In this document: positions 1-45,660 of the stretch, in pieces
Position numbering within the stretch: the stretch's first letter is position 1
Layout: every line of letters starts with the position of its first letter
NCBI GenBank assembly: GCA_026394495.1
Contig: JAPKYE010000066.1
Location: 1 to 45,660, forward strand
Direction of reading: 5' to 3'
DNA from: Methanobacteriota archaeon
Lineage (GTDB): Archaea; Thermoplasmatota; E2; DHVEG-1
DNA: 45,660 bases
Program-made: the position numbers and the translations under genes
The notes under the pieces: generated by a model
What the model was told of the DNA's origin: nothing
Database searches by the model: none
What the model saw: the letters and a program-made list of their open reading frames with translations, nothing else

Positions 1-175
1 GACAGAGGGATATTAGGAGGGGATCCTCTCTTGTGTTGACATTGAATCTGACCACAGGTGCGCAGGAATGGCAGAAACCCCTGGACAAAGCAGTATTTGG
101 GTATAATGGGACGATGCACCGTCTCACGACAGATCACGGGGACCTCTGTAAGTCCGAAACATAAAATATATGCAG
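1..175 (+). repeat. Cassette 5' block, copy 1
   Basis: First of five copies of a 5' block that opens each Hint/toxin-antitoxin cassette. It covers the end of the spacer (GGATCCTCTC), a GTG start at 33 and the Hint segment up to the SPKHK motif. Copies 1-4 are nearly identical in bases until about this motif, then diverge abruptly. The window begins inside the spacer, so more cassettes or the full-length gene may lie upstream. Relative to the other copies this one lacks two bases near 146-150, which shifts the Hint frame. Confidence 0.9.
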
Positions 176-200
176 CTCTTGAAGATGATGGACGTTCTGG

Positions 201-614
201 TCAGAATAATTTCTTTAACTCGTGTGTTGAAAATACCACTATTTTTGATTGTTGTTTAAAACGCTTTTCATTTGACCAGATGGGAACACCTTGTTTCAAC
301 GACAGCGCAAAATATGCAGCGTCCTTCGGATGCCCGGGCAGCACCTTCAACGCACGCGGCATGAATTTGTTATATTCGGATTTCGGTACCACATCAATCA
401 GTGAATATAGCAGGATGCAGGATGTCAGGAATTCTTCTTCTTCGATGCCACTGTATATGCAGACCTTCTTCTTCAACGAGAACAATTCATCGAGTAAAAA
501 ATCCGGCGCATACAGTCTTACTCCTGACACGTATGCGTGCTTGATGAAATTCCTTGTAAATGATTGCGATTTAAAAAAGGAAAAGATGATTGATGCATCA
601 ACGATAAACTCCAT
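201..614 (-). CDS. PIN-domain toxin (VapC-like), cassette 1
   Basis: A 137-residue PIN-domain protein, a family of Mg-dependent ribonucleases that act as the toxin of VapBC pairs. Acidic positions expected of the PIN site are D6 (VDAS), E43 (DELF), D98 (PGHPKDAAYFALSL) and E116, where Asp is usual (WSNEK). It lies downstream of its likely antitoxin with a gap of 9 bases, in the antitoxin-first order normal for VapBC. Both genes run against the Hint frame that contains them. The open frame and intact acidic residues suggest it is functional although the surrounding Hint frame is broken. RNA target unknown. Confidence 0.82.
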   Translation of the reverse strand: MEFIVDASIIFSFFKSQSFTRNFIKHAYVSGVRLYAPDFLLDELFSLKKKVCIYSGIEEEEFLTSCILLYSLIDVVPKSEYNKFMPRALKVLPGHPKDAAYFALSLKQGVPIWSNEKRFKQQSKIVVFSTHELKKLF

Positions 615-623
615 TTGCTATCC

Positions 624-860
624 TCAGAGCAAACCGTGTCGTTTCGCCACGCGTTTATTCAGCTCATCTGCCAGTAATTGCGCCTGCTCCTCGGACAATT
701 TGCTTTTCTGCAATATGGCATCAACACGTTCAAAAAGCAGCAATGTCCGCAGTTTCTCTTCAACTGCTTCTCTGAACAATACCTTCATCTCCGGTTTTTT
801 CAGTTCTTTACCCGCTAGTTTCAGCAGTCCTTCAGATATTTCTATTTTTATTTCACCCAT
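624..860 (-). CDS. VapB-like antitoxin, cassette 1
   Basis: Small antitoxin-like protein of about 78 residues that starts with a short beta-strand sequence (MGEIKIEIS) and is otherwise helical and charged, ending AKRHGLL. The frame is open upstream to 947, but I choose the ATG at 860 because a TATA-like box (TTTAAATA read on the minus strand, 895-902) lies 35-42 bases before it, the same distance as in cassette 3. The C-terminal segment (KSKLSEEQAQLLADELNKRVAKR) resembles that of the cassette 3 and 4 antitoxins (KSKLSEKKAAEISGKINKSLAKR; KSTFTEKDADEMSDKVKRSMLKR), so these three belong to one family. It probably binds and neutralises the adjoining PIN protein and represses the pair. Confidence 0.75.
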   Translation of the reverse strand: MGEIKIEISEGLLKLAGKELKKPEMKVLFREAVEEKLRTLLLFERVDAILQKSKLSEEQAQLLADELNKRVAKRHGLL

Positions 861-892
861 GGTCACACCAAGCTCTGAAAAGAGTTCATCGC

Positions 893-903
893 GGTATTTA
901 AAC
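893..903 (-). promoter_or_regulatory. TATA box of cassette 1 toxin-antitoxin pair
   Basis: On the minus strand this reads GTTTAAATACC, a good archaeal TATA box, 35-42 bases before the antitoxin ATG at 860. It lies inside the Hint core, so the toxin-antitoxin pair carries its own promoter and does not depend on transcription of the host gene. Confidence 0.6.
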
Positions 904-1039
904 ATTTCTGAGCCGTTGTCTGCAAAATTTAGTCTTGTCCCCATCACCGAAGAATGGACTGATGTCCAGCAATTTAGATCAAAACGGCACGATCATACCT
1001 GTTTCATCTCTTCAAAAAGAGGCATATGATGGAATGATC

Positions 1040-1390
1040 TACGACGTTGACGTCCCCAACGACATCGTACTCGTCCGTCGTGGGAACGGCTCAGCGTTCT
1101 GGTCTGGAAACAGCAACACCCAGCTACAACAATTTCAGCCTTCAATATAATCGAAGTGGTGACATAAGCTGGACAACGATAAACACAACCTACGACATCA
1201 TCATCGCTGCACTCATTAGCGATGAATACAAGACGTTTGATTTGGAAATATTTATGGCAACCACCTCATCAACCTCAGACCCGTTAGCATTAACGGTCAC
1301 CTTTAAATCGGGGGGTTAAGTAACCTTCCCTGTAAAGAAATAGGTATGCAATTCAGGTGTTATCATCTATTTTTTTGGATTAGCGATATA
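1040..1390 (+). repeat. Cassette 3' block, copy 1
   Basis: Conserved block starting at YDVDVPND of Hint-C and covering the terminal WSGN-S, the C-extein-like sequence and the spacer with its conserved TATCATCTATTTTTTTGG run. Nearly identical to 2473-2821; the block at 5051-5401 matches at both ends but differs more in the C-extein part. Confidence 0.85.
1112..1319 (+). pseudogene. C-extein-like fragment, cassette 1
   Basis: After Hint-C the sequence encodes SYNNFSLQYNRSGDISW..TFDLEIFMATTSSTSDPLALTVTFKS, ending with TAA at 1317-1319. It aligns by eye with the C-terminal half of the exported proteins at 7705-8244 and 9130-9645 (AYSLYTSGL..NKGFDLCLNMGSSLSSNFTLQTTTIYL). It is in the +1 frame relative to the Hint-C block, so plain translation from Hint would end soon after WSGNS-NTQLQQFQPSI at 1150. 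No start codon of its own can be supported. It is therefore the tail of a surface protein separated from its N-terminal half. Confidence 0.7.
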
Positions 1391-1394
1391 ATAG

Positions 1395-1568
1395 AAGGAA
1401 ATTATGGGGGGGATCATCTCTTGTGTTGACATTGAATCTGACCACAGGTGCGCAGGAATGGCAGAAACCATTGGACCGTGCGGTATTCAATCAGAATGGA
1501 ACCATGCACCGTATCACAACCGAAAAAGGGGATCTGCTGGTCAGTCCGAAACATAAGATATATGCAAC
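1395..1568 (+). repeat. Cassette 5' block, copy 2
   Basis: Second copy of the 5' block, with GTG at 1423 and SPKHK near 1542-1556. The bases before the GTG (GGAAATTATGGGGGG) differ from copies 1 and 3 (TATTAGGAGGGG) but match copy 4, so two spacer sub-types alternate. Confidence 0.88.
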
Positions 1569-1608
1569 AAATAATGGGAATACGAACGAAAATTCTGTAG
1601 GCAGTTCT

Positions 1609-2061
1609 TCAGGTGATATCTCTCAAAAGCTTGGCTGGTACATCAACCTTAGCAGCAGCCTCGTACATCTTCCGATCATCAGTAATGAGAGTAGAGTTAG
1701 TCAGCTTGGCGCAGGCAATGAAAATAGTGTCAAAACCACTGCTTCTTGTCCGTGCACCTATCCGTATCGCCTCGTTCAGAAGAAAGATGTCGTAGAAAAC
1801 GTTTCCATGGTCTCTGACATAGTCAGATGCTTGGATCCCTCGTTGATCCTTCCCAGTAAGCCTTGCTGTTACCGAGGCTATTTCAATGAGACAGACTGCT
1901 GGGATGTTCATCACAGTTTTTCTATCTTCGATCTCTTGGATAATGTCTCTAGCTTTCAAATGCAAACGAAGCTGTTCGCGATAGAGAGAATCCTTCTTTC
2001 GTCTCATTGGCGGAATAATTCCCTTTATCAAAACGGTAGTATCCAAGGTGACAGCGCTCAT
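1609..2061 (-). CDS. vapC: PIN-domain toxin (VapC), cassette 2
   Basis: A 150-residue PIN protein of a different sub-family from the toxins in cassettes 1, 3 and 4. The classic acidic set is present: D7 (TLDTTVLI), E60 (LIEI), D111 (GFDTIFIACAKL) and D128/D129 (LITDDRKM). This is the most canonical VapC in the array, expected to be a site-specific Mg-dependent endoribonuclease. Its ATG overlaps the stop of the upstream antitoxin by four bases (ATGA), showing translational coupling. In this cassette the + strand Hint frame is codon-aligned with the antisense of this gene. Confidence 0.9.
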   Translation of the reverse strand: MSAVTLDTTVLIKGIIPPMRRKKDSLYREQLRLHLKARDIIQEIEDRKTVMNIPAVCLIEIASVTARLTGKDQRGIQASDYVRDHGNVFYDIFLLNEAIRIGARTRSSGFDTIFIACAKLTNSTLITDDRKMYEAAAKVDVPAKLLRDIT

Positions 2062-2258
2062 GATGAATACTTCCCATCGCGCATCCTTCGGATAAGCTCA
2101 GTCGAATCCTCATCAGAAATACGATCCTTGGCCATGAGCTTATTCAAATCAGACAATGATCGTGATTTTTTCTGTCTAGAAAACTTCAACTCGTCAATAA
2201 GTGCATGTAACTCACGATCAACGAGTTCTAATCTTTTCAGGATTACAGCGCCTTCCAT
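2058..2258 (-). CDS. Antitoxin of cassette 2
   Basis: Small antitoxin of 66 residues starting MEGAVILKRLELVD, rich in charged helical sequence (ELHALIDELKFSRQKKSRSLSDLNKLMAKDRISDEDSTELIRRMRDGKYSS). A GTG three codons upstream (2267) is possible, but the ATG at 2258 sits about 31-41 bases after the TATA-like box at 2289-2299 and fits better. The gene overlaps the VapC start by four bases. Sequence differs from the other cassette antitoxins, matching the different PIN sub-family. Confidence 0.75.
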   Translation of the reverse strand: MEGAVILKRLELVDRELHALIDELKFSRQKKSRSLSDLNKLMAKDRISDEDSTELIRRMRDGKYSS

Positions 2259-2288
2259 AGGAATCACAGATGATAATGAGACTGAAGC

Positions 2289-2299
2289 AATATATAAGG
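2289..2299 (-). promoter_or_regulatory. TATA box of cassette 2 toxin-antitoxin pair
   Basis: Minus strand CCTTATATATT, about 31-41 bases before the antitoxin ATG at 2258 and inside the Hint core. Confidence 0.5.
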
Positions 2300-2472
2300 A
2301 TTTCCCCCTTCAGGCAAGAACAGAAACCGACACCCCTGTCTATTCGTTAACACCGCTAACAGAAGTGTATGATCGTATCGAACAACAAAACGAATCTTAC
2401 TCATTCAAAGACGAAGAAGGAAACGCTATCCCTATTTCCTCCATCACACAAGAACAATACGATGGACTGATC

Positions 2473-2821
2473 TACGACGTTGACGTCCCTAACGACATCG
2501 TACTCGTCCGTCGTGGGAACGGCTCAGCGTTCTGATCTGAAAACAGCAACACCCAGCTACAACAATTTCAGCCTTCAATATAATCGAAGTGATGGCACAA
2601 GCTGGACAACGATAAACACAACCTACGACATCTTCATCGCTGCACTCACAAGCGATGAATACAAGACGTTTGATTTGGAGATATTTATGGCAACCACCTC
2701 ATCAACCTCAGACCCGTTAGCAGTAACTCTTACGTTTAAATCGGTGGCAAAGTAAGAGCCCCTGTAAAAAAACAAGTATGTAATTCAGGTGTTATCATCT
2801 ATTTTTTTGGGTTAACGACAT
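2473..2821 (+). repeat. Cassette 3' block, copy 2
   Basis: Second copy of the conserved 3' block, almost base-identical to 1040-1390 and including the spacer motif TTCAGGTGTTATCATCTA. Confidence 0.85.
2545..2755 (+). pseudogene. C-extein-like fragment, cassette 2
   Basis: Same tail as in cassette 1 (YNNFSLQYNRSDGTSW..TFDLEIFMATTSSTSDPLAVTLTFKSVAK), ending with TAA at 2753-2755. Again it lies in the +1 frame relative to the Hint-C block. No independent start can be supported. Confidence 0.7.
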
Positions 2822-2998
2822 GACAGAGGGATATTAGGAGGGGATCCTCTCTTGTGTTGACATTGAATCTGACCACAGGTGCGCAGGAATGGCAGAAACC
2901 ATTGGACCGTGCGGTATTCGATCAGAACGGGACGATGTACCGGATCATAACCGAACAAGGGGATAAGTTGGTCAGCCCGAAGCATAAAGTGTATGTTC
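2818..2998 (+). repeat. Cassette 5' block, copy 3
   Basis: Third copy; its spacer half (GACAGAGGGATATTAGGAGGGGATCC, from 2822) is the same as positions 1-26. GTG at 2854 and SPKHK near 2974-2988. Confidence 0.88.
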
Positions 2999-3011
2999 AG
3001 ATTAATTCTTC

Positions 3012-3443
3012 TCAGGGTTTATACAACATCATCATGAACAATTCCTTAGGTGAAAACACGTCGACAGGGGCTCGTTCTTTTAACCGTTTATCTCCAGAAA
3101 AAATAGGTGCAGATTTCAATTCTAAGGAAAGAGCTAGATATGGGACGTCTTTATCTGATCTGGAGAGAATCCGACGTGCTTCCGGAAGTCTCTCTGAAAA
3201 GACAGATGAAGGGACAATGCTTATCTCTTCAAGTAAAAAACCTAATACTTCATTGAATTCCTCATGGGATAGCTTTGTTTCTTGTCGCAACTCTTCTTTA
3301 TGGTTTTCAAGTTCGACAAGTAAAAATTCAGGGGCTATAAACTCGTATCTTCCAACAATGCTGTTAAACATAAACACATCGAATGCGACACCTTTTGTGA
3401 GAAGTGCGGAAACGACAACATTCACATCAACAACGATGAACAT
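3012..3443 (-). CDS. PIN-domain toxin (VapC-like), cassette 3
   Basis: A 143-residue PIN protein with D6 (VVDVNVV), E44 (LLVELENHKEEL), an acidic pair at D97/D99 (SRSDKDVPYLALSLEL) and D118 (FSGDKRL), the expected catalytic set for a PIN ribonuclease toxin. Related by eye to the toxins of cassettes 1 and 4 (shared LL.E..NHK.EL and KD...ALSL). It begins three bases after the end of its antitoxin. Intact although the host Hint frame has lost its 3' end. Confidence 0.85.
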   Translation of the reverse strand: MFIVVDVNVVVSALLTKGVAFDVFMFNSIVGRYEFIAPEFLLVELENHKEELRQETKLSHEEFNEVLGFLLEEISIVPSSVFSERLPEARRILSRSDKDVPYLALSLELKSAPIFSGDKRLKERAPVDVFSPKELFMMMLYKP

Positions 3444-3446
3444 GGT

Positions 3447-3671
3447 TTATAACTCTTCGTATCGTTTTGCTAACGATTTATTGATTTTCCCTGAAATCTC
3501 TGCAGCTTTCTTCTCTGAAAGCTTGGATTTTGATACAATGCGTTTCAACCGTGCCAATCGTTCAAATTTTTCGTTCACCACTCTATTGGCCAACAAAGAA
3601 AGTTCAACATCGGAAAAACCACGAAGTTTCCTGTGCAATTCATCAGAGATAACAACCTTTACTTCAACCAT
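3447..3671 (-). CDS. VapB-like antitoxin, cassette 3
   Basis: A 74-residue antitoxin beginning MVEVKVVISDELHRKLRGFSD, a short strand followed by a helix as in ribbon-helix-helix or related VapB DNA-binding domains, then a charged C-terminal helix (KSKLSEKKAAEISGKINKSLAKRYEEL) that probably contacts the toxin. TATA-like box at 3706-3713, 35-42 bases upstream of the ATG. Confidence 0.8.
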   Translation of the reverse strand: MVEVKVVISDELHRKLRGFSDVELSLLANRVVNEKFERLARLKRIVSKSKLSEKKAAEISGKINKSLAKRYEEL

Positions 3672-3704
3672 ATCATCTTCACATACTAATGATGATTTTA
3701 CTCA

Positions 3705-3714
3705 GTATTTAAAC
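3705..3714 (-). promoter_or_regulatory. TATA box of cassette 3 toxin-antitoxin pair
   Basis: Minus strand GTTTAAATAC, 35-42 bases before the antitoxin ATG at 3671, exactly the spacing seen in cassette 1. Confidence 0.6.
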
Positions 3715-3852
3715 CTTTCTCACGGGACGTTAATGCAGATTACAACAACAAATGAACTCTACGAAAAAGGAGAACAACTCTTTTTCCTTGATGACCAAGG
3801 CAATGAGATACCTGTTCAATCAATCACACTTTTTGGATTAGCGATATAATAG

Positions 3853-4023
3853 AGGGAAATTATGGGGGGGATCCTCTCTTGTGTTGACATTGAATCTGAC
3901 CACAGGTGCGCAGGAATGGCAGAGACCGTTGGATCGTGCGGTATTCTATCAGAACGGGACGATGTACCGTATCACAACCGAACAAGGAGACCTGCTGGTC
4001 AGCCCAAAACACAAAGTATATGT
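3853..4023 (+). repeat. Cassette 5' block, copy 4
   Basis: Fourth copy, with the same spacer sub-type as copy 2 (GGAAATTATGGGGGG). GTG at 3881 and SPKHK near 4001-4015. Confidence 0.88.
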
Positions 4024-5206
4024 TGCGAATACGAGTTATTTGGATTCTTTACCGAGTTCTTTGCAGAGTTGTTTGGTTGATATCCCCACGCCAATATCAA
4101 AAAGCAGGTTTTCATACGTCCAAATCTTACAATTTTTACAAAGGCTAAGTGCAACGAATTCAACATCTTTCAAGTGTGATCCGAGGAGTGTTTTTGCTTT
4201 TGGTATAAACGATATGTATTCACGCTTTGGCACAAAGGTGATAATGTCGAAAACAAGAAATGCGAGTTCGTTAAACGCTTTCGCGGATAATGATGATTTC
4301 CGCATCAGTTCTTTTTTATGGTTGTTAAACTCCTTGAGTAACGTTTCAGGTCCAAATATAAGCAAAGATTCATTAAAAACGATGCTGAGTATATCACCTT
4401 GTGAGATGAGGATGCGGAAGAATACGTTAGAGTCGAGAACGACTTCCATTTACAGCAGTCCTTCTTTTTGTAATCGTTTCAGCATTGATCGTTTGACCTT
4501 ATCTGACATTTCATCCGCATCTTTCTCCGTGAATGTTGATTTGGAGACGATGCGTAACGCTTTTTTTAACGCTTTATCGCGTGAAATTTTTTCCGATGCT
4601 TCTGCTTGTACGAGTTTTGACCAGTTCACCCAAGAGAACCGTTTCATCTCTGCTTTGATTTCATCTGGGATGGTGAACGTAACCGACGACATTCACAGCT
4701 CACCTCGTTTCACCATCTGCTCGAATCTCCGTAATTGCTCGACTTTACGGACAATGATTCTTCGAAACACCTCTGCCCAGTTTACTTCAGGGTATTCTGA
4801 TAATTTCTTCTTAAGTTCCGATGGGATGGATAATGTTACCGTTGCCATGTTACCCTCCTTACATAATTCTGTAAATATACATAATTATGTTGAAGTATTT
4901 AATTCTTTTGTTCTACCATATTATTCGTTAACACCAGTAACTACTATCTATAATGAAATACCACAAGGAAAAACAATCTATTTCTTAGATGCCCAAGGCA
5001 CCCCGATATCGGTGTCATCAATTCAAAAAGAATCGTACGATGGACCGATTTACGACGTTGACGTCCCCAACGACATCGTCCTTGTCAGACGAGGAAACGA
5101 CTCAGCGTTCTGGTCTGGAAACAGCGACACCCAGCTACAACAATTTCAGCCTCCGGTACATGCGCGACGGGGACAGCAGCTGGACCAACATCACCACATC
5201 CTATGA
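3881..5206 (+). CDS. Hint (intein-like) domain, cassette 4, complete core
   Basis: The only cassette whose Hint frame is uninterrupted to the terminal Asn. It runs from GTG 3881 through TGAQEWQRP, GDLLVSPKHKVYV, a stop-free insert antisense to a toxin and two antitoxins, then YSLTPVTTIYN, FLDAQGTPISVSSIQKESYDG, YDVDVPND, RRGN and WSGN (Asn at 5120-5122) followed by Ser. It then continues out of register with the extein and stops at 5206 (DTQLQQFQPPVHARRGQQLDQ..). Hint domains catalyse protein self-cleavage or splicing. Block A with the nucleophilic Cys is missing, so at most C-terminal cleavage seems possible, unless this segment is joined to a complete 5' part elsewhere. Penultimate Gly instead of His is unusual. 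Whether it is translated from the GTG is unproven. Confidence 0.65.
   Translation: MLTLNLTTGAQEWQRPLDRAVFYQNGTMYRITTEQGDLLVSPKHKVYVANTSYLDSLPSSLQSCLVDIPTPISKSRFSYVQILQFLQRLSATNSTSFKCDPRSVFAFGINDMYSRFGTKVIMSKTRNASSLNAFADNDDFRISSFLWLLNSLSNVSGPNISKDSLKTMLSISPCEMRMRKNTLESRTTSIYSSPSFCNRFSIDRLTLSDISSASFSVNVDLETMRNAFFNALSREIFSDASACTSFDQFTQENRFISALISSGMVNVTDDIHSSPRFTICSNLRNCSTLRTMILRNTSAQFTSGYSDNFFLSSDGMDNVTVAMLPSLHNSVNIHNYVEVFNSFVLPYYSLTPVTTIYNEIPQGKTIYFLDAQGTPISVSSIQKESYDGPIYDVDVPNDIVLVRRGNDSAFWSGNSDTQLQQFQPPVHARRGQQLDQHHHIL
4036..4449 (-). CDS. PIN-domain toxin (VapC-like), cassette 4
   Basis: A 137-residue PIN protein: D6 (VLDSNVFF), E40 (LLKEFNNHKKEL), D95 (HLKDVEFVALSL) and a weaker last acidic site near E113 (WTYENLL). 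Same sub-family as the cassette 1 and 3 toxins but strongly diverged in sequence. It directly abuts its antitoxin (4450). Replacement of the usual SxDxR-type motif by TYEN may weaken catalysis. Confidence 0.8.
   Translation of the reverse strand: MEVVLDSNVFFRILISQGDILSIVFNESLLIFGPETLLKEFNNHKKELMRKSSLSAKAFNELAFLVFDIITFVPKREYISFIPKAKTLLGSHLKDVEFVALSLCKNCKIWTYENLLFDIGVGISTKQLCKELGKESK
4450..4692 (-). CDS. VapB-like antitoxin A, cassette 4
   Basis: An 80-residue antitoxin: MSSVTFTIPDEIKAEMKRFSWVNWSKLVQ is a strand-helix-helix opening typical of VapB/ribbon-helix-helix antitoxins, followed by a charged helical tail ending KRLQKEGLL. Its ATG overlaps the TGA region of a second, shorter antitoxin immediately upstream (TGAATG), so three genes are likely co-transcribed. 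Confidence 0.82.
   Translation of the reverse strand: MSSVTFTIPDEIKAEMKRFSWVNWSKLVQAEASEKISRDKALKKALRIVSKSTFTEKDADEMSDKVKRSMLKRLQKEGLL
4693..4848 (-). CDS. Second, short VapB-like antitoxin, cassette 4
   Basis: A 51-residue frame, MATVTLSIPSELKKKLSEYP..VNWAEVFRRIIVRKVEQLRRFEQMVKRGEL. Its first 30 residues parallel those of the next gene (VTFTIPDEIKAEMKRFSWVNWSKLVQ), so it is a second antitoxin of the same kind lacking most of the toxin-binding tail. A strong Shine-Dalgarno (AAGGAGGGT) lies just before the ATG at 4848. It is the first gene of a three-gene unit with antitoxin A and the PIN toxin. It may provide DNA binding or be left from a nested insertion. Confidence 0.8.
   Translation of the reverse strand: MATVTLSIPSELKKKLSEYPEVNWAEVFRRIIVRKVEQLRRFEQMVKRGEL
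4861..4903 (-). promoter_or_regulatory. Promoter and palindromic operator of cassette 4 toxin-antitoxin unit
   Basis: The perfect 12-base palindrome ACATAATTATGT lies at 4879-4890, with a matching half-site ACATAATT at 4861-4868, 18 bases away. A TATA-like box (GAATTAAATA on the minus strand) is at 4896-4903. The palindrome sits between the TATA box and the likely transcription start, a position expected for antitoxin autorepression. Confidence 0.6.
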
Positions 5207-5401
5207 ATCGTTTGTTACTGGTCTTACAGCCGCGGACTGGAAAACCTTCGATCTAAACCTTCTGCTTGCCACCACCTCATCCACGGGTGATCCCTTTGCG
5301 ATTACGATTACATTTAAATCGGTGGCAAAGTAAGAGCTCCTGTAAAAAAACAAGTATGTAATTCAGGTGTTATCATCTATTTTTTTGGGTTAGCGACATA
5401 A
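5051..5401 (+). repeat. Cassette 3' block, copy 4
   Basis: 3' block of cassette 4. The Hint-C end and the spacer match the other copies; the C-extein portion is a diverged version. Cassette 3 has no equivalent because it is deleted there. Confidence 0.8.
5123..5333 (+). pseudogene. C-extein-like fragment, cassette 4
   Basis: Encodes YNNFSLRYMRDGDSSWTN..TGLTAADWKTFDLNLLLATTSSTGDPFAITITFKSVAK, the most diverged of the three C-extein tails, ending TAA at 5331-5333. It is in +1 frame relative to the Hint-C block, with the change falling around the ACACCCAGC sequence shared by all copies. The tail corresponds to the C-terminal half of the exported proteins at 7705 and 9130. Confidence 0.7.
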
Positions 5402-5442
5402 CGAGGGCGATTAGGGGTGGGATCCTCTCTTGTGTTGACATT
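5396..5442 (+). repeat. Truncated fifth cassette 5' block (array end)
   Basis: Spacer plus GGGATCCTCTCTTGTGTTGACATT, after which the sequence stops matching. This marks the right-hand end of the array; the first residues of the frame (GSSLVLT) run on into unrelated sequence before the PKD gene. Confidence 0.8.
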
Positions 5443-5551
5443 TTTGCAGTTTGTTATTTTTTCCACTTACCTTAAAATAGTATCAATGAGAAATCATACC
5501 GTGTTATATAATAACATGTACTGTTTGAAAGAAACGCAGAAGGAAACAGAG

Positions 5552-7222
5552 ATGCAAAAATACGGCTGTAAAAACTGGAAAGTGAAATCACTACTTTTCA
5601 TACTTATTATAATGCTCTCCATAATCCCTTCTGCATACCTTACACATGCAAACGACCACATCAGTGTGAGTTTCGACCCTGATCTCCCAGAATCTTCCCC
5701 TCCATCTCCACCGTCGAGTAGCCCTTCTCTACCATCAATCAAACCACCGGTTGCAAACATCTCAGGACCAAAAGAAGGCTACGTCAACGAAACCTTGTTC
5801 TTCTCCGCTCATTACAGCTACGACCCCGACGGATACATAACCGCCTACCGCTGGGATTTTACCAACGACGGATTATTTGACACACCATGGACAAAAGACG
5901 TCATCACCACCACCTGTTACACAACCCCGGGAAACTACACGATAAAACTCCAGGTAAACGACAATGATAATTTAATCTCCACCGCTTTTTTCACACTCCG
6001 CATCCTTGAACTCAAACCGCCACTCCAACCACCTGTAGCACACATAGAAGGACCTTACACAGGAGTTGTAGCACACATAGAAGGACCTTACACCGGAATC
6101 CTTAATGAAAACATCACCTTCAATAGCACAGGAAGCTACGATCCTGACGGCGAGATCATTTTCTACACATGGGACTTTGGCGATCACAACACATCCACTC
6201 TAAAAAACCCAATCCACAAATACGCACAAATAGGAAACTACATCGTCATGCTAACAGTCACCGATAACGATAACCTAAGCACGACCACAATCTCCACAAT
6301 ATACATCCGGGAATCCGACGACCACAAACCACCAGCGACATCAGAGTACTCTTTTTTTATCCCCACAATCGCCCTCTTCATCAGTGCACTGCTTCTATTC
6401 ATACTCACCAGCATCTTCCTAGTCTCGTTCAAACGGAGAGACAAACACCCCACATCCCAGAAAGAACATCACACAGACACACCAACGAGTACAAAAACAA
6501 AAATACCCCTGGAAAAGACCCTGCTGCCCATCACACCCACAGACGCATCTCCTGCACCACCACATCAGATAAAAGCACAGATTCAGAAGAAACCTATCCC
6601 AAGCAACCCCATCGGAGAATCACTCTTCCTTAAAGAAACAGAAGACAAACTAGGAGATATCTTCGAAGCGATATACAACGAAGAGAAACAAATCATCGGA
6701 TACAAAATCAGAGAAAAACAATCAAACAAACCTCTAAACATATTTGCAGAGCACGTGATTCTACAAGGAGACGTTTTCACCTATGTTCCATCCAACTATA
6801 CCATGGCAAATAAAATAATCGAACACTTCGAATTCCTCGATCGCATTGAACCGGAGATCCTCCTCATATTAAAAAGCCCGGTCGCATCTGAGGAAGAAAT
6901 ATACAGAGACATTGTGAGTCAGAACAAAGAAATAATAAAGAACATTGAGAACGCACATACACTCCAGGAAATGCTCACGAACTGCATCCACATCCTCAAA
7001 AAACAACAGACTATCATCGAAGACAAGATCCTTTTAATCCAAAAGAAAAAAGAAGCAGAGATGATCACAGAACAACAATACACGCAAGAAACAAACCATT
7101 ATATCCAAATACTCAGAAACCTAAATGAATACACGAAGAACAGTCAGATGCTCCAACGACGACTAGAGCAAACCACACCAGGGATACTCAACGACAGAAA
7201 CCAAAACAACAAGGCCATATAA
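5552..7222 (+). CDS. PKD-domain membrane protein with cytoplasmic coiled-coil tail
   Basis: Exported protein of 556 residues anchored near its middle. A signal sequence (KSLLFILIIMLSIIPSAYLTHA), a Pro/Ser-rich stretch and two PKD domains (about 66-150 and 155-255, each with YDPDG and YRWDF/YTWDFG motifs) precede a transmembrane segment (about 267-291) and a basic stop-transfer KRRDK. The inner half (about 295-556) is charged and largely helical, probably coiled coil. PKD domains mediate surface adhesion or assembly. The ATG at 5552 is chosen for the AAGGAAA upstream; the frame continues upstream only into the truncated cassette repeat. A 33-base tandem duplication repeats AHIEGPYTG at the start of PKD2. 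Partners unknown. Confidence 0.8.
   Translation: MQKYGCKNWKVKSLLFILIIMLSIIPSAYLTHANDHISVSFDPDLPESSPPSPPSSSPSLPSIKPPVANISGPKEGYVNETLFFSAHYSYDPDGYITAYRWDFTNDGLFDTPWTKDVITTTCYTTPGNYTIKLQVNDNDNLISTAFFTLRILELKPPLQPPVAHIEGPYTGVVAHIEGPYTGILNENITFNSTGSYDPDGEIIFYTWDFGDHNTSTLKNPIHKYAQIGNYIVMLTVTDNDNLSTTTISTIYIRESDDHKPPATSEYSFFIPTIALFISALLLFILTSIFLVSFKRRDKHPTSQKEHHTDTPTSTKTKIPLEKTLLPITPTDASPAPPHQIKAQIQKKPIPSNPIGESLFLKETEDKLGDIFEAIYNEEKQIIGYKIREKQSNKPLNIFAEHVILQGDVFTYVPSNYTMANKIIEHFEFLDRIEPEILLILKSPVASEEEIYRDIVSQNKEIIKNIENAHTLQEMLTNCIHILKKQQTIIEDKILLIQKKKEAEMITEQQYTQETNHYIQILRNLNEYTKNSQMLQRRLEQTTPGILNDRNQNNKAI
6035..6100 (+). repeat. 33-base tandem duplication within the PKD gene
   Basis: 6035-6067 and 6068-6100 differ at only a few bases and encode VAHIEGPYTGV/VAHIEGPYTGI. 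The frame is kept, adding 11 residues before the second PKD domain. Confidence 0.85.
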
Positions 7223-7704
7223 AAACAGATTTCAGATTACATTGATGAAAAGAAAAACACAAAATCTTTTCGTTCAATTGACACAAACTTAATCCAGACA
7301 GATAGCGCTCAGTGAATGTGAAAAAAGCGTTTGCGACAAACATCGACTTTAATGAAAACAATGCAGGACTTGCAAAACCACTCTTCAATCTCCACAGCAA
7401 ACAACGGATCATAGAAACAAGCTATCGTGTGAAGACACATTCATTCAGACATAAGACCACATCGAAGAATTACTTTAACAGATTGTTTTACTAAAGATTC
7501 TCGGTCTTTTTGTACAATTTGCGGCTTCTTGCAGAAATACTCATTTGTCTAACCATCCGGGGAGTCTTTGTATTAGGACAGGACATATCTCATGTCCCTA
7601 CACAGTTGCGGAAAAACTGCCTAGACCGTAACATATAAATATAACTTTTATCTTTCCTAATATGAACTTAATTCATTGCAAAAGGGTAACAAAGAGATGG
7701 GATA
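7223..7704. other. Gene-poor spacer with two small hairpins
   Basis: No convincing gene. A 60-codon GTG frame at 7312-7494 lacks a recognisable domain or ribosome site. Short hairpins are possible at 7581-7597 (GGACAT/ATGTCC) and near 7603-7619 (CAGTT/AACTG). A TATA-like AT-rich run (ATATAAATATAA, about 7632-7643) precedes the gene at 7705 by roughly 65 bases. Confidence 0.5.
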
Positions 7705-8244
7705 ATGGGATGCAAAAAAAAAGTAATTGTAGATTGGGCAGATGATACCAAGAACATACTCATGGTTTTTTTAGTGATGTCGATGTGGATTAGCACTTTA
7801 ACGCCACTCGTACTAGCAGATGAAACATCCATCAGTATCACCTTTGACCCTAATGGAACAGTAGACATCGATGTCACACCAAGGAGCTCAGCCTTTGGCG
7901 CTATTCTCATTGGATCATGGGTAAATACCACAGGAAGCACATTCACGCTGTATAATAATGGAACCGTAGCGATGAACACACAGATAAAATCCAATGCAAC
8001 AACTGATTCAACTCAATTGACTCTTGACACAAACGGCAACCCCGGAGCAGACGCCTATTCATTGTATACCAGCGGTCTCGATACTAACGGGTACATCACC
8101 GCTGTATATGGGGGAGATTTCGACACGGCAATCGCCGCAGGTGGAAATAAAGGATTTGACCTCTGTCTTAATATGGGAAGCTCGCTATCATCAAATTTCA
8201 CCTTACAGACAACAACCATTTATCTACAAGGAACTTCAATATAA
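7705..8244 (+). CDS. Exported protein A, uninterrupted homologue of the Hint-split protein
   Basis: A 179-residue protein with an N-terminal hydrophobic signal or anchor (ILMVFLVMSMWISTLTPLVLA) and a mature beta-rich, Thr/Asn/Gly-rich domain starting ADETSISITFDPNGTVDIDVTP. Its C-terminal half (AYSLYTSGLDTNG..FDLCLNMGSSLSSNFTLQTTTIYL) aligns by eye with the C-extein pieces in the 1-5333 array, so it shows the unsplit form of that family. The insertion point would fall near NGNPGA/DAYSLY. The pattern of tandem-assembled, secreted beta proteins would fit TasA/archaeal bundling-pilin-like subunits, but that is a guess. Confidence 0.75.
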   Translation: MGCKKKVIVDWADDTKNILMVFLVMSMWISTLTPLVLADETSISITFDPNGTVDIDVTPRSSAFGAILIGSWVNTTGSTFTLYNNGTVAMNTQIKSNATTDSTQLTLDTNGNPGADAYSLYTSGLDTNGYITAVYGGDFDTAIAAGGNKGFDLCLNMGSSLSSNFTLQTTTIYLQGTSI

Positions 8245-8383
8245 TAGAAAAAACACAAGAGAAAGCATATCCTTCAGAAATATGTTAATCCCTTGTTCTT
8301 CCAACGGAGAATGGCAAGAGATCAACAAGGTACGTAATAGATCATTTTATGTAGTTTATCGAGTATGAAGCGCGGAGAAATTT

Positions 8384-8871
8384 ATGATAAAAAATAGAAT
8401 GATTCTTATTCTAATACTCCTCTGTATATTCTCATATGTTTCTCCAGTAGCACAATCAAGCCTAAAGATCTGGCCAGCAAAATTAACTATCTCAATGCCT
8501 GAAGGATATTCAAACGGGACGATTTTCTACCAGATTGAAGTAACAAACCCGTATACGTACGAAGTGAATGCATCAGCTCGAATAGAAAACCCAGATGTAC
8601 TGCAATTATCAGAAGGATACACGTGTATCCCAAATCTCACGTGGGTGAATATTTCACCACAGACTCTGCATCTTCCTGCGAACACGGCAGGGTACTTTGG
8701 GGTCTCTCTTGACATTCCAGAGAAAGAAAAACAATTCTATTACAACAACAGCTGGGAGACCTGGGTTGTGATCTCATCTGATGGGCCATCAGGTGAACTG
8801 GGCTTGTTGCTATAGGAGTAACAATCTATGCACTCCTATACTGGAAGAAAAGACACTTAACGAAGAAGTAA
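8384..8871 (+). pseudogene. Ig-like membrane protein B, frameshifted and internally shortened
   Basis: Starts with a signal sequence (ILILILLCIFSYVSPVAQS) and a beta-rich domain (KIWPAKLTISMPEGYSNGTIFYQIEVTNPYTYEVNASARIENP) paralogous to the gene at 12488 (shared SLDIPE, ETWV, WV.SP). The reading frame ends with TAG at 8815, yet another frame immediately continues with a typical C-terminal anchor (GLVAIGVTIYALLYWKKRHLTKK) to TAA at 8869-8871. Compared with the paralogue about 40 codons between ETWV and the anchor are also missing. Best read as a decayed copy; a secreted, anchorless product of 143 residues remains possible. Confidence 0.7.
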
Positions 8872-9129
8872 ACATGGTAAAAGAGGGAGACATCATAGAG
8901 GTTACATTGACATTACTTGAATGATACAAACAGTGATGCAAGTACAATATTCATCTCCTTCTTATTTTCGTCTTGTATACCCTCACAGACATCTTGCATA
9001 TGCATCAGTATACTCACCTGAGTGTTCACCTGAGAAAAACGTAGTTAAAAACCTTAGATGCTACTAGTAGTTACATAGTACTATACTAAAATGCATTGGT
9101 ATGTGTAGCATTGAGCTGGTGTTGAAAGG

Positions 9130-9645
9130 ATGGAATGGAAAAAAACAACGCAGAATATAGTGAATATTGTTCTTGTAATTGGAACATGGAGTATGGTATT
9201 TATACCTTTAGTATTAGCAGATGAAACTTCCATTAGTATCACCTTTGATCCCGATGGTACAGTATACATTGATGTCACACCAAAGAGCCGAGCCTTTGGC
9301 GCCATTCTCATTGGAGCATGGGTAAATACCACAGGAAGCACCTTTACGCTGTTCAATAATGGAACCATGGCGATGAATGTCCAGTTCAAATCCAATGCAA
9401 CAACTGATTCAACTCAATTGACTCTTGACACAGACGGCAACCCCGGAGCAGACTCCTATTCATTGTATACCGACGGCCTCGATAATGACGGGTACATTAC
9501 CGCTGCATATGCAGGAGATTTCGACATGGCACTCGCTGAAAGTGGAAATAAAGGATTTGACCTCTGTCTCAATATGGGAAGCTCGCTATCATCAAATTTC
9601 ACGGTGCAGACGACATCTATCTATCTTCTCGGTAGTATCAGCTGA
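9130..9645 (+). CDS. Exported protein A', paralogue of 7705
   Basis: A 171-residue near-duplicate of the 7705 product: signal/anchor (NIVLVIGTWSMVFIPLVLA) then ADETSISITFDPDGTVYIDVTPKSRAFGAILIGAWVNTTGSTFTL and the C-terminal FDLCLNMGSSLSSNFTVQTTSIYLLG. Most differences are conservative. Together with 7705 and the pair 8384/12488 it shows duplication of a two-gene A-B unit. As at 7705, no Hint domain interrupts it. A TATA-like box (GTTAAAAAC, near 9040) lies about 90 bases upstream. Confidence 0.78.
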   Translation: MEWKKTTQNIVNIVLVIGTWSMVFIPLVLADETSISITFDPDGTVYIDVTPKSRAFGAILIGAWVNTTGSTFTLFNNGTMAMNVQFKSNATTDSTQLTLDTDGNPGADSYSLYTDGLDNDGYITAAYAGDFDMALAESGNKGFDLCLNMGSSLSSNFTVQTTSIYLLGSIS

Positions 9646-9868
9646 TGAAAAAAACAGGTCAACAAAAAAACATAGTGTAAATTTAGGTCTATTAAACCAT
9701 CAAATTTTTTTTATATTTTAAGGCGAGAATGAATCGCTCTGTCTTTTTTTCCAGTAAATTCTTTCTCTTGAAGAAATCGTTTCGTCTTCAGACAGGTGCG
9801 TTCACCTAATTTGGAGAGTCTTGGATCGCCTGCCTCTGAAAAACAACCATGTATCTCTTCTCCCTAAG

Positions 9869-9931
9869 TGAATCATATATGAATCACATATGAATCATAA
9901 CATTAATAAGGTAATGACTCATATACGAGTC
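9869..9931 (+). promoter_or_regulatory. Direct-repeat and inverted-repeat operator before the RHH pair
   Basis: Three 11-base direct repeats of TGAATCATATA type (9869-9879, 9880-9890, 9891-9901) are followed by the inverted repeat GACTC-N6-GAGTC (9916-9931), five bases before the ATG at 9937. Repeats one helical turn apart are typical of sites bound cooperatively by ribbon-helix-helix dimers, such as the products encoded just downstream. Confidence 0.5.
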
Positions 9932-9936
9932 TAGCT

Positions 9937-10116
9937 ATGGGCACAAATTCACGGTTCTCAGCTGGCGATCCACTTTTTGTAAGAGATAGTAGTATACAGC
10001 ACGTCGGTACACAAGAAAACTCAGAAGCAGGCATCAACAACATCGTATTCATCAACCACACAGAAAAAAAGATCCTCAGCGAACCTCAAAAGAACAACCA
10101 GCGGAGGAAGATATGA
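9937..10116 (+). CDS. Small RHH-like protein, diverged duplicate
   Basis: A 59-residue frame (MGTNSRFSAGDPLFVRDSSIQHVGTQENSEAGINNIVFINHTEKKIL..) that is a clear duplicate of the next gene (TPRFPVGFPPFVRDIIKQQVGTLGNSEAEVVKNIVLIYLTEKGVL) and overlaps it by four bases (ATGA). The changes hit positions expected to be hydrophobic helix core (DIIKQQV to DSSIQHV; EVVKNIV to AGINNIV), so it has probably lost or altered DNA binding. It may be a decaying copy. Confidence 0.55.
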   Translation: MGTNSRFSAGDPLFVRDSSIQHVGTQENSEAGINNIVFINHTEKKILSEPQKNNQRRKI

Positions 10117-10298
10117 ACGGAAAGACGACCCCACGGTTCCCAGTCGGCTTCCCACCATTTGTCAGAGACATCATCAAACAACAAGTCGGAACACTAGGAA
10201 ACTCAGAAGCAGAGGTCGTCAAAAACATCGTCCTCATCTACCTCACAGAAAAAGGAGTCCTCAAACTACAACAAAGAAAAGGAGGGAAGGAACGATGA
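10113..10298 (+). CDS. Small ribbon-helix-helix-like DNA-binding protein
   Basis: A 61-residue protein whose core, RFPVGFPPFVRDIIKQQVGTLGNSEAEVVKNIVLIYLTEKG, matches the strand-helix-turn-helix pattern of CopG/Arc-type repressors (sEvvkn.v..yL.ekg). Such proteins are short-range transcription repressors acting as dimers. It overlaps the following beta-helix gene by four bases (ATGA at 10295-10298), so the two are co-translated; it likely controls this surface-protein operon through the repeats at 9869-9931. Confidence 0.6.
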   Translation: MNGKTTPRFPVGFPPFVRDIIKQQVGTLGNSEAEVVKNIVLIYLTEKGVLKLQQRKGGKER

Positions 10299-12451
10299 TA
10301 AAAACAAGGGCGGCTCGATACCTAATCGTTCTTACATTTGTCCTCCCCCTACTCCTCATGACCTCTACGATGGTCCATGCTGTTCCCCTAATCCCACAGA
10401 ACATTATCATCGTTGACAAGACAGGAAACGGCGATTATACAACCATAACAGAAGCAGTACAACACGCAGAACCAACAGACATCATCCAGATACAACCAGG
10501 CATATACGCAGAACATACCATCAACATAAATAAAAAAATCTCGTTGATCGGTACCAATACAGAAACATGCATTGTCGATTGCTCAGGCAACCCTGGATTC
10601 AACCTTGAAAGCAGTTATGTCGACATCACACACCTACAAATCATAAACAGCAAAGAACAAGCAATCTTGATACAATCAGAAAGCACTGGATGCACCATCT
10701 CCAATTGCGACATCTACCCATCCCAAGACAACGGCATCGATATGTTATCATCATACAATACCATCACAAATTGTACATTCTACGGAGATACAATGGGCAG
10801 ACAAGCGATAAAAATACAAGGTTCAAACAACAAAGTAGACCGCTGCACACTCCAACATTTCAGCAACGGCATCATGATCATTGCATCAGCAAACGATAAC
10901 ACCATCATAAACTGCAATATTCTAAACAATGAAAACGGTGTTGACATTCGAATGAATTCAAACAACAACATCATCATAAACAATAACATTTATTCCAACT
11001 TCCAAGGAATAAAAATATGGCAAAACTCCAATAACAACGTTATTTACCTCAATAACATCTTCAAGAACGATAACGATGCCATTGATGAAAATATAAACCG
11101 TTGGGACAATGGAGAACGCGGTAACTACTGGAACGACTATACAGGACCTGATAATGATGACAATGGGATCGGAGATACACCATATGATATCTCAACACAG
11201 AACCAAGATCACTTCCCGATAACAACCTTGCTCCTCCCCGACGTCATCATTGCACCAACAAACATTGAACACGTGACAAGCACCTCAGATACAACACCAA
11301 CATTCAACTGGGATCCTGCAATCTACAGCAAAGGCATCCATGGATACTACGTCACTATTGACGTTAACCCAGAGGTCTTCACAGAAAGCACAACATGGAC
11401 CTCATCACTCAGCCTCACCGATGGAATCCACACATTCAAAATCCGCGCTGAAGGTTCAGATGGGAAGATTACCACCGTTACCTTGAGATTCAAGATTGAT
11501 ATCTCTCTCAATGACCTTGATCATGATGGCTGGAGCGACGAAGATGAAAACATATATGGAACAGATCCTACCAACCCAGAAAACTATCCCTCAGACACAG
11601 ATGGTGATCATCTCCCAGATACTGTAGATACGGATGATGATAACGACGGGTACAGCGACCTTATGGAGTTCTCCTACGGGACCGACCCCTATGATTCAAA
11701 GGAGTACCCACCGGATCTCGATGGAGACAAGATTCCCGATGAGGATTCACCAGACGGAAAGTACACAGGAGATATCGACGATGATGACGATAGCCTCCCA
11801 GACCTCATCGAACTGCAGATAGGATCAAATCCCAAGAACGGAACCGACGCTCGCAAACTCTACCTCGGCGGTACACCTTACTACCTCGTTGACACAACGC
11901 ACACAGGAGTCTATACCATCCTCTATGATCCCGTTACGCAGAAGACCAGAAACATCGAGAAAAAGGACGATATATACCTGATCGACGCAAATGGAGATGG
12001 GATGTGGGACTTCACATACAACACCGCCGACCTCTCTGTATCATCCTACTCATGGCAGAATGTACAACTTCTCACAATAGGTCTTATCGCACTCTTCGTC
12101 GTGGTAATCATAGGCATCTTCGTCTTCCTGATTAGGAGAAAACGACCAAGTACTAAAGGTCCACAGGACCTAACAAACAGACACCCTGTGGCCATAGAAC
12201 CAGAAGAACACGAGATCATCGACCTATACACCGATACGACGATAAAAGACACAAGAACATGCCTCATGCACATCCAGAAAGACATAAACCGCTACTTAGA
12301 GCAACTAAACCAAATAAACAAACAGCTGAAACCAACAACAGAAGAAAGAACAAGAATCAGAGAAAGTGAAATACACGACATTGAAGCAGAAATCGACGCG
12401 CGGCTATTAGAAAAATTAAAGATGAAAGATAATGATCTATCACACAGGTAA
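10295..12451 (+). CDS. Membrane-anchored beta-helix (NosD/PbH1) protein with Ca-binding repeats
   Basis: A 718-residue surface protein: signal sequence (LIVLTFVLPLLLMTSTMVHA), a right-handed parallel beta-helix (about 36-300, opening GNGDYTTITEAVQHAEPTDIIQIQPG and running into many Asn-rich PbH1 turns), an Ig-like segment (about 305-405), Asp-rich Ca-binding repeats of thrombospondin-3 type (about 408-510, DTDGDHLPDTVDTDDDNDGY), a transmembrane helix near 592-615 followed by RRKR, and a helical cytoplasmic tail. The design is the same as the PKD protein at 5552: outer binding domains, one helix, inner coiled coil. Beta-helix domains often bind or cleave polysaccharide; catalytic residues are not identifiable here. 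Confidence 0.82.
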   Translation: MIKTRAARYLIVLTFVLPLLLMTSTMVHAVPLIPQNIIIVDKTGNGDYTTITEAVQHAEPTDIIQIQPGIYAEHTININKKISLIGTNTETCIVDCSGNPGFNLESSYVDITHLQIINSKEQAILIQSESTGCTISNCDIYPSQDNGIDMLSSYNTITNCTFYGDTMGRQAIKIQGSNNKVDRCTLQHFSNGIMIIASANDNTIINCNILNNENGVDIRMNSNNNIIINNNIYSNFQGIKIWQNSNNNVIYLNNIFKNDNDAIDENINRWDNGERGNYWNDYTGPDNDDNGIGDTPYDISTQNQDHFPITTLLLPDVIIAPTNIEHVTSTSDTTPTFNWDPAIYSKGIHGYYVTIDVNPEVFTESTTWTSSLSLTDGIHTFKIRAEGSDGKITTVTLRFKIDISLNDLDHDGWSDEDENIYGTDPTNPENYPSDTDGDHLPDTVDTDDDNDGYSDLMEFSYGTDPYDSKEYPPDLDGDKIPDEDSPDGKYTGDIDDDDDSLPDLIELQIGSNPKNGTDARKLYLGGTPYYLVDTTHTGVYTILYDPVTQKTRNIEKKDDIYLIDANGDGMWDFTYNTADLSVSSYSWQNVQLLTIGLIALFVVVIIGIFVFLIRRKRPSTKGPQDLTNRHPVAIEPEEHEIIDLYTDTTIKDTRTCLMHIQKDINRYLEQLNQINKQLKPTTEERTRIRESEIHDIEAEIDARLLEKLKMKDNDLSHR

Positions 12452-12487
12452 TGCGATACTTAGAGAAAGAGGATGGAGGAATCAGCA

Positions 12488-13078
12488 ATGAAGACAGGGT
12501 CTCTGTTAATTTTTCTTACTATACTACTATTAACAGCGATATCGTGTCGAGCGATAGACATCTCGGTACAACCAGCAGAGGTTACCATCACGATGACGAA
12601 TGCGTTCTCCTCTGAGAATACCATAACACAGGTTACAGTAACAAATAACAACAACCAGAGCATCAACGTCACCTGGTACCTAGAGCATCCATCTCCTCAG
12701 TCGTTGATAAGACCGAACAGGACATATATAGAAAACATCTCCTGGATCCACGTTTCCCCACCCTGGTGTATCCTAAGTCCCTATGCATCAGCACCGTTCT
12801 CCCTCTCTCTCGACATCCCAGAGCGAGACGAACTCAAGGACCAACACTGGGAAACATGGGTGACGTTTACACCACACTCAGTGAACGGCAGCAGCCTTTT
12901 CATGCAGGAGTACGCGGTCCGCGTGTATATCGACACACCCCAGAACACACAACCGCTTCTCGCCCCAAGCAACAACCTTTTTCAGGGTACACAGTACACT
13001 CTTCTTGTGCTCATGTTCGTGATCGCAGCCATCAGCATCGTCCTATCCATCCGGCTCCTCAAAAAGAATCATCGATAA
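12488..13078 (+). CDS. Ig-like membrane protein B'
   Basis: A 196-residue protein with a signal sequence (LLIFLTILLLTAISCRA), a beta-rich extracellular domain (DISVQPAEVTITMTNAFSSENTITQVTVTNNNNQSINVTWYLEHP) and a C-terminal membrane helix (TLLVLMFVIAAISIVLSI) with RLLKKNHR inside. I choose the ATG at 12488 rather than 12473 because GGAGG lies just upstream of it. Paralogue of the broken gene at 8384. After the TAA at 13076 the same frame stays open for 42 codons with a very basic sequence, which could be a lost cytoplasmic tail. Function unknown; it may anchor or assemble the exported A proteins. Confidence 0.75.
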   Translation: MKTGSLLIFLTILLLTAISCRAIDISVQPAEVTITMTNAFSSENTITQVTVTNNNNQSINVTWYLEHPSPQSLIRPNRTYIENISWIHVSPPWCILSPYASAPFSLSLDIPERDELKDQHWETWVTFTPHSVNGSSLFMQEYAVRVYIDTPQNTQPLLAPSNNLFQGTQYTLLVLMFVIAAISIVLSIRLLKKNHR

Positions 13079-13461
13079 TCAACTATTTCAGCATCGAAAA
13101 AAGATCATCCTGGTCAGAAGGTGAAGAGCCCTGTGAAAAAACCAAAAGGAAAAGAACTCACCAAGAAACAGAAGAACGGGTCATTGATTGGGGGTTTTTG
13201 CCCATAAATAAAAAAGATAGATTGTATTTTTTTCCAATCTGAATATGTTTGAAATCATACTGTTAAATTTTTTTTCAGTCAGAATTAATGTTTATAGCCT
13301 GACTTCCCCATGTCTTAGGCAAATATCCTGATTTTAGCTACATTCTTCTCCCGATTCAAAGGTTTTTATATTTTAATGGAAAAATTTATTCATCAATTGA
13401 GAAAAAAACATCCACAAAACCTATAAAATCCCAACGGATGAGGGTGCCTTGAGTTAATCTT
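13079..13461 (+). other. Spacer with relic basic tail and lysine-operon promoter
   Basis: 13079-13207 continues the frame of the preceding gene after its stop (ASKKDHPGQKVKSPVKKPKG.., ending TAA 13205-13207), probably a relic. The rest is AT-rich. A TATA-like CCTATAAAATCC near 13420-13431 lies about 35 bases before the ATG at 13462 and likely drives the lysine genes; a second AT-rich box is near 13365-13376. Confidence 0.5.
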
Positions 13462-14769
13462 ATGAGTTTTACATTAGGTATACGCAGAGAAGATAAAAAT
13501 CGCTGGGAACGAAGAGTTCCGCTAATACCTCAACACGTACAAGAATTGAAAAAGAAACATGATATCGAGACACAAATCCAACCCTCTAACATACGTGTTT
13601 TTTCAGATAAAGAATATCAAGATGTTGATGCACAGGTTCAAGAAAATTTGTCGTCGTCTTCTGTTGTTTTTGCAGTAAAAGAGATACCAAGTGATTTTTT
13701 TGAACAGGGAAAAACATACGTGTTTTTTTCCCATACGATCAAAGGCCAGAAACACAATATGCCGATACTTAAGAAAATGATGGAGTTGAACTGTACCTTG
13801 ATTGATTATGAGAAAATAGTTGATAATAATGGGAAACGATTAGTGTTTTTTGGTAGATTCGCGGGTCTTGCCGGCATGGTCGATACGCTCTGGATTTTTG
13901 GACAACGATTACAATGGGAAAAAATAAAGACGCCACTAAGTGAGATTAAACAAACGATTAAATACAAGGATTTAGACGACATAAAGAAACATATCGCTGC
14001 AGTTGGGAAAAAAATAGAAACCAACGGTCTTCCGAAATCTCTGACGCCGTTGGTCATCGGATTCGCGGGATATGGTCATGTTTCTATAGGGGCTCAGGAA
14101 ATTCTTGATGGTTTGCCTGTAAAAGAAATCAAACCAGAAGAAATAGAGTCGATCTACAAAAATCCTTCAAACAAGGTTATTTACAAAGTAGTATTCAAAG
14201 AAGAACATATGGTGGAACCTGTTGCACCTGGTAAAAAATTTGATCTGCAGGATTACTACAACCATCCAGAAAATTATCGCCCTGTTTTTGAACGATACAT
14301 CCCCTATTTATCATTACTTATGAACTGTATCTATTGGAGTGCCCAATATCCCCGTCTTATTACAAAAACATATTTGAAAACATCTTTTAAGAATGATCAC
14401 CATCTGCGTCTCAAAGTTATTGGGGACATTAGTGTTGATATTAACGGTGCTATAGAATTCACTGAAAAAACAACATCACCAGATAACCCTGTTTTTATGT
14501 ACAACCCCACTACAGATACTATACATGACGGATATGTGGGCGATGGCGTGGTGGTAATGGCAGTTGATAATCTCCCCTGTGAATTACCTCGCGAGTCATC
14601 GCAGTCGTTCAGCGAAACCCTCTTACCCTTTATTCCCGACATCATGAACACTGATTTTACGGTAAACGATTTTGATAAACTAGTGTTACCCTTTGAGATA
14701 AAAAATGCTGTTGTACTCCATAAAGGGAAACTGACACCAAATTACCGTTATATCAACAAATATTTATAA
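13462..14769 (+). CDS. Saccharopine dehydrogenase, lysine side (LKR/Lys1-type)
   Basis: A 435-residue NAD(P)-dependent enzyme of the alanine dehydrogenase/PNT fold. The N-terminus (TLGIRREDKNRWERRVPLIPQHVQEL) is the signature of the lysine-ketoglutarate reductase half of aminoadipate-semialdehyde synthase and of fungal Lys1. VIGFAGYGHVSIGAQEIL (about 195-212) is the nucleotide-binding glycine loop. It interconverts lysine plus 2-oxoglutarate and saccharopine. First gene of a run with the glutamate-side enzyme and lysine 6-aminotransferase, which points to lysine breakdown or to a reversible AAA-type route. Confident of the family; the direction in vivo is inference. Confidence 0.88.
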   Translation: MSFTLGIRREDKNRWERRVPLIPQHVQELKKKHDIETQIQPSNIRVFSDKEYQDVDAQVQENLSSSSVVFAVKEIPSDFFEQGKTYVFFSHTIKGQKHNMPILKKMMELNCTLIDYEKIVDNNGKRLVFFGRFAGLAGMVDTLWIFGQRLQWEKIKTPLSEIKQTIKYKDLDDIKKHIAAVGKKIETNGLPKSLTPLVIGFAGYGHVSIGAQEILDGLPVKEIKPEEIESIYKNPSNKVIYKVVFKEEHMVEPVAPGKKFDLQDYYNHPENYRPVFERYIPYLSLLMNCIYWSAQYPRLITKTYLKTSFKNDHHLRLKVIGDISVDINGAIEFTEKTTSPDNPVFMYNPTTDTIHDGYVGDGVVVMAVDNLPCELPRESSQSFSETLLPFIPDIMNTDFTVNDFDKLVLPFEIKNAVVLHKGKLTPNYRYINKYL

Positions 14770-14817
14770 GCTAATTCTATACAGTGCTTCGAATTTTTAA
14801 AAATAAGGGGTACTATT

Positions 14818-16167
14818 ATGAAGAAAATATTGGTCCTTGGCGCAGGAATGGTTTCTCGACCGATGATTAAGTATCTTTTAAATCAACCTGATTTTCATGT
14901 GATAATGGCGAGTAGAACAGTCAGTAAAGCAGAGAACATGATACAGGGACATCCGCAAGGAGAAGCCTTTGAACTCGATGTCAACGATGATAAAAAAGTC
15001 GAGGAGTTTGTCTCAAAAGCAGATGTTGTAGTAAGTCTTTTACCATACACATATCATGTGAAGGTCGCAGAGATGTGCATCAAACATAAAAAACACTTGA
15101 TCACCACCTCGTATGTGAGCGATGCAATGAAGGCGTTAGACAAGAAAACAAAAAATGCAGGCATCCTTATTCTTAATGAATGCGGCCTTGACCCAGGGAT
15201 CGACCATATGTCGGCAATAAGAATCATTCATTCAATAGAACATGAGGGCGGAACGGTTAGTAGCTTTCGATCCACTACAGGTGCGCTTCCCGCCCATGAG
15301 GCGAACACCAATCCATTTGGTTATAAGTTTTCATGGTCTCCGCGTGGCGTTCTTCTTGCATCTCGTAATGCTGCCAAATGGTTAGAAAATGGAAAAGAGA
15401 TATCAATCCCGGGTGAACAACTATTTGAGAATTATAGCTTACAAGATGTAAAAGGTGCGGGAACATTTGAAAACTATCCAAACCGAAATTCCATGCCCTA
15501 CAAAGAAATCTATGGATTAAAAGATGCAACAACCGTGTATCGCGGCACCTTCAGAATGACGGGATGGTGTGAGACTCTCCGCAGTATCGTAGCTCTTGAC
15601 TGGCTCAGTGAAGAACCACCCAAGGGTTTCTCTGGGAAGACATACGGAGAACTCACGAGACATTTAATCGGTGCTAAACCAAAAGAAAATCTTCCACATG
15701 CAACAGCAAAACATCTTGGTCTTAAGCCATATGCCGCGGTTATCAAACGACTTGAATGGCTCGGTCTTTTTGGTGATGAACCATTACCAAAAGACAAAAA
15801 CAACCCCTTAGATTATCTCAACGTCCTCACATTAAAAAAGATGTCCATGGCAGAACATGAACGAGACATGGTCGTCATGCATCATGAGTTCATCGCCGAG
15901 TATCCATCGAAAAAAGAATACATCACCTCAACCTTAATTGACTATGGCATCCCTGATGGCGACACATCTATTGCACGGACCGTAGCACTTCCCGCGGCGA
16001 TCGCGGTAAAGATGATACTACAGAAAAAAATGAACATTACAGGTGTCCATATCCCGGTGGTTCCAGAAATCTACAACCCGATCTTAGATGAGCTGGAAGA
16101 CATGGGTATAACATTCAAAGAAAAAACAGAGACGTTCACAAAAAAAACCGCCGATATCATTTTATAA
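14818..16167 (+). CDS. Saccharopine dehydrogenase, glutamate side (Lys9-type)
   Basis: A 449-residue enzyme starting with a Rossmann motif (KKILVLGAGMVSRPMIKYLL) and containing the family stretches DVVVSLLPYTYHVKVAEMCI, LNECGLDPGIDHMSA and FRSTTGALPAHEANTNPFGYKFSWSPRGVL. It interconverts saccharopine with glutamate plus alpha-aminoadipate semialdehyde. It sits 48 bases after the lysine-side enzyme; in animals the two activities are fused into one polypeptide, here they are separate genes. Length is normal. Confidence 0.92.
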   Translation: MKKILVLGAGMVSRPMIKYLLNQPDFHVIMASRTVSKAENMIQGHPQGEAFELDVNDDKKVEEFVSKADVVVSLLPYTYHVKVAEMCIKHKKHLITTSYVSDAMKALDKKTKNAGILILNECGLDPGIDHMSAIRIIHSIEHEGGTVSSFRSTTGALPAHEANTNPFGYKFSWSPRGVLLASRNAAKWLENGKEISIPGEQLFENYSLQDVKGAGTFENYPNRNSMPYKEIYGLKDATTVYRGTFRMTGWCETLRSIVALDWLSEEPPKGFSGKTYGELTRHLIGAKPKENLPHATAKHLGLKPYAAVIKRLEWLGLFGDEPLPKDKNNPLDYLNVLTLKKMSMAEHERDMVVMHHEFIAEYPSKKEYITSTLIDYGIPDGDTSIARTVALPAAIAVKMILQKKMNITGVHIPVVPEIYNPILDELEDMGITFKEKTETFTKKTADIIL

Positions 16168-16226
16168 CAACGAATTATACCGCTTTCAACAAAAAAATAC
16201 ATTTATTTTAAAGGAGAAAAAAATAT

Positions 16227-17729
16227 ATGACTATTACACCAACAGAAGTACACAAAACACTCAGCAAATACATGCTTGCAGATGGATTTAACTTAGTCTT
16301 TGATCATAAAAAAAGCAAAGGATGCAGAATCTACGACTCCCGCACAGAAAAATACTTCCTTGATTGTTTTTCGTTTTTTGCCACAGCCCCAGTGGGATGT
16401 AATCATCCAAAACTCACCACACCAGAGTTTATCAAAAAAATGGGGGAGATCGCCATTCACAATCCTACGAACTCTGACATATACACAGTAGAAATGGCTG
16501 AGTTTGTTGACACGTTTGCAAAATATGCGGTTCCAAACTACTTCCACCATCTGTTTTTCATCAGTGGCGGAGCACTTGCGATAGAGAATGCTTTAAAGAC
16601 CGCCTTTGATTGGAAAATACGAAAAAATATCGCCCGAGGAAAAGGAGAGATCGGACGAAAAGCGATCCATTTCAAAGAAGCGTTCCATGGGAGAACCGGG
16701 TATACGCTCTCAATGACAAACACCTTTAATTTAGATAAAACAAAGTATTTTACTAAGTTTGATTGGCCACGGATCATAAATCCAAAGATTACTTTTCCCC
16801 TGAACAAAGAGAACCTTGAAAACGTGAAAAAGCTTGAGCACCAAGCTGTCGCAGAAATTGAAGATGCGGTTAGAAAGAATCCTGATGATATCGCAGCTCT
16901 CATCATAGAACCAATACAGGGTGAAGGCGGAGACAACCATTTCCGCAAAGAATTCTTCCATGAACTTCGCCGACTCTGCGATGAAAATGAGATGATGTTC
17001 ATCGTAGATGAAGTGCAAAGCGGTGTAGGACTTACCGGGAAAATGTGGGCATACCAAAATTATGATTTTAAACCAGATATCGTTGCATTTGGGAAAAAAA
17101 CACAGGTCTGCGGCATCATGGTGGGAAACCGTGTAGACGAGGTTAAAGATAACGTGTTCAAAGTTGAAAGTCGTCTGAATTCCACATGGGGCGGAAGCCT
17201 TGTCGACATGGTCCGCTGTCAGAAATACCTTGAAGTTATCCATGAAGAACATCTCATCGAAAACACAGAAAAACAAGGAAAGCGCCTCATCAATGGGTTG
17301 GAAGAAATCGCTCAAGACAATCCTGAACAGATTTCAAACGTTCGCGGCAAAGGACTCATGTGTGCGTTTGATCTTCCTTCAACACAAGACCGAGACACAT
17401 TGAAGAAAACATTATACGACAACAAACTTCTCGTACTTACTTGCGGCGCAAACTCTATACGCTTTCGCCCACCACTCATTATTTCTGCGGAAGAAATCGA
17501 TGAAGTGCTACACACAATAAAAAATAGTATGAAAACGAATAAGATAAAAGCATTCTGTGCATGCATGATGGCTTCAGCCCTGTCATTTACCGCCATGCCA
17601 CAGACTTACAACTGGCTGTGGGGTAATGGGTACGGCGGATATGGCGATGATGCCGGCACAAGCATCGTAATAAGAGATAATTTCCGCATCGCGCAAATCC
17701 GCATCTATTTGTTTCCCAAGAGACGATAA
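16227..17729 (+). CDS. lat: L-lysine 6-aminotransferase, with abnormal C-terminal extension
   Basis: PLP class III aminotransferase that moves the epsilon-amino group of lysine to 2-oxoglutarate, giving aminoadipate semialdehyde (piperideine-6-carboxylate). Family stretches: SGGALAIENALKTAFDWK, FHGRTGYTLSMTN, IIEPIQGEGGDNH, FIVDEVQSGVG, the PLP-lysine region VAFGKKTQVCGIM, and RLNSTWGGSLVDMVR. The family normally ends near EEIDEVLHTIKNSMK (about 17535). Here the frame runs 64 codons further, through a hydrophobic signal-like stretch (KIKAFCACMMASALSFTA) and a Gly-rich part, overlapping the 3' end of glyS on the other strand by 147 bases. The extension is suspect. Confidence 0.9.
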   Translation: MTITPTEVHKTLSKYMLADGFNLVFDHKKSKGCRIYDSRTEKYFLDCFSFFATAPVGCNHPKLTTPEFIKKMGEIAIHNPTNSDIYTVEMAEFVDTFAKYAVPNYFHHLFFISGGALAIENALKTAFDWKIRKNIARGKGEIGRKAIHFKEAFHGRTGYTLSMTNTFNLDKTKYFTKFDWPRIINPKITFPLNKENLENVKKLEHQAVAEIEDAVRKNPDDIAALIIEPIQGEGGDNHFRKEFFHELRRLCDENEMMFIVDEVQSGVGLTGKMWAYQNYDFKPDIVAFGKKTQVCGIMVGNRVDEVKDNVFKVESRLNSTWGGSLVDMVRCQKYLEVIHEEHLIENTEKQGKRLINGLEEIAQDNPEQISNVRGKGLMCAFDLPSTQDRDTLKKTLYDNKLLVLTCGANSIRFRPPLIISAEEIDEVLHTIKNSMKTNKIKAFCACMMASALSFTAMPQTYNWLWGNGYGGYGDDAGTSIVIRDNFRIAQIRIYLFPKRR

Positions 17730-19136
17730 CTCCTCATTGTTAACAAGTGGAAACACTCCGACTTTCACTGGTGCAACCGCAGGTTTCAATTGCAACATCC
17801 GATATTCTTCATCTTTTTTTGTCGTCTCCACGAAATTATGCTCCAACACAAAATACAGAACCCTATCAATCCCATAAGACGGCTCAATCACATGAGGAAC
17901 AAACTTCTCCCCAGACACTGTTTCTTTAACCAAAATAATATCATAACAATTCTTAGGAATCTCAACAGTTTTACCATCAAGAACCACTGTCAGTTTTTTC
18001 AAGGAATCAGTAACAGCCATTGTTTCAAGCAGTGTTTTAATTTTCCCTGCGTTTCCCTTAAACAACGGACCAAGAACATCCATCTTTGGAACAATTTTCT
18101 TCTGCTCAACAACCTTCGGCTCATCAAATTTTCTTATTGCATACATATCAGTTCCCGATGCAGTGATATGAGCCTGGAGATCATAGGCGGAACGATCAGC
18201 TATCCCCACACATTCAATCCAACCAAACCGTTCACTATACAGTTCAGCATCCCAGCATTCAGTGGCATAATGCGCAAGCTCATCAGATGCATGTTTACGA
18301 AACCTGAATTTTTTTTGGTCAACACCAGCTGCAAGCAAAAACTCATGAGTCAGATACATGTAATACGCTAGTGCCTGGTTGTTAATCACCTGTTTTTTCA
18401 CCGCATCATCTAGCGAAATAGTGAATTCTTTTTCGTTATCAAATAAATGGATCTTTGTTTTTTTCACCAAATCAAACAAATGATGTGTTTTATATTTTGG
18501 ATCAAAAAAGATTTCAGCTTCAGCCATGGAGAACTCCCGCTGCCTAAGTGTTCCCTGTCGCGGAGAGATCTCGTTACGATACCCACGTCCAACCTGAATC
18601 ACCCCAAACGGAAGCCGCTCCCTATTATATCTATAAAGGAAATGAAAATTTGTAAACACCCCCTGCGCAGTCTCTGGTCGTAAAAACGCTTTTCTACCTT
18701 CACCAGCACCAATACTTGTAGAAAACATCAGATTCGTCGGATACGCCTCAGTAAAAGCCTTACCGCAGGTTGGACATTTCAGTTTTTTTTCTTTTAACGC
18801 CTCTTCCACCGATAATGTATCATCAGTAAGAAGATCCTCTGCTTTAAACGCACGTTTACAGGCTTTACAGTCAACAGTAAGATCAGTAAACTCCTCCACA
18901 TGCCCTGATGCTTTTAATACCTCAGATACTGTGATGGTTGGCGTACTAATCTCTACGCATGTATCATTCAATAAATAAAAACGTCGCCACAGATTCTCAA
19001 TATTTTGTTTCAACTGAGCACCTAATGGCCCATAATCATAAAACCCAGCGATCCCACCATAGATTTCAAACGACGGATAAATAAAACCTCGTCGTTTCGC
19101 AAGCGTCATAATTTTCTCATAAATATCTTCAGTCAT
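17583..19136 (-). CDS. glyS: Glycyl-tRNA synthetase, C-terminally shortened
   Basis: Class II archaeal/eukaryal-type GlyRS that charges tRNA-Gly. Motifs are clear: GFIYPSFEIYGGIAGFYDYGPLG at the start, a zinc ribbon (CKACKRAF..CPTCGKAF), FLRPETAQGVFTNF, the motif 2 region RNEISPRQGTLRQREFSMAEAEIF, WIECVGIADRSAYDL and EPSYGIDRVLYFVLEHNF. The anticodon-binding domain begins (KVGVFPLVNNEELSSLGKQIDADLRDAEIISYYD) but then runs into ACAGIIAISAVPITPQ and a stop. The usual RRYRRxDEIGTP.C and TVTIRDRDT segments, about 55 residues, are missing. Since this enzyme is normally essential, the end may be a real truncation, a recent rearrangement or an assembly error. Likely co-transcribed after the CBS gene. 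Confidence 0.9.
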   Translation of the reverse strand: MTEDIYEKIMTLAKRRGFIYPSFEIYGGIAGFYDYGPLGAQLKQNIENLWRRFYLLNDTCVEISTPTITVSEVLKASGHVEEFTDLTVDCKACKRAFKAEDLLTDDTLSVEEALKEKKLKCPTCGKAFTEAYPTNLMFSTSIGAGEGRKAFLRPETAQGVFTNFHFLYRYNRERLPFGVIQVGRGYRNEISPRQGTLRQREFSMAEAEIFFDPKYKTHHLFDLVKKTKIHLFDNEKEFTISLDDAVKKQVINNQALAYYMYLTHEFLLAAGVDQKKFRFRKHASDELAHYATECWDAELYSERFGWIECVGIADRSAYDLQAHITASGTDMYAIRKFDEPKVVEQKKIVPKMDVLGPLFKGNAGKIKTLLETMAVTDSLKKLTVVLDGKTVEIPKNCYDIILVKETVSGEKFVPHVIEPSYGIDRVLYFVLEHNFVETTKKDEEYRMLQLKPAVAPVKVGVFPLVNNEELSSLGKQIDADLRDAEIISYYDACAGIIAISAVPITPQPVVSLWHGGK

Positions 19137-19185
19137 CGCTAGAAATCTCCTACGAAACTAATAAAAAGAAATGAAAAAGGAGGAT

Positions 19186-20025
19186 TTAAAGCATACAGGC
19201 CATAAGATCAATGTCGGAAACCATGCCTACTAAGCGATTATCTGAATCGACGACGGGGATATGACTGATCTTATTTTTCACCATTTTCTGTGCAATTTCA
19301 CCGATCGGTGTAGTTTTGAATGCTTTCACGACGTTTGTAACCATTACTTCTTTTGCAGCCACAGGTGGGAGATCAACTTGTGTTGTTGCATAGTACAAAC
19401 GCATGGTATCACGGATACCCTCCCAGGTCCACTCATCTTCGTCACCACCCATACCCATATCGGTCCGGGAGATGCTTTCGCGAATATGACTGAGTTTAAA
19501 CAGATCCCCTTCACTAATGATACCTGCGAGTTCACGCTCATCGTTTAACACAGGGAGCACATTCTCATTTGTGACATTGATGATTTCCATCACGATCGTA
19601 ATGGGTGTTTCTTGGTAGATTGGGACAAGATTGTTGGTAAGGTAGTTTTCCACCGGGTCTTTCTTCTTTGTAGAGAGAACCTTCAAAATATCCGTAGGAC
19701 TAATGATGCCCATGATGTTTTTCTTATGATCAACAACAGGCAACCCATGGATCCTGTTTTCACATAAAAGTTTCGCGGCTTCTTTTATATCTTGATCCTT
19801 GAAAACAGTGAGAGGGTCTTGTGTCATGATCAAAGCAAGTTGTTCTTCATCTGCCTTTCTAAAAATATCGCTTCTGGTGACGACGCCGACGACCTGTTTT
19901 GTGTCCTTTTTTAGAACCGGCATCCCTGAAACATTATGTTGTGCAAGAATCCGTAACGCATCCCTAATCGTCCCAGGAACATACCCGACGATTATCTCTT
20001 TTGACATAATCTCTTCAACATTCAT
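19186..20025 (-). CDS. Four-CBS-domain protein
   Basis: A 279-residue protein built of four CBS motifs (starts near residues 1, 70, 130 and 220; repeated signatures VRDALRILAQHNVSGMPVL, IKEAAKLLCENRIHGLPVVD, MEIINVTNENVLPVLN, IGEIAQKMVKNKISHIPVVD, each followed by G..T/SxxD). Two CBS pairs form Bateman modules that sense adenine nucleotides or S-adenosylmethionine. No catalytic domain is attached. Lies between the amidohydrolase (9-base gap) and glyS (49-base gap) on the same strand, so probably co-transcribed; ligand and target unknown. Confidence 0.88.
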   Translation of the reverse strand: MNVEEIMSKEIIVGYVPGTIRDALRILAQHNVSGMPVLKKDTKQVVGVVTRSDIFRKADEEQLALIMTQDPLTVFKDQDIKEAAKLLCENRIHGLPVVDHKKNIMGIISPTDILKVLSTKKKDPVENYLTNNLVPIYQETPITIVMEIINVTNENVLPVLNDERELAGIISEGDLFKLSHIRESISRTDMGMGGDEDEWTWEGIRDTMRLYYATTQVDLPPVAAKEVMVTNVVKAFKTTPIGEIAQKMVKNKISHIPVVDSDNRLVGMVSDIDLMACML

Positions 20026-20034
20026 AGTATCCCT

Positions 20035-21054
20035 CTATCCTTCTTCCATCTGACGATATATTATTTCTAACGATTTCTTATCTAGAACAACAAAGCTAGA
20101 TGACGAATTTGGAACCAGAATGTCAGAGTCCTGATTTAAAGCTTTCCTGGGAGTATAGGTGATCATTCTTAGCAATTCTGCGATTGTGAACTCATGGCTG
20201 ATGGTTTGCACAAAACGAAGCTCATCAAGAATACACGGAGCATGAAGCATCGCGTTATCGGTGCCTAACAGCAAGGTTACTTCTACTTTTTTCATCAACG
20301 CAAGGTTTGGTTTCAACCCAAAAAAAATGTTGGAACGAGGACATACAACAACTGGAATATTTTGTTCTTTGACACAAATAAGATCTGATTCTGTTGCCTT
20401 CACTAGATGAACCAAAAAATCTGGTTTCAGATCCAAGATAGTATCAATATCCTCCCGCACTGCTTCACTTGCATGTAATGCAAACAACTTTTTTTTTCGT
20501 TTTATTTCACATGCGATTTTTGCTAATTCAGAATAATCCCAATCTGAGATGCTGCTTATTCCAATCCCCTCAGAATTTTTTAGCAATTGACTGATTTCCT
20601 CTTTGCCATATTCCAATGTTTTCGGCCTGGAGAAAATAAACGGACTAATCGGTTCGTTTTTCATCGCCTCGTTCAGCTGCATGATTCCTTTTATTCCGTT
20701 TTCACGAAAATCCCAAAAACCTGATGTCCCACATTCATGCATCATGCGAATGGATTCGTTCATTCCGTTAACGATCTCTGTATGCGATGCGGTTTGTAAC
20801 AGGTGATGTTTGAGTCCATCTGGAGGTGCCACAAGCGCTTCAACAGATCGCGGGAGATCAAGATGTTTGTTTCTGATGAATGAATCACCAATGTGCGTAT
20901 GAGCATTTACAAACGAAGGAACAATAATTCCTTCAGCAACCGGTTTCTTAGGCGGTGAACATTTCCCACTCTCAACGATTGTTTTTCCGTTGAAACCAAG
21001 ATACCCTTTTTCAAACCCATCTACGGTGAGAATATCCCCTTTCACATACTTCAT
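20035..21054 (-). CDS. Amidohydrolase-family protein (cytosine deaminase/chlorohydrolase-like)
   Basis: A 339-residue metal-dependent hydrolase of the amidohydrolase superfamily. Metal ligands are visible as HxH in FVNAHTHIGDSF, His in LFALHASEAV, His in DFLVHLVKA and Asp in LLLGTDNAML; CPRSN is also typical. The family removes amino or chloro groups from heterocycles such as cytosine, guanine or S-adenosylhomocysteine. At 339 residues it is shorter than the typical 400-450, and the substrate cannot be told. Transcribed divergently from the PGI/PMI gene. Confidence 0.82.
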   Translation of the reverse strand: MKYVKGDILTVDGFEKGYLGFNGKTIVESGKCSPPKKPVAEGIIVPSFVNAHTHIGDSFIRNKHLDLPRSVEALVAPPDGLKHHLLQTASHTEIVNGMNESIRMMHECGTSGFWDFRENGIKGIMQLNEAMKNEPISPFIFSRPKTLEYGKEEISQLLKNSEGIGISSISDWDYSELAKIACEIKRKKKLFALHASEAVREDIDTILDLKPDFLVHLVKATESDLICVKEQNIPVVVCPRSNIFFGLKPNLALMKKVEVTLLLGTDNAMLHAPCILDELRFVQTISHEFTIAELLRMITYTPRKALNQDSDILVPNSSSSFVVLDKKSLEIIYRQMEEG

Positions 21055-21188
21055 AATAGTTTCGTAATAAATGAGCGGTTTATATTTCTCTTGCTTTCCA
21101 TGTTCACCATACGCTTTTATATAATTCTTCGTTATCCTTATTTACCCAAATTGATAAAACCAACACCATTGTTGAGGAAGAGATATCT

Positions 21189-22247
21189 ATGTTAGATGAT
21201 GAAAAACGTATTTCACAGATTGATGTTGCCCATATGTTACAAGGCCTTGTGCAGTTCCCCGAACAGATAAAAGCAGCGTTACAAATAATGGATGCCGCGA
21301 AGATCCCTGATTTCATTAAGATCAATAACGTTGTTATCAGTGGGATGGGCGCCTCAGGAATCTCAGGGGATATCGTTGAGAGCCTATTTCGCGATAAAAT
21401 AGATGTCCCAATCGTTGTCAATAAAGAGTACGAACTGCCTCGATGGGCGAATAAACACACACTTGCAATTGTTCTCAGTTACTCAGGGAACACCGAGGAA
21501 ACATTAAGTTCGTTTAAATCTGCCACACAGAAAAAATGTAAAATCATCGGGGTTTCCTCCGGTGGCAAACTCAAAGAATACTGCGAAGCACGAGGCATCA
21601 CCTTCATCACGATACCATCTAGTTTCCAACCCCGTGCAGCAACCGCCTTTCTGCTATTCCCCTTATTATATATTCTTAAACGAAACAAATTGATCCCTGA
21701 TTCAATAGATGAGGACATTCAGGAGACACTTGCGGTAACTGAAGAGTTTAGAACACGCAATAACGTCTCCGTTCCAGAGTCAGAAAACCAGGCAAAACAA
21801 CTTGCACAAAAACTTTTCAACACAATCCCTCAGATATACGGCTGGGGAGTCTATACACCTATTGCAAAACGCTGGCGTCATCAGTTTAACGAAAACAGCA
21901 AACTTATCGCTCGTGATGATATCGTCTCTGAGTGTAACCATAATGATCTTGTTGGATGGTCAGCAAACCCTGAAATATCCAAACAGTTCAGCTGCATCAT
22001 CTTTCGAGATAAAACAGAGGAATCGGTTTATATATCCGCACGCCTTGATTTCATGAAAACACTATTTGAGGGCGTTGCTAAACAAGTGATTGAGGTTTCT
22101 CCAAAAGGAAAAAGCAGACTTGCAAAACAAATGTACATGATGTGCCTAGGAGATATCACAAGTTGTTATCTAGCTATTCTTCGGAACATCGATCCATCCC
22201 CAGTTGAGGTTATTGCTGCCTTAAAGAATCGATTAGCAGAAATATAA
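21189..22247 (+). CDS. Bifunctional phosphoglucose/phosphomannose isomerase
   Basis: A 352-residue SIS-domain sugar isomerase of the archaeal PGI/PMI family, linking fructose-6-phosphate with glucose-6-phosphate and mannose-6-phosphate. SIS signatures: VVISGMGASGISGDIVESL, LAIVLSYSGNTEETLSSF, IGVSSGGKL; later QFNENSKLIARDDIVSECNHNDLVGW carries the family catalytic Glu/His region. Full length. In archaea it serves gluconeogenesis and sugar-nucleotide supply for glycosylation, fitting the many N-x-S/T-rich surface proteins in this window. Confidence 0.9.
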   Translation: MLDDEKRISQIDVAHMLQGLVQFPEQIKAALQIMDAAKIPDFIKINNVVISGMGASGISGDIVESLFRDKIDVPIVVNKEYELPRWANKHTLAIVLSYSGNTEETLSSFKSATQKKCKIIGVSSGGKLKEYCEARGITFITIPSSFQPRAATAFLLFPLLYILKRNKLIPDSIDEDIQETLAVTEEFRTRNNVSVPESENQAKQLAQKLFNTIPQIYGWGVYTPIAKRWRHQFNENSKLIARDDIVSECNHNDLVGWSANPEISKQFSCIIFRDKTEESVYISARLDFMKTLFEGVAKQVIEVSPKGKSRLAKQMYMMCLGDITSCYLAILRNIDPSPVEVIAALKNRLAEI

Positions 22248-22354
22248 ACAAAAAAAAATTTGAAAAAGAGGTCATCTTTTTCAAAAACCATAAATACTTC
22301 GTACAACATCTTATCTATATCATCTATAGTTGCACTCGACTGAAACGGTGGGTC

Positions 22355-23560
22355 ATGAGGAAAGAAACCAAGCGGAAAACTAGGAGTAATATTTATGCGT
22401 TCTCTTTCCTAGTTCTTTTCTTATTGATAAGTACAATTCTTGCACCATATTCAGTGATTGCTCAAGAGGAAAAACCACTGGAACTCTACATCTCAGATTA
22501 TAATAACCCGCCTAATAGAATAGATACCGATGCAATTGTTACGTTTCTTGAGGGAAAAGAATACGATCTCGTAGCGATGACGATGGATGAAGAGGGAGAG
22601 AGTCCTGTAGTGAATGCCACCATCACTGTTCCTTGGTTACCACAATATATTGCTACGGTGGTAGATCCTGTGCTGACGATTACCATCCCTTACTATGAAG
22701 AATATCCTAATGGATTTTCAATCAATGTCTCCAAATCTGGGTATCAATCTCTGGAGCAAGAAGCAATCATCATAATAGGAGTATTGGACGTAACAACAGT
22801 GCAGACCGGAGACGTGCTATCGGTTCAGGTCACCGATGATAACGAGAACGCAGTTTCAGAAGCATCTGTATATATCCAGGATCAAGGCGCTGTAAAACAA
22901 ACAGATAATGAAGGAAAAGCATCTCTCGCTGCGCCATTTGTCGATGCGAATACAAAGGTTTATCTGGTTGTTCATAAAGATGGATATGAGGATGTATCAA
23001 AAATCATTCCTGTAACAAATGTTGGCACTTCTGCAGGTGAGTCAGATTGGATGCTGTTATATCCGATCATCATCGCAGTCATCGCTGTTGTCATCTTCAT
23101 GGTTGTTGTTCGACTGAGAAAAAGAAAAAAACCAAAACCTATTGATGATCCTGATTGGAATTTTTCTTCACAAAAAGAACGATCGATGCGAGACGAAAAT
23201 CAGTCATTTTCTCACCGTTCGCATGAAAAAGAGCGGACAGAGCAAAAAGCAAAAGATACAATCACCGTGGTGCAAACAGATGATCCCCGAATTGAAGAGA
23301 TTCGACTCCATAGAACAACTAAACAGAAAGAAACAACCATTATCTCCGATGAGGCAAAACCAACTGAGGAGACACAACAAGCATTGAAAACAAAACCCGA
23401 TCAATGGTTTGAAGGAACCGATGAACTCAGATATAAGGTCGATAAATTAACCGGAAAAATCGACGAACAAGGAGCTGATAAATGGTTTGAAGGCAAAAAA
23501 AAGGTTCAGGAAAAAATAGATGAAGCAATCAGTAAAAAAAATAAAAAGAAAGAAAAATAA
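22355..23560 (+). CDS. Membrane protein with Ig-like domains and charged cytoplasmic tail
   Basis: A 401-residue protein: signal sequence (FSFLVLFLLISTILAPYSVIAQ), two beta-sandwich modules (about 35-140 and 145-225, the second like carboxypeptidase-regulatory domains: VQVTDDNENAVSEASVYIQDQG), a membrane helix (WMLLYPIIIAVIAVVIFMVVV, about 230-250) with RLRKRKKPK inside, and a Lys/Glu-rich tail with two WFEG motifs (QWFEGTDEL..KVDKL and KWFEGKKKV..KIDEA) forming a repeat. The tail may be an intracellular docking site. No function recognised. Confidence 0.78.
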   Translation: MRKETKRKTRSNIYAFSFLVLFLLISTILAPYSVIAQEEKPLELYISDYNNPPNRIDTDAIVTFLEGKEYDLVAMTMDEEGESPVVNATITVPWLPQYIATVVDPVLTITIPYYEEYPNGFSINVSKSGYQSLEQEAIIIIGVLDVTTVQTGDVLSVQVTDDNENAVSEASVYIQDQGAVKQTDNEGKASLAAPFVDANTKVYLVVHKDGYEDVSKIIPVTNVGTSAGESDWMLLYPIIIAVIAVVIFMVVVRLRKRKKPKPIDDPDWNFSSQKERSMRDENQSFSHRSHEKERTEQKAKDTITVVQTDDPRIEEIRLHRTTKQKETTIISDEAKPTEETQQALKTKPDQWFEGTDELRYKVDKLTGKIDEQGADKWFEGKKKVQEKIDEAISKKNKKKEK

Positions 23561-23654
23561 ATATTTTTCATCCAGATTTCTATTTTTGTTAGAATACGAT
23601 ATTTTTCCTTTAGAATAGTTTTTAAAAGACCAAGGTTTGTTTCCCTCTGCTTTT

Positions 23655-24665
23655 ATGAAAATCATGTTTGAGCTCTCAAAAGAACAACCAACGATACCAA
23701 CTGCAGAAATATTTTCGTGTCTTCATGCTGAAAACATTGAGTTTTCCGTACTTATTTCAAACGAAGATGTTCTTGTAATCGAAGCGACAAAGGCTTCAAA
23801 GGAACAGATATGTTTTATTGCGAATCGATTAGCGTTTTCTTCATTTGTTGACGAATTTCTCTTTTCCGGCCCACCAACACCTGAGACACTTGTCAAGATT
23901 GCGTCTCAAAACCCAATTAAGAAACAAGGATCGATAGCGATTACCTACAAAAAAAGATCTCAATCAATTGATTCCCAATCACTAGTACAAGCCCTAGGCG
24001 TCCATTATGCAAAAGAACGACAAATCAATCTAAGCAACCCAGACATCACCATCCGCCTTCTTGTTACAGATCCTCAGATATATGTTGGTATTCAACTTGC
24101 AGAAATCGACAAAAAAACTTTCGAACAGCGAAAGGCGAGTTACCGACCGTTTTTTTCCCCTATTTCACTTCATCCGAAAGTTGCACGAGCACTTGTGAAT
24201 CTTTCTCAAATAAAAAAAGATGATATGGTTCTAGATCCGTTTTGTGGCACAGGAGGAATCATCCTGGAAGCAGGGTTGCTTGGTGCACGAGTTATAGGGA
24301 GTGATGTTGAACATAAAATGATTGACGGATGCAAAAAAACCCTTGAGTTCTATAACGTACACAACTACCAAGTATTCTGCTCTGACATTGGCGACATCAA
24401 AAAAACCATACACAATGTTGATGCGGTGGTCACTGATTTTCCCTATGCGAAAGCCACAACGACAAAAGGAGAATCCATCCCCCTGCTATACGAAAGAGCA
24501 TTTGATACTCTTTCCCAGGTGTTAAAACCAGGGGGACGGGCTGTCATCGGGATGCATAATGAGGAGATGAGTTTGATAGGCAAACAATACCTTTCTTTTG
24601 TGGAAAGCCATCCCTTCAGGGTTCATCGAAGCCTCACCCGTTATTTTGTGGTATTTGAAAACTGA
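23655..24665 (+). CDS. tRNA (guanine10-N2)-methyltransferase (TrmG10/Trm11 family)
   Basis: A 336-residue THUMP-plus-Rossmann methyltransferase that modifies G10 of tRNA using S-adenosylmethionine. SAM motif I: VLDPFCGTGGIILEAGLLGARVIGSD; motif IV: VVTDFPYAKATTT (D-F-P-Y in place of D-P-P-Y). The N-terminal part is the THUMP/ferredoxin-like RNA-binding region. I start at the ATG at 23655; a TTG at 23637 would add six residues. A TATA-like TTTTTAAAAG about 30 bases upstream suggests a nearly leaderless message. Followed by RNase Z, also a tRNA-maturation enzyme. Confidence 0.88.
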   Translation: MKIMFELSKEQPTIPTAEIFSCLHAENIEFSVLISNEDVLVIEATKASKEQICFIANRLAFSSFVDEFLFSGPPTPETLVKIASQNPIKKQGSIAITYKKRSQSIDSQSLVQALGVHYAKERQINLSNPDITIRLLVTDPQIYVGIQLAEIDKKTFEQRKASYRPFFSPISLHPKVARALVNLSQIKKDDMVLDPFCGTGGIILEAGLLGARVIGSDVEHKMIDGCKKTLEFYNVHNYQVFCSDIGDIKKTIHNVDAVVTDFPYAKATTTKGESIPLLYERAFDTLSQVLKPGGRAVIGMHNEEMSLIGKQYLSFVESHPFRVHRSLTRYFVVFEN

Positions 24666-24706
24666 CCACAATGCTTTTACCACACAGTGGCATCCTTTTT
24701 TCTGCT

Positions 24707-25627
24707 ATGACACAACTGAGTATCATCTTTCTTGGCACTGGCGGCAGCTGGCCAACAGTGAAACGGAACGTCTCCTCAGTCGCAGTAAAACGAGAAGGTG
24801 AAATCATCTTGTTTGATTGCGGGGAGGGAACACAACGGCAGTTTCAAAAATCAACACAGAGCTACATGCAAATATCAAAAGTGTTTCTTACCCATTTCCA
24901 TGGAGATCATTTCCTTGGCCTACCTGGCCTTATTCAGACGATGCAGCTTAACGATCGCAATAAACCATTGTATGTGTATGGGTCACGGGGCGTTGAAAAA
25001 CTCATATCACAGTTGTTGTCACTTGGGTATTTCAAACCTGCTTACGAGGTTATCGTCCAAGAGGTATCTGATGGTGATGTTCTTGAGTTTGGTGAGTATT
25101 GTGTTCGTGTGTTTCGGGTTGATCATAATGTTCCTGCTGTTGGCTATGTACTAGAGGAGCATATGCGTCCTGGGCGATTTGACAAACCCCATGCGTTAGA
25201 ATTAGGAATTCCTGAAGGTCCATTGTTTGGAAAGCTTCAACGCGGAGAAACAGTTATATTAAAAAATGGACGAAAAATAACACCCGAAATGGTGCTTGGT
25301 CATTTGCGGAAAGGAAGGAAAATTGTAATCTCTGGCGATACAAAACCATGTGAACGACTCATACAATTCTCCCAAGATGCTGATGTGCTCATTCATGATG
25401 CAACGTTTCACTCGGAGCTTGAAGATATTGCACGAGAATATGGACATACGACTGCTCGTCAAGCAGCAGAGATTGCAAAAACTGCGAAGGTTGAAACATT
25501 GTTTCTCACGCATATTAGTCCTCGGTATCTGGATTATCATGTATTGGAAAAAGATGCACAAGCGGTGTTTGAACATTCGTTTGTCCCAAAAGATTTTCAG
25601 GAAGTTGAAATTAAATTGAAAAAATGA
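24707..25627 (+). CDS. rnz: Ribonuclease Z (tRNA 3'-processing)
   Basis: A metallo-beta-lactamase-fold endonuclease that trims tRNA 3' ends. Motifs: LGTGGSWPT at the start, FLTHFHGDHFLGLPGL (HxHxDH zinc site), PRDH-like VFRVDHNVPAVGYVLEE, ISGDTKPCE and FLTHISPRY. The ATG at 24707 gives 306 residues, the usual family length; an ATG at 24671 would add 12 residues with no family match. Lies 41 bases after the TrmG10 gene. Confidence 0.93.
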   Translation: MTQLSIIFLGTGGSWPTVKRNVSSVAVKREGEIILFDCGEGTQRQFQKSTQSYMQISKVFLTHFHGDHFLGLPGLIQTMQLNDRNKPLYVYGSRGVEKLISQLLSLGYFKPAYEVIVQEVSDGDVLEFGEYCVRVFRVDHNVPAVGYVLEEHMRPGRFDKPHALELGIPEGPLFGKLQRGETVILKNGRKITPEMVLGHLRKGRKIVISGDTKPCERLIQFSQDADVLIHDATFHSELEDIAREYGHTTARQAAEIAKTAKVETLFLTHISPRYLDYHVLEKDAQAVFEHSFVPKDFQEVEIKLKK

Positions 25628-25683
25628 CAATACTATAATAAAGAGAATCTGTTTTCGCATCCATAATATGGGGAGATACCGAA

Positions 25684-25965
25684 ATGAATATACAACATGT
25701 TTCTGGAAAAAATAAAGGAAAAATTATGGTCTACACACTTAGCACATGTATCTGGTGTAAAAAAACAAAGCATCTTTTTGACAAAATGGGTGTGGAATAC
25801 GATTATATCGATGTCGATCTGCTTGACGATGCTGAAAAAGAAAAGATTGTACATGAACAGGAGAAATGGAACCCGTTGTGTTCCTATCCTACAGTTGTTA
25901 TTAACGATAAAAAATGTATCGTCGGATTCAAAGAAAAGGAGATTAAGGAGGCACTATCCGGATGA
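25684..25965 (+). CDS. Glutaredoxin/NrdH-like CxxC redoxin
   Basis: A 93-residue thioredoxin-fold protein with active site TLSTCIWCKKTKHLF, then DYIDVDLLDDAEKEKI, the cis-proline segment YPTVVIND and CIVGFKEKEIKEAL. It transfers electrons by dithiol exchange. It overlaps by four bases the FTR-rubredoxin gene, which is likely its reductase, so the pair forms a ferredoxin-dependent disulfide-reducing system. Confidence 0.9.
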   Translation: MNIQHVSGKNKGKIMVYTLSTCIWCKKTKHLFDKMGVEYDYIDVDLLDDAEKEKIVHEQEKWNPLCSYPTVVINDKKCIVGFKEKEIKEALSG

Positions 25966-26483
25966 GTATCCCAAGTGATATTTCTCAGAAATCAATCGAT
26001 GATCTCCATATACATTTAAAAAAAGAAGCAGAAACCGCCAGGTATTTTTTGAATCCTGATGTAGAATTTGCCAAAGACTTAGTCAATAGTTTACTTATTA
26101 ATGAAAAACGATATGGATATCGAGTATGTCCCTGCCGTCTAGCAGCCGGAATAAAAACCGAGGACCTTGACATCATCTGCCCATGTGATTACCGCGATGC
26201 AGACATCACTGAATTTGGCGGATGCTTCTGTGCTCTTTATGTATCAAAAAATGTTATTGACAAAAAACAAGAGACCCATTCTATCCCAGAACGACGTCCG
26301 CCCTCAAGAGGACAACGAGCACAGTTTCAACAAATAAAAAATCAACCTGCAATGTCTCTTTCATCGCTATCCAAACCCGTATGGAGGTGCAAAGTCTGCG
26401 GATATCTCTGCGCACGTGATAGTCCACCTGAAGTCTGCCCTATATGTAAAGCAAAAAAAGACCGATTTGAACGATTCATATAA
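25962..26483 (+). CDS. Ferredoxin-thioredoxin reductase catalytic chain fused to rubredoxin
   Basis: A 173-residue protein. Residues about 1-100 are the FTR catalytic chain, with the iron-sulfur/disulfide cysteine pattern CPCRLAAG..CPCDYRD..CFCALYVSK that reduces thioredoxins with electrons from ferredoxin. After a linker, residues about 137-173 form a rubredoxin-like iron site (WRCKVCGYLCARDSPPEVCPICKAKKDRF, two CxxC pairs). Translationally coupled to the redoxin before it. The extra rubredoxin could feed electrons internally. Related FTR-like disulfide reductases exist in methanogens. Confidence 0.9.
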   Translation: MSIPSDISQKSIDDLHIHLKKEAETARYFLNPDVEFAKDLVNSLLINEKRYGYRVCPCRLAAGIKTEDLDIICPCDYRDADITEFGGCFCALYVSKNVIDKKQETHSIPERRPPSRGQRAQFQQIKNQPAMSLSSLSKPVWRCKVCGYLCARDSPPEVCPICKAKKDRFERFI

Positions 26484-26584
26484 AATATTTTTTTCAGCAC
26501 ATCTGAGGATATCTCATAACAGTCAAAAAAATAATAATATCATAATTCTCTTAAGCAGGATGTATATTCTGATGTTGATTGTTT

Positions 26585-27031
26585 ATGCAAGATCGACCAA
26601 CATATGATGAATATTTCATGGAAATGGCACATGTGGTTTCAAAACGCAGCACATGTATAAGACGAAAAGTCGGTGCACTCCTCGTGAAAGATAAACATAT
26701 TTTATGTACCGGTTATAATGGTGCGCCGAAAGGACTTAGCCATTGTTCCGATGTTGGGTGTCTTCGAGAAGAGCAGAATATTCCGCCAGGCGAACGACAT
26801 GAACTATGCAGAGGATTACATGCTGAACAGAATGCAATCATCCAAGCCGCAGTATTTGGCGTCTCTGTCAAAGGATCGGTGTTGTATTGTACGAATACGC
26901 CATGTGTCGTCTGTGTAAAGATGCTGATCAACGCTGGAGTTGAGGAAATTATCTATTCTGGTGAGTACCCTGATGATCTCGCACGAAAGATTCTCAAAGA
27001 AAGCAATATAAAAATAAGAAAATTTAAATAG
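26585..27031 (+). CDS. Deoxycytidylate (dCMP) deaminase
   Basis: A zinc-dependent cytidine-deaminase-fold enzyme of 148 residues, converting dCMP to dUMP for dTTP synthesis. Zinc and catalytic residues: LHAEQNAI (H-A-E) and [13 protein letters not shown] (PCxxC). Further family matches are [15 protein letters not shown] and [12 protein letters not shown]. Start at ATG 26585; no ribosome site precedes it, so the message may be leaderless. Confidence 0.93.
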
Positions 27032-27136
27032 TTAATTTATATAACGATACACGAATGAAAATTACGATAACCCTATTTCGAAAAAATGAGAAAAATATAT
27101 ATACTTAAGAATGAATTACAGACTGAGGAGAAAAGA

Positions 27137-27538
27137 ATGAAACGAAAGCGGTCATTTGTATTGGATGAGAAAGACGATAAAGCCGTCCAATTATTCACTG
27201 AGCTTGGAATGCCAAAAAACCTCGCAAGGACACTCATGTACATCTCACAAGTAGAAGAATGTCGCTCTGCTGATGTCGAACAAGGCGCAGATCTACGACA
27301 ACCTGAAGTGAGTGTTGCGATGCAAGAACTAAGACGCCGAGGCTGGGCAAAAAAACGAGACATCAAAAAAAAAGGCAAAGGACGACCAGTTCATTTATAC
27401 AAACTCACACAGCCACTCCCGCATATTCTCAAAAGCTTTGAAAAAGAAAAGATGCAAGAAGTCGAAACCATCAAAGAAGACCTCACGCAACTACAATCAC
27501 TCATCTCACAATACAACGGTAAAATAGAAAGCATATAA
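27137..27538 (+). CDS. Winged-helix transcription regulator
   Basis: A 133-residue protein beginning MKRKRSFVLDEKDDKAVQLF. It contains a winged-helix domain (GMPKNLARTLMYISQ..RSADVEQGADLRQPEVSVAMQELRRRGWAKKRD..GKGRPVHLYKL) followed by a helical C-terminus (IKEDLTQLQSLISQYNGKI), probably for dimerisation. The ATG at 27137 follows GAGGAGA and is preferred over 27086. Such small archaeal regulators resemble TrmB/MarR-like proteins; target unknown. Confidence 0.8.
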   Translation: MKRKRSFVLDEKDDKAVQLFTELGMPKNLARTLMYISQVEECRSADVEQGADLRQPEVSVAMQELRRRGWAKKRDIKKKGKGRPVHLYKLTQPLPHILKSFEKEKMQEVETIKEDLTQLQSLISQYNGKIESI

Positions 27539-27615
27539 TTTTGCTTTCTCTTCTTATTTTTTTTTGTTACTTTTATCGATTATATCTTGTTTCATTACCT
27601 TTAAGTAGCGATTAT
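27539..27615 (+). terminator. T-run terminator and next promoter
   Basis: TTTTTTTT near 27556-27566 ends the regulator gene, as expected for intrinsic archaeal termination. A TTTAAGTA box near 27600-27607 is the likely promoter of the peptidase gene. Confidence 0.4.
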
Positions 27616-28733
27616 TGATTGACGTATCTTGTGATGAGACTCTGGTGAAACAACGCGTACGAAACATCTTCAATGCACTCGATCAACCCGTTGATGCGAT
27701 TCTTCTCAAAAACGGAACAGAACCATTCCTTGATGACAACTTCTTTTATATAACAGGGCTTATCCACGGACTGTTTGAAGGATCTTATGCGGTATTATTT
27801 TCTGATGGCAGCATCGATCTTCTGACAACCGCACTTGAAGCAGAAAGCGCAAAAAAAACAGAGGCAGCATTACATGTTTATACTACTAAAGAAGACCGAG
27901 AAGGCATCCTTAAACCCCTCATTGGTTCATTGAAAATTATTGGAATGAATTTTTCCGGGCTTTCCCATCAAGATTTTACTTTGTTACAGCAGTTGTGCCC
28001 TTCGGCACACTTTGTCGATGTCTCAAAATCGTTTTCATCTGTACGACTCATCAAAGACTCTGAAGAACTCAACCGCATCAAAACCGCCTGCAACATAGCA
28101 GATGCGGCCATGGAGAAGATACCAGAATTCATCCATGAAGGACTCCACGAATATGAGCTTGCTGCAGAGATCAACTACCTCATGCAGAACCATGGCGCCG
28201 AGAAACCATCATTTGATACGATTTCCTCATTTGGAAAAAACTCAGCAGAACCACATTACAGCCATGGTGATGCCACACTCAAAAAACATGACTTTGTTCT
28301 CTGTGATTTCGGCGCAACATACCAACGATACGCATCAGATATCACACGAACATTTGTCTATGGTTCAGCAAACCAAAAACAAAAAGACATGCATGAAACC
28401 GTACTTCGTGCACAAAACATCGCGTTTGATTGTATCCGCCCCGGCGTAAAAGCAACAGAGATTCATCAGGCGGTATCAATGTTTATCGATTCGACATCAT
28501 TCAAAGGATGCTTCACCCACTCCACAGGACATTCTCTAGGTCTAGCGGTACACGACGGAGCAGGTTTTAACCAAAGTTCTGACGTCATCCTCAAAGAAAA
28601 TATGGTGTTCACCGTTGAACCTGGCGTCTACATCCCAGGCTTTGGTGGCGTGCGCATCGAAGACGATATTCTTATAACAAAAAATGGGATGGAGCGACTC
28701 ACAAAAAGCTCCCAAGAACTCAGAGAAATCTAA
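27615..28733 (+). CDS. Xaa-Pro peptidase (M24B family)
   Basis: A 372-residue creatinase-fold metallopeptidase. N-terminal domain (ILLKNGTEPFLDDNFFYITG), then the pita-bread domain with metal ligands in CDFGATYQRYASDITRTF (two Asp), FTHSTGHSLGLAVHD (His), FTVEPGVYIP (Glu) and VRIEDDI (Glu). It removes N-terminal residues before proline. The start shown is TTG 27615; GTG 27645 is an alternative and better placed if the TATA-like box at 27600-27607 sets the transcription start near 27630. Confidence 0.88.
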   Translation: MIDVSCDETLVKQRVRNIFNALDQPVDAILLKNGTEPFLDDNFFYITGLIHGLFEGSYAVLFSDGSIDLLTTALEAESAKKTEAALHVYTTKEDREGILKPLIGSLKIIGMNFSGLSHQDFTLLQQLCPSAHFVDVSKSFSSVRLIKDSEELNRIKTACNIADAAMEKIPEFIHEGLHEYELAAEINYLMQNHGAEKPSFDTISSFGKNSAEPHYSHGDATLKKHDFVLCDFGATYQRYASDITRTFVYGSANQKQKDMHETVLRAQNIAFDCIRPGVKATEIHQAVSMFIDSTSFKGCFTHSTGHSLGLAVHDGAGFNQSSDVILKENMVFTVEPGVYIPGFGGVRIEDDILITKNGMERLTKSSQELREI

Positions 28734-28754
28734 ATCAACAATTTTTTTCTTTTT

Positions 28755-28994
28755 TTATGGACGATCTCTCTTGTACGTCCAGTTGATCTCACTATTAATC
28801 TTTTTATAGAGCTGTGCCCCTTTTTCCAGTGTTTTCTTTTCCATCAGTACCTCTATTGCTTCCTCAGCAAGAACCTTCATCATCTCTCTAATTTCTTTGC
28901 GGTTTGATTTCACAAGCTCGATACCAATGTTCATGATTTCTTCAACGATCTCTGAGATATCTTCTCCTTCGATACTAATGTTTATTTTCACCAT
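28755..28994 (-). CDS. Small acidic helical protein, unknown
   Basis: A 79-residue protein, MVKINISIEGEDISEIVEEIMNIGIELVK.., with a short strand then long amphipathic helices and an aromatic basic end (INWTYKRDRP). No family recognised. It is convergent with the peptidase gene, with a T-rich stretch (28740-28757) between them. The gene shows a reasonable upstream AT-rich region; it could be a small dimeric regulator or structural protein. Confidence 0.6.
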   Translation of the reverse strand: MVKINISIEGEDISEIVEEIMNIGIELVKSNRKEIREMMKVLAEEAIEVLMEKKTLEKGAQLYKKINSEINWTYKRDRP

Positions 28995-29166
28995 TAAAAT
29001 CCCCTTATATGTTCAGAAGAGGGAGCAGTAGAACTCTATTTATATCTTTTTATCAAACACAGTGAACAGAAGGAGGGATGAGCTGAAAAATGAGAACCTA
29101 AATAGATCCCCTTTCTCACCCATTACTCCTTCGAAAATTATTCTATTTAAAAATAACTTGAAAAAA

Positions 29167-29187
29167 TGTCAAAATGACATTTTGACA
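29167..29187. promoter_or_regulatory. Perfect palindrome, likely operator
   Basis: TGTCAAAATG, one A, then the exact reverse complement CATTTTGACA. It lies just upstream of a TATA-like box at about 29193-29202, where a dimeric regulator would block or aid factor binding. The next gene encodes a metal-cation transporter, so metal-dependent control is plausible. Confidence 0.65.
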
Positions 29188-29230
29188 GCGTAGACTTTTA
29201 TAGAAGAACTGTCATCCCCGTCTTTATGTC

Positions 29231-29277
29231 GTAGGGCAGATCGTATAATTATTTTATCCCAGAAGATCTGCTTCTAC
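29231..29277 (+). promoter_or_regulatory. Possible structured leader hairpin
   Basis: GCAGATC (29236-29242) pairs with GATCTGC (29265-29271), extended by GTAG (29231-29234) with CTAC (29274-29277) around a small internal loop; the 22-base loop is AT-rich. If transcription starts about 25 bases after the TATA-like box at 29193, this sits near the 5' end of the transporter message. Confidence 0.4.
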
Positions 29278-29345
29278 CCATCCCTTATTTTTCACAAATA
29301 TACTACAAAAAATTCTTAACATACATCATCTTTCCTGGTATCACT

Positions 29346-30239
29346 ATGGAGGAGAAAAAAAGTTTTCTTGATCATACAGAAACCGTTGCTGCTGTCACCA
29401 CATTTTCTTTAATATTATTAGGTATTTTACAGATTATCTTAGGAGAAATTGTTTCACGAAGTGTAGCACTTACTGCAAACGGCATTGATTGTATCGGCGA
29501 TGGTTTTGTTTCAGGAATTGTCTGGGTTGGATTACGATATGTCCGAAAACCAGCGGATCATCGATTTCATTTTGGATACTACAAAGTAGAGAACCTTGCT
29601 TCGATAGCTGCCGCAGTGGTTATGCTTATACTCGCAGGATATATCGCATTTCGTGCCTACAGTCAACTTCGAAGTCCTCAAGAAGTACAGTTGCCTCTGA
29701 TCGGAGCAGTTATCGCGTTTTTATCAGCAATAATTGCATGGGGTCTTGGTGCATATAAATACATCAAAGGAAAACGATCAAGGCTTAGCTCCGTAAAACT
29801 TGATGCATTCAATACGATTAAAGATGGGACAACATCGTTTCTCACAGTCATAGCATTACTTCTCTCATCATGGGGGTATCCTATCGCGGATGCGGTCGTC
29901 GGGTTTATCATCGCAGGAATCATTGTAAGCATCGGTTTTGCTGCGATTAAAGAATCAGGTTACATGCTTGTAGATGCATGTGATGAATCGTGTTTGATTT
30001 ATCAACGTGCGATCCGAAAAATAGTAGAACGCATCGAGGGTGTGAAAAAAGCGCAGGTTGTCCGTCTTCGTCGAACAGGACCTGTTTTCCAAGGGGAGAT
30101 TGAAATTACGGTTCCTGGTGAAATGTCTGTTTCTCAGTTTGATAAAATACGATCCCAAATTCATCAACGTGTCACCAGTGATCTACCGGAGATTGAGCGA
30201 ATAACGATTGTTGCCATACCTGAAGAAAAAACCAGTTAA
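29346..30239 (+). CDS. Cation diffusion facilitator (metal exporter)
   Basis: A 297-residue CDF-family membrane antiporter exporting divalent metals (Zn, Mn, Fe or Co). Six membrane helices fit the N-terminal 210 residues. Metal-site segments: TANGIDCIGDGFVSGIVWVGL in helix 2, RFHFGYYKVENL after it, KLDAFNTIKDG and PIADAVVGFIIAGIIV. A cytoplasmic ferredoxin-like domain follows (about 215-297, IEGVKKAQVVRLRRTGPVFQGEIEITV). NGIDCIGD replaces the more usual HSxxD of Zn transporters, which may suit another metal. The palindrome and hairpin upstream suggest regulated expression. Confidence 0.88.
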   Translation: MEEKKSFLDHTETVAAVTTFSLILLGILQIILGEIVSRSVALTANGIDCIGDGFVSGIVWVGLRYVRKPADHRFHFGYYKVENLASIAAAVVMLILAGYIAFRAYSQLRSPQEVQLPLIGAVIAFLSAIIAWGLGAYKYIKGKRSRLSSVKLDAFNTIKDGTTSFLTVIALLLSSWGYPIADAVVGFIIAGIIVSIGFAAIKESGYMLVDACDESCLIYQRAIRKIVERIEGVKKAQVVRLRRTGPVFQGEIEITVPGEMSVSQFDKIRSQIHQRVTSDLPEIERITIVAIPEEKTS

Positions 30240-30388
30240 GACATATTTTTGTATATAATAATATATATCTTTTTAAGATCCTCTTTTTCTTTTTTACTTT
30301 TTGTAGATACAAAGACACCTAATCACTGATTATAATGAGGTCCATTAGCTTTTTATGAGAATCATGTATTTGGCTTCTTGTGGTTTCT

Positions 30389-31684
30389 ATGAGTTGGTAC
30401 AAAGAAGTTGAATACATCAGGACACAAGCAAAGAAAAACAACGAATTTTTTGCGCATTCCCTTCCGATGATAGCAAGTGAAAACGTTCTTTCTCCACTTT
30501 GTAAAGAAATGCTGATCACAGATTTTCATGGACGATACGCTGAAGGAACACCAGGAAATAGATACTATGAAGGATGCAAATACTTTGATCTTGTCGAAGA
30601 AAAAGCAACGGAACTCGCTAAAAAACTTTTCCGCTGTAGCTACGCTGATGTGCGACCAACCGCAGGAACGACAGCAAATATCGCCCTATTAAAAGCACTC
30701 ATCAAACCAGGTGAAACAGCTGTTGTCCTAGACTTAGCTAATGGTGCTCATATCTCCTTTGGGAAATTCGGTGCAGCAGGAATTCGCGGTATCAATCTTG
30801 TCTCATATCCCTTCAATAATGATATCATGAATATTGATGTGGATGGTGCAGTAAAACTCATACGACAAATCAAACCAACACTTGCACTCAACGGTCAATC
30901 CGTGTTTTTGTTCCCAAGCCCAATAAAAGAACTTGCTGAAGCAGCACATGAAGTTGGCGCCTATCTTGTGTATGATGCTGCGCATGTCCTTGGTCTTATC
31001 GCAGGAAAACAATTCCAGGATCCACTACGAGAAGGAGCAGATGTCATGAGTGGCAGCACCCATAAAACCCTCCCCGGACCTCAAGGAGGTATGATTGTCT
31101 CTGACCACAAAGGAGATACTGAACAAGATAAATCATTTCTACGCAAACTCAGCTTTGGTGTATTCCCCGGTGTAACATCCTCCTATCATCTTCATCATGT
31201 TGCAGCAAAAGCAATAGCATACGCAGAACACTTGGAGTTTGGAGAAGCATACGCCAAACAAACCATCAACAACGCACAACGACTCGCCCAAGCACTCTAC
31301 GAACAAGGATTCAAGGTGTTTGGAGAAAAACTCGGTTTTACGAAATCCCATCAAGTCCTTGTATCTATTGGACCTGGGAAAGGAAAAGACGCCGCAAAAA
31401 AACTCAATGATGCAGGAATTGTCACAAACATGAACACAATCCCTGGTGACACCGATCCTATGAACCCATCTGGACTACGCCTGGGAACACCAGAGCTCAC
31501 CCGCATCGGAATGAAAGAGCCTGAGATGACTGAAGTAGCAGAGTTCTACAAACGAGTCTTGTTGAAAAACGAGGACCCAAAGAAAGTACAATCTGCGATA
31601 CAAGAATTCCGCAAAGATTACCAGGAACTTCATTACTGCTTCAAAGAACACTTCCGAGGATACGACTACCATGAGTTGGTCTAA
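30389..31684 (+). CDS. glyA: Serine hydroxymethyltransferase
   Basis: PLP enzyme interconverting serine and glycine with a C1 carrier (folate or pterin). Motifs: PMIASENVLSP, GRYAEGTPGNRYYEG, VRPTAGTTANIALLKAL, VYDAAHVLGLIAG, the PLP-lysine region MSGSTHKTLPGPQGGMI and RLGTPELTRIGM. The ATG at 30389 gives MSWYKEVEYIR; a GTG at 30380 would add three residues. First gene of a tight run with the AK6-like kinase (3-base gap) and the CDP-alcohol phosphotransferase. Confidence 0.95.
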   Translation: MSWYKEVEYIRTQAKKNNEFFAHSLPMIASENVLSPLCKEMLITDFHGRYAEGTPGNRYYEGCKYFDLVEEKATELAKKLFRCSYADVRPTAGTTANIALLKALIKPGETAVVLDLANGAHISFGKFGAAGIRGINLVSYPFNNDIMNIDVDGAVKLIRQIKPTLALNGQSVFLFPSPIKELAEAAHEVGAYLVYDAAHVLGLIAGKQFQDPLREGADVMSGSTHKTLPGPQGGMIVSDHKGDTEQDKSFLRKLSFGVFPGVTSSYHLHHVAAKAIAYAEHLEFGEAYAKQTINNAQRLAQALYEQGFKVFGEKLGFTKSHQVLVSIGPGKGKDAAKKLNDAGIVTNMNTIPGDTDPMNPSGLRLGTPELTRIGMKEPEMTEVAEFYKRVLLKNEDPKKVQSAIQEFRKDYQELHYCFKEHFRGYDYHELV

Positions 31685-31687
31685 AAC

Positions 31688-32239
31688 ATGCTGGTTGCAT
31701 TAACAGGAACACCCGGCACTGGAAAAACATCAACAGCGGATCTTCTTGAACAGAAAGGATACCATGTCATTCGACTGAATATTCTTGCACAAGAACAAGG
31801 ATTCCTCGATGGATTTGACAAAAAACGCAAGACAAAACTCATGGACATGACTGCAATGAATAACTATGTGAAAAAAACATACAAAACCAGGGATCTCGTG
31901 TTTTTCGAAGGACATGCTGCGCATCTGCTCTCCGTTGATTATGTTATTCTTCTTCGCTGTCATCCAGATGAACTGAAAAATAGACTACAAACAAAAAAAT
32001 GGAATAGCAAAAAAATTTTGGAAAACATTGAGGCAGAGGCATTAGACGTAATTCTCTGTGAAGCAGTCGACAATCATCCTGAAAAAAACATTTTTGAGAT
32101 CGATACCACACAACACCCAGTTGATAGTATTGTCTTCGCGATAGAAGAAATAATACAAAACAACTTCCAACCGATAAAAAAATATACTATCGGAACGATT
32201 GATTGGTCAGAAGACCTCTTTGGTCGATCCCCATCATAG
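31688..32239 (+). CDS. AK6/Fap7-like adenylate kinase
   Basis: A 183-residue P-loop kinase (LVALTGTPGTGKTSTADLLEQKGY) of the AK6/Fap7 family, which has both AMP kinase and ATPase activity and helps late maturation of the small ribosomal subunit in eukaryotes and archaea. VDYVILLRCHPDELKNRL and the following W-N-S-K-K-I-L-ENIEAEALD stretch match the family lid and C-terminal parts. Ends with TAG at 32239, 11 bases before the next gene. Confidence 0.88.
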   Translation: MLVALTGTPGTGKTSTADLLEQKGYHVIRLNILAQEQGFLDGFDKKRKTKLMDMTAMNNYVKKTYKTRDLVFFEGHAAHLLSVDYVILLRCHPDELKNRLQTKKWNSKKILENIEAEALDVILCEAVDNHPEKNIFEIDTTQHPVDSIVFAIEEIIQNNFQPIKKYTIGTIDWSEDLFGRSPS

Positions 32240-32250
32240 GAGAAAACATA

Positions 32251-32886
32251 ATGGTCCTTGACAAAAAAAGAGAATCCGTTGACCCAATTCTTGCTCTAAT
32301 CGCAAAACGATTTTCCCGTGTTCCCCCAGATGTCCTCACCTGGTCCGCTTTGATATGCGCTGGTGTTGCCGGCATATTTTTTTATTTTTCATCCAAAGAA
32401 TCTGAACTGCAAAACTACTACCTTTTCGCTGCAGCATTGTTTGTCTTTCTGAACGGATTATTCGACGCGATCGATGGAAAGGTAGCAAAACTAACAAACA
32501 AAACATCGCTACGAGGAGATTTCCTCGACCATGCACTTGATCGATACGCAGATGTACTCATGGTTGGAGGCCTTGCTTTAAGCGCATGGTCTCGACCAAG
32601 CATCGGACTTCTTGCAATCATAGGTATGTTACTCACAAGCTACATGGGAACACAAGCACAAGCAATCGGACATAAACGAGATTATTCAGGGTTACTTGGA
32701 CGAGCTGACCGACTCGCCCTTCTCATGATCTTTCCCATTGTTCAACATATCACACTTTGGTATTCCATACAACTTCCCTGGGGGACGACTGTGTTAGAAC
32801 TTGTTCTTGTTTATTTTGCAGTAGTTGGAAACATCACTGCAGTTCAACGATTCATAAGTACACTCCGATGGTTTAAGAAAAAATAA
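32251..32886 (+). CDS. CDP-alcohol phosphatidyltransferase (archaetidylinositol-phosphate synthase-like)
   Basis: An integral membrane enzyme of about 211 residues that joins a CDP-archaeol lipid to a polar head group. The signature DxxDGxxA..GxxxDxxxD is present in FDAIDGKVAKLTNKTSLRGDFLDHALDRYAD. Hydrophobic helices surround it. Start at ATG 32251 (MVLDKKRESVDPILALIAKRFSRVPPDVLTW), after AGGAGAA. In archaea members make archaetidylinositol phosphate; the head group here is inferred from overall resemblance only. Confidence 0.85.
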   Translation: MVLDKKRESVDPILALIAKRFSRVPPDVLTWSALICAGVAGIFFYFSSKESELQNYYLFAAALFVFLNGLFDAIDGKVAKLTNKTSLRGDFLDHALDRYADVLMVGGLALSAWSRPSIGLLAIIGMLLTSYMGTQAQAIGHKRDYSGLLGRADRLALLMIFPIVQHITLWYSIQLPWGTTVLELVLVYFAVVGNITAVQRFISTLRWFKKK

Positions 32887-32905
32887 AATAATTGATCTAA
32901 GAACG

Positions 32906-33154
32906 TTATTCTCCAAGTATTCTGTGTACATCTTTTATTTTTCTTGGATTGATACTCACATGAATCTCTTTTGTTTTTATCGATGTTTGAATGATGCCTT
33001 TGTTGATCAGATGTTTTAGTGTGTGTTCTATTTCTTTTTCAGATATTCCTTTCATCCCTTTGTGGATGTTTCTTAGCTCTGTGTGTCTGCCACCGATATA
33101 TCTGAGTCGATAGAGTTTTTCCACTATCGCTTGTTGTAATTCTTTTTCCTCCAT
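32906..33154 (-). CDS. Small winged-helix protein
   Basis: An 82-residue protein, MEEKELQQAIVEKLYRLRYIGGRHTELRNIHKGM.., with the helix pattern of a winged-helix domain (SEKEIEHTLKHLINKGIIQTSIKTKEIHVSINP) covering its whole length. Likely a DNA-binding regulator. A TATA-like ATTTATATAAAC (minus strand, near 33180-33191) is about 26-37 bases upstream. Divergent from the HTH gene at 33322. Confidence 0.75.
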   Translation of the reverse strand: MEEKELQQAIVEKLYRLRYIGGRHTELRNIHKGMKGISEKEIEHTLKHLINKGIIQTSIKTKEIHVSINPRKIKDVHRILGE

Positions 33155-33255
33155 TCTGTCAATTTAATTAATATTTGTTGTTTATATAAATGTATGTATA
33201 ATAACTACTTAAGTTAATTTATTTTGACATTAATTACTAAAAAATATGCATTGAG

Positions 33256-33281
33256 TGTCTATATATTGGACATGTTTAAAT
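33256..33281 (+). promoter_or_regulatory. Promoter of HTH gene with TGTC-N9-GACA dyad
   Basis: TGTC (33256-33259) and GACA (33269-33272) form a short dyad directly before the TATA box GTTTAAATAG (near 33273-33283), about 40 bases before the ATG at 33322. The site could serve autoregulation by the HTH protein. Confidence 0.4.
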
Positions 33282-33321
33282 AGGAGAAACACCATAAACT
33301 ACTCTAAAGAGATGAAGCCCT

Positions 33322-33699
33322 ATGAATATACCGTTTGAAGGAATATTTGGATCAACACCGGAATTAAAAACACTACAATTCCTCATCGCTCACACCCATT
33401 TTGACTACACAAAAAAAGAACTCGCCGAACACTCAGGGATATCAAGACAAACGGTATACAAAGTTTTAGATGTATTCCTCAAGTGGGAAATCATCAAAGA
33501 AACAAGAAAAATCGGAAACGTGACACTCTACACATTAAATACAACAAACAAATTAGTTACCTCGTTCAAAAAATTTGATAACGAAATCATCAACATCATC
33601 ACACAAGAAGAACTAAGAAAAACAGGACACCCCGAAAAACAACGAATAATCAATCCACTCCTTTTCTCAACAAAAAAACAAGCAAAAACAACCACATGA
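33322..33699 (+). CDS. Winged-helix (MarR/ArsR-like) regulator
   Basis: A 125-residue protein whose first 75 residues form a winged-helix domain (TPELKTLQFLIAHTHFDYTKKELAEHSGISRQTVYKVLDVFLKWEIIKETRKIGNVTLYTLN). The rest is a charged tail. Likely a local transcription regulator; ends just before the zinc-ribbon nuclease gene, and belongs to the accessory patch. Confidence 0.8.
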   Translation: MNIPFEGIFGSTPELKTLQFLIAHTHFDYTKKELAEHSGISRQTVYKVLDVFLKWEIIKETRKIGNVTLYTLNTTNKLVTSFKKFDNEIINIITQEELRKTGHPEKQRIINPLLFSTKKQAKTTT

Positions 33700-33794
33700 G
33701 TCCTCCAACATCTTTTCCAATTTTTATTGATAGAAAATATAAAATAGTTTGAATTAGTATTGTTGCTCTGGGTACAACCCGGAGGTGACCCATA

Positions 33795-34775
33795 TTGTCT
33801 GTGGTGAATCAGATGCAGATATCCTGCCCCTATTGCAAAGCAAACACAGTGATAAAGAAAGGAAAAAGAAAAACAACATATGCTGCAGAACAACGATACC
33901 ACTGCAAAAACTGCGGACGACGATTTATCACCAAAGACATGAAACATACAACATATCCACCCCAGGTAATCTATGCTACGTTAAACATCTATGATCTGGG
34001 ATACAGCCTATCTGAGGTTTCACGACAGATCAACAAAACATACAAGATTCATACATCAAAAAGCACGATTCACACCTGGATACAAAAGTTCCAAGAGTTC
34101 TGTCCGATTGCTCCAACAAGACAACGTTTTTCCCACTATGATACAGTATTGTTTAAAACACGATTTGCACACGAAAACCTGGATTACGAGTTCATGTACC
34201 ATCGATACAAACTCGATGTTCTCACACGAGAACGTTTCCCTGGCCTATTCCACTACATCACCCGCTTTGAACACGGATGCCCCGATGTATTCTTCGAAAC
34301 AGGAGAACGATGTTCCCACCCTCATGTTGAGACCCAGGTGGTGCCTCAAAAGAAGATGAACCTTGCATGCCGGATGGCTCGATTTGCTTGTCATACAACA
34401 TAGGAGAATCGGGAGAGACATAAAAAAGTTGAGATGTTTCTATTGATAAACGACACCGCGACAATTGCATGTGAGGTGCCGGTGTGGTACTGGGAAAAAA
34501 ACCTTGACACCGGAATCACCGGGCATATCGATCTTCTTCAGGTGCGAAACAACCTCGTGTATATCCTGGATTACAAACCAGATGCCACAAAAGAAAAGAA
34601 AGCACCCAGCCAACTCTATCACTATGCAACTGCTTTGTCGTTTCGAACAAAGATTCCCCTCGAGCATATACGGTGCACTTGGTTTGACGAGCAGGCGTAT
34701 TATGAATACAAACCTGCAGAAGCCAGAATCACCCTCAAAAAAATTAACACAATAGAATACACAGACGACAAATAA
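33795..34775 (+). pseudogene. Zinc-ribbon/HTH protein with PD-(D/E)XK nuclease domain, in-frame TAG
   Basis: One frame holds: a zinc ribbon (CPYCKANTVIKKG..YHCKNCGRRF, like transposase N-termini), a helix-turn-helix (YSLSEVSRQINKTYKIHTSKSTIHTWIQKF), a middle region (LFKTRFAHENLDYEFMYHRYK..), and a PD-(D/E)XK nuclease core (TGITGHIDLLQVRNNLVYILDYKPDA, then QLYHYATALSF). A single TAG at 34401-34403 splits it between FACHTT and ENRERHKKVEMFLLINDTATIACEVPVWYWEK; the frame before and after is the same. The likely start is TTG 33795, six bases after a perfect GGAGGTGA. It may be a nonsense mutation (TGG to TAG), read through, or encode pyrrolysine. Probable role: a mobile or defence-type DNA endonuclease. 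Confidence 0.75.
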
Positions 34776-34880
34776 TACTACACAGATGAATACAAAAAGA
34801 CTGTGATCGCTTGACCAACGGTGGTTGTTGCTTGGACCAATGCCAAACGCGATCAAGGACCGATTTTTCAGATGCAGCAT

Positions 34881-35138
34881 AGGTCCCGAGAATTAGACAG
34901 AGGCCAGGTCCTGAGTTTCGGACGAATGTTAGGTCCCGAGTTTTGAACGCAGATTGATATAGATGAAGAGATCAGGCGCCGAGAATTGGACGATGCTGAA
35001 TAGAGCGATAAGTCCCGTATTTTGGACGAAAATTAAGCGAGGATGATGCATTGAGTTTTATAGGAAGAAAACAAAAAAACGAAGATTCCCTGGAACTCAT
35101 GCTATTGAACAGGATTGAAAGTCCCTCTTTTTGGACGA
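34881..35138. repeat. Six degenerate GTCC-N8-GGAC repeats
   Basis: Units of about 20 bases of the form AGGTCCCGAGAATTGGACGA start at 34881, 34906, 34931, 34974, 35010 and 35119. Three keep the full GTCC-N8-GGAC dyad (34906, 35010, 35119); the others have one changed half. Spacing is irregular (25, 25, 43, 36, 109), so this is not a CRISPR array. Confidence 0.65.
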
Positions 35139-35254
35139 TACTGAATGGTCTTCAAGGTTTTTGGTTTTGGTATATGCGTTGATGGGGTTGGTTTTTTTGT
35201 CAAAAAAAAGCAGGTCTCAAATCAAGAAACAAAAAGAAAAAAAGAGGAAACGGA

Positions 35255-35548
35255 TTAATCAAAAAAACATTGCCAGTCCCTCATCGAAATAATCGTACCT
35301 GTACCTCTGGCGCATGTATATGTTGATGCCCAGCCATCATTAAAATATAGCGTTTCATCATAGGTACTGAACGCATACATTCTCTCTGTTCGTAATAGTT
35401 TCATGCATGCAGGAGGATCCTTACCTGTTTCTGAAAGGATATCACCTAAGAAACCTGAGTGAATTAGGGTTCTCTGCTGATAAACGACGGTTCGGTGGTG
35501 TGACAAGACAGAAACGGGATGATTGACAGGAAATGCGTTATTTTCCAT
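35255..35548 (-). CDS. Doubtful small frame, unknown
   Basis: A 97-codon frame without recognised domain, starting MENNAFPVNHPVS and ending TCARGTGTIISMRDWQCFFD. Codon choice gives no clear sign either way, and it stands alone between a repeat cluster and a decayed gene. Possibly the relic of a longer gene. Confidence 0.25.
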   Translation of the reverse strand: MENNAFPVNHPVSVLSHHRTVVYQQRTLIHSGFLGDILSETGKDPPACMKLLRTERMYAFSTYDETLYFNDGWASTYTCARGTGTIISMRDWQCFFD

Positions 35549-35658
35549 TGCATTTCTTCATAACATGTTTACTGTGTGAGTGAGACCTGGATGAATTCTG
35601 TCCCAAAGCCGACACATTTAAAAACATCTTAAAATTCTGAACTTCTGAAGAATTTATT

Positions 35659-36356
35659 ATGAAACTACGGAAAAGCACCCTATTAGTAGTTGGAACAGTT
35701 GTACTAGTACTAACAAGTTTTACTGTAATAGCAGAGATGATATCTGACGGAACAGGTGATGTCTACCACTAGATGTACACTGGAACCGTGTGGTCATGGC
35801 AACAAAACGTGACAACCAAACCAAATATTGATATCACTGAAATCTACTGCACTGTCAATGGAGAAACCCTCACGCTCACCCTCAAAGTACAGGAAACGAT
35901 CCAGGAAGATGAAAACATTTTCTCGGGGGTGTCACAGCACTAACATCGTGTACTGGATGGCCTGGAACAACGGCGAGGGGGTGGCTACGCCATCGGCCCT
36001 GAATGAAATTACACAGTTCCAGAAATCACCGCAGCGAATGATACCATCACCGCGACATTCAACGTCAATGGAGAGACATCAAATATGATCCTTTGGGGAT
36101 GGGCTGCTGAATACACCGATATAAGTGACCTTCAGGAGAATGAATGGTGGGGGGACTGGGTACCTGACACTGAGTTCCCCTACGAGATAGACACTGATGG
36201 GGGTGCTAATAAAGACACAGATGGGAGGGAGGAACCAATGGATGAGGTCATGGTACGTCTCCCCCGGCCAAGACACCGGGTTTTGAGGCCCTCGCGTTTA
36301 TCTGTGCAGTCTTTATTGTTGCCCTCATACTCTTAAGAAGAAAGAAACACTTGTAA
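35659..36356 (+). pseudogene. Decayed surface protein with PGF-CTERM-like tail
   Basis: Opens with a signal sequence (MKLRKSTLLVVGTVVLVLTS) and meets TAG at 35770-35772, after which the frame goes on (MYTGTVWSWQQNVTTKPNIDITEIYCTVNGE). Later pieces lie in different frames: STNIVYWMAWNNGEG, then NYTVPEITAANDTITATFNVNGETSNMILWGWAAEYTD, and finally PPAKTPGFEALAFICAVFIVALILLRRKKHL ending TAA at 36354-36356. The last piece is a PGF-CTERM sorting signal: PGF, a hydrophobic helix, then Arg/Lys. Such tails are cut by archaeosortase and replaced by lipid. At least two frame changes make this a pseudogene. Confidence 0.75.
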
Positions 36357-36386
36357 CGTTTTCTTCTTTTTCCTTCTTTATAATTC

Positions 36387-37304
36387 TTAGATGTCCGTAG
36401 AAGGAAGAGCCCCTAACTGTGGTGGAGCATATTGAGTAGCTGAATGATATACCTTTGGTATAAGTGGCTCAGGTAAACAAAAAAGAATTTCCACATCAAA
36501 TACTGCGGCGCAAGCAGTATAAGAGAGAGCATATTCAAGCCAGCTGGTTTCGCCATGTGCATATAGCACACAAGCAGCCCAATAACATTTAATGAGTCTG
36601 CAGTGAGCTGCTGCCATACACGACTGAATACCTGTTTCAGGGTTCGGATTGCAACTTGGTTCTGGACCGCAACTTATTGCATATCTCGGTGTTGCTCCTT
36701 CGGAAAATGGTACAGATGTAAACGTTCCATCATAATTATTTATTTCAGTCCTTGGAATACCAAATCTATCGTACACAATTAAATTCTGCCCTCCTTCACC
36801 CAGATGGGAAATAACGCCGCTAGGGCTGTAGGTGAGTTGAATCTCTTGACTGATACTGAATACTCCTGTTCCGTCATTCAAAAAAATTGTAACACGATGT
36901 GATCCAGAATTTGCCACAGCAAAGTCCAATGTATAACCAACATCTGCGTAGAAAATTGCTGTACCAAGTGGTTGGTTTGTAGGGTAACTTGTTGGACCTG
37001 TAAAAGTGTTTTCATCTAGGCCGAAATAAATATCTACTACATTTCCTTCTTTTCTCGATACAACCAAGTCTAAAAGACCATCATCGTTCAAATCTCCTGC
37101 ATTAAATATTACCTGTTTGCTCCAGGGTTGGAACTGAAGAAAAATTAAGGGACTCTTTAGACTCTTATCGACGATGGAGGCAGTTCCACGAGATTCACAA
37201 GGGCAACCACTCATACCAAGAGGGGCAAATACAATCATCGTAGTCATTGTGGCCATGAATAGGCCCATCAGCTTTATTTTTTTCATATTCTGTTTGTTTT
37301 TCAT
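36387..37304 (-). CDS. Secreted FG-GAP/VCBS-repeat protein
   Basis: A 305-residue exported protein: signal sequence (IKLMGLFMATMTTMIVFAPLGMSGCPC; the Cys may be a lipobox) then FG-GAP/VCBS beta-propeller-like repeats (FNAGDLNDDGLLDLVVSRKEG, IFYADVGYTLDFAVANSGSHRVTIFLNDGTG). The last 90 residues are Cys-rich (about 12 Cys), with CGPEPSCNPNPETGIQSCMAAAH and CYWAACVLY, suggesting disulfides or metal binding. FG-GAP repeats often bind Ca and partners. Its promoter carries the TTCGAA element shared with the other surface genes here. Confidence 0.78.
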   Translation of the reverse strand: MKNKQNMKKIKLMGLFMATMTTMIVFAPLGMSGCPCESRGTASIVDKSLKSPLIFLQFQPWSKQVIFNAGDLNDDGLLDLVVSRKEGNVVDIYFGLDENTFTGPTSYPTNQPLGTAIFYADVGYTLDFAVANSGSHRVTIFLNDGTGVFSISQEIQLTYSPSGVISHLGEGGQNLIVYDRFGIPRTEINNYDGTFTSVPFSEGATPRYAISCGPEPSCNPNPETGIQSCMAAAHCRLIKCYWAACVLYAHGETSWLEYALSYTACAAVFDVEILFCLPEPLIPKVYHSATQYAPPQLGALPSTDI

Positions 37305-37419
37305 TTTTTTTCACATCCTTTATTTTTTTTTATGTTGTTTCGTTTTTTTTCTTTGTTTGAGGCACCACCCAAACAAATTAAACAAATTTTTTATAATTAT
37401 ATTATTTGTTGTATTTTAA

Positions 37420-37470
37420 TGTTTAAATAGTTTGTTTCAAGAGTTTCGAATTTTCACAAGAGATTCGAAC
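37420..37470 (-). promoter_or_regulatory. TTCGAA-N13-TTCGAA element and TATA, for the FG-GAP gene
   Basis: Element core 37443-37470 with two TTCGAA boxes 19 bases apart centre to centre, directly upstream (minus strand) of TATTTAAAC near 37421-37429. Leader of roughly 90 bases to the ATG at 37304. The leader sequence resembles that of the SBBP gene (44669-44760). Confidence 0.6.
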
Positions 37471-37649
37471 AAAATAACCATATTCTTTGTAAAAAAAATA
37501 AAATATACAGTACATTATATATAATACATAAAAATTAACAGAAACAAACCTAACGATAACGACCACATGCTTTCCTGAAAAGATTGGGGGGAAAAATAAG
37601 ATGAACAAAAACATGTCATCCTATTTCCTTGTTTTACGTTATGGTTGTC

Positions 37650-37703
37650 TATAGTATAAATAATTTATTTCAGAACTTTCGAATTATCACAAGAGATTCG
37701 AAC
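37650..37703 (-). promoter_or_regulatory. Orphan copy of the TTCGAA promoter element
   Basis: Core 37676-37703 beside a TATA-like TTATTTATAC (37652-37664). It lies downstream of the regulator gene and points toward 37480-37640, where no gene is seen. Either an unannotated RNA or a promoter left by gene loss. Confidence 0.5.
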
Positions 37704-37785
37704 AAAAAAAACCGTACAGATGCAAACACCATCGACAAATAAAAAAAAATGCTGACACATCAGATCATACACAAGAACATTCTGC

Positions 37786-38541
37786 TCATAACAGAGTAAA
37801 ATCTTTCCAGGTATCCTTAAGTCCTTCCACGGCCATCTGAATTTCAACATTAAGTTTATATTTCTGGAGAATTCGAGTGACCGCCCCCCGGTCACAAAGC
37901 ATATATCCTTTTTTCTCACCCTGCACCGACATCATAACAACGTTACAATTCACAAGCTTGGTAAGATGATACGACAGTGTAGACGGAGCAACAGCAACAT
38001 TCTCTAAAAGATCTTTATGGGATAATGTGTGACCACGGATGAGCAGCAACACAATCCGCATAGGAATCCGCTGTCTGAGAATGGACAAAACCTCTTTTTC
38101 TCTCAGACTGACCGTACTCTCACTCACATAAAATCGTTTATAATAGCCTTTGTCATCACGTACCGCAGTAACAAGATTGTTTTTCTGCAAATACACAAGG
38201 TGATATTTTGCAAGAGAGACATTAATCTGGAGAAGCTCCGCGATTTTACTGAGATGCAAACCGGGGTTCTGAAAGACAATTGTATACAGTTTCCCCCGAA
38301 TATCCTGAAAACGTCTATCCTGAAGAGAGGCGTCTTTATTTTTCCCAAGGTAATACCCAATTAACTCCCCCTCTTTTTTAATCGTAATTAACCCTTTTTT
38401 TTCCATGTACTGCAGCTGAGAAGCAATCTCGATGATCTTCCTATTGAGAATCTCTGCGATCTTACTGATATGAATACCAGGATGCTGCGCAATAAGATCG
38501 CAAATCATGGTTTGGAGTTCATCATCAAGAAATTCAGACAT
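37786..38541 (-). CDS. Transcription regulator with three winged-helix domains
   Basis: A 251-residue protein composed of three winged-helix units: about 8-68 (TMICDLIAQHPGIHISKIAEILNRKIIEIASQLQYMEKKGLITI), about 80-150 (RGKLYTIVFQNPGLHLSKIAELLQINVSLAKYHLVYLQKNNLVTAV) and about 160-235 (MRIVLLLIRGHTLSHKDLLENVAVAPSTLSYHLTKLVNCNVVMM). No sensor domain. It follows a small membrane protein by 5 bases in the same operon, a membrane-protein/wHTH pairing seen repeatedly in euryarchaea. It is the best local candidate for binding the TTCGAA elements. Confidence 0.85.
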   Translation of the reverse strand: MSEFLDDELQTMICDLIAQHPGIHISKIAEILNRKIIEIASQLQYMEKKGLITIKKEGELIGYYLGKNKDASLQDRRFQDIRGKLYTIVFQNPGLHLSKIAELLQINVSLAKYHLVYLQKNNLVTAVRDDKGYYKRFYVSESTVSLREKEVLSILRQRIPMRIVLLLIRGHTLSHKDLLENVAVAPSTLSYHLTKLVNCNVVMMSVQGEKKGYMLCDRGAVTRILQKYKLNVEIQMAVEGLKDTWKDFTLL

Positions 38542-38546
38542 ATACT

Positions 38547-38816
38547 CTATCTCTTCAGCGTCACAAGAAACAAAAGAACAAGGATAACAACATCCACGAT
38601 TCCTCCAATTGTGCCGACATCAAACAACTGAGGGGCATCTTTGACAAATAAACCGATACTCAACAGCAATCCTTTTATAAGAAACAGGATAAACACACTG
38701 CTCACAACCAAAAGCTTTGCGTTTCGATATCGTCGATAACTCCCCAGTGAGATAATCAACAAACCCAGGGAAAATATCGTAATACAAGCGCTTATGACAA
38801 CATGCTCGATCTCCAT
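38547..38816 (-). CDS. Small three-helix membrane protein
   Basis: An 89-residue protein that is almost entirely three membrane helices (VVISACITIFSLGLLIISLGSYRRYRN, LLVVSSVFILFLIKGLLLSIGLF, IGGIVDVVILVLLFLVTLKR). It lies between the PQQ protein and the three-wHTH regulator on the same strand, five bases before the latter. It may be the membrane partner that tethers or signals to the regulator. Confidence 0.78.
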   Translation of the reverse strand: MEIEHVVISACITIFSLGLLIISLGSYRRYRNAKLLVVSSVFILFLIKGLLLSIGLFVKDAPQLFDVGTIGGIVDVVILVLLFLVTLKR

Positions 38817-38872
38817 TTTCTTATTCCACCCGCATATGTTTAACCCCTATGAGAATATAATAATTGCCATCC

Positions 38873-41518
38873 TTATTTTCTTTTGTTGATGTATCGTTGA
38901 CGACGGACAACATTGGCAGCAACGGCAACGACAAATACGAAAATGACAAGACCGCTGCTCATCAGATACCACAGTAGTACAGTGACGCTGCCGAACATCT
39001 CGCCTAACGAAGAAATCGTGATCGTATGGGTACTAAAGTGAGGGATACGGACGAAGACATATAACCCTGTATCGGTTAAGATACGTAGCCATGCAGGATC
39101 AGAAGATTCCAGGATGGTAAAAAACGCAGCGACATCATGTTCTTCATCAATCGACATATCATCATATGTAAGATTGATTTTATCAAGATCAGAGAGCACA
39201 CCTTCACCGATACGAACAACAAAAACAGTTCCTTTTGAACCATCATCTGCACCAACAGTAAATGAAATCATTTGCTCTGTTAAATCAAGTAATTCAATGT
39301 GCAATCCCTCAATATACGATGAAATAATGTTTTTCTCTTGGCTTATTACATTTATCTGTGCTCCAACATTCCCCTCCCTGGATTCTTTATCTATAAGATA
39401 TTGGACTGAGGCAGCAGTCGTATCAGTACCTTGTGAAGTAGGTTCTTGCTGTTTTTGCTCCATGATGAAATTTGCTTCTTTTGCAGTTTTATCTTCTACA
39501 AAAAAACTTTGCTTTGTATTGGGGAGAAATCCTTCTATAATTCCTGTGACCGTATAGGTTCCCGGTACGAGAGATACCACATATTTTCCTTCATCATCGG
39601 TTGACGTAGGTTTTATGGTGCCATCGGTACTGATTGCGTAGATACTCACACCACTCAAAGGATTTCCTAAATTATCCTGAACCAAACCATAAATCCATCC
39701 TTGTAGCGTGGTTTCATCTTGATTTATCACAGTGATTGTTGTTGAATCCTGTGTATATCCTGTTTTTGTTGCGGTTATCATGTATCTTTGAGCAGTATCA
39801 ACGGATGGAGCTGTAAACGACACTTGTCCATTGGCATCAGTTTGTTTGGTTTGATCGTTAAAGGAGACATCTGCTCCAGGTTGTGCTGTCCCTGTTTTTT
39901 CGTCAGTGATTGTAACAGTGAAAATAGTTTGTTCCTGAACAGTAGGGTTGACCGTAATAGATAATTGTAATTGAGCTGGTTCTGAGGATTGATTTGGAAT
40001 TGTTATTTCAAGTGGATGTGACCATTCGCTTTCTGCGTCATATATGTCTTTTGCTTTGACCTTAATATCATAGGATCCAGGAAGCGTCCACATATGTGTT
40101 GCACTCAAGGTCGCACCAGAGTCGACAGGGCCAATCCAGTCGCTATAGGTGTCGTCACCCCAGGAGAAATTATAGAAGATCTGATCGCCATCCGAATCTG
40201 TTGTTGGTGTTACATAGAAGGTGTAAAGCACATCCTTTTCAGTTGCCTCGGACGATGGACCAGTAGGCACCGCAGGAATATCTGGTGGTGTATTATCTCG
40301 AAATGCAACCAATGCCCTCTTATATCCTGCATACACGATGCGATCAGCAATTGCAAAAGTAAAAGGCAGCCCCCAACTTGATAAGGATAATTTAAGATTA
40401 TACTGCCAGATTAACACTCCTGTATTCGCGTTTATACAATGGATAGTACTATTATACTCATCAGCATCACCAAAATATACTTTATTATCAGCAAAAGCAG
40501 GCTTGGATATGGATAGGATAGGTTGGACGATAGTATAATTCCATTGATATGCACCGGTCGTACTATCAAGACAATACAGTCGAAACGGGGAATTTTTCGA
40601 GCAGAAATATACTTTTCCATTATGAACAACAGTGTCTGTTGGTGCCCCTGTAAGAGGATATGCCCATTTCACGGTACCATTATTCGGATATAAACAGATG
40701 GTAGCATTGTAGGTAGAAGAATGTACTCCGGTATAGATATAACCACCCTCATCAACAGAAATCATGTTAGTAGGCATCTCGCTCACCGGGGTCTTCCAAT
40801 AAAAACTTGTGGTATGATCTTCTGGGTTTCCTGTCGCATTCAGACAGGAGATAAAACTCATACCACTGCCAGTGCTATATACAGCCAAATACACTCGGTC
40901 ATTTGCTACTGTTGGAGATGAAAGACAATAGTAATTTTTCTCTATTATTGTGTAATTCCATAGCCAATTCCCGTCAGTATCCAAACACACAACTTTCCCA
41001 TCCCATGTGACAGCGTAAATTTTCTCATTGTAGAGTGTTAGCGCTGACTTGACCGGCCATGAAGAAATTATTTTTTGGCTCCATTGAAGTTGCCCTGTGG
41101 AAGTATTGTAACAATTGAGATAAGCGCCAGATTCTCCACAACCTCCTACGAATATATGAGTGCCGTTACTCACAGGAATGGCTTTCCCTTCAGAGAAACT
41201 GTAATCACTGAGATGTATTGTTGAGAAAACTTGATGTCCTGAGCCTGCATCCACACAGGCTAGATCATTATTGTGTGATATCATAAAGACTTTCCCGTTG
41301 TCGATAATGATCCCACTTATTTCCCCTCCTCGCAATATATAGCTATCTTGTATGGTAAATATTGTAGCATTTGTCTCTGCTGTAGATGAAGATGTTGAGC
41401 CAGTATGTGCAGGGTCGTGACCCATCATCGGCCACCAATCAACGGCACCAACACTGCCAACAAAGACACTGGAAACCATCAATATACAGATACCTAAACT
41501 TACTGTTTGTATTTTCAT
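38873..41518 (-). CDS. Large surface protein: PQQ beta-propeller, PKD, Ig-like domains, C-terminal anchor
   Basis: An 881-residue exported protein. Signal sequence (VSLGICILMVSSVFVGSVGA), PQQ/BamB-like propeller repeats (about 30-410; WPMMGHDPAHTGS opening, then GKVVCLDTDGNWLWNY, GAYQWNYTIVQP and similar), a PKD domain (about 415-505; YNFSWGDDTYSDW), a Big-like module (about 510-600; PGADVSFNDQTKQTDANGQVSF), a carboxypeptidase-regulatory-like domain (about 610-680), a domain before the membrane, and a C-terminal helix (LLWYLMSSGLVIFVFVVAVAA) with RRQRYINKRK inside. PQQ-type propellers here are probably binding scaffolds, not enzymes. TTCGAA element in its promoter. Confidence 0.85.
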   Translation of the reverse strand: MKIQTVSLGICILMVSSVFVGSVGAVDWWPMMGHDPAHTGSTSSSTAETNATIFTIQDSYILRGGEISGIIIDNGKVFMISHNNDLACVDAGSGHQVFSTIHLSDYSFSEGKAIPVSNGTHIFVGGCGESGAYLNCYNTSTGQLQWSQKIISSWPVKSALTLYNEKIYAVTWDGKVVCLDTDGNWLWNYTIIEKNYYCLSSPTVANDRVYLAVYSTGSGMSFISCLNATGNPEDHTTSFYWKTPVSEMPTNMISVDEGGYIYTGVHSSTYNATICLYPNNGTVKWAYPLTGAPTDTVVHNGKVYFCSKNSPFRLYCLDSTTGAYQWNYTIVQPILSISKPAFADNKVYFGDADEYNSTIHCINANTGVLIWQYNLKLSLSSWGLPFTFAIADRIVYAGYKRALVAFRDNTPPDIPAVPTGPSSEATEKDVLYTFYVTPTTDSDGDQIFYNFSWGDDTYSDWIGPVDSGATLSATHMWTLPGSYDIKVKAKDIYDAESEWSHPLEITIPNQSSEPAQLQLSITVNPTVQEQTIFTVTITDEKTGTAQPGADVSFNDQTKQTDANGQVSFTAPSVDTAQRYMITATKTGYTQDSTTITVINQDETTLQGWIYGLVQDNLGNPLSGVSIYAISTDGTIKPTSTDDEGKYVVSLVPGTYTVTGIIEGFLPNTKQSFFVEDKTAKEANFIMEQKQQEPTSQGTDTTAASVQYLIDKESREGNVGAQINVISQEKNIISSYIEGLHIELLDLTEQMISFTVGADDGSKGTVFVVRIGEGVLSDLDKINLTYDDMSIDEEHDVAAFFTILESSDPAWLRILTDTGLYVFVRIPHFSTHTITISSLGEMFGSVTVLLWYLMSSGLVIFVFVVAVAANVVRRQRYINKRK

Positions 41519-41625
41519 GATTTTTCCTCACAAAATCTCTATTCCATATAGAGAAGATTTAAATATTCCACTAGTTGCATCCTCACAGTAATATTTCTAC
41601 TTAGTGTTAGTTTTCTTTTTCATCA

Positions 41626-41675
41626 TATAAATACTTTATTTCAGGAGTTTCGAATTTTCACAAGAGATTCGAACA
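41626..41675 (-). promoter_or_regulatory. TTCGAA element and TATA, for the PQQ gene
   Basis: Core 41648-41675; the TATA-like GTATTTATAT on the minus strand is near 41627-41636. The ATG at 41518 is about 110 bases downstream. Confidence 0.6.
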
Positions 41676-42340
41676 ACGTTTCCTGAAAATAATCCAATGC
41701 CCCGAATTGTAAACGGATGAGTATATGCAGAGTTTCAAATACAAATTCAAACACCAGGAATAAGGAGACACAGGATTTTGAACGGCTCTTTGTCAGGAAA
41801 AAAAACAGGTCCTAAACTAATACAAACCGAAAGAAAAAAAAGAAAGAGTCTTTTATCTTGACTCTTCAGCGAACTTTTTTGTTTTTTGTACCTGTTAGAT
41901 TATGGGTCGTCACAGTCGCGGCAAGGGTCTCTCCCTTGCAGAGTGTTATTGAATGTCTACACTGGAATCAGATCGGTCGGATCTGTTCCCGGGGTGGGGT
42001 GAATTACGTTTATATACACGGTTGCCGTAACATTATGTCCAGGTATGGGAAGGTCATTGATTGTGTAGGTAAACGAGTCAGTACCATGACCGCTCCACGT
42101 GCCCGTCGGCGATGTGTGTGTAGGAGTATAATATAAAAAATACCCGCTACTTAGCATATGAGACCATGGCAAAGCAGGGCCACCCACCATATATACAACT
42201 CCATGAGATGGTTGCGTTACCAAAACAATTGTTATCGGATCCCCTTCAGGATCGTAATCGTTACTAAGCACGCTGATTTTGTTATTGACTGAATCTGTCG
42301 CAACAGATACATAGTCGTCAACAGCCACCGGCGGTTCGTT
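41630..42340. repeat. Segmental duplication, copy A
   Basis: About 0.7 kb that is nearly identical to 44751-45465. It spans a promoter element, an intergenic region, a 3' hairpin and the last approximately 125 codons of the SBBP gene. Confidence 0.85.
41921..41939 (-). terminator. 3' hairpin after the SBBP gene
   Basis: GCAAGGG (41921-41927), loop TCTCT, CCCTTGC (41933-41939): a perfect 7-base stem about 18 bases after the stop codon of the minus-strand gene. The copy at 45039-45057 is conserved. Likely a 3'-end or stability element. Confidence 0.5.
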
Positions 42341-44653
42341 TTGAGGCCCAAATTGGATTTTTGTCACAAAAACATCATAGATATACGGTGAATAGCCGGC
42401 GAAGGTGGTGTCATAGGCACCGGGTGTCGTCGGAAAATCAGGCGACGACGTAATTCCGCAGATGTAGACGCAATTATTTTGATCAACCACAATACCATTG
42501 ATCCGTTCATATTCTTCGCCACCGATATAGGTGCTGAAGGAGAGTTGGTTTCCCTGTGCAGAAAACTTCGTTATAAACCCATCGCTGCCATAACCAGTGT
42601 CGAGGTCACCATCATAAGGATTAAGGATTGGGAAATCTGGGGATTGGGTGGTTCCAGCAATGTAAGCACAGTTATTTTGATCAACTTTAATACAACAGGC
42701 ATTATCATTATATGTGCCGCCGAGGTAGGTACTATAGACCAGTTCGTTTCCCTGCGCAGACAGCTTCGACACGAATGCATCACCATACACGCAACAATAA
42801 GTCCCATCGTAGGGATTCGCCATCGGGAAATCATTTGACCATGTATCTCCGGTGACGTAGGCGCAATTATTTTGATCAACCGCAATATCCCATGCCTGAT
42901 CCCAGCCTGTTCCGCCGAGGTAGGTACTATAAACGAGTTGGTTTCCCTGCGGGGAAAACTTCGAGATAAACACATCGGCTCCTCCGTTGAAGGTTTTGTC
43001 ATACGGATTCACTGTGGGAAAGTCATTGGATTTTGTCCATCCTGTGACATAGACGCAGTTCAGTTGATTTATCGCAATACCCAAACTTAATTCGCTACCT
43101 GTGCCGCCAATATAAGTGCTATAGATGAGTGTGTTTCCTTGCGGGGAGAATTTTACCACAAAGACATCCCAGTCACCGTTTAAGGAACCATCATAGGAGT
43201 CCACGGTCGTCGGAAAATCATCCGAGCTTGTGCTCCCTGTTATGTAAGCATTGTTGTTTTGATCCACTACAATACCGAAGGCTTCATCTTCTTGTGTGCC
43301 GCCGAGGTAGGTACTATAGACCAGTTCGTTTCCCTGCGCAGACAGCTTCGATACAAACGCTTCATCGAGGCCACTCGTACTCATGTCAAAGGGATTCACC
43401 ATCGGGAAATCATTAGAGTAGGTAATTCCTGTGACGTAGGCACAACCATTTTGGTCAACTGCAATACTGCATGCCCCATCATCGTCTGTGCCGCCGAGGT
43501 AGGTACTATAGACCAGTTCGTTTCCATGCGCAGAAAACTTCGTCACAAATGCATCATCACCGCCGTTGTAAATACCATCATATGGATTCATCATAGGGAA
43601 ATCACACGATCTCGTTGCCCCGGTGACATAGACGCAATCGTTCTGATCAACCTCAATATCTAATCCCATATCGTTCATCATTCCGCCCAGGAAGGTGCTA
43701 TATTCAAGCGCAGGGTCAATGACCAAAGCACGAGAACGATCATATCTTTCATTACACGCAAATCCAAAACTCTGCGGAGCCTTCCGCAGTTCGTATCTTC
43801 CTTGGATATCCTGCTTCATATCGTTGTTCACTTGGTATATCAAGGGTTTTTGTTCCTGGGTCGTTCCCAATCGGGTACTTGCCACGATGTTCCCGGAGGA
43901 TGTCAACTGGAAATCATGTAATCCGTCGTAGCGAATGGTGATCTGCGAGGGATCGGCACCAGGGTTCACAATAAAATCATATTTTAACGTGTTACCTTGA
44001 GGATAGTAGCGGAGATCAATACCCGGGTAAATATTTTGATACACAACCGACTGATAATTCGGAACATCCGTGTACCATTTATGGGGATCATTTCCGATAA
44101 AATAATTGTTGTAATGAGACAACAACCCCTCACCAACGATACAAGCCTGGTTGCTTGCATCCACGAACTGTGCCACGACAGAAATCATTTCTTTTGGCGA
44201 TGATTTTGGTTCATCACGCATATGAATAGGTTCATCTTGTTGTATGTTGTTTTCAGAAGAAGAGGATCCTTCAATTTCCCTGGTGAACACGGATACAACC
44301 TTATCCTTACATAAGTACACAGTTGCTCCTAAGGCATGGGTCTGGAAGAGTACTTCATCAGGGAATTGCCCTTTATTAGCCGTAAAAAACAGTGAGGATG
44401 AAGCGAACTGATCGTATATCATTTCTGATTGCGAAGGTAGCGTATCGAGAACTCTGGGACTATCACTCTTTTTGACAGTATCGGAGATCGTTTTGTCCTC
44501 AATTTGACAGGATTTCCCAACGCTTTGTACAGCGTTTTGATCAGAGATGTTCAACGAAATTGTTTGGCCACCGATACACGTGGCAAAATTTGATAGAACA
44601 AACAATGCAACTATTCCTATTTCTAATGCTTTGTTCAGATTCCTATTTTTCAT
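41957..44653 (-). CDS. SBBP-repeat surface protein with cadherin-like C-terminal domain
   Basis: An exported protein of about 898 residues. Signal sequence (LEIGIVALFVLSNFATCIGG), a domain ahead of the repeats (about 85-300; FTANKGQFPDEVLFQT..KYDFIVNPGADPSQITIRYDG), then eight SBBP beta-propeller repeats of the type YSTYLGGT..D.A..I.VDQNNCAYVTG.T.S.DFP..NPYD (about 305-745), and a tandem-95/cadherin-like domain (PPVAVDDYVSVATDS..YDPEGDPITIVLV). I choose the ATG at 44653, after GGGTGA, over a GTG at 44668. No membrane anchor follows, so it may be secreted or attached to the cell surface by others. TTCGAA-type promoter. Confidence 0.88.
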   Translation of the reverse strand: MKNRNLNKALEIGIVALFVLSNFATCIGGQTISLNISDQNAVQSVGKSCQIEDKTISDTVKKSDSPRVLDTLPSQSEMIYDQFASSSLFFTANKGQFPDEVLFQTHALGATVYLCKDKVVSVFTREIEGSSSSENNIQQDEPIHMRDEPKSSPKEMISVVAQFVDASNQACIVGEGLLSHYNNYFIGNDPHKWYTDVPNYQSVVYQNIYPGIDLRYYPQGNTLKYDFIVNPGADPSQITIRYDGLHDFQLTSSGNIVASTRLGTTQEQKPLIYQVNNDMKQDIQGRYELRKAPQSFGFACNERYDRSRALVIDPALEYSTFLGGMMNDMGLDIEVDQNDCVYVTGATRSCDFPMMNPYDGIYNGGDDAFVTKFSAHGNELVYSTYLGGTDDDGACSIAVDQNGCAYVTGITYSNDFPMVNPFDMSTSGLDEAFVSKLSAQGNELVYSTYLGGTQEDEAFGIVVDQNNNAYITGSTSSDDFPTTVDSYDGSLNGDWDVFVVKFSPQGNTLIYSTYIGGTGSELSLGIAINQLNCVYVTGWTKSNDFPTVNPYDKTFNGGADVFISKFSPQGNQLVYSTYLGGTGWDQAWDIAVDQNNCAYVTGDTWSNDFPMANPYDGTYCCVYGDAFVSKLSAQGNELVYSTYLGGTYNDNACCIKVDQNNCAYIAGTTQSPDFPILNPYDGDLDTGYGSDGFITKFSAQGNQLSFSTYIGGEEYERINGIVVDQNNCVYICGITSSPDFPTTPGAYDTTFAGYSPYIYDVFVTKIQFGPQNEPPVAVDDYVSVATDSVNNKISVLSNDYDPEGDPITIVLVTQPSHGVVYMVGGPALPWSHMLSSGYFLYYTPTHTSPTGTWSGHGTDSFTYTINDLPIPGHNVTATVYINVIHPTPGTDPTDLIPV

Positions 44654-44740
44654 CGTATTTTCACCCACATTAATCTTTTTTTTGTTTGAGCACCGCCCAA
44701 AACAAAATTATTTACAATTATATTATTTGTTGTATTTTAA

Positions 44741-44791
44741 TATTTAAATACTTTATTTCAGGAGTTTCGAATTTTCACAAGAGATTCGAAC
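44741..44791 (-). promoter_or_regulatory. TTCGAA element and TATA, for the SBBP gene
   Basis: Core 44764-44791; the TATA-like TATTTAAATA is at 44741-44750. About 90 bases to the ATG at 44653. Confidence 0.62.
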
Positions 44792-45465
44792 AACGTTTCC
44801 TGAAAGTCATTCAATGTCCAGACTTGTAAACGGATGAGTATATGCAGAGTTTCAAATACAAATTCAAACACCAGGAATAAGGAGACACAGGATTTTGAAC
44901 GGCTCTTTGTCAGGAAAAAAAACAGGTCCTAAACTAATACAAACCGAAAGAAAAAAAAAGAAAGAGTCTTTTATCTTGACTCTTCAGCGAACTTTTTTGT
45001 TTTTTGTACCTGTTAGATTATGGGTCGTCACAGTCGCGGCAAGGGTCTCTCCCTTGCAGAGTATTATTGAATGTCTACACTGGAATCGGATCGGTCGGAT
45101 CTGGTCCCGGGGTCGGGTGAATTACGTTTATATATACGGTTGCTGTAACAAAATGTGTAGGCATGGAAAATCCATCATTGATTGTGTAGGTAAACGAGTC
45201 AGGACCATAACCGATCCACGTGCCCGTCGGCGATGTGTGTGTAGGAGTATAATATAAGGAATACCCGTTACTTTCCCTATGAGAAGACCATGGAAAAGCA
45301 GGGCCACCCACCATAGATACAACACCATGAGATGGTTGTGTAAAAGAAACAAGTGTTATCGGATCCCCTTCAGGATCGTAATCGTTACTAAGCACGCTGA
45401 TTTTGTTATTGACTGAATCTGTCATTACAGATACATAGTCGTCAACAGCCACCGGTGGTTGGTTT
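44751..45465. repeat. Segmental duplication, copy B
   Basis: Partner of 41630-42340; includes the promoter element, the noncoding stretch, the 3' hairpin and most of the small cadherin-like gene. Confidence 0.85.
45039..45057 (-). terminator. 3' hairpin after the cadherin-like gene
   Basis: Same GCAAGGG/CCCTTGC stem with TCTCT loop as at 41921-41939, 18 bases after the stop codon. Confidence 0.5.
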
Positions 45466-45578
45466 GAAAAGACGTTTGGTGTGGTGTTTTGTTTACCCAT
45501 ACCTGTAGTGCTTGTTATCAACAGCCCTGCAATAACAATTGTTATTGCGCCTATATACATATACATTTTTTTCTTCAT
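45075..45578 (-). CDS. Small exported cadherin-like (tandem-95 type) protein
   Basis: A 167-residue protein: signal sequence (MYIGAITIVIAGLLITSTTGM) followed by one cadherin-like beta-sandwich (PPVAVDDYVSVMTDSVNNKISVLSNDYDPEGDPITLV..GPDSFTYTINDG..VTATVYINV). The domain is nearly identical to the C-terminal domain of the 903-codon SBBP gene and arose with it by segmental duplication. GGAGG precedes the ATG. The start of another TATA/TTCGAA-type promoter (TTTAAATACATTATTTCA) is visible at the window end (45643-45660). Confidence 0.82.
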   Translation of the reverse strand: MKKKMYMYIGAITIVIAGLLITSTTGMGKQNTTPNVFSNQPPVAVDDYVSVMTDSVNNKISVLSNDYDPEGDPITLVSFTQPSHGVVSMVGGPAFPWSSHRESNGYSLYYTPTHTSPTGTWIGYGPDSFTYTINDGFSMPTHFVTATVYINVIHPTPGPDPTDPIPV

Positions 45579-45660
45579 ATCTTATTTTCCTCCCTATTTC
45601 TAGGTATAAAATTTTTTTTCTAGTGTTATATAAATGGCTTAATTTAAATACATTATTTCA

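Follow-up and report, generated by a model that had tools for sequence, protein, structure and literature searches.

An archaeal intein lineage whose homing-endonuclease slot is probably occupied by antisense toxin-antitoxin genes

A group of archaeal inteins probably forms a lineage in which antisense cargo, mostly toxin-antitoxin (TA) pairs, has replaced the homing endonuclease in its slot; continued splicing and addiction to the TA pair are the parts of this reading that we infer. Such a selfish element may, to judge from its sequence, have exchanged self-copying for deadly loss. What keeps inteins in place once homing is over is an open question (see the review PMC7765530), and endonucleases have been reported at one Hint site only (PMC6801210). 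If the reading is true, a splicing element would have a second, directly testable route to retention, through an addiction module instead of a homing nuclease, and the intein slot would not be reserved for endonucleases. No published report of TA genes inside inteins was found in the open-licence literature searched.

The window (the whole stretch of 45,660 nt analysed, contig JAPKYE010000066.1) carries four tandem cassettes, bounded at about 20-1320, 1410-2755, 2841-3830 and 3868-5333. In each of them, Hint/intein flanks enclose an intact minus-strand TA pair with its own archaeal TATA box. A preliminary description had claimed this arrangement of Hint blocks around an opposite-strand PIN-toxin/antitoxin pair, and profile matches and TATA boxes confirm it. 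The features of the array are as follows (window positions).

20-43, + strand: left junction of cassette 1, 3'-UTR-like GGATCCTCTCTTGTGTTGACATT fused to truncated intein; repeated at 1410-1433, 2841-2864, 3868-3891 and 5419-5442
32-175, + strand: cassette 1 Hint N-flank, TGAQEWQ to SPKHK, with an internal frameshift, lacking Cys1 and block A
201-614, - strand: cassette 1 PIN_2 toxin, 137 aa (Pfam PIN_2, 2e-14; catalytic D/E/D present)
624-947, - strand: cassette 1 antitoxin ORF, probable start ATG at 860, homologous to the C106 and cassette 3 antitoxins
895-902, - strand: cassette 1 TATA box TTTAAATA, 42 nt upstream of the antitoxin start
968-1117, + strand: cassette 1 Hint C-flank, YDVDVPND and WSGN-S, frame shifted relative to the insert
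1101-1319, + strand: cassette 1 C-extein remnant (secreted-protein tail), frame different from the Hint frame
1423-1575, + strand: cassette 2 Hint N-flank
1609-2061, - strand: cassette 2 PIN toxin, 150 aa, of a PIN family other than PIN_2 (PF01850, 3.3e-8)
2058-2267, - strand: cassette 2 antitoxin, 69 aa, without family match, assigned by position and 4-nt overlap with the toxin
2291-2296, - strand: cassette 2 TATA-like TATATA at -29
2338-2550, + strand: cassette 2 Hint C-flank, Trp of WSGN changed to TGA
2537-2755, + strand: cassette 2 C-extein remnant
2854-3003, + strand: cassette 3 Hint N-flank
3012-3443, - strand: cassette 3 PIN_2 toxin, 143 aa (2.6e-22)
3447-3671, - strand: cassette 3 antitoxin, 74 aa, homologous to free-standing antitoxins
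3706-3713, - strand: cassette 3 TATA box TTTAAATA at -42
3709-3825, + strand: cassette 3 Hint C-flank remnant, without blocks F and G
3881-4030, + strand: cassette 4 Hint N-flank
4036-4449, - strand: cassette 4 PIN_2 toxin, 137 aa (4e-22)
4450-4692, - strand: cassette 4 antitoxin, 80 aa, VapB-like (NF050799, 8.7e-6)
4693-4848, - strand: cassette 4 second antitoxin-like gene, 51 aa, VapB-like (NF050799, 4.9e-9)
4896-4902, - strand: cassette 4 TATA box TTAAATA at -54; a Shine-Dalgarno sequence, GGAGGG, precedes the ATG
4916-5125, + strand: cassette 4 Hint C-flank to WSGN-S, in frame with the N-flank across the antisense TA genes (441-aa ORF)
5112-5333, + strand: cassette 4 C-extein remnant
5419-5442, + strand: right junction of the array, the same 24 bases as the left junction, followed by non-intein DNA

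The window cassettes are decayed copies. They share 80-88% DNA identity in the N-flank and 76-86% in the C-flank, and their C-extein remnants are 63-88% identical as proteins. All four begin downstream of block A, hence without Cys1 and block A, and three are further damaged by frameshifts, a stop or a truncation. The preliminary description had Hint blocks in each cassette; the flanks do match inteins, but cassette 1 is frameshifted in both flanks and the WSGN of cassette 2 is degraded by its TGA, leaving WSGN|S in cassettes 1 and 4. The last two blocks are indeed missing from cassette 3, in which the deletion of F and G also removes WSGN|S. Only cassette 4 reads through from the N-flank to WSGN-S, past which reading continues in a different frame in the C-extein. 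As Cys1 is missing, the window copies are unable to splice. Their TA genes have stayed intact despite the decay of the intein parts and thus persist with no functional intein around them, which counts against the proposal.

Complete copies were found outside the window. One lies in the same genome, on contig C106 (L017:4756-6918), and reaches the contig edge; two others, L031 and L100, belong to one giant surface-protein gene of a second genome (the MAG G390), on contigs that overlap by 28 nt. As these contigs are just 3.6-3.8 kb long, the host of G390 is uncertain. In all three copies, Cys1, Hint, antisense cargo and GN|S are included in a single unbroken reading frame (721, 1195 and 1257 aa for C106, L031 and L100, respectively), flanked by N- and C-exteins; complete genes of the kind whose absence the preliminary description had named as a refutation therefore exist, and its placing of a TA pair in the endonuclease slot is supported more strongly than its author could know. 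L031 has TA pairs in two places, the ordinary endonuclease site and the loop of block A, whereas the cargo of L100 consists of two small membrane ORFs with no recognisable TA genes, which also counts against the proposal. An artefact, i.e. spurious minus-strand genes, a spurious plus-strand ORF or a misassembly, is suggested by the position of the arrangement at contig ends (start of C133, end of C106) and on short MAG contigs. It nevertheless has a negligible probability, given independent contigs from two genomes, PIN_2 matches down to 1e-22 with catalytic residues, the unbroken host frames and, within that same frame, flanks that match inteins.

Comparison of sequences confirms the flanks as Hint/intein. 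Pfam Intein_splicing gives a weak alignment that spans the insert in two window cassettes, Hint residues 1-142 freed of the insert align over their full length to Vibrio phage terminase inteins (E 2e-8), and the L100 Hint scores 43.5 bits against TIGR01445 intein_Nterm (cut-off 24.5). In the AlphaFold model of the L031 intein, pLDDT exceeds 90 in the Hint core and is mostly below 50 in both inserts. A Hint match by structure prediction had been named beforehand as a test, and the fold search with this model returned almost only inteins (best E 7.7e-3, probability 1.00), the nearest PDB entries being inteins and bacterial-intein-like (BIL) domains, with BIL domains ranking first. The cargo-bearing inteins form one clade (support 100/99), and their class signature, CYD..TEVLT..GWK ... 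VRRNGKPVWSGN|S, is common to archaeal MCM, ThyX and NrdD inteins and to viral inteins. LAGLIDADG_3 was detected in 41 of the 47 viral members of the class tested, whereas profile searches gave no endonuclease match in the sense products of the cargo-bearing inteins.

Block B keeps its His in every copy but has Ser for the Thr of TxxH (SPKH/SPEH), and the penultimate residue of these inteins is Gly instead of His. These departures from canonical inteins count against the proposal; along with the top rank of BIL domains and the nature of the hosts, which are large secreted DUF2341/LamG surface proteins, they would fit a Hint that processes its surface protein by BIL-like cleavage rather than splicing and into which the TA genes were inserted incidentally. 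Such a cleavage is improbable, however. Related MCM, ThyX and viral inteins as a rule have a penultimate Gly too, and GN|S/T/C is general in a class housed in MCM, ThyX, NrdD and terminase genes, which need splicing. WSGN|S, with its +1 Ser, is present in all three complete copies. Furthermore, the joined exteins of L031, the only copy for which this was found, give a gap-free junction alignment to the uninterrupted LamG proteins L112 and L113. These homologues were used because the Pfam model omits the first LamG strand; in Pfam, the joined exteins scored no better.

The cargo mostly consists of predicted type II TA pairs (PIN/VapB-like and YafQ-like). The profile check proposed in the preliminary description bears out both halves: the flanks match Intein_splicing in two cassettes, albeit weakly, and minus-strand products match PIN_2 or PIN and, in some cases, VapB. 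Three window toxins match PIN_2 (2e-14 to 3e-22) and one matches PIN (3e-8). The catalytic acids D6, E43 and D98 are invariant among the PIN toxins, and an antitoxin ORF adjoins or overlaps every window toxin directly upstream. The NF050799 matches of both cassette 4 antitoxins lie below the cut-off, as does the YafQ match found in the cargo (TIGR00053, 2.5e-11, curated cut-off). TATA-like boxes are located at -29 to -54. Toxin domain, catalytic residues, upstream antitoxin and own promoter are thus all present at the sequence level. The cassette 4 module has a free-standing three-gene homologue in related genomes, the cassette 4 PIN_2 toxin being 52-56% identical to the free-standing PINs there (L077, L088 and L082).

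The host frame is open across the cargo: the seven full inserts measured contain 0 stops in 1635 host-frame codons, and none within any cargo gene, versus 237 stops in the other two frames. Synonymous redrawing gives a joint P of about 1e-13 if genes are assumed to be independent. However, this openness alone does not prove selection, since 7 of 27 control free-standing PIN_2 genes are open in their best antisense phase (0/27 in phase 0, in which two intein toxins sit); part of the openness seen in antisense phase 1 is inherent in PIN_2 genes, which counts against the proposal.

These data also bear on hitchhiking: TA pairs would settle in the slot for their own persistence or for phage defence, without any benefit to the intein, the site being attractive to TA genes and endonucleases because splicing makes it silent. 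Only in antisense orientation would two genes, each with its own stop, then fit an open host frame. Indeed, 8/8 cargo modules are antisense, most of them in the stop-poor wobble-to-wobble phase, and the other strand of the free-standing cassette 4 homologues is already open for 298 aa. The survival of the TA genes in the window array and the non-TA cargo of L100 also agree with it. This explanation is rather unlikely since, on its own, it leaves unexplained one long-lived cargo-bearing lineage that keeps its splicing residues, but it is hard to tell from addiction by sequence alone.

Addiction in place of homing, the functional idea of the preliminary description, fits the data. According to this preferred reading, the intein would still splice, removing the antisense-encoded stretch, which is predicted to be disordered, and leaving the host protein unharmed. 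The TA pair, transcribed from its own promoter inside the intein, would make loss of the DNA costly, so that the element could persist without homing. Flanks are 67-88% identical as DNA across the cargo-bearing inteins although the cargo differs (identity among the PIN_2 toxins is 26-39%, and one toxin belongs to a different PIN family), which indicates exchange of cargo between close relatives; the conserved Hint flanks would recombine and so bring in new cargo. The 3' flank and the intein have a 13-nt near-match, TTGTG[T/C]TGACATT; the tandem array may have started by recombination there and may be kept because loss of any TA pair would be punished. A broader formulation falls somewhat short of probable: these inteins could be a distinct self-splicing class that has abandoned homing and is kept by addiction, with a slot that accepts exchangeable antisense TA genes, each pair being compatible with an open host frame, and with both strands coding for selected proteins.

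The arrangement is rare. Only two of about 1270 genomes searched, the window's own and G390, carry it, with inteins of a single clade; this narrow distribution also counts against the proposal. No TA genes were found among the other Hint/intein matches read in the window's own genome. Several candidates were rejected: C134 encodes a surface protein whose Hint is of the canonical VHN type, without TA; in G014, G019, G043 and G393, the nearest Hints belong to inteins of housekeeping genes (NrdD, PurD, RfbB), again without TA; and those of G192 and G250 are MCM inteins with LAGLIDADG-sized inserts. Intein-query scans of a viral collection gave no TA-bearing relative (one scan returned 373 class relatives, of which the best 80 were read), and plasmids and phages gave just ordinary intein matches among those listed.

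Polymorphic-toxin systems include Hint domains and orphan toxin-immunity cassettes. A Hint close to toxin genes is found there as well, and so are tandem silent copies that follow a complete gene. This reading was rejected here since the toxin is encoded on the opposite strand, outside the secreted protein.

The LAGLIDADG inteins of the class (MCM, NrdD, viral) have in common with the cargo-bearing ones the Hint, Cys1, terminal Gly-Asn and +1 Ser/Thr/Cys, and an insertion between blocks B and F. However, their slot holds an in-frame endonuclease instead of two or three antisense genes, and those described here reside in surface proteins, L031 having a further insertion in its block A loop. If the L031 reading holds, a second Hint site tolerates large insertions, unlike the single site of PMC6801210. 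Mini-inteins of the class (MCM of G305, ThyX of G070) have the same Hint core without endonuclease, but a short linker where the cargo-bearing inteins have 140-294 residues, encoded on the strand opposite their cargo. Free-standing archaeal type II TA modules (PIN_2/PIN with VapB-like, YafQ/RelE-like) show the same gene order, families, own promoter and catalytic residues, whereas those described here are embedded antisense in an intein gene whose strand is kept open. Such an extensive antisense overlap of two putatively functional coding units is unusual in itself and measurable.

Four tandem units lie at positions 20-5333 of the window, and the interruption of every cassette carries, on the minus strand, a toxin gene with an antitoxin gene upstream (two antitoxin genes in cassette 4). 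The features of these cassettes, and of the corresponding slot in L100, a contig from a second genome, are the following.

Features of the cassettes and of the L100 slot
Unit start, plus strand: GGATCCTCTCTTGTGTTGACATT in each cassette, with one base different in cassette 2
Hint N-flank, plus strand: after the unit start, SLVLTLNLTTGAQEWQ...SPKHK, then the interruption
Hint C-flank, plus strand, after the interruption: (Y/F)SL.P.T...YDVDVPNDIVLVRR..FWSGN-S; cassette 3 has lost it and cassette 2 has a damaged version
L100:1486-1872, minus strand: membrane-protein ORFs in place of the toxin-antitoxin (TA) pair

The units of cassettes 1, 2 and 4 (not 3) end in a small secreted-protein tail, in a different frame of the plus strand. 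Profile searches match the toxins of cassettes 1, 3 and 4 to PIN_2 (2e-14, 3e-22 and 4e-22, respectively) and that of cassette 2 to PIN (3e-8); the catalytic columns D, E and D are invariant in the alignment and the cassette 4 antitoxins match VapB. The PIN-toxin/antitoxin pairs that the preliminary description had placed between the Hint blocks of the four cassettes, on the opposite strand, are thus confirmed, as are, by sequence, their own TATA boxes, TATA-like boxes being found at -29 to -54. Two secreted-protein genes of the window (7705-8244 and 9130-9645), 75% identical to each other, are of a kind possibly ancestral to the C-extein tails of the cassettes; no significant match was found between these tails and the two genes. 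A zinc-ribbon protein (33795-34403) shows likeness to a transposase N-terminus.

Complete genes with an N-extein, Cys1, Hint and an antisense TA insert, the existence of which had been set as a test of the idea, are found in the same genome and in a second one. The former lies at the end of contig C106 (L017:4756-6918; 721 aa, the frame being still open where the contig stops) and encodes a signal-like N-terminus, DUF2341 (2.5e-10), CYDEKTQILTLDGWKYFSDLTDDDVVLTFN... (block A, Cys1) and SPKHN, followed by a PIN_2 toxin-antitoxin pair in antisense and then by ...YDVDVPNDIVLVRRGDGSAFWSGN directly before S and the C-extein. The latter, L031 (QNDO01000188.1, from a MAG of the Guaymas Basin that bears the name Candidatus Hydrothermota), is the sole relative found when 84,980 species genomes were scanned. 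Its frame of 1195 aa, open at both ends, encodes LamG exteins, and its intein carries two TA pairs, both antisense. A PIN_2 toxin and its antitoxin occupy the usual slot, and a second cargo insertion (L031:146-850) brings a YafQ-family toxin (TIGR00053, 2.5e-11) and a VapB-like antitoxin into the block A loop, whereas the endonuclease domains of inteins are reported to lie all at one conserved site (PMC6801210). When the L031 exteins are joined by script, the junction (LVLALNFNNNSAIGE directly followed by SNTKAVDISKYGNNGTI) is gapless against the uninterrupted LamG proteins L112 and L113, as exact excision by splicing would require. L100, from the same MAG, encodes another complete intein, CYDEETEILTPDGWKYF...WSGN before S, the slot of which harbours, in antisense, two small ORFs for membrane proteins (55 and 72 aa; TATA box at -29), which may be a TA or holin-like pair not yet described; the 72-aa ORF weakly matches phrog_32088 (function not known). 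L100 shares a 28-base overlap with L031, in frame, and the two are therefore probably parts of one gene.

The Hint nature of the blocks around the insert is upheld by several comparisons. Without its insert, the C106 Hint can be aligned to terminase inteins of Vibrio phages (residues 1-142, E 2e-8) and, over its first half, to NrdA inteins of Salmonella phages (44%). The L100 Hint scores 43.5 bits with the curated model of the intein N-terminus, above the cut-off of 24.5. An AlphaFold2 model of the L031 intein, built on an alignment that also included six mini-inteins from viruses and three cassettes of the window, displays a confident Hint core (147 residues with pLDDT >=90, at 1-20, about 230-305 and 540-600), the two antisense-encoded stretches being mostly <50. 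Its nearest PDB structures are, almost without exception, BIL domains and inteins (best E 7.7e-3, probability 1.00), the modest E-values reflecting the breaks that the inserts make in the alignment. The cargo-bearing inteins share with archaeal MCM, ThyX and NrdD inteins, and with a large viral set (best 80 of 373 relatives), a signature running from CYD..TE(V/I)LT..GWK to VRRNGKPVWSGN before S, T or C. They also share the terminal Gly-Asn, which is unusual among inteins at large and the rule in this class. Weak Pfam Intein_splicing scores are normal here, as only 11 of the 47 viral members scanned reach 1e-3. Most of these viral members (41/47) carry LAGLIDADG_3 in the slot, whereas the C106, L031 and L100 inteins carry antisense cargo.

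A tree built from 27 Hint cores unites the four cargo-bearing rows in a single clade (100/99), set among mini-inteins and inteins with an endonuclease. DNA identity between copies reaches 75-88% in the N-flanks and 67-86% in the C-flanks, the PIN_2 toxins share only 26-39% protein identity and the cassette 2 PIN belongs to another family; this combination suggests a single origin followed by cargo exchange. The cassette 4 module has a free-standing three-gene PIN/VapB homologue (50-56% identity) in two related genomes (L077 and L088), where its antisense frame is fully open (298 aa) and no host gene is recognisable around it. The array junction TTGTG(T/C)TGACATT occurs in the intein and again in the 3' flank, and we infer that the array arose when a complete gene farther upstream, cut off by the contig start, was duplicated in tandem. 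The array has intact TA genes and decayed intein parts, which lack block A and bear frameshifts, a stop and a deletion; this fits selection on the TA genes.

No cargo gene puts a stop into the host frame. Over seven full inserts (1635 codons), this frame contains 0 stops against 237 in the other two. For the cargo genes, treated as independent, a synonymous codon redraw at window-gene usage puts the joint probability at about 1e-13. Among 27 apparently free-standing PIN_2 genes of related genomes, the wobble-to-wobble antisense phase averages 2.1 stops and 7 genes are fully open in it, and not one gene (0/27) is open in the codon-to-codon phase; the cassette 2 toxin and the L031 YafQ lie in the latter phase, yet are open. 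This control weakens the case against chance openness but leaves it standing, intein-borne toxins being open in 7/7 cases against 7/27 (Fisher p 0.0006). All cargo modules are antisense (8/8, p 0.008), presumably because the own stops of sense cargo would enter the host frame, while antisense cargo in the stop-poor phase could shed its stops through wobble changes.

The organisation, both family memberships, open host frame, own promoters and intact catalytic residues are established from sequence. The intein would be spliced out, taking along the useless antisense-encoded stretch, the TA pair would make loss of the DNA costly and cargo would be swapped through recombination between Hint flanks. 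Safe-harbour hitchhiking is the chief alternative: here the TA pair would exploit a silent site and render no service to the intein; sequence alone cannot tell this from addiction.

Recurrence of Hint blocks flanking toxin genes, which was to support the idea, is seen in a second genome, the arrangement occurring in 2 of about 1270 genomes searched. This second genome is a MAG with short contigs and may be wrongly binned: no match to its extein came up in the other genomes of the assigned phylum (147 searched), and the TATA boxes point to an archaeon as its source. Among the open-licence papers searched, none was found to describe inteins with TA genes inside them. In the window's genome, a large surface-protein gene on contig C134 ends in a canonical VHN-type Hint and is directly followed by a partial second Hint C-terminal copy (L066:4204-4446), another partial tandem Hint copy. 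On a viral contig (L206, IMGVR_UViG_3300013099_000018), an ordinary endonuclease-type intein of the class adjoins a gene for a DUF2341-like surface protein, which is also the type of host seen in C106.

Follow-up and report, generated by a model that had tools for sequence, protein, structure and literature searches.

The window that we analyzed is a complete contig of 45,660 nt (C133) from a 2.22-Mb, 141-contig genome of an uncultured Thermoplasmatota archaeon, all of which was searched. Its right end carries a series of minus-strand genes for surface and secreted proteins: a 305-amino-acid FG-GAP secreted protein (positions 36387 to 37304), an 881-amino-acid PQQ beta-propeller surface protein with a C-terminal membrane segment (38873 to 41518), an SBBP beta-propeller surface protein of at most 903 amino acids with an added cadherin-like domain (41957 to 44668; GTG start, with an ATG start also possible), and a small cadherin-like (Big_9) secreted protein of 167 amino acids (45075 to 45578). 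Between the FG-GAP and PQQ genes, on the same strand, lie genes for a 251-amino-acid regulator with three winged-helix domains (37786 to 38541) and an 89-amino-acid membrane protein, probably with three membrane helices and ending in TLKR (38547 to 38816). The locus bears on the question of how archaea of sediments that have not been cultured select, from a large repertoire of big surface proteins, those that they expose.

An earlier note on this DNA had proposed that a three-winged-helix regulator and a small membrane partner are encoded within the locus, and the structural model and the adjoining genes bear this out. In the AlphaFold model of the regulator (P0001), three winged helices are seen at a mean pLDDT of 80.9, and all three domains match HVO_0163, MarR, and ArsR-type winged-helix families, with Pfam scores above gathering for PF24266 (45.6 bits), PF01047 (42.4 bits), PF13412 (41.4 bits), and PF01022 (33.9 bits). 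P0001 differs from the known HVO_0163-type, MarR, and ArsR proteins (PF24266, PF01047, PF01022) in having three tandem domains and a constant small membrane protein partner. A fold search with the three-domain model returned generic multi-winged-helix matches only, with TM-scores to the query below 0.35, and adds nothing past confirming the fold. The membrane protein has no clear Pfam family and a weak similarity to DUF7471. Its gene directly adjoins the regulator gene in 23 of 23 loci, these being the retrieved loci in which it was found, and its family is present in 44 of 99 related genomes. Matches to the regulator and membrane protein families fall within the Thermoplasmatota, with Thermoplasmatales archaeon SM1-50 among those named.

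The pattern TTCGAA-N13-TTCGAA has four exact copies in the window (37445 to 37469, 37678 to 37702, 41649 to 41673, and 44766 to 44790), all read on the minus strand and all the same distance away from a TATA box of the TATTTA type, in agreement with the shared element that had been described beside the TATA boxes of this surface-protein locus. Comparison of loci showed that the element consists of a 19-bp unit in two directly repeated copies, TTCGAATCTCTTGTGAAAA followed by TTCGAAACTCCTGAAATAA, the second of which ends 2 bp before the TATA box. From the sequence and the alignment of copies, the operator-promoter of the SBBP gene (44743 to 44790) has its distal unit at 44790 to 44772, its proximal unit at 44771 to 44753, and its TATA box at 44750 to 44743. 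The same arrangement is found, on the minus strand, before the putative operon of the PQQ, membrane protein, and regulator genes (41626 to 41673; distal unit 41673 to 41655, proximal unit 41654 to 41636, TATA box 41633 to 41626), before the FG-GAP gene (37422 to 37469; distal unit 37469 to 37451, proximal unit 37450 to 37432, TATA box 37429 to 37422), and between the FG-GAP and regulator genes (37655 to 37702; distal unit 37702 to 37684, proximal unit 37683 to 37665, TATA box 37662 to 37655). The fifth promoter that had been predicted before the cadherin-like gene is seen as a truncated minus-strand copy (45643 to 45660), read as TGAAATAA-TG-TATTTAAA, of which only TGAAATAATGTATTTAAAT is visible before the contig end cuts off the rest. 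Operators thus placed precede every local transcription unit and are absent elsewhere save in the sister loci described below.

The copies in the window are partly dependent on one another, since those at 41649 and 44766 both lie inside a segmental duplication of about 760 bp (41585 to 42341 and 44702 to 45465, 90 to 94% identity) and the promoters of the FG-GAP and SBBP genes have 93% identity across 89 bp (37384 to 37472 versus 44705 to 44793). The 37678 copy has little similarity to the others outside the operator (67% over 89 bp). Exact matches to TTCGAA-N13-TTCGAA number five genome-wide, four of them in the window; the fifth, on contig C27, was rejected as a further promoter element because it lies within an open reading frame, and it has no TATA box. 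When up to three mismatches were allowed, the 39-bp core TTCGAATCTCTTGTGAAAATTCGAAACTCCTGAAATAAA was found in the genome only at the four window sites, while the bare two-box pattern was no commoner in the window than in shuffled sequence, which locates the signal in the exact copies and their common spacer. A degenerate half-site with a TATA box gave 14 matches genome-wide, 13 in the cassettes on C133, C79, and C13 and one before the gene for an 85-amino-acid secreted protein on C65, and the reversed control gave none, a distribution that is not that of randomly placed sites.

The TTCGAA palindrome, which the earlier note had read as two boxes for two dimers, is present in only 20 of the 38 related half-sites; it is therefore not the conserved unit, and we rejected paired palindromic boxes as the recognition rule. 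The common form of the 19-bp unit is TTCGAAAATCTTCCAATAA, and units resembling it occur in most related genera. A search allowing one mismatch exposed further loci with their own repeated versions, several with regulator paralogues beside them, in which one or two units stand in the same place relative to the TATA box. These are C79 (TTCGAATCTTGTTAAAAAA and CTCGAAACTTATTAAATAA, five related copies, with two 143-bp promoter copies that are identical), C13 (TTCGATAGTTTCCAAATAA, five related copies), C39 (ATCAAAAATTTCCCAAGAA and CTCAAAACGATTTCTATAA, three related copies), C103 (TTCGAAACTCTTCAAAA, two copies slightly further from the TATA box), and C134 (TTCGAAAATCGTTAAAATA and TTCTAATTTCATCAAATAA); C102 has a regulator and no clear repeated element. 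A motif-free search for repeats in intergenic DNA also recovered this class of unit in genomes G012, G020, G022, G025, G027, and G029. Paralogous cassettes of a surface beta-propeller, a membrane protein of about 89 amino acids, and a multi-winged-helix regulator, with operator variants of their own, are thus found both in this genome and in related genera, and in the majority of cassettes that have the element, the regulator-membrane protein pair comes after a large surface protein whose C terminus holds a membrane segment. A rule by which three winged helices go with two boxes and two with one was rejected: the regulators of G029, G012, and G023 have two domains, yet the operators have two units. 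The proposal that a shared element defines a surface-protein regulon is supported and generalizes to five further units of this genome, each a regulator-membrane protein pair with its own repeated promoter element, and to related genera; as a whole, the core idea of the earlier note is partly supported, being right in outline and smaller than what is found, with a small RNA overlooked.

That RNA is predicted behind the 37678 copy, which had been placed at 37676 and called an orphan. The copy exists, but its start is 37678, and it faces a conserved candidate small RNA. No conserved open reading frame was found downstream of it, and a small protein expressed from this promoter was rejected, as the reading frame is lost between copies. 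The candidate hairpin (37587 to 37630, minus strand), identified from covariance models R1 and R2, folds, and pair counts, has an expected start near 37635, a U-rich end near 37575, and the 3' arm UUCAUCUUAUUUUUCCCCCC. The same hairpin of about 55 nt follows regulator genes on C79, C13 (twice), and C39. The covariance model found five copies in the window's genome and three in G022, which belongs to another genus, and a refined model run over 45 genomes of the family returned only these eight and one weak, unrelated match; the RNA is found in 2 of the family's 23 genera. An operator unit and TATA box stand in front of all eight hairpins (8/8), at a unit-to-hairpin distance of 34 nt in the window's genome and 32 to 33 nt in G022, and because of this constant spacing of 32 to 34 nt the start site is expected at the foot of the hairpin. 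Its stability exceeds that of shuffled sequences (z of -2.7 to -8.3), pairing is kept in 99.1% of pair cells with three pairs altered on both sides, and the covariation score was equalled by 1 of 500 shuffles. A search against Rfam 15 gave no match at the gathering score in the window, L044, L046, or L049. We rejected copies in genus g7 (G006, G026, G033, and G037), since the R1 matches there are a different conserved hairpin and are gone with the refined model, and weak matches in G027 and G079, which resemble start sites read backwards.

The alignment also identifies the strand of the RNA. On the operator-facing strand, the non-Watson-Crick cells comprise 13 G-U versus 1 C-A, while the other strand would have 13 mismatches and one wobble, which shows that the RNA is read on the operator-facing strand. 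Its 3' arm, UUCAUCUUAUUUU(U)CCCCC, is near-invariant, whereas the 5' arm drifts, as expected were the 3' arm the working part. The hairpin might instead be a local signal: it could act as a terminator, as a decoy that captures an RNA-binding protein specific for ribosome-binding sites of this kind, or as the beginning of a tiny opposite-strand gene. On the opposite strand, ATG does come after an RBS-like GGGGGAAAATAAG; in addition, the 5' arm does resemble a target start site, and a C-rich and U-rich tract follows the hairpin. However, the G-U cells put the RNA on the operator-facing strand, the reading frames on the other strand are not conserved and are short, with 9 to 17 codons or a stop codon after two, the arm that mimics a start site is the one that drifts, and one copy stands alone with its operator, on contig C17 of G022, between other genes and with no cassette in the surrounding 20 kb. 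We therefore consider a local signal unlikely.

The complement of the 3' arm, GGGGGAAAATAAGATGAA, reads as a ribosome-binding site with a start codon. In G022, three genes that encode secreted proteins and are not linked to one another (two for PQQ propellers, one for a PKD-like protein) have an exact copy at their starts. A fourth secreted-protein gene has it there with a single mismatch, and one PQQ gene and one PKD gene have it with two mismatches; the sequences flanking these start sites are unrelated to each other. In the window's genome, GGGGGAAAATAAGATGAA is exact at the start of a gene for a 689-amino-acid PKD surface protein on C9, whose apparent counterpart in G022 has an almost identical start site, and the arm of the window RNA itself has one mismatch over 20 nt to a cadherin-like gene on C79. 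Among all GGRGG-N8-ATGAA sites of the two genomes with the RNA loci left out (n = 45), the exact spacer AAAATAAG occurs at 4, versus 0.009 expected (P of about 2e-10), where the expectation comes from the other spacers with columns taken as independent and the test was made after the G022 matches had been seen. All four exact-spacer sites precede genes for secreted or surface proteins. We used this test in place of a ranking by duplex energy because shuffled arms attain similar energies (-29.6 kcal/mol for the best of 60, versus -26.9 kcal/mol for the best real target); as weaker evidence, five of the six MKKKMYMY genes fall in the top 20 of 125 by duplex energy. The ribosome-binding site of the window's cadherin-like gene, GGGAGGAAAATAAGAT (45594 to 45579), is a partial match to the small RNA arm. 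Since the 3' arm is paired within its own hairpin, it would have to open in order to act.

The versions of the operator are locus specific and, by comparison of their sequences, co-diverge with the regulators. Within the window's genome, units differ at 2.9 of 19 positions within a locus versus 6.7 of 19 between loci (permutation P = 5e-5), and operator distance correlates with regulator distance over 16 cassettes (Mantel r = 0.65, P = 1e-4), a value of r to which genome relatedness contributes. In the tree, the regulator of C39 groups with that of contig C18 in G022 (82/84 support), and both loci have the unusual CTCAAAAC form of the unit. If true, paralogous regulators and operators would have diverged jointly within a single genome here, which is unusual. 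A different account is that the unit is the site of some other genome-wide factor, or an extended B-recognition element for a particular TFB, and has nothing to do with the co-encoded regulators. The unit abuts the TATA box, its conserved last bases, AATAA, could be a B-recognition element, and MsvR, from another regulator family, uses TTCG-type motifs at a like position (PMC3729527). We regard this account as quite improbable, since the half-site with a TATA box is nearly restricted to cassette loci and each locus's version tracks its own regulator, whereas a global factor would favor a single common version. About as improbable is that the repeated element is the mere footprint of recent promoter or gene duplications with no dedicated regulator, for which the segmental duplication, the near-identical FG-GAP and SBBP promoters, and the identical promoter copies on C79 speak, but against which stand the dissimilar surroundings of the 37678 copy, the constant place of the 19-bp unit in independent loci and genera whose flanks differ, and its presence before genes as unlike as those for beta-propellers, cadherin-like and FG-GAP proteins, and an RNA.

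The element in its fixed geometry, the co-diverging variants, the stranded and conserved hairpin, and the exact complementarity to target start sites are all present in the DNA, and we read them, with a probability of roughly 55%, as parts of locus-specific winged-helix regulons coupled to a trans-acting small RNA that masks ribosome-binding sites. Each cassette would be a self-controlled surface-protein regulon, its regulator made in one putative operon with a large surface beta-propeller and the small membrane protein. The multi-winged-helix regulator would bind the 19-bp units, two in tandem in the window, over the B-recognition element, and that of the window would control five local units: its own operon, the SBBP, FG-GAP, and cadherin-like genes, and the small RNA of about 55 to 60 nt. 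Repression in this position is slightly favored over activation because the proximal unit abuts the TATA box. The membrane partner would probably relay a surface signal to the regulator. Once transcribed, the RNA would use its 3' arm to base-pair with certain mRNAs for secreted proteins, across the ribosome-binding site and start codon, and would block their translation; switching of a cassette would then alter some surface proteins at the level of transcription and others at the level of translation. More speculatively, and with more doubt than confidence on our part, the paralogous cassettes may be mutually insulated programs, each with private operators to which only its own multi-winged-helix regulator responds, and several of these programs would make the same small RNA to silence translation of surface proteins outside the program; if so, cells would swap surface coats in a coordinated, possibly exclusive, manner.

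These findings hint at an undescribed cell-surface switch in this archaeon, and a literature search found no description of such a system of regulator, operator, and small RNA. The proposed circuit is concrete in that its parts are named (regulator, membrane partner, operator, small RNA, and predicted target start sites), and it is accessible with synthetic DNA and purified protein, without cultivation. If the reading is true, the RNA represents something seldom found in archaea, a small RNA family whose targets are strongly predicted. Masking of ribosome-binding sites in archaea has a precedent in sRNA162 of Methanosarcina mazei, which differs in that it targets a regulator mRNA through an unstructured linker (PMC3510493) and, unlike the window RNA family, is not a multicopy family under regulon operators. 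MsvR of methanogens, like the window regulator, is an archaeal winged-helix protein, and its sites contain TTCG, as do the operators of the window; it is an autoregulator, as the window regulator would be, and in its own promoter the sites (TTCGTA-N4-TACGAA, or TTCG-N7-9-CGAA) overlap the B-recognition element and TATA box or lie upstream of them, where repression over the B-recognition element has been proposed (PMC3729527). MsvR differs in having a V4R redox domain and in having no membrane partner, surface-protein regulon, or small RNA. Membership of the window regulator in the MsvR family was rejected (19.5 bits versus an NCBIfam cutoff of 220, over residues 153 to 208 only), and the motif TTCG-N7-9-CGAA is not that of the window, where TTCGAA-N13-TTCGAA is better described as 19-bp direct repeats. 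TFB-RF1 of Pyrococcus furiosus is likewise an archaeal regulator at promoters with a weak B-recognition element, but it recruits TFB to activate a putative ABC transporter operon (PMC5937170).

Several large surface-protein genes also carry a second conserved hairpin, UUUGUUU(U)GGGCGAUGCCUCAAACAAA, in their 5' leaders, with a predicted fold energy of approximately -6 to -10 kcal/mol. This hairpin lies on the minus strand of the window at 37360-37410 and 44680-44730 and, in fetched stretches around matches, upstream of a 1448-aa gene (L049), both large genes of L045, and a 746-aa gene (L046); possibly, it is a regulatory element of the leader in its own right. The leader of the beta-propeller (PQQ) gene and that of its counterpart on the sister cassette contig C79 share a short open frame that follows a GTGAGG motif and precedes the main start (MQLVEYLNLLYME, window 41515-41605, minus strand, and MQLVEYLNLLHIE, L044 ~10640-10733, respectively), which is possibly a leader peptide.

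Genus g7 keeps a strong hairpin that differs from that of the small RNA, GGGGAGGAAGGAGGGGGGAAAAATATGAAG...TTTTTCCCTTCCTCACC; in each of four genomes its neighbor is the same gene (MVEISPFKGITYNKEK...), and it lies near the center of the fetched stretch (L067, L068, L069, and L070). On contig C17 of G022, a genome from another genus, an isolated two-unit operator and small RNA have other genes on either side (L081 9811-9928), and the cassette was not found in the fetched 20 kb around them. In other genera, judging from sequence, the operator appears to drive short secreted proteins with PAPNSGDGxPDGSGF-like repeats that adjoin the same cassette type (L085 6670-7000, L122 6310-6513, L127 2330-2600, and L132 3300-3570).

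The window ORFs at 1423-2535 and 3881-5206 are paralogues with a near-identical beginning, MLTLNLTTGAQEWQ, and have in common upstream DNA with a GGGGGGG run.
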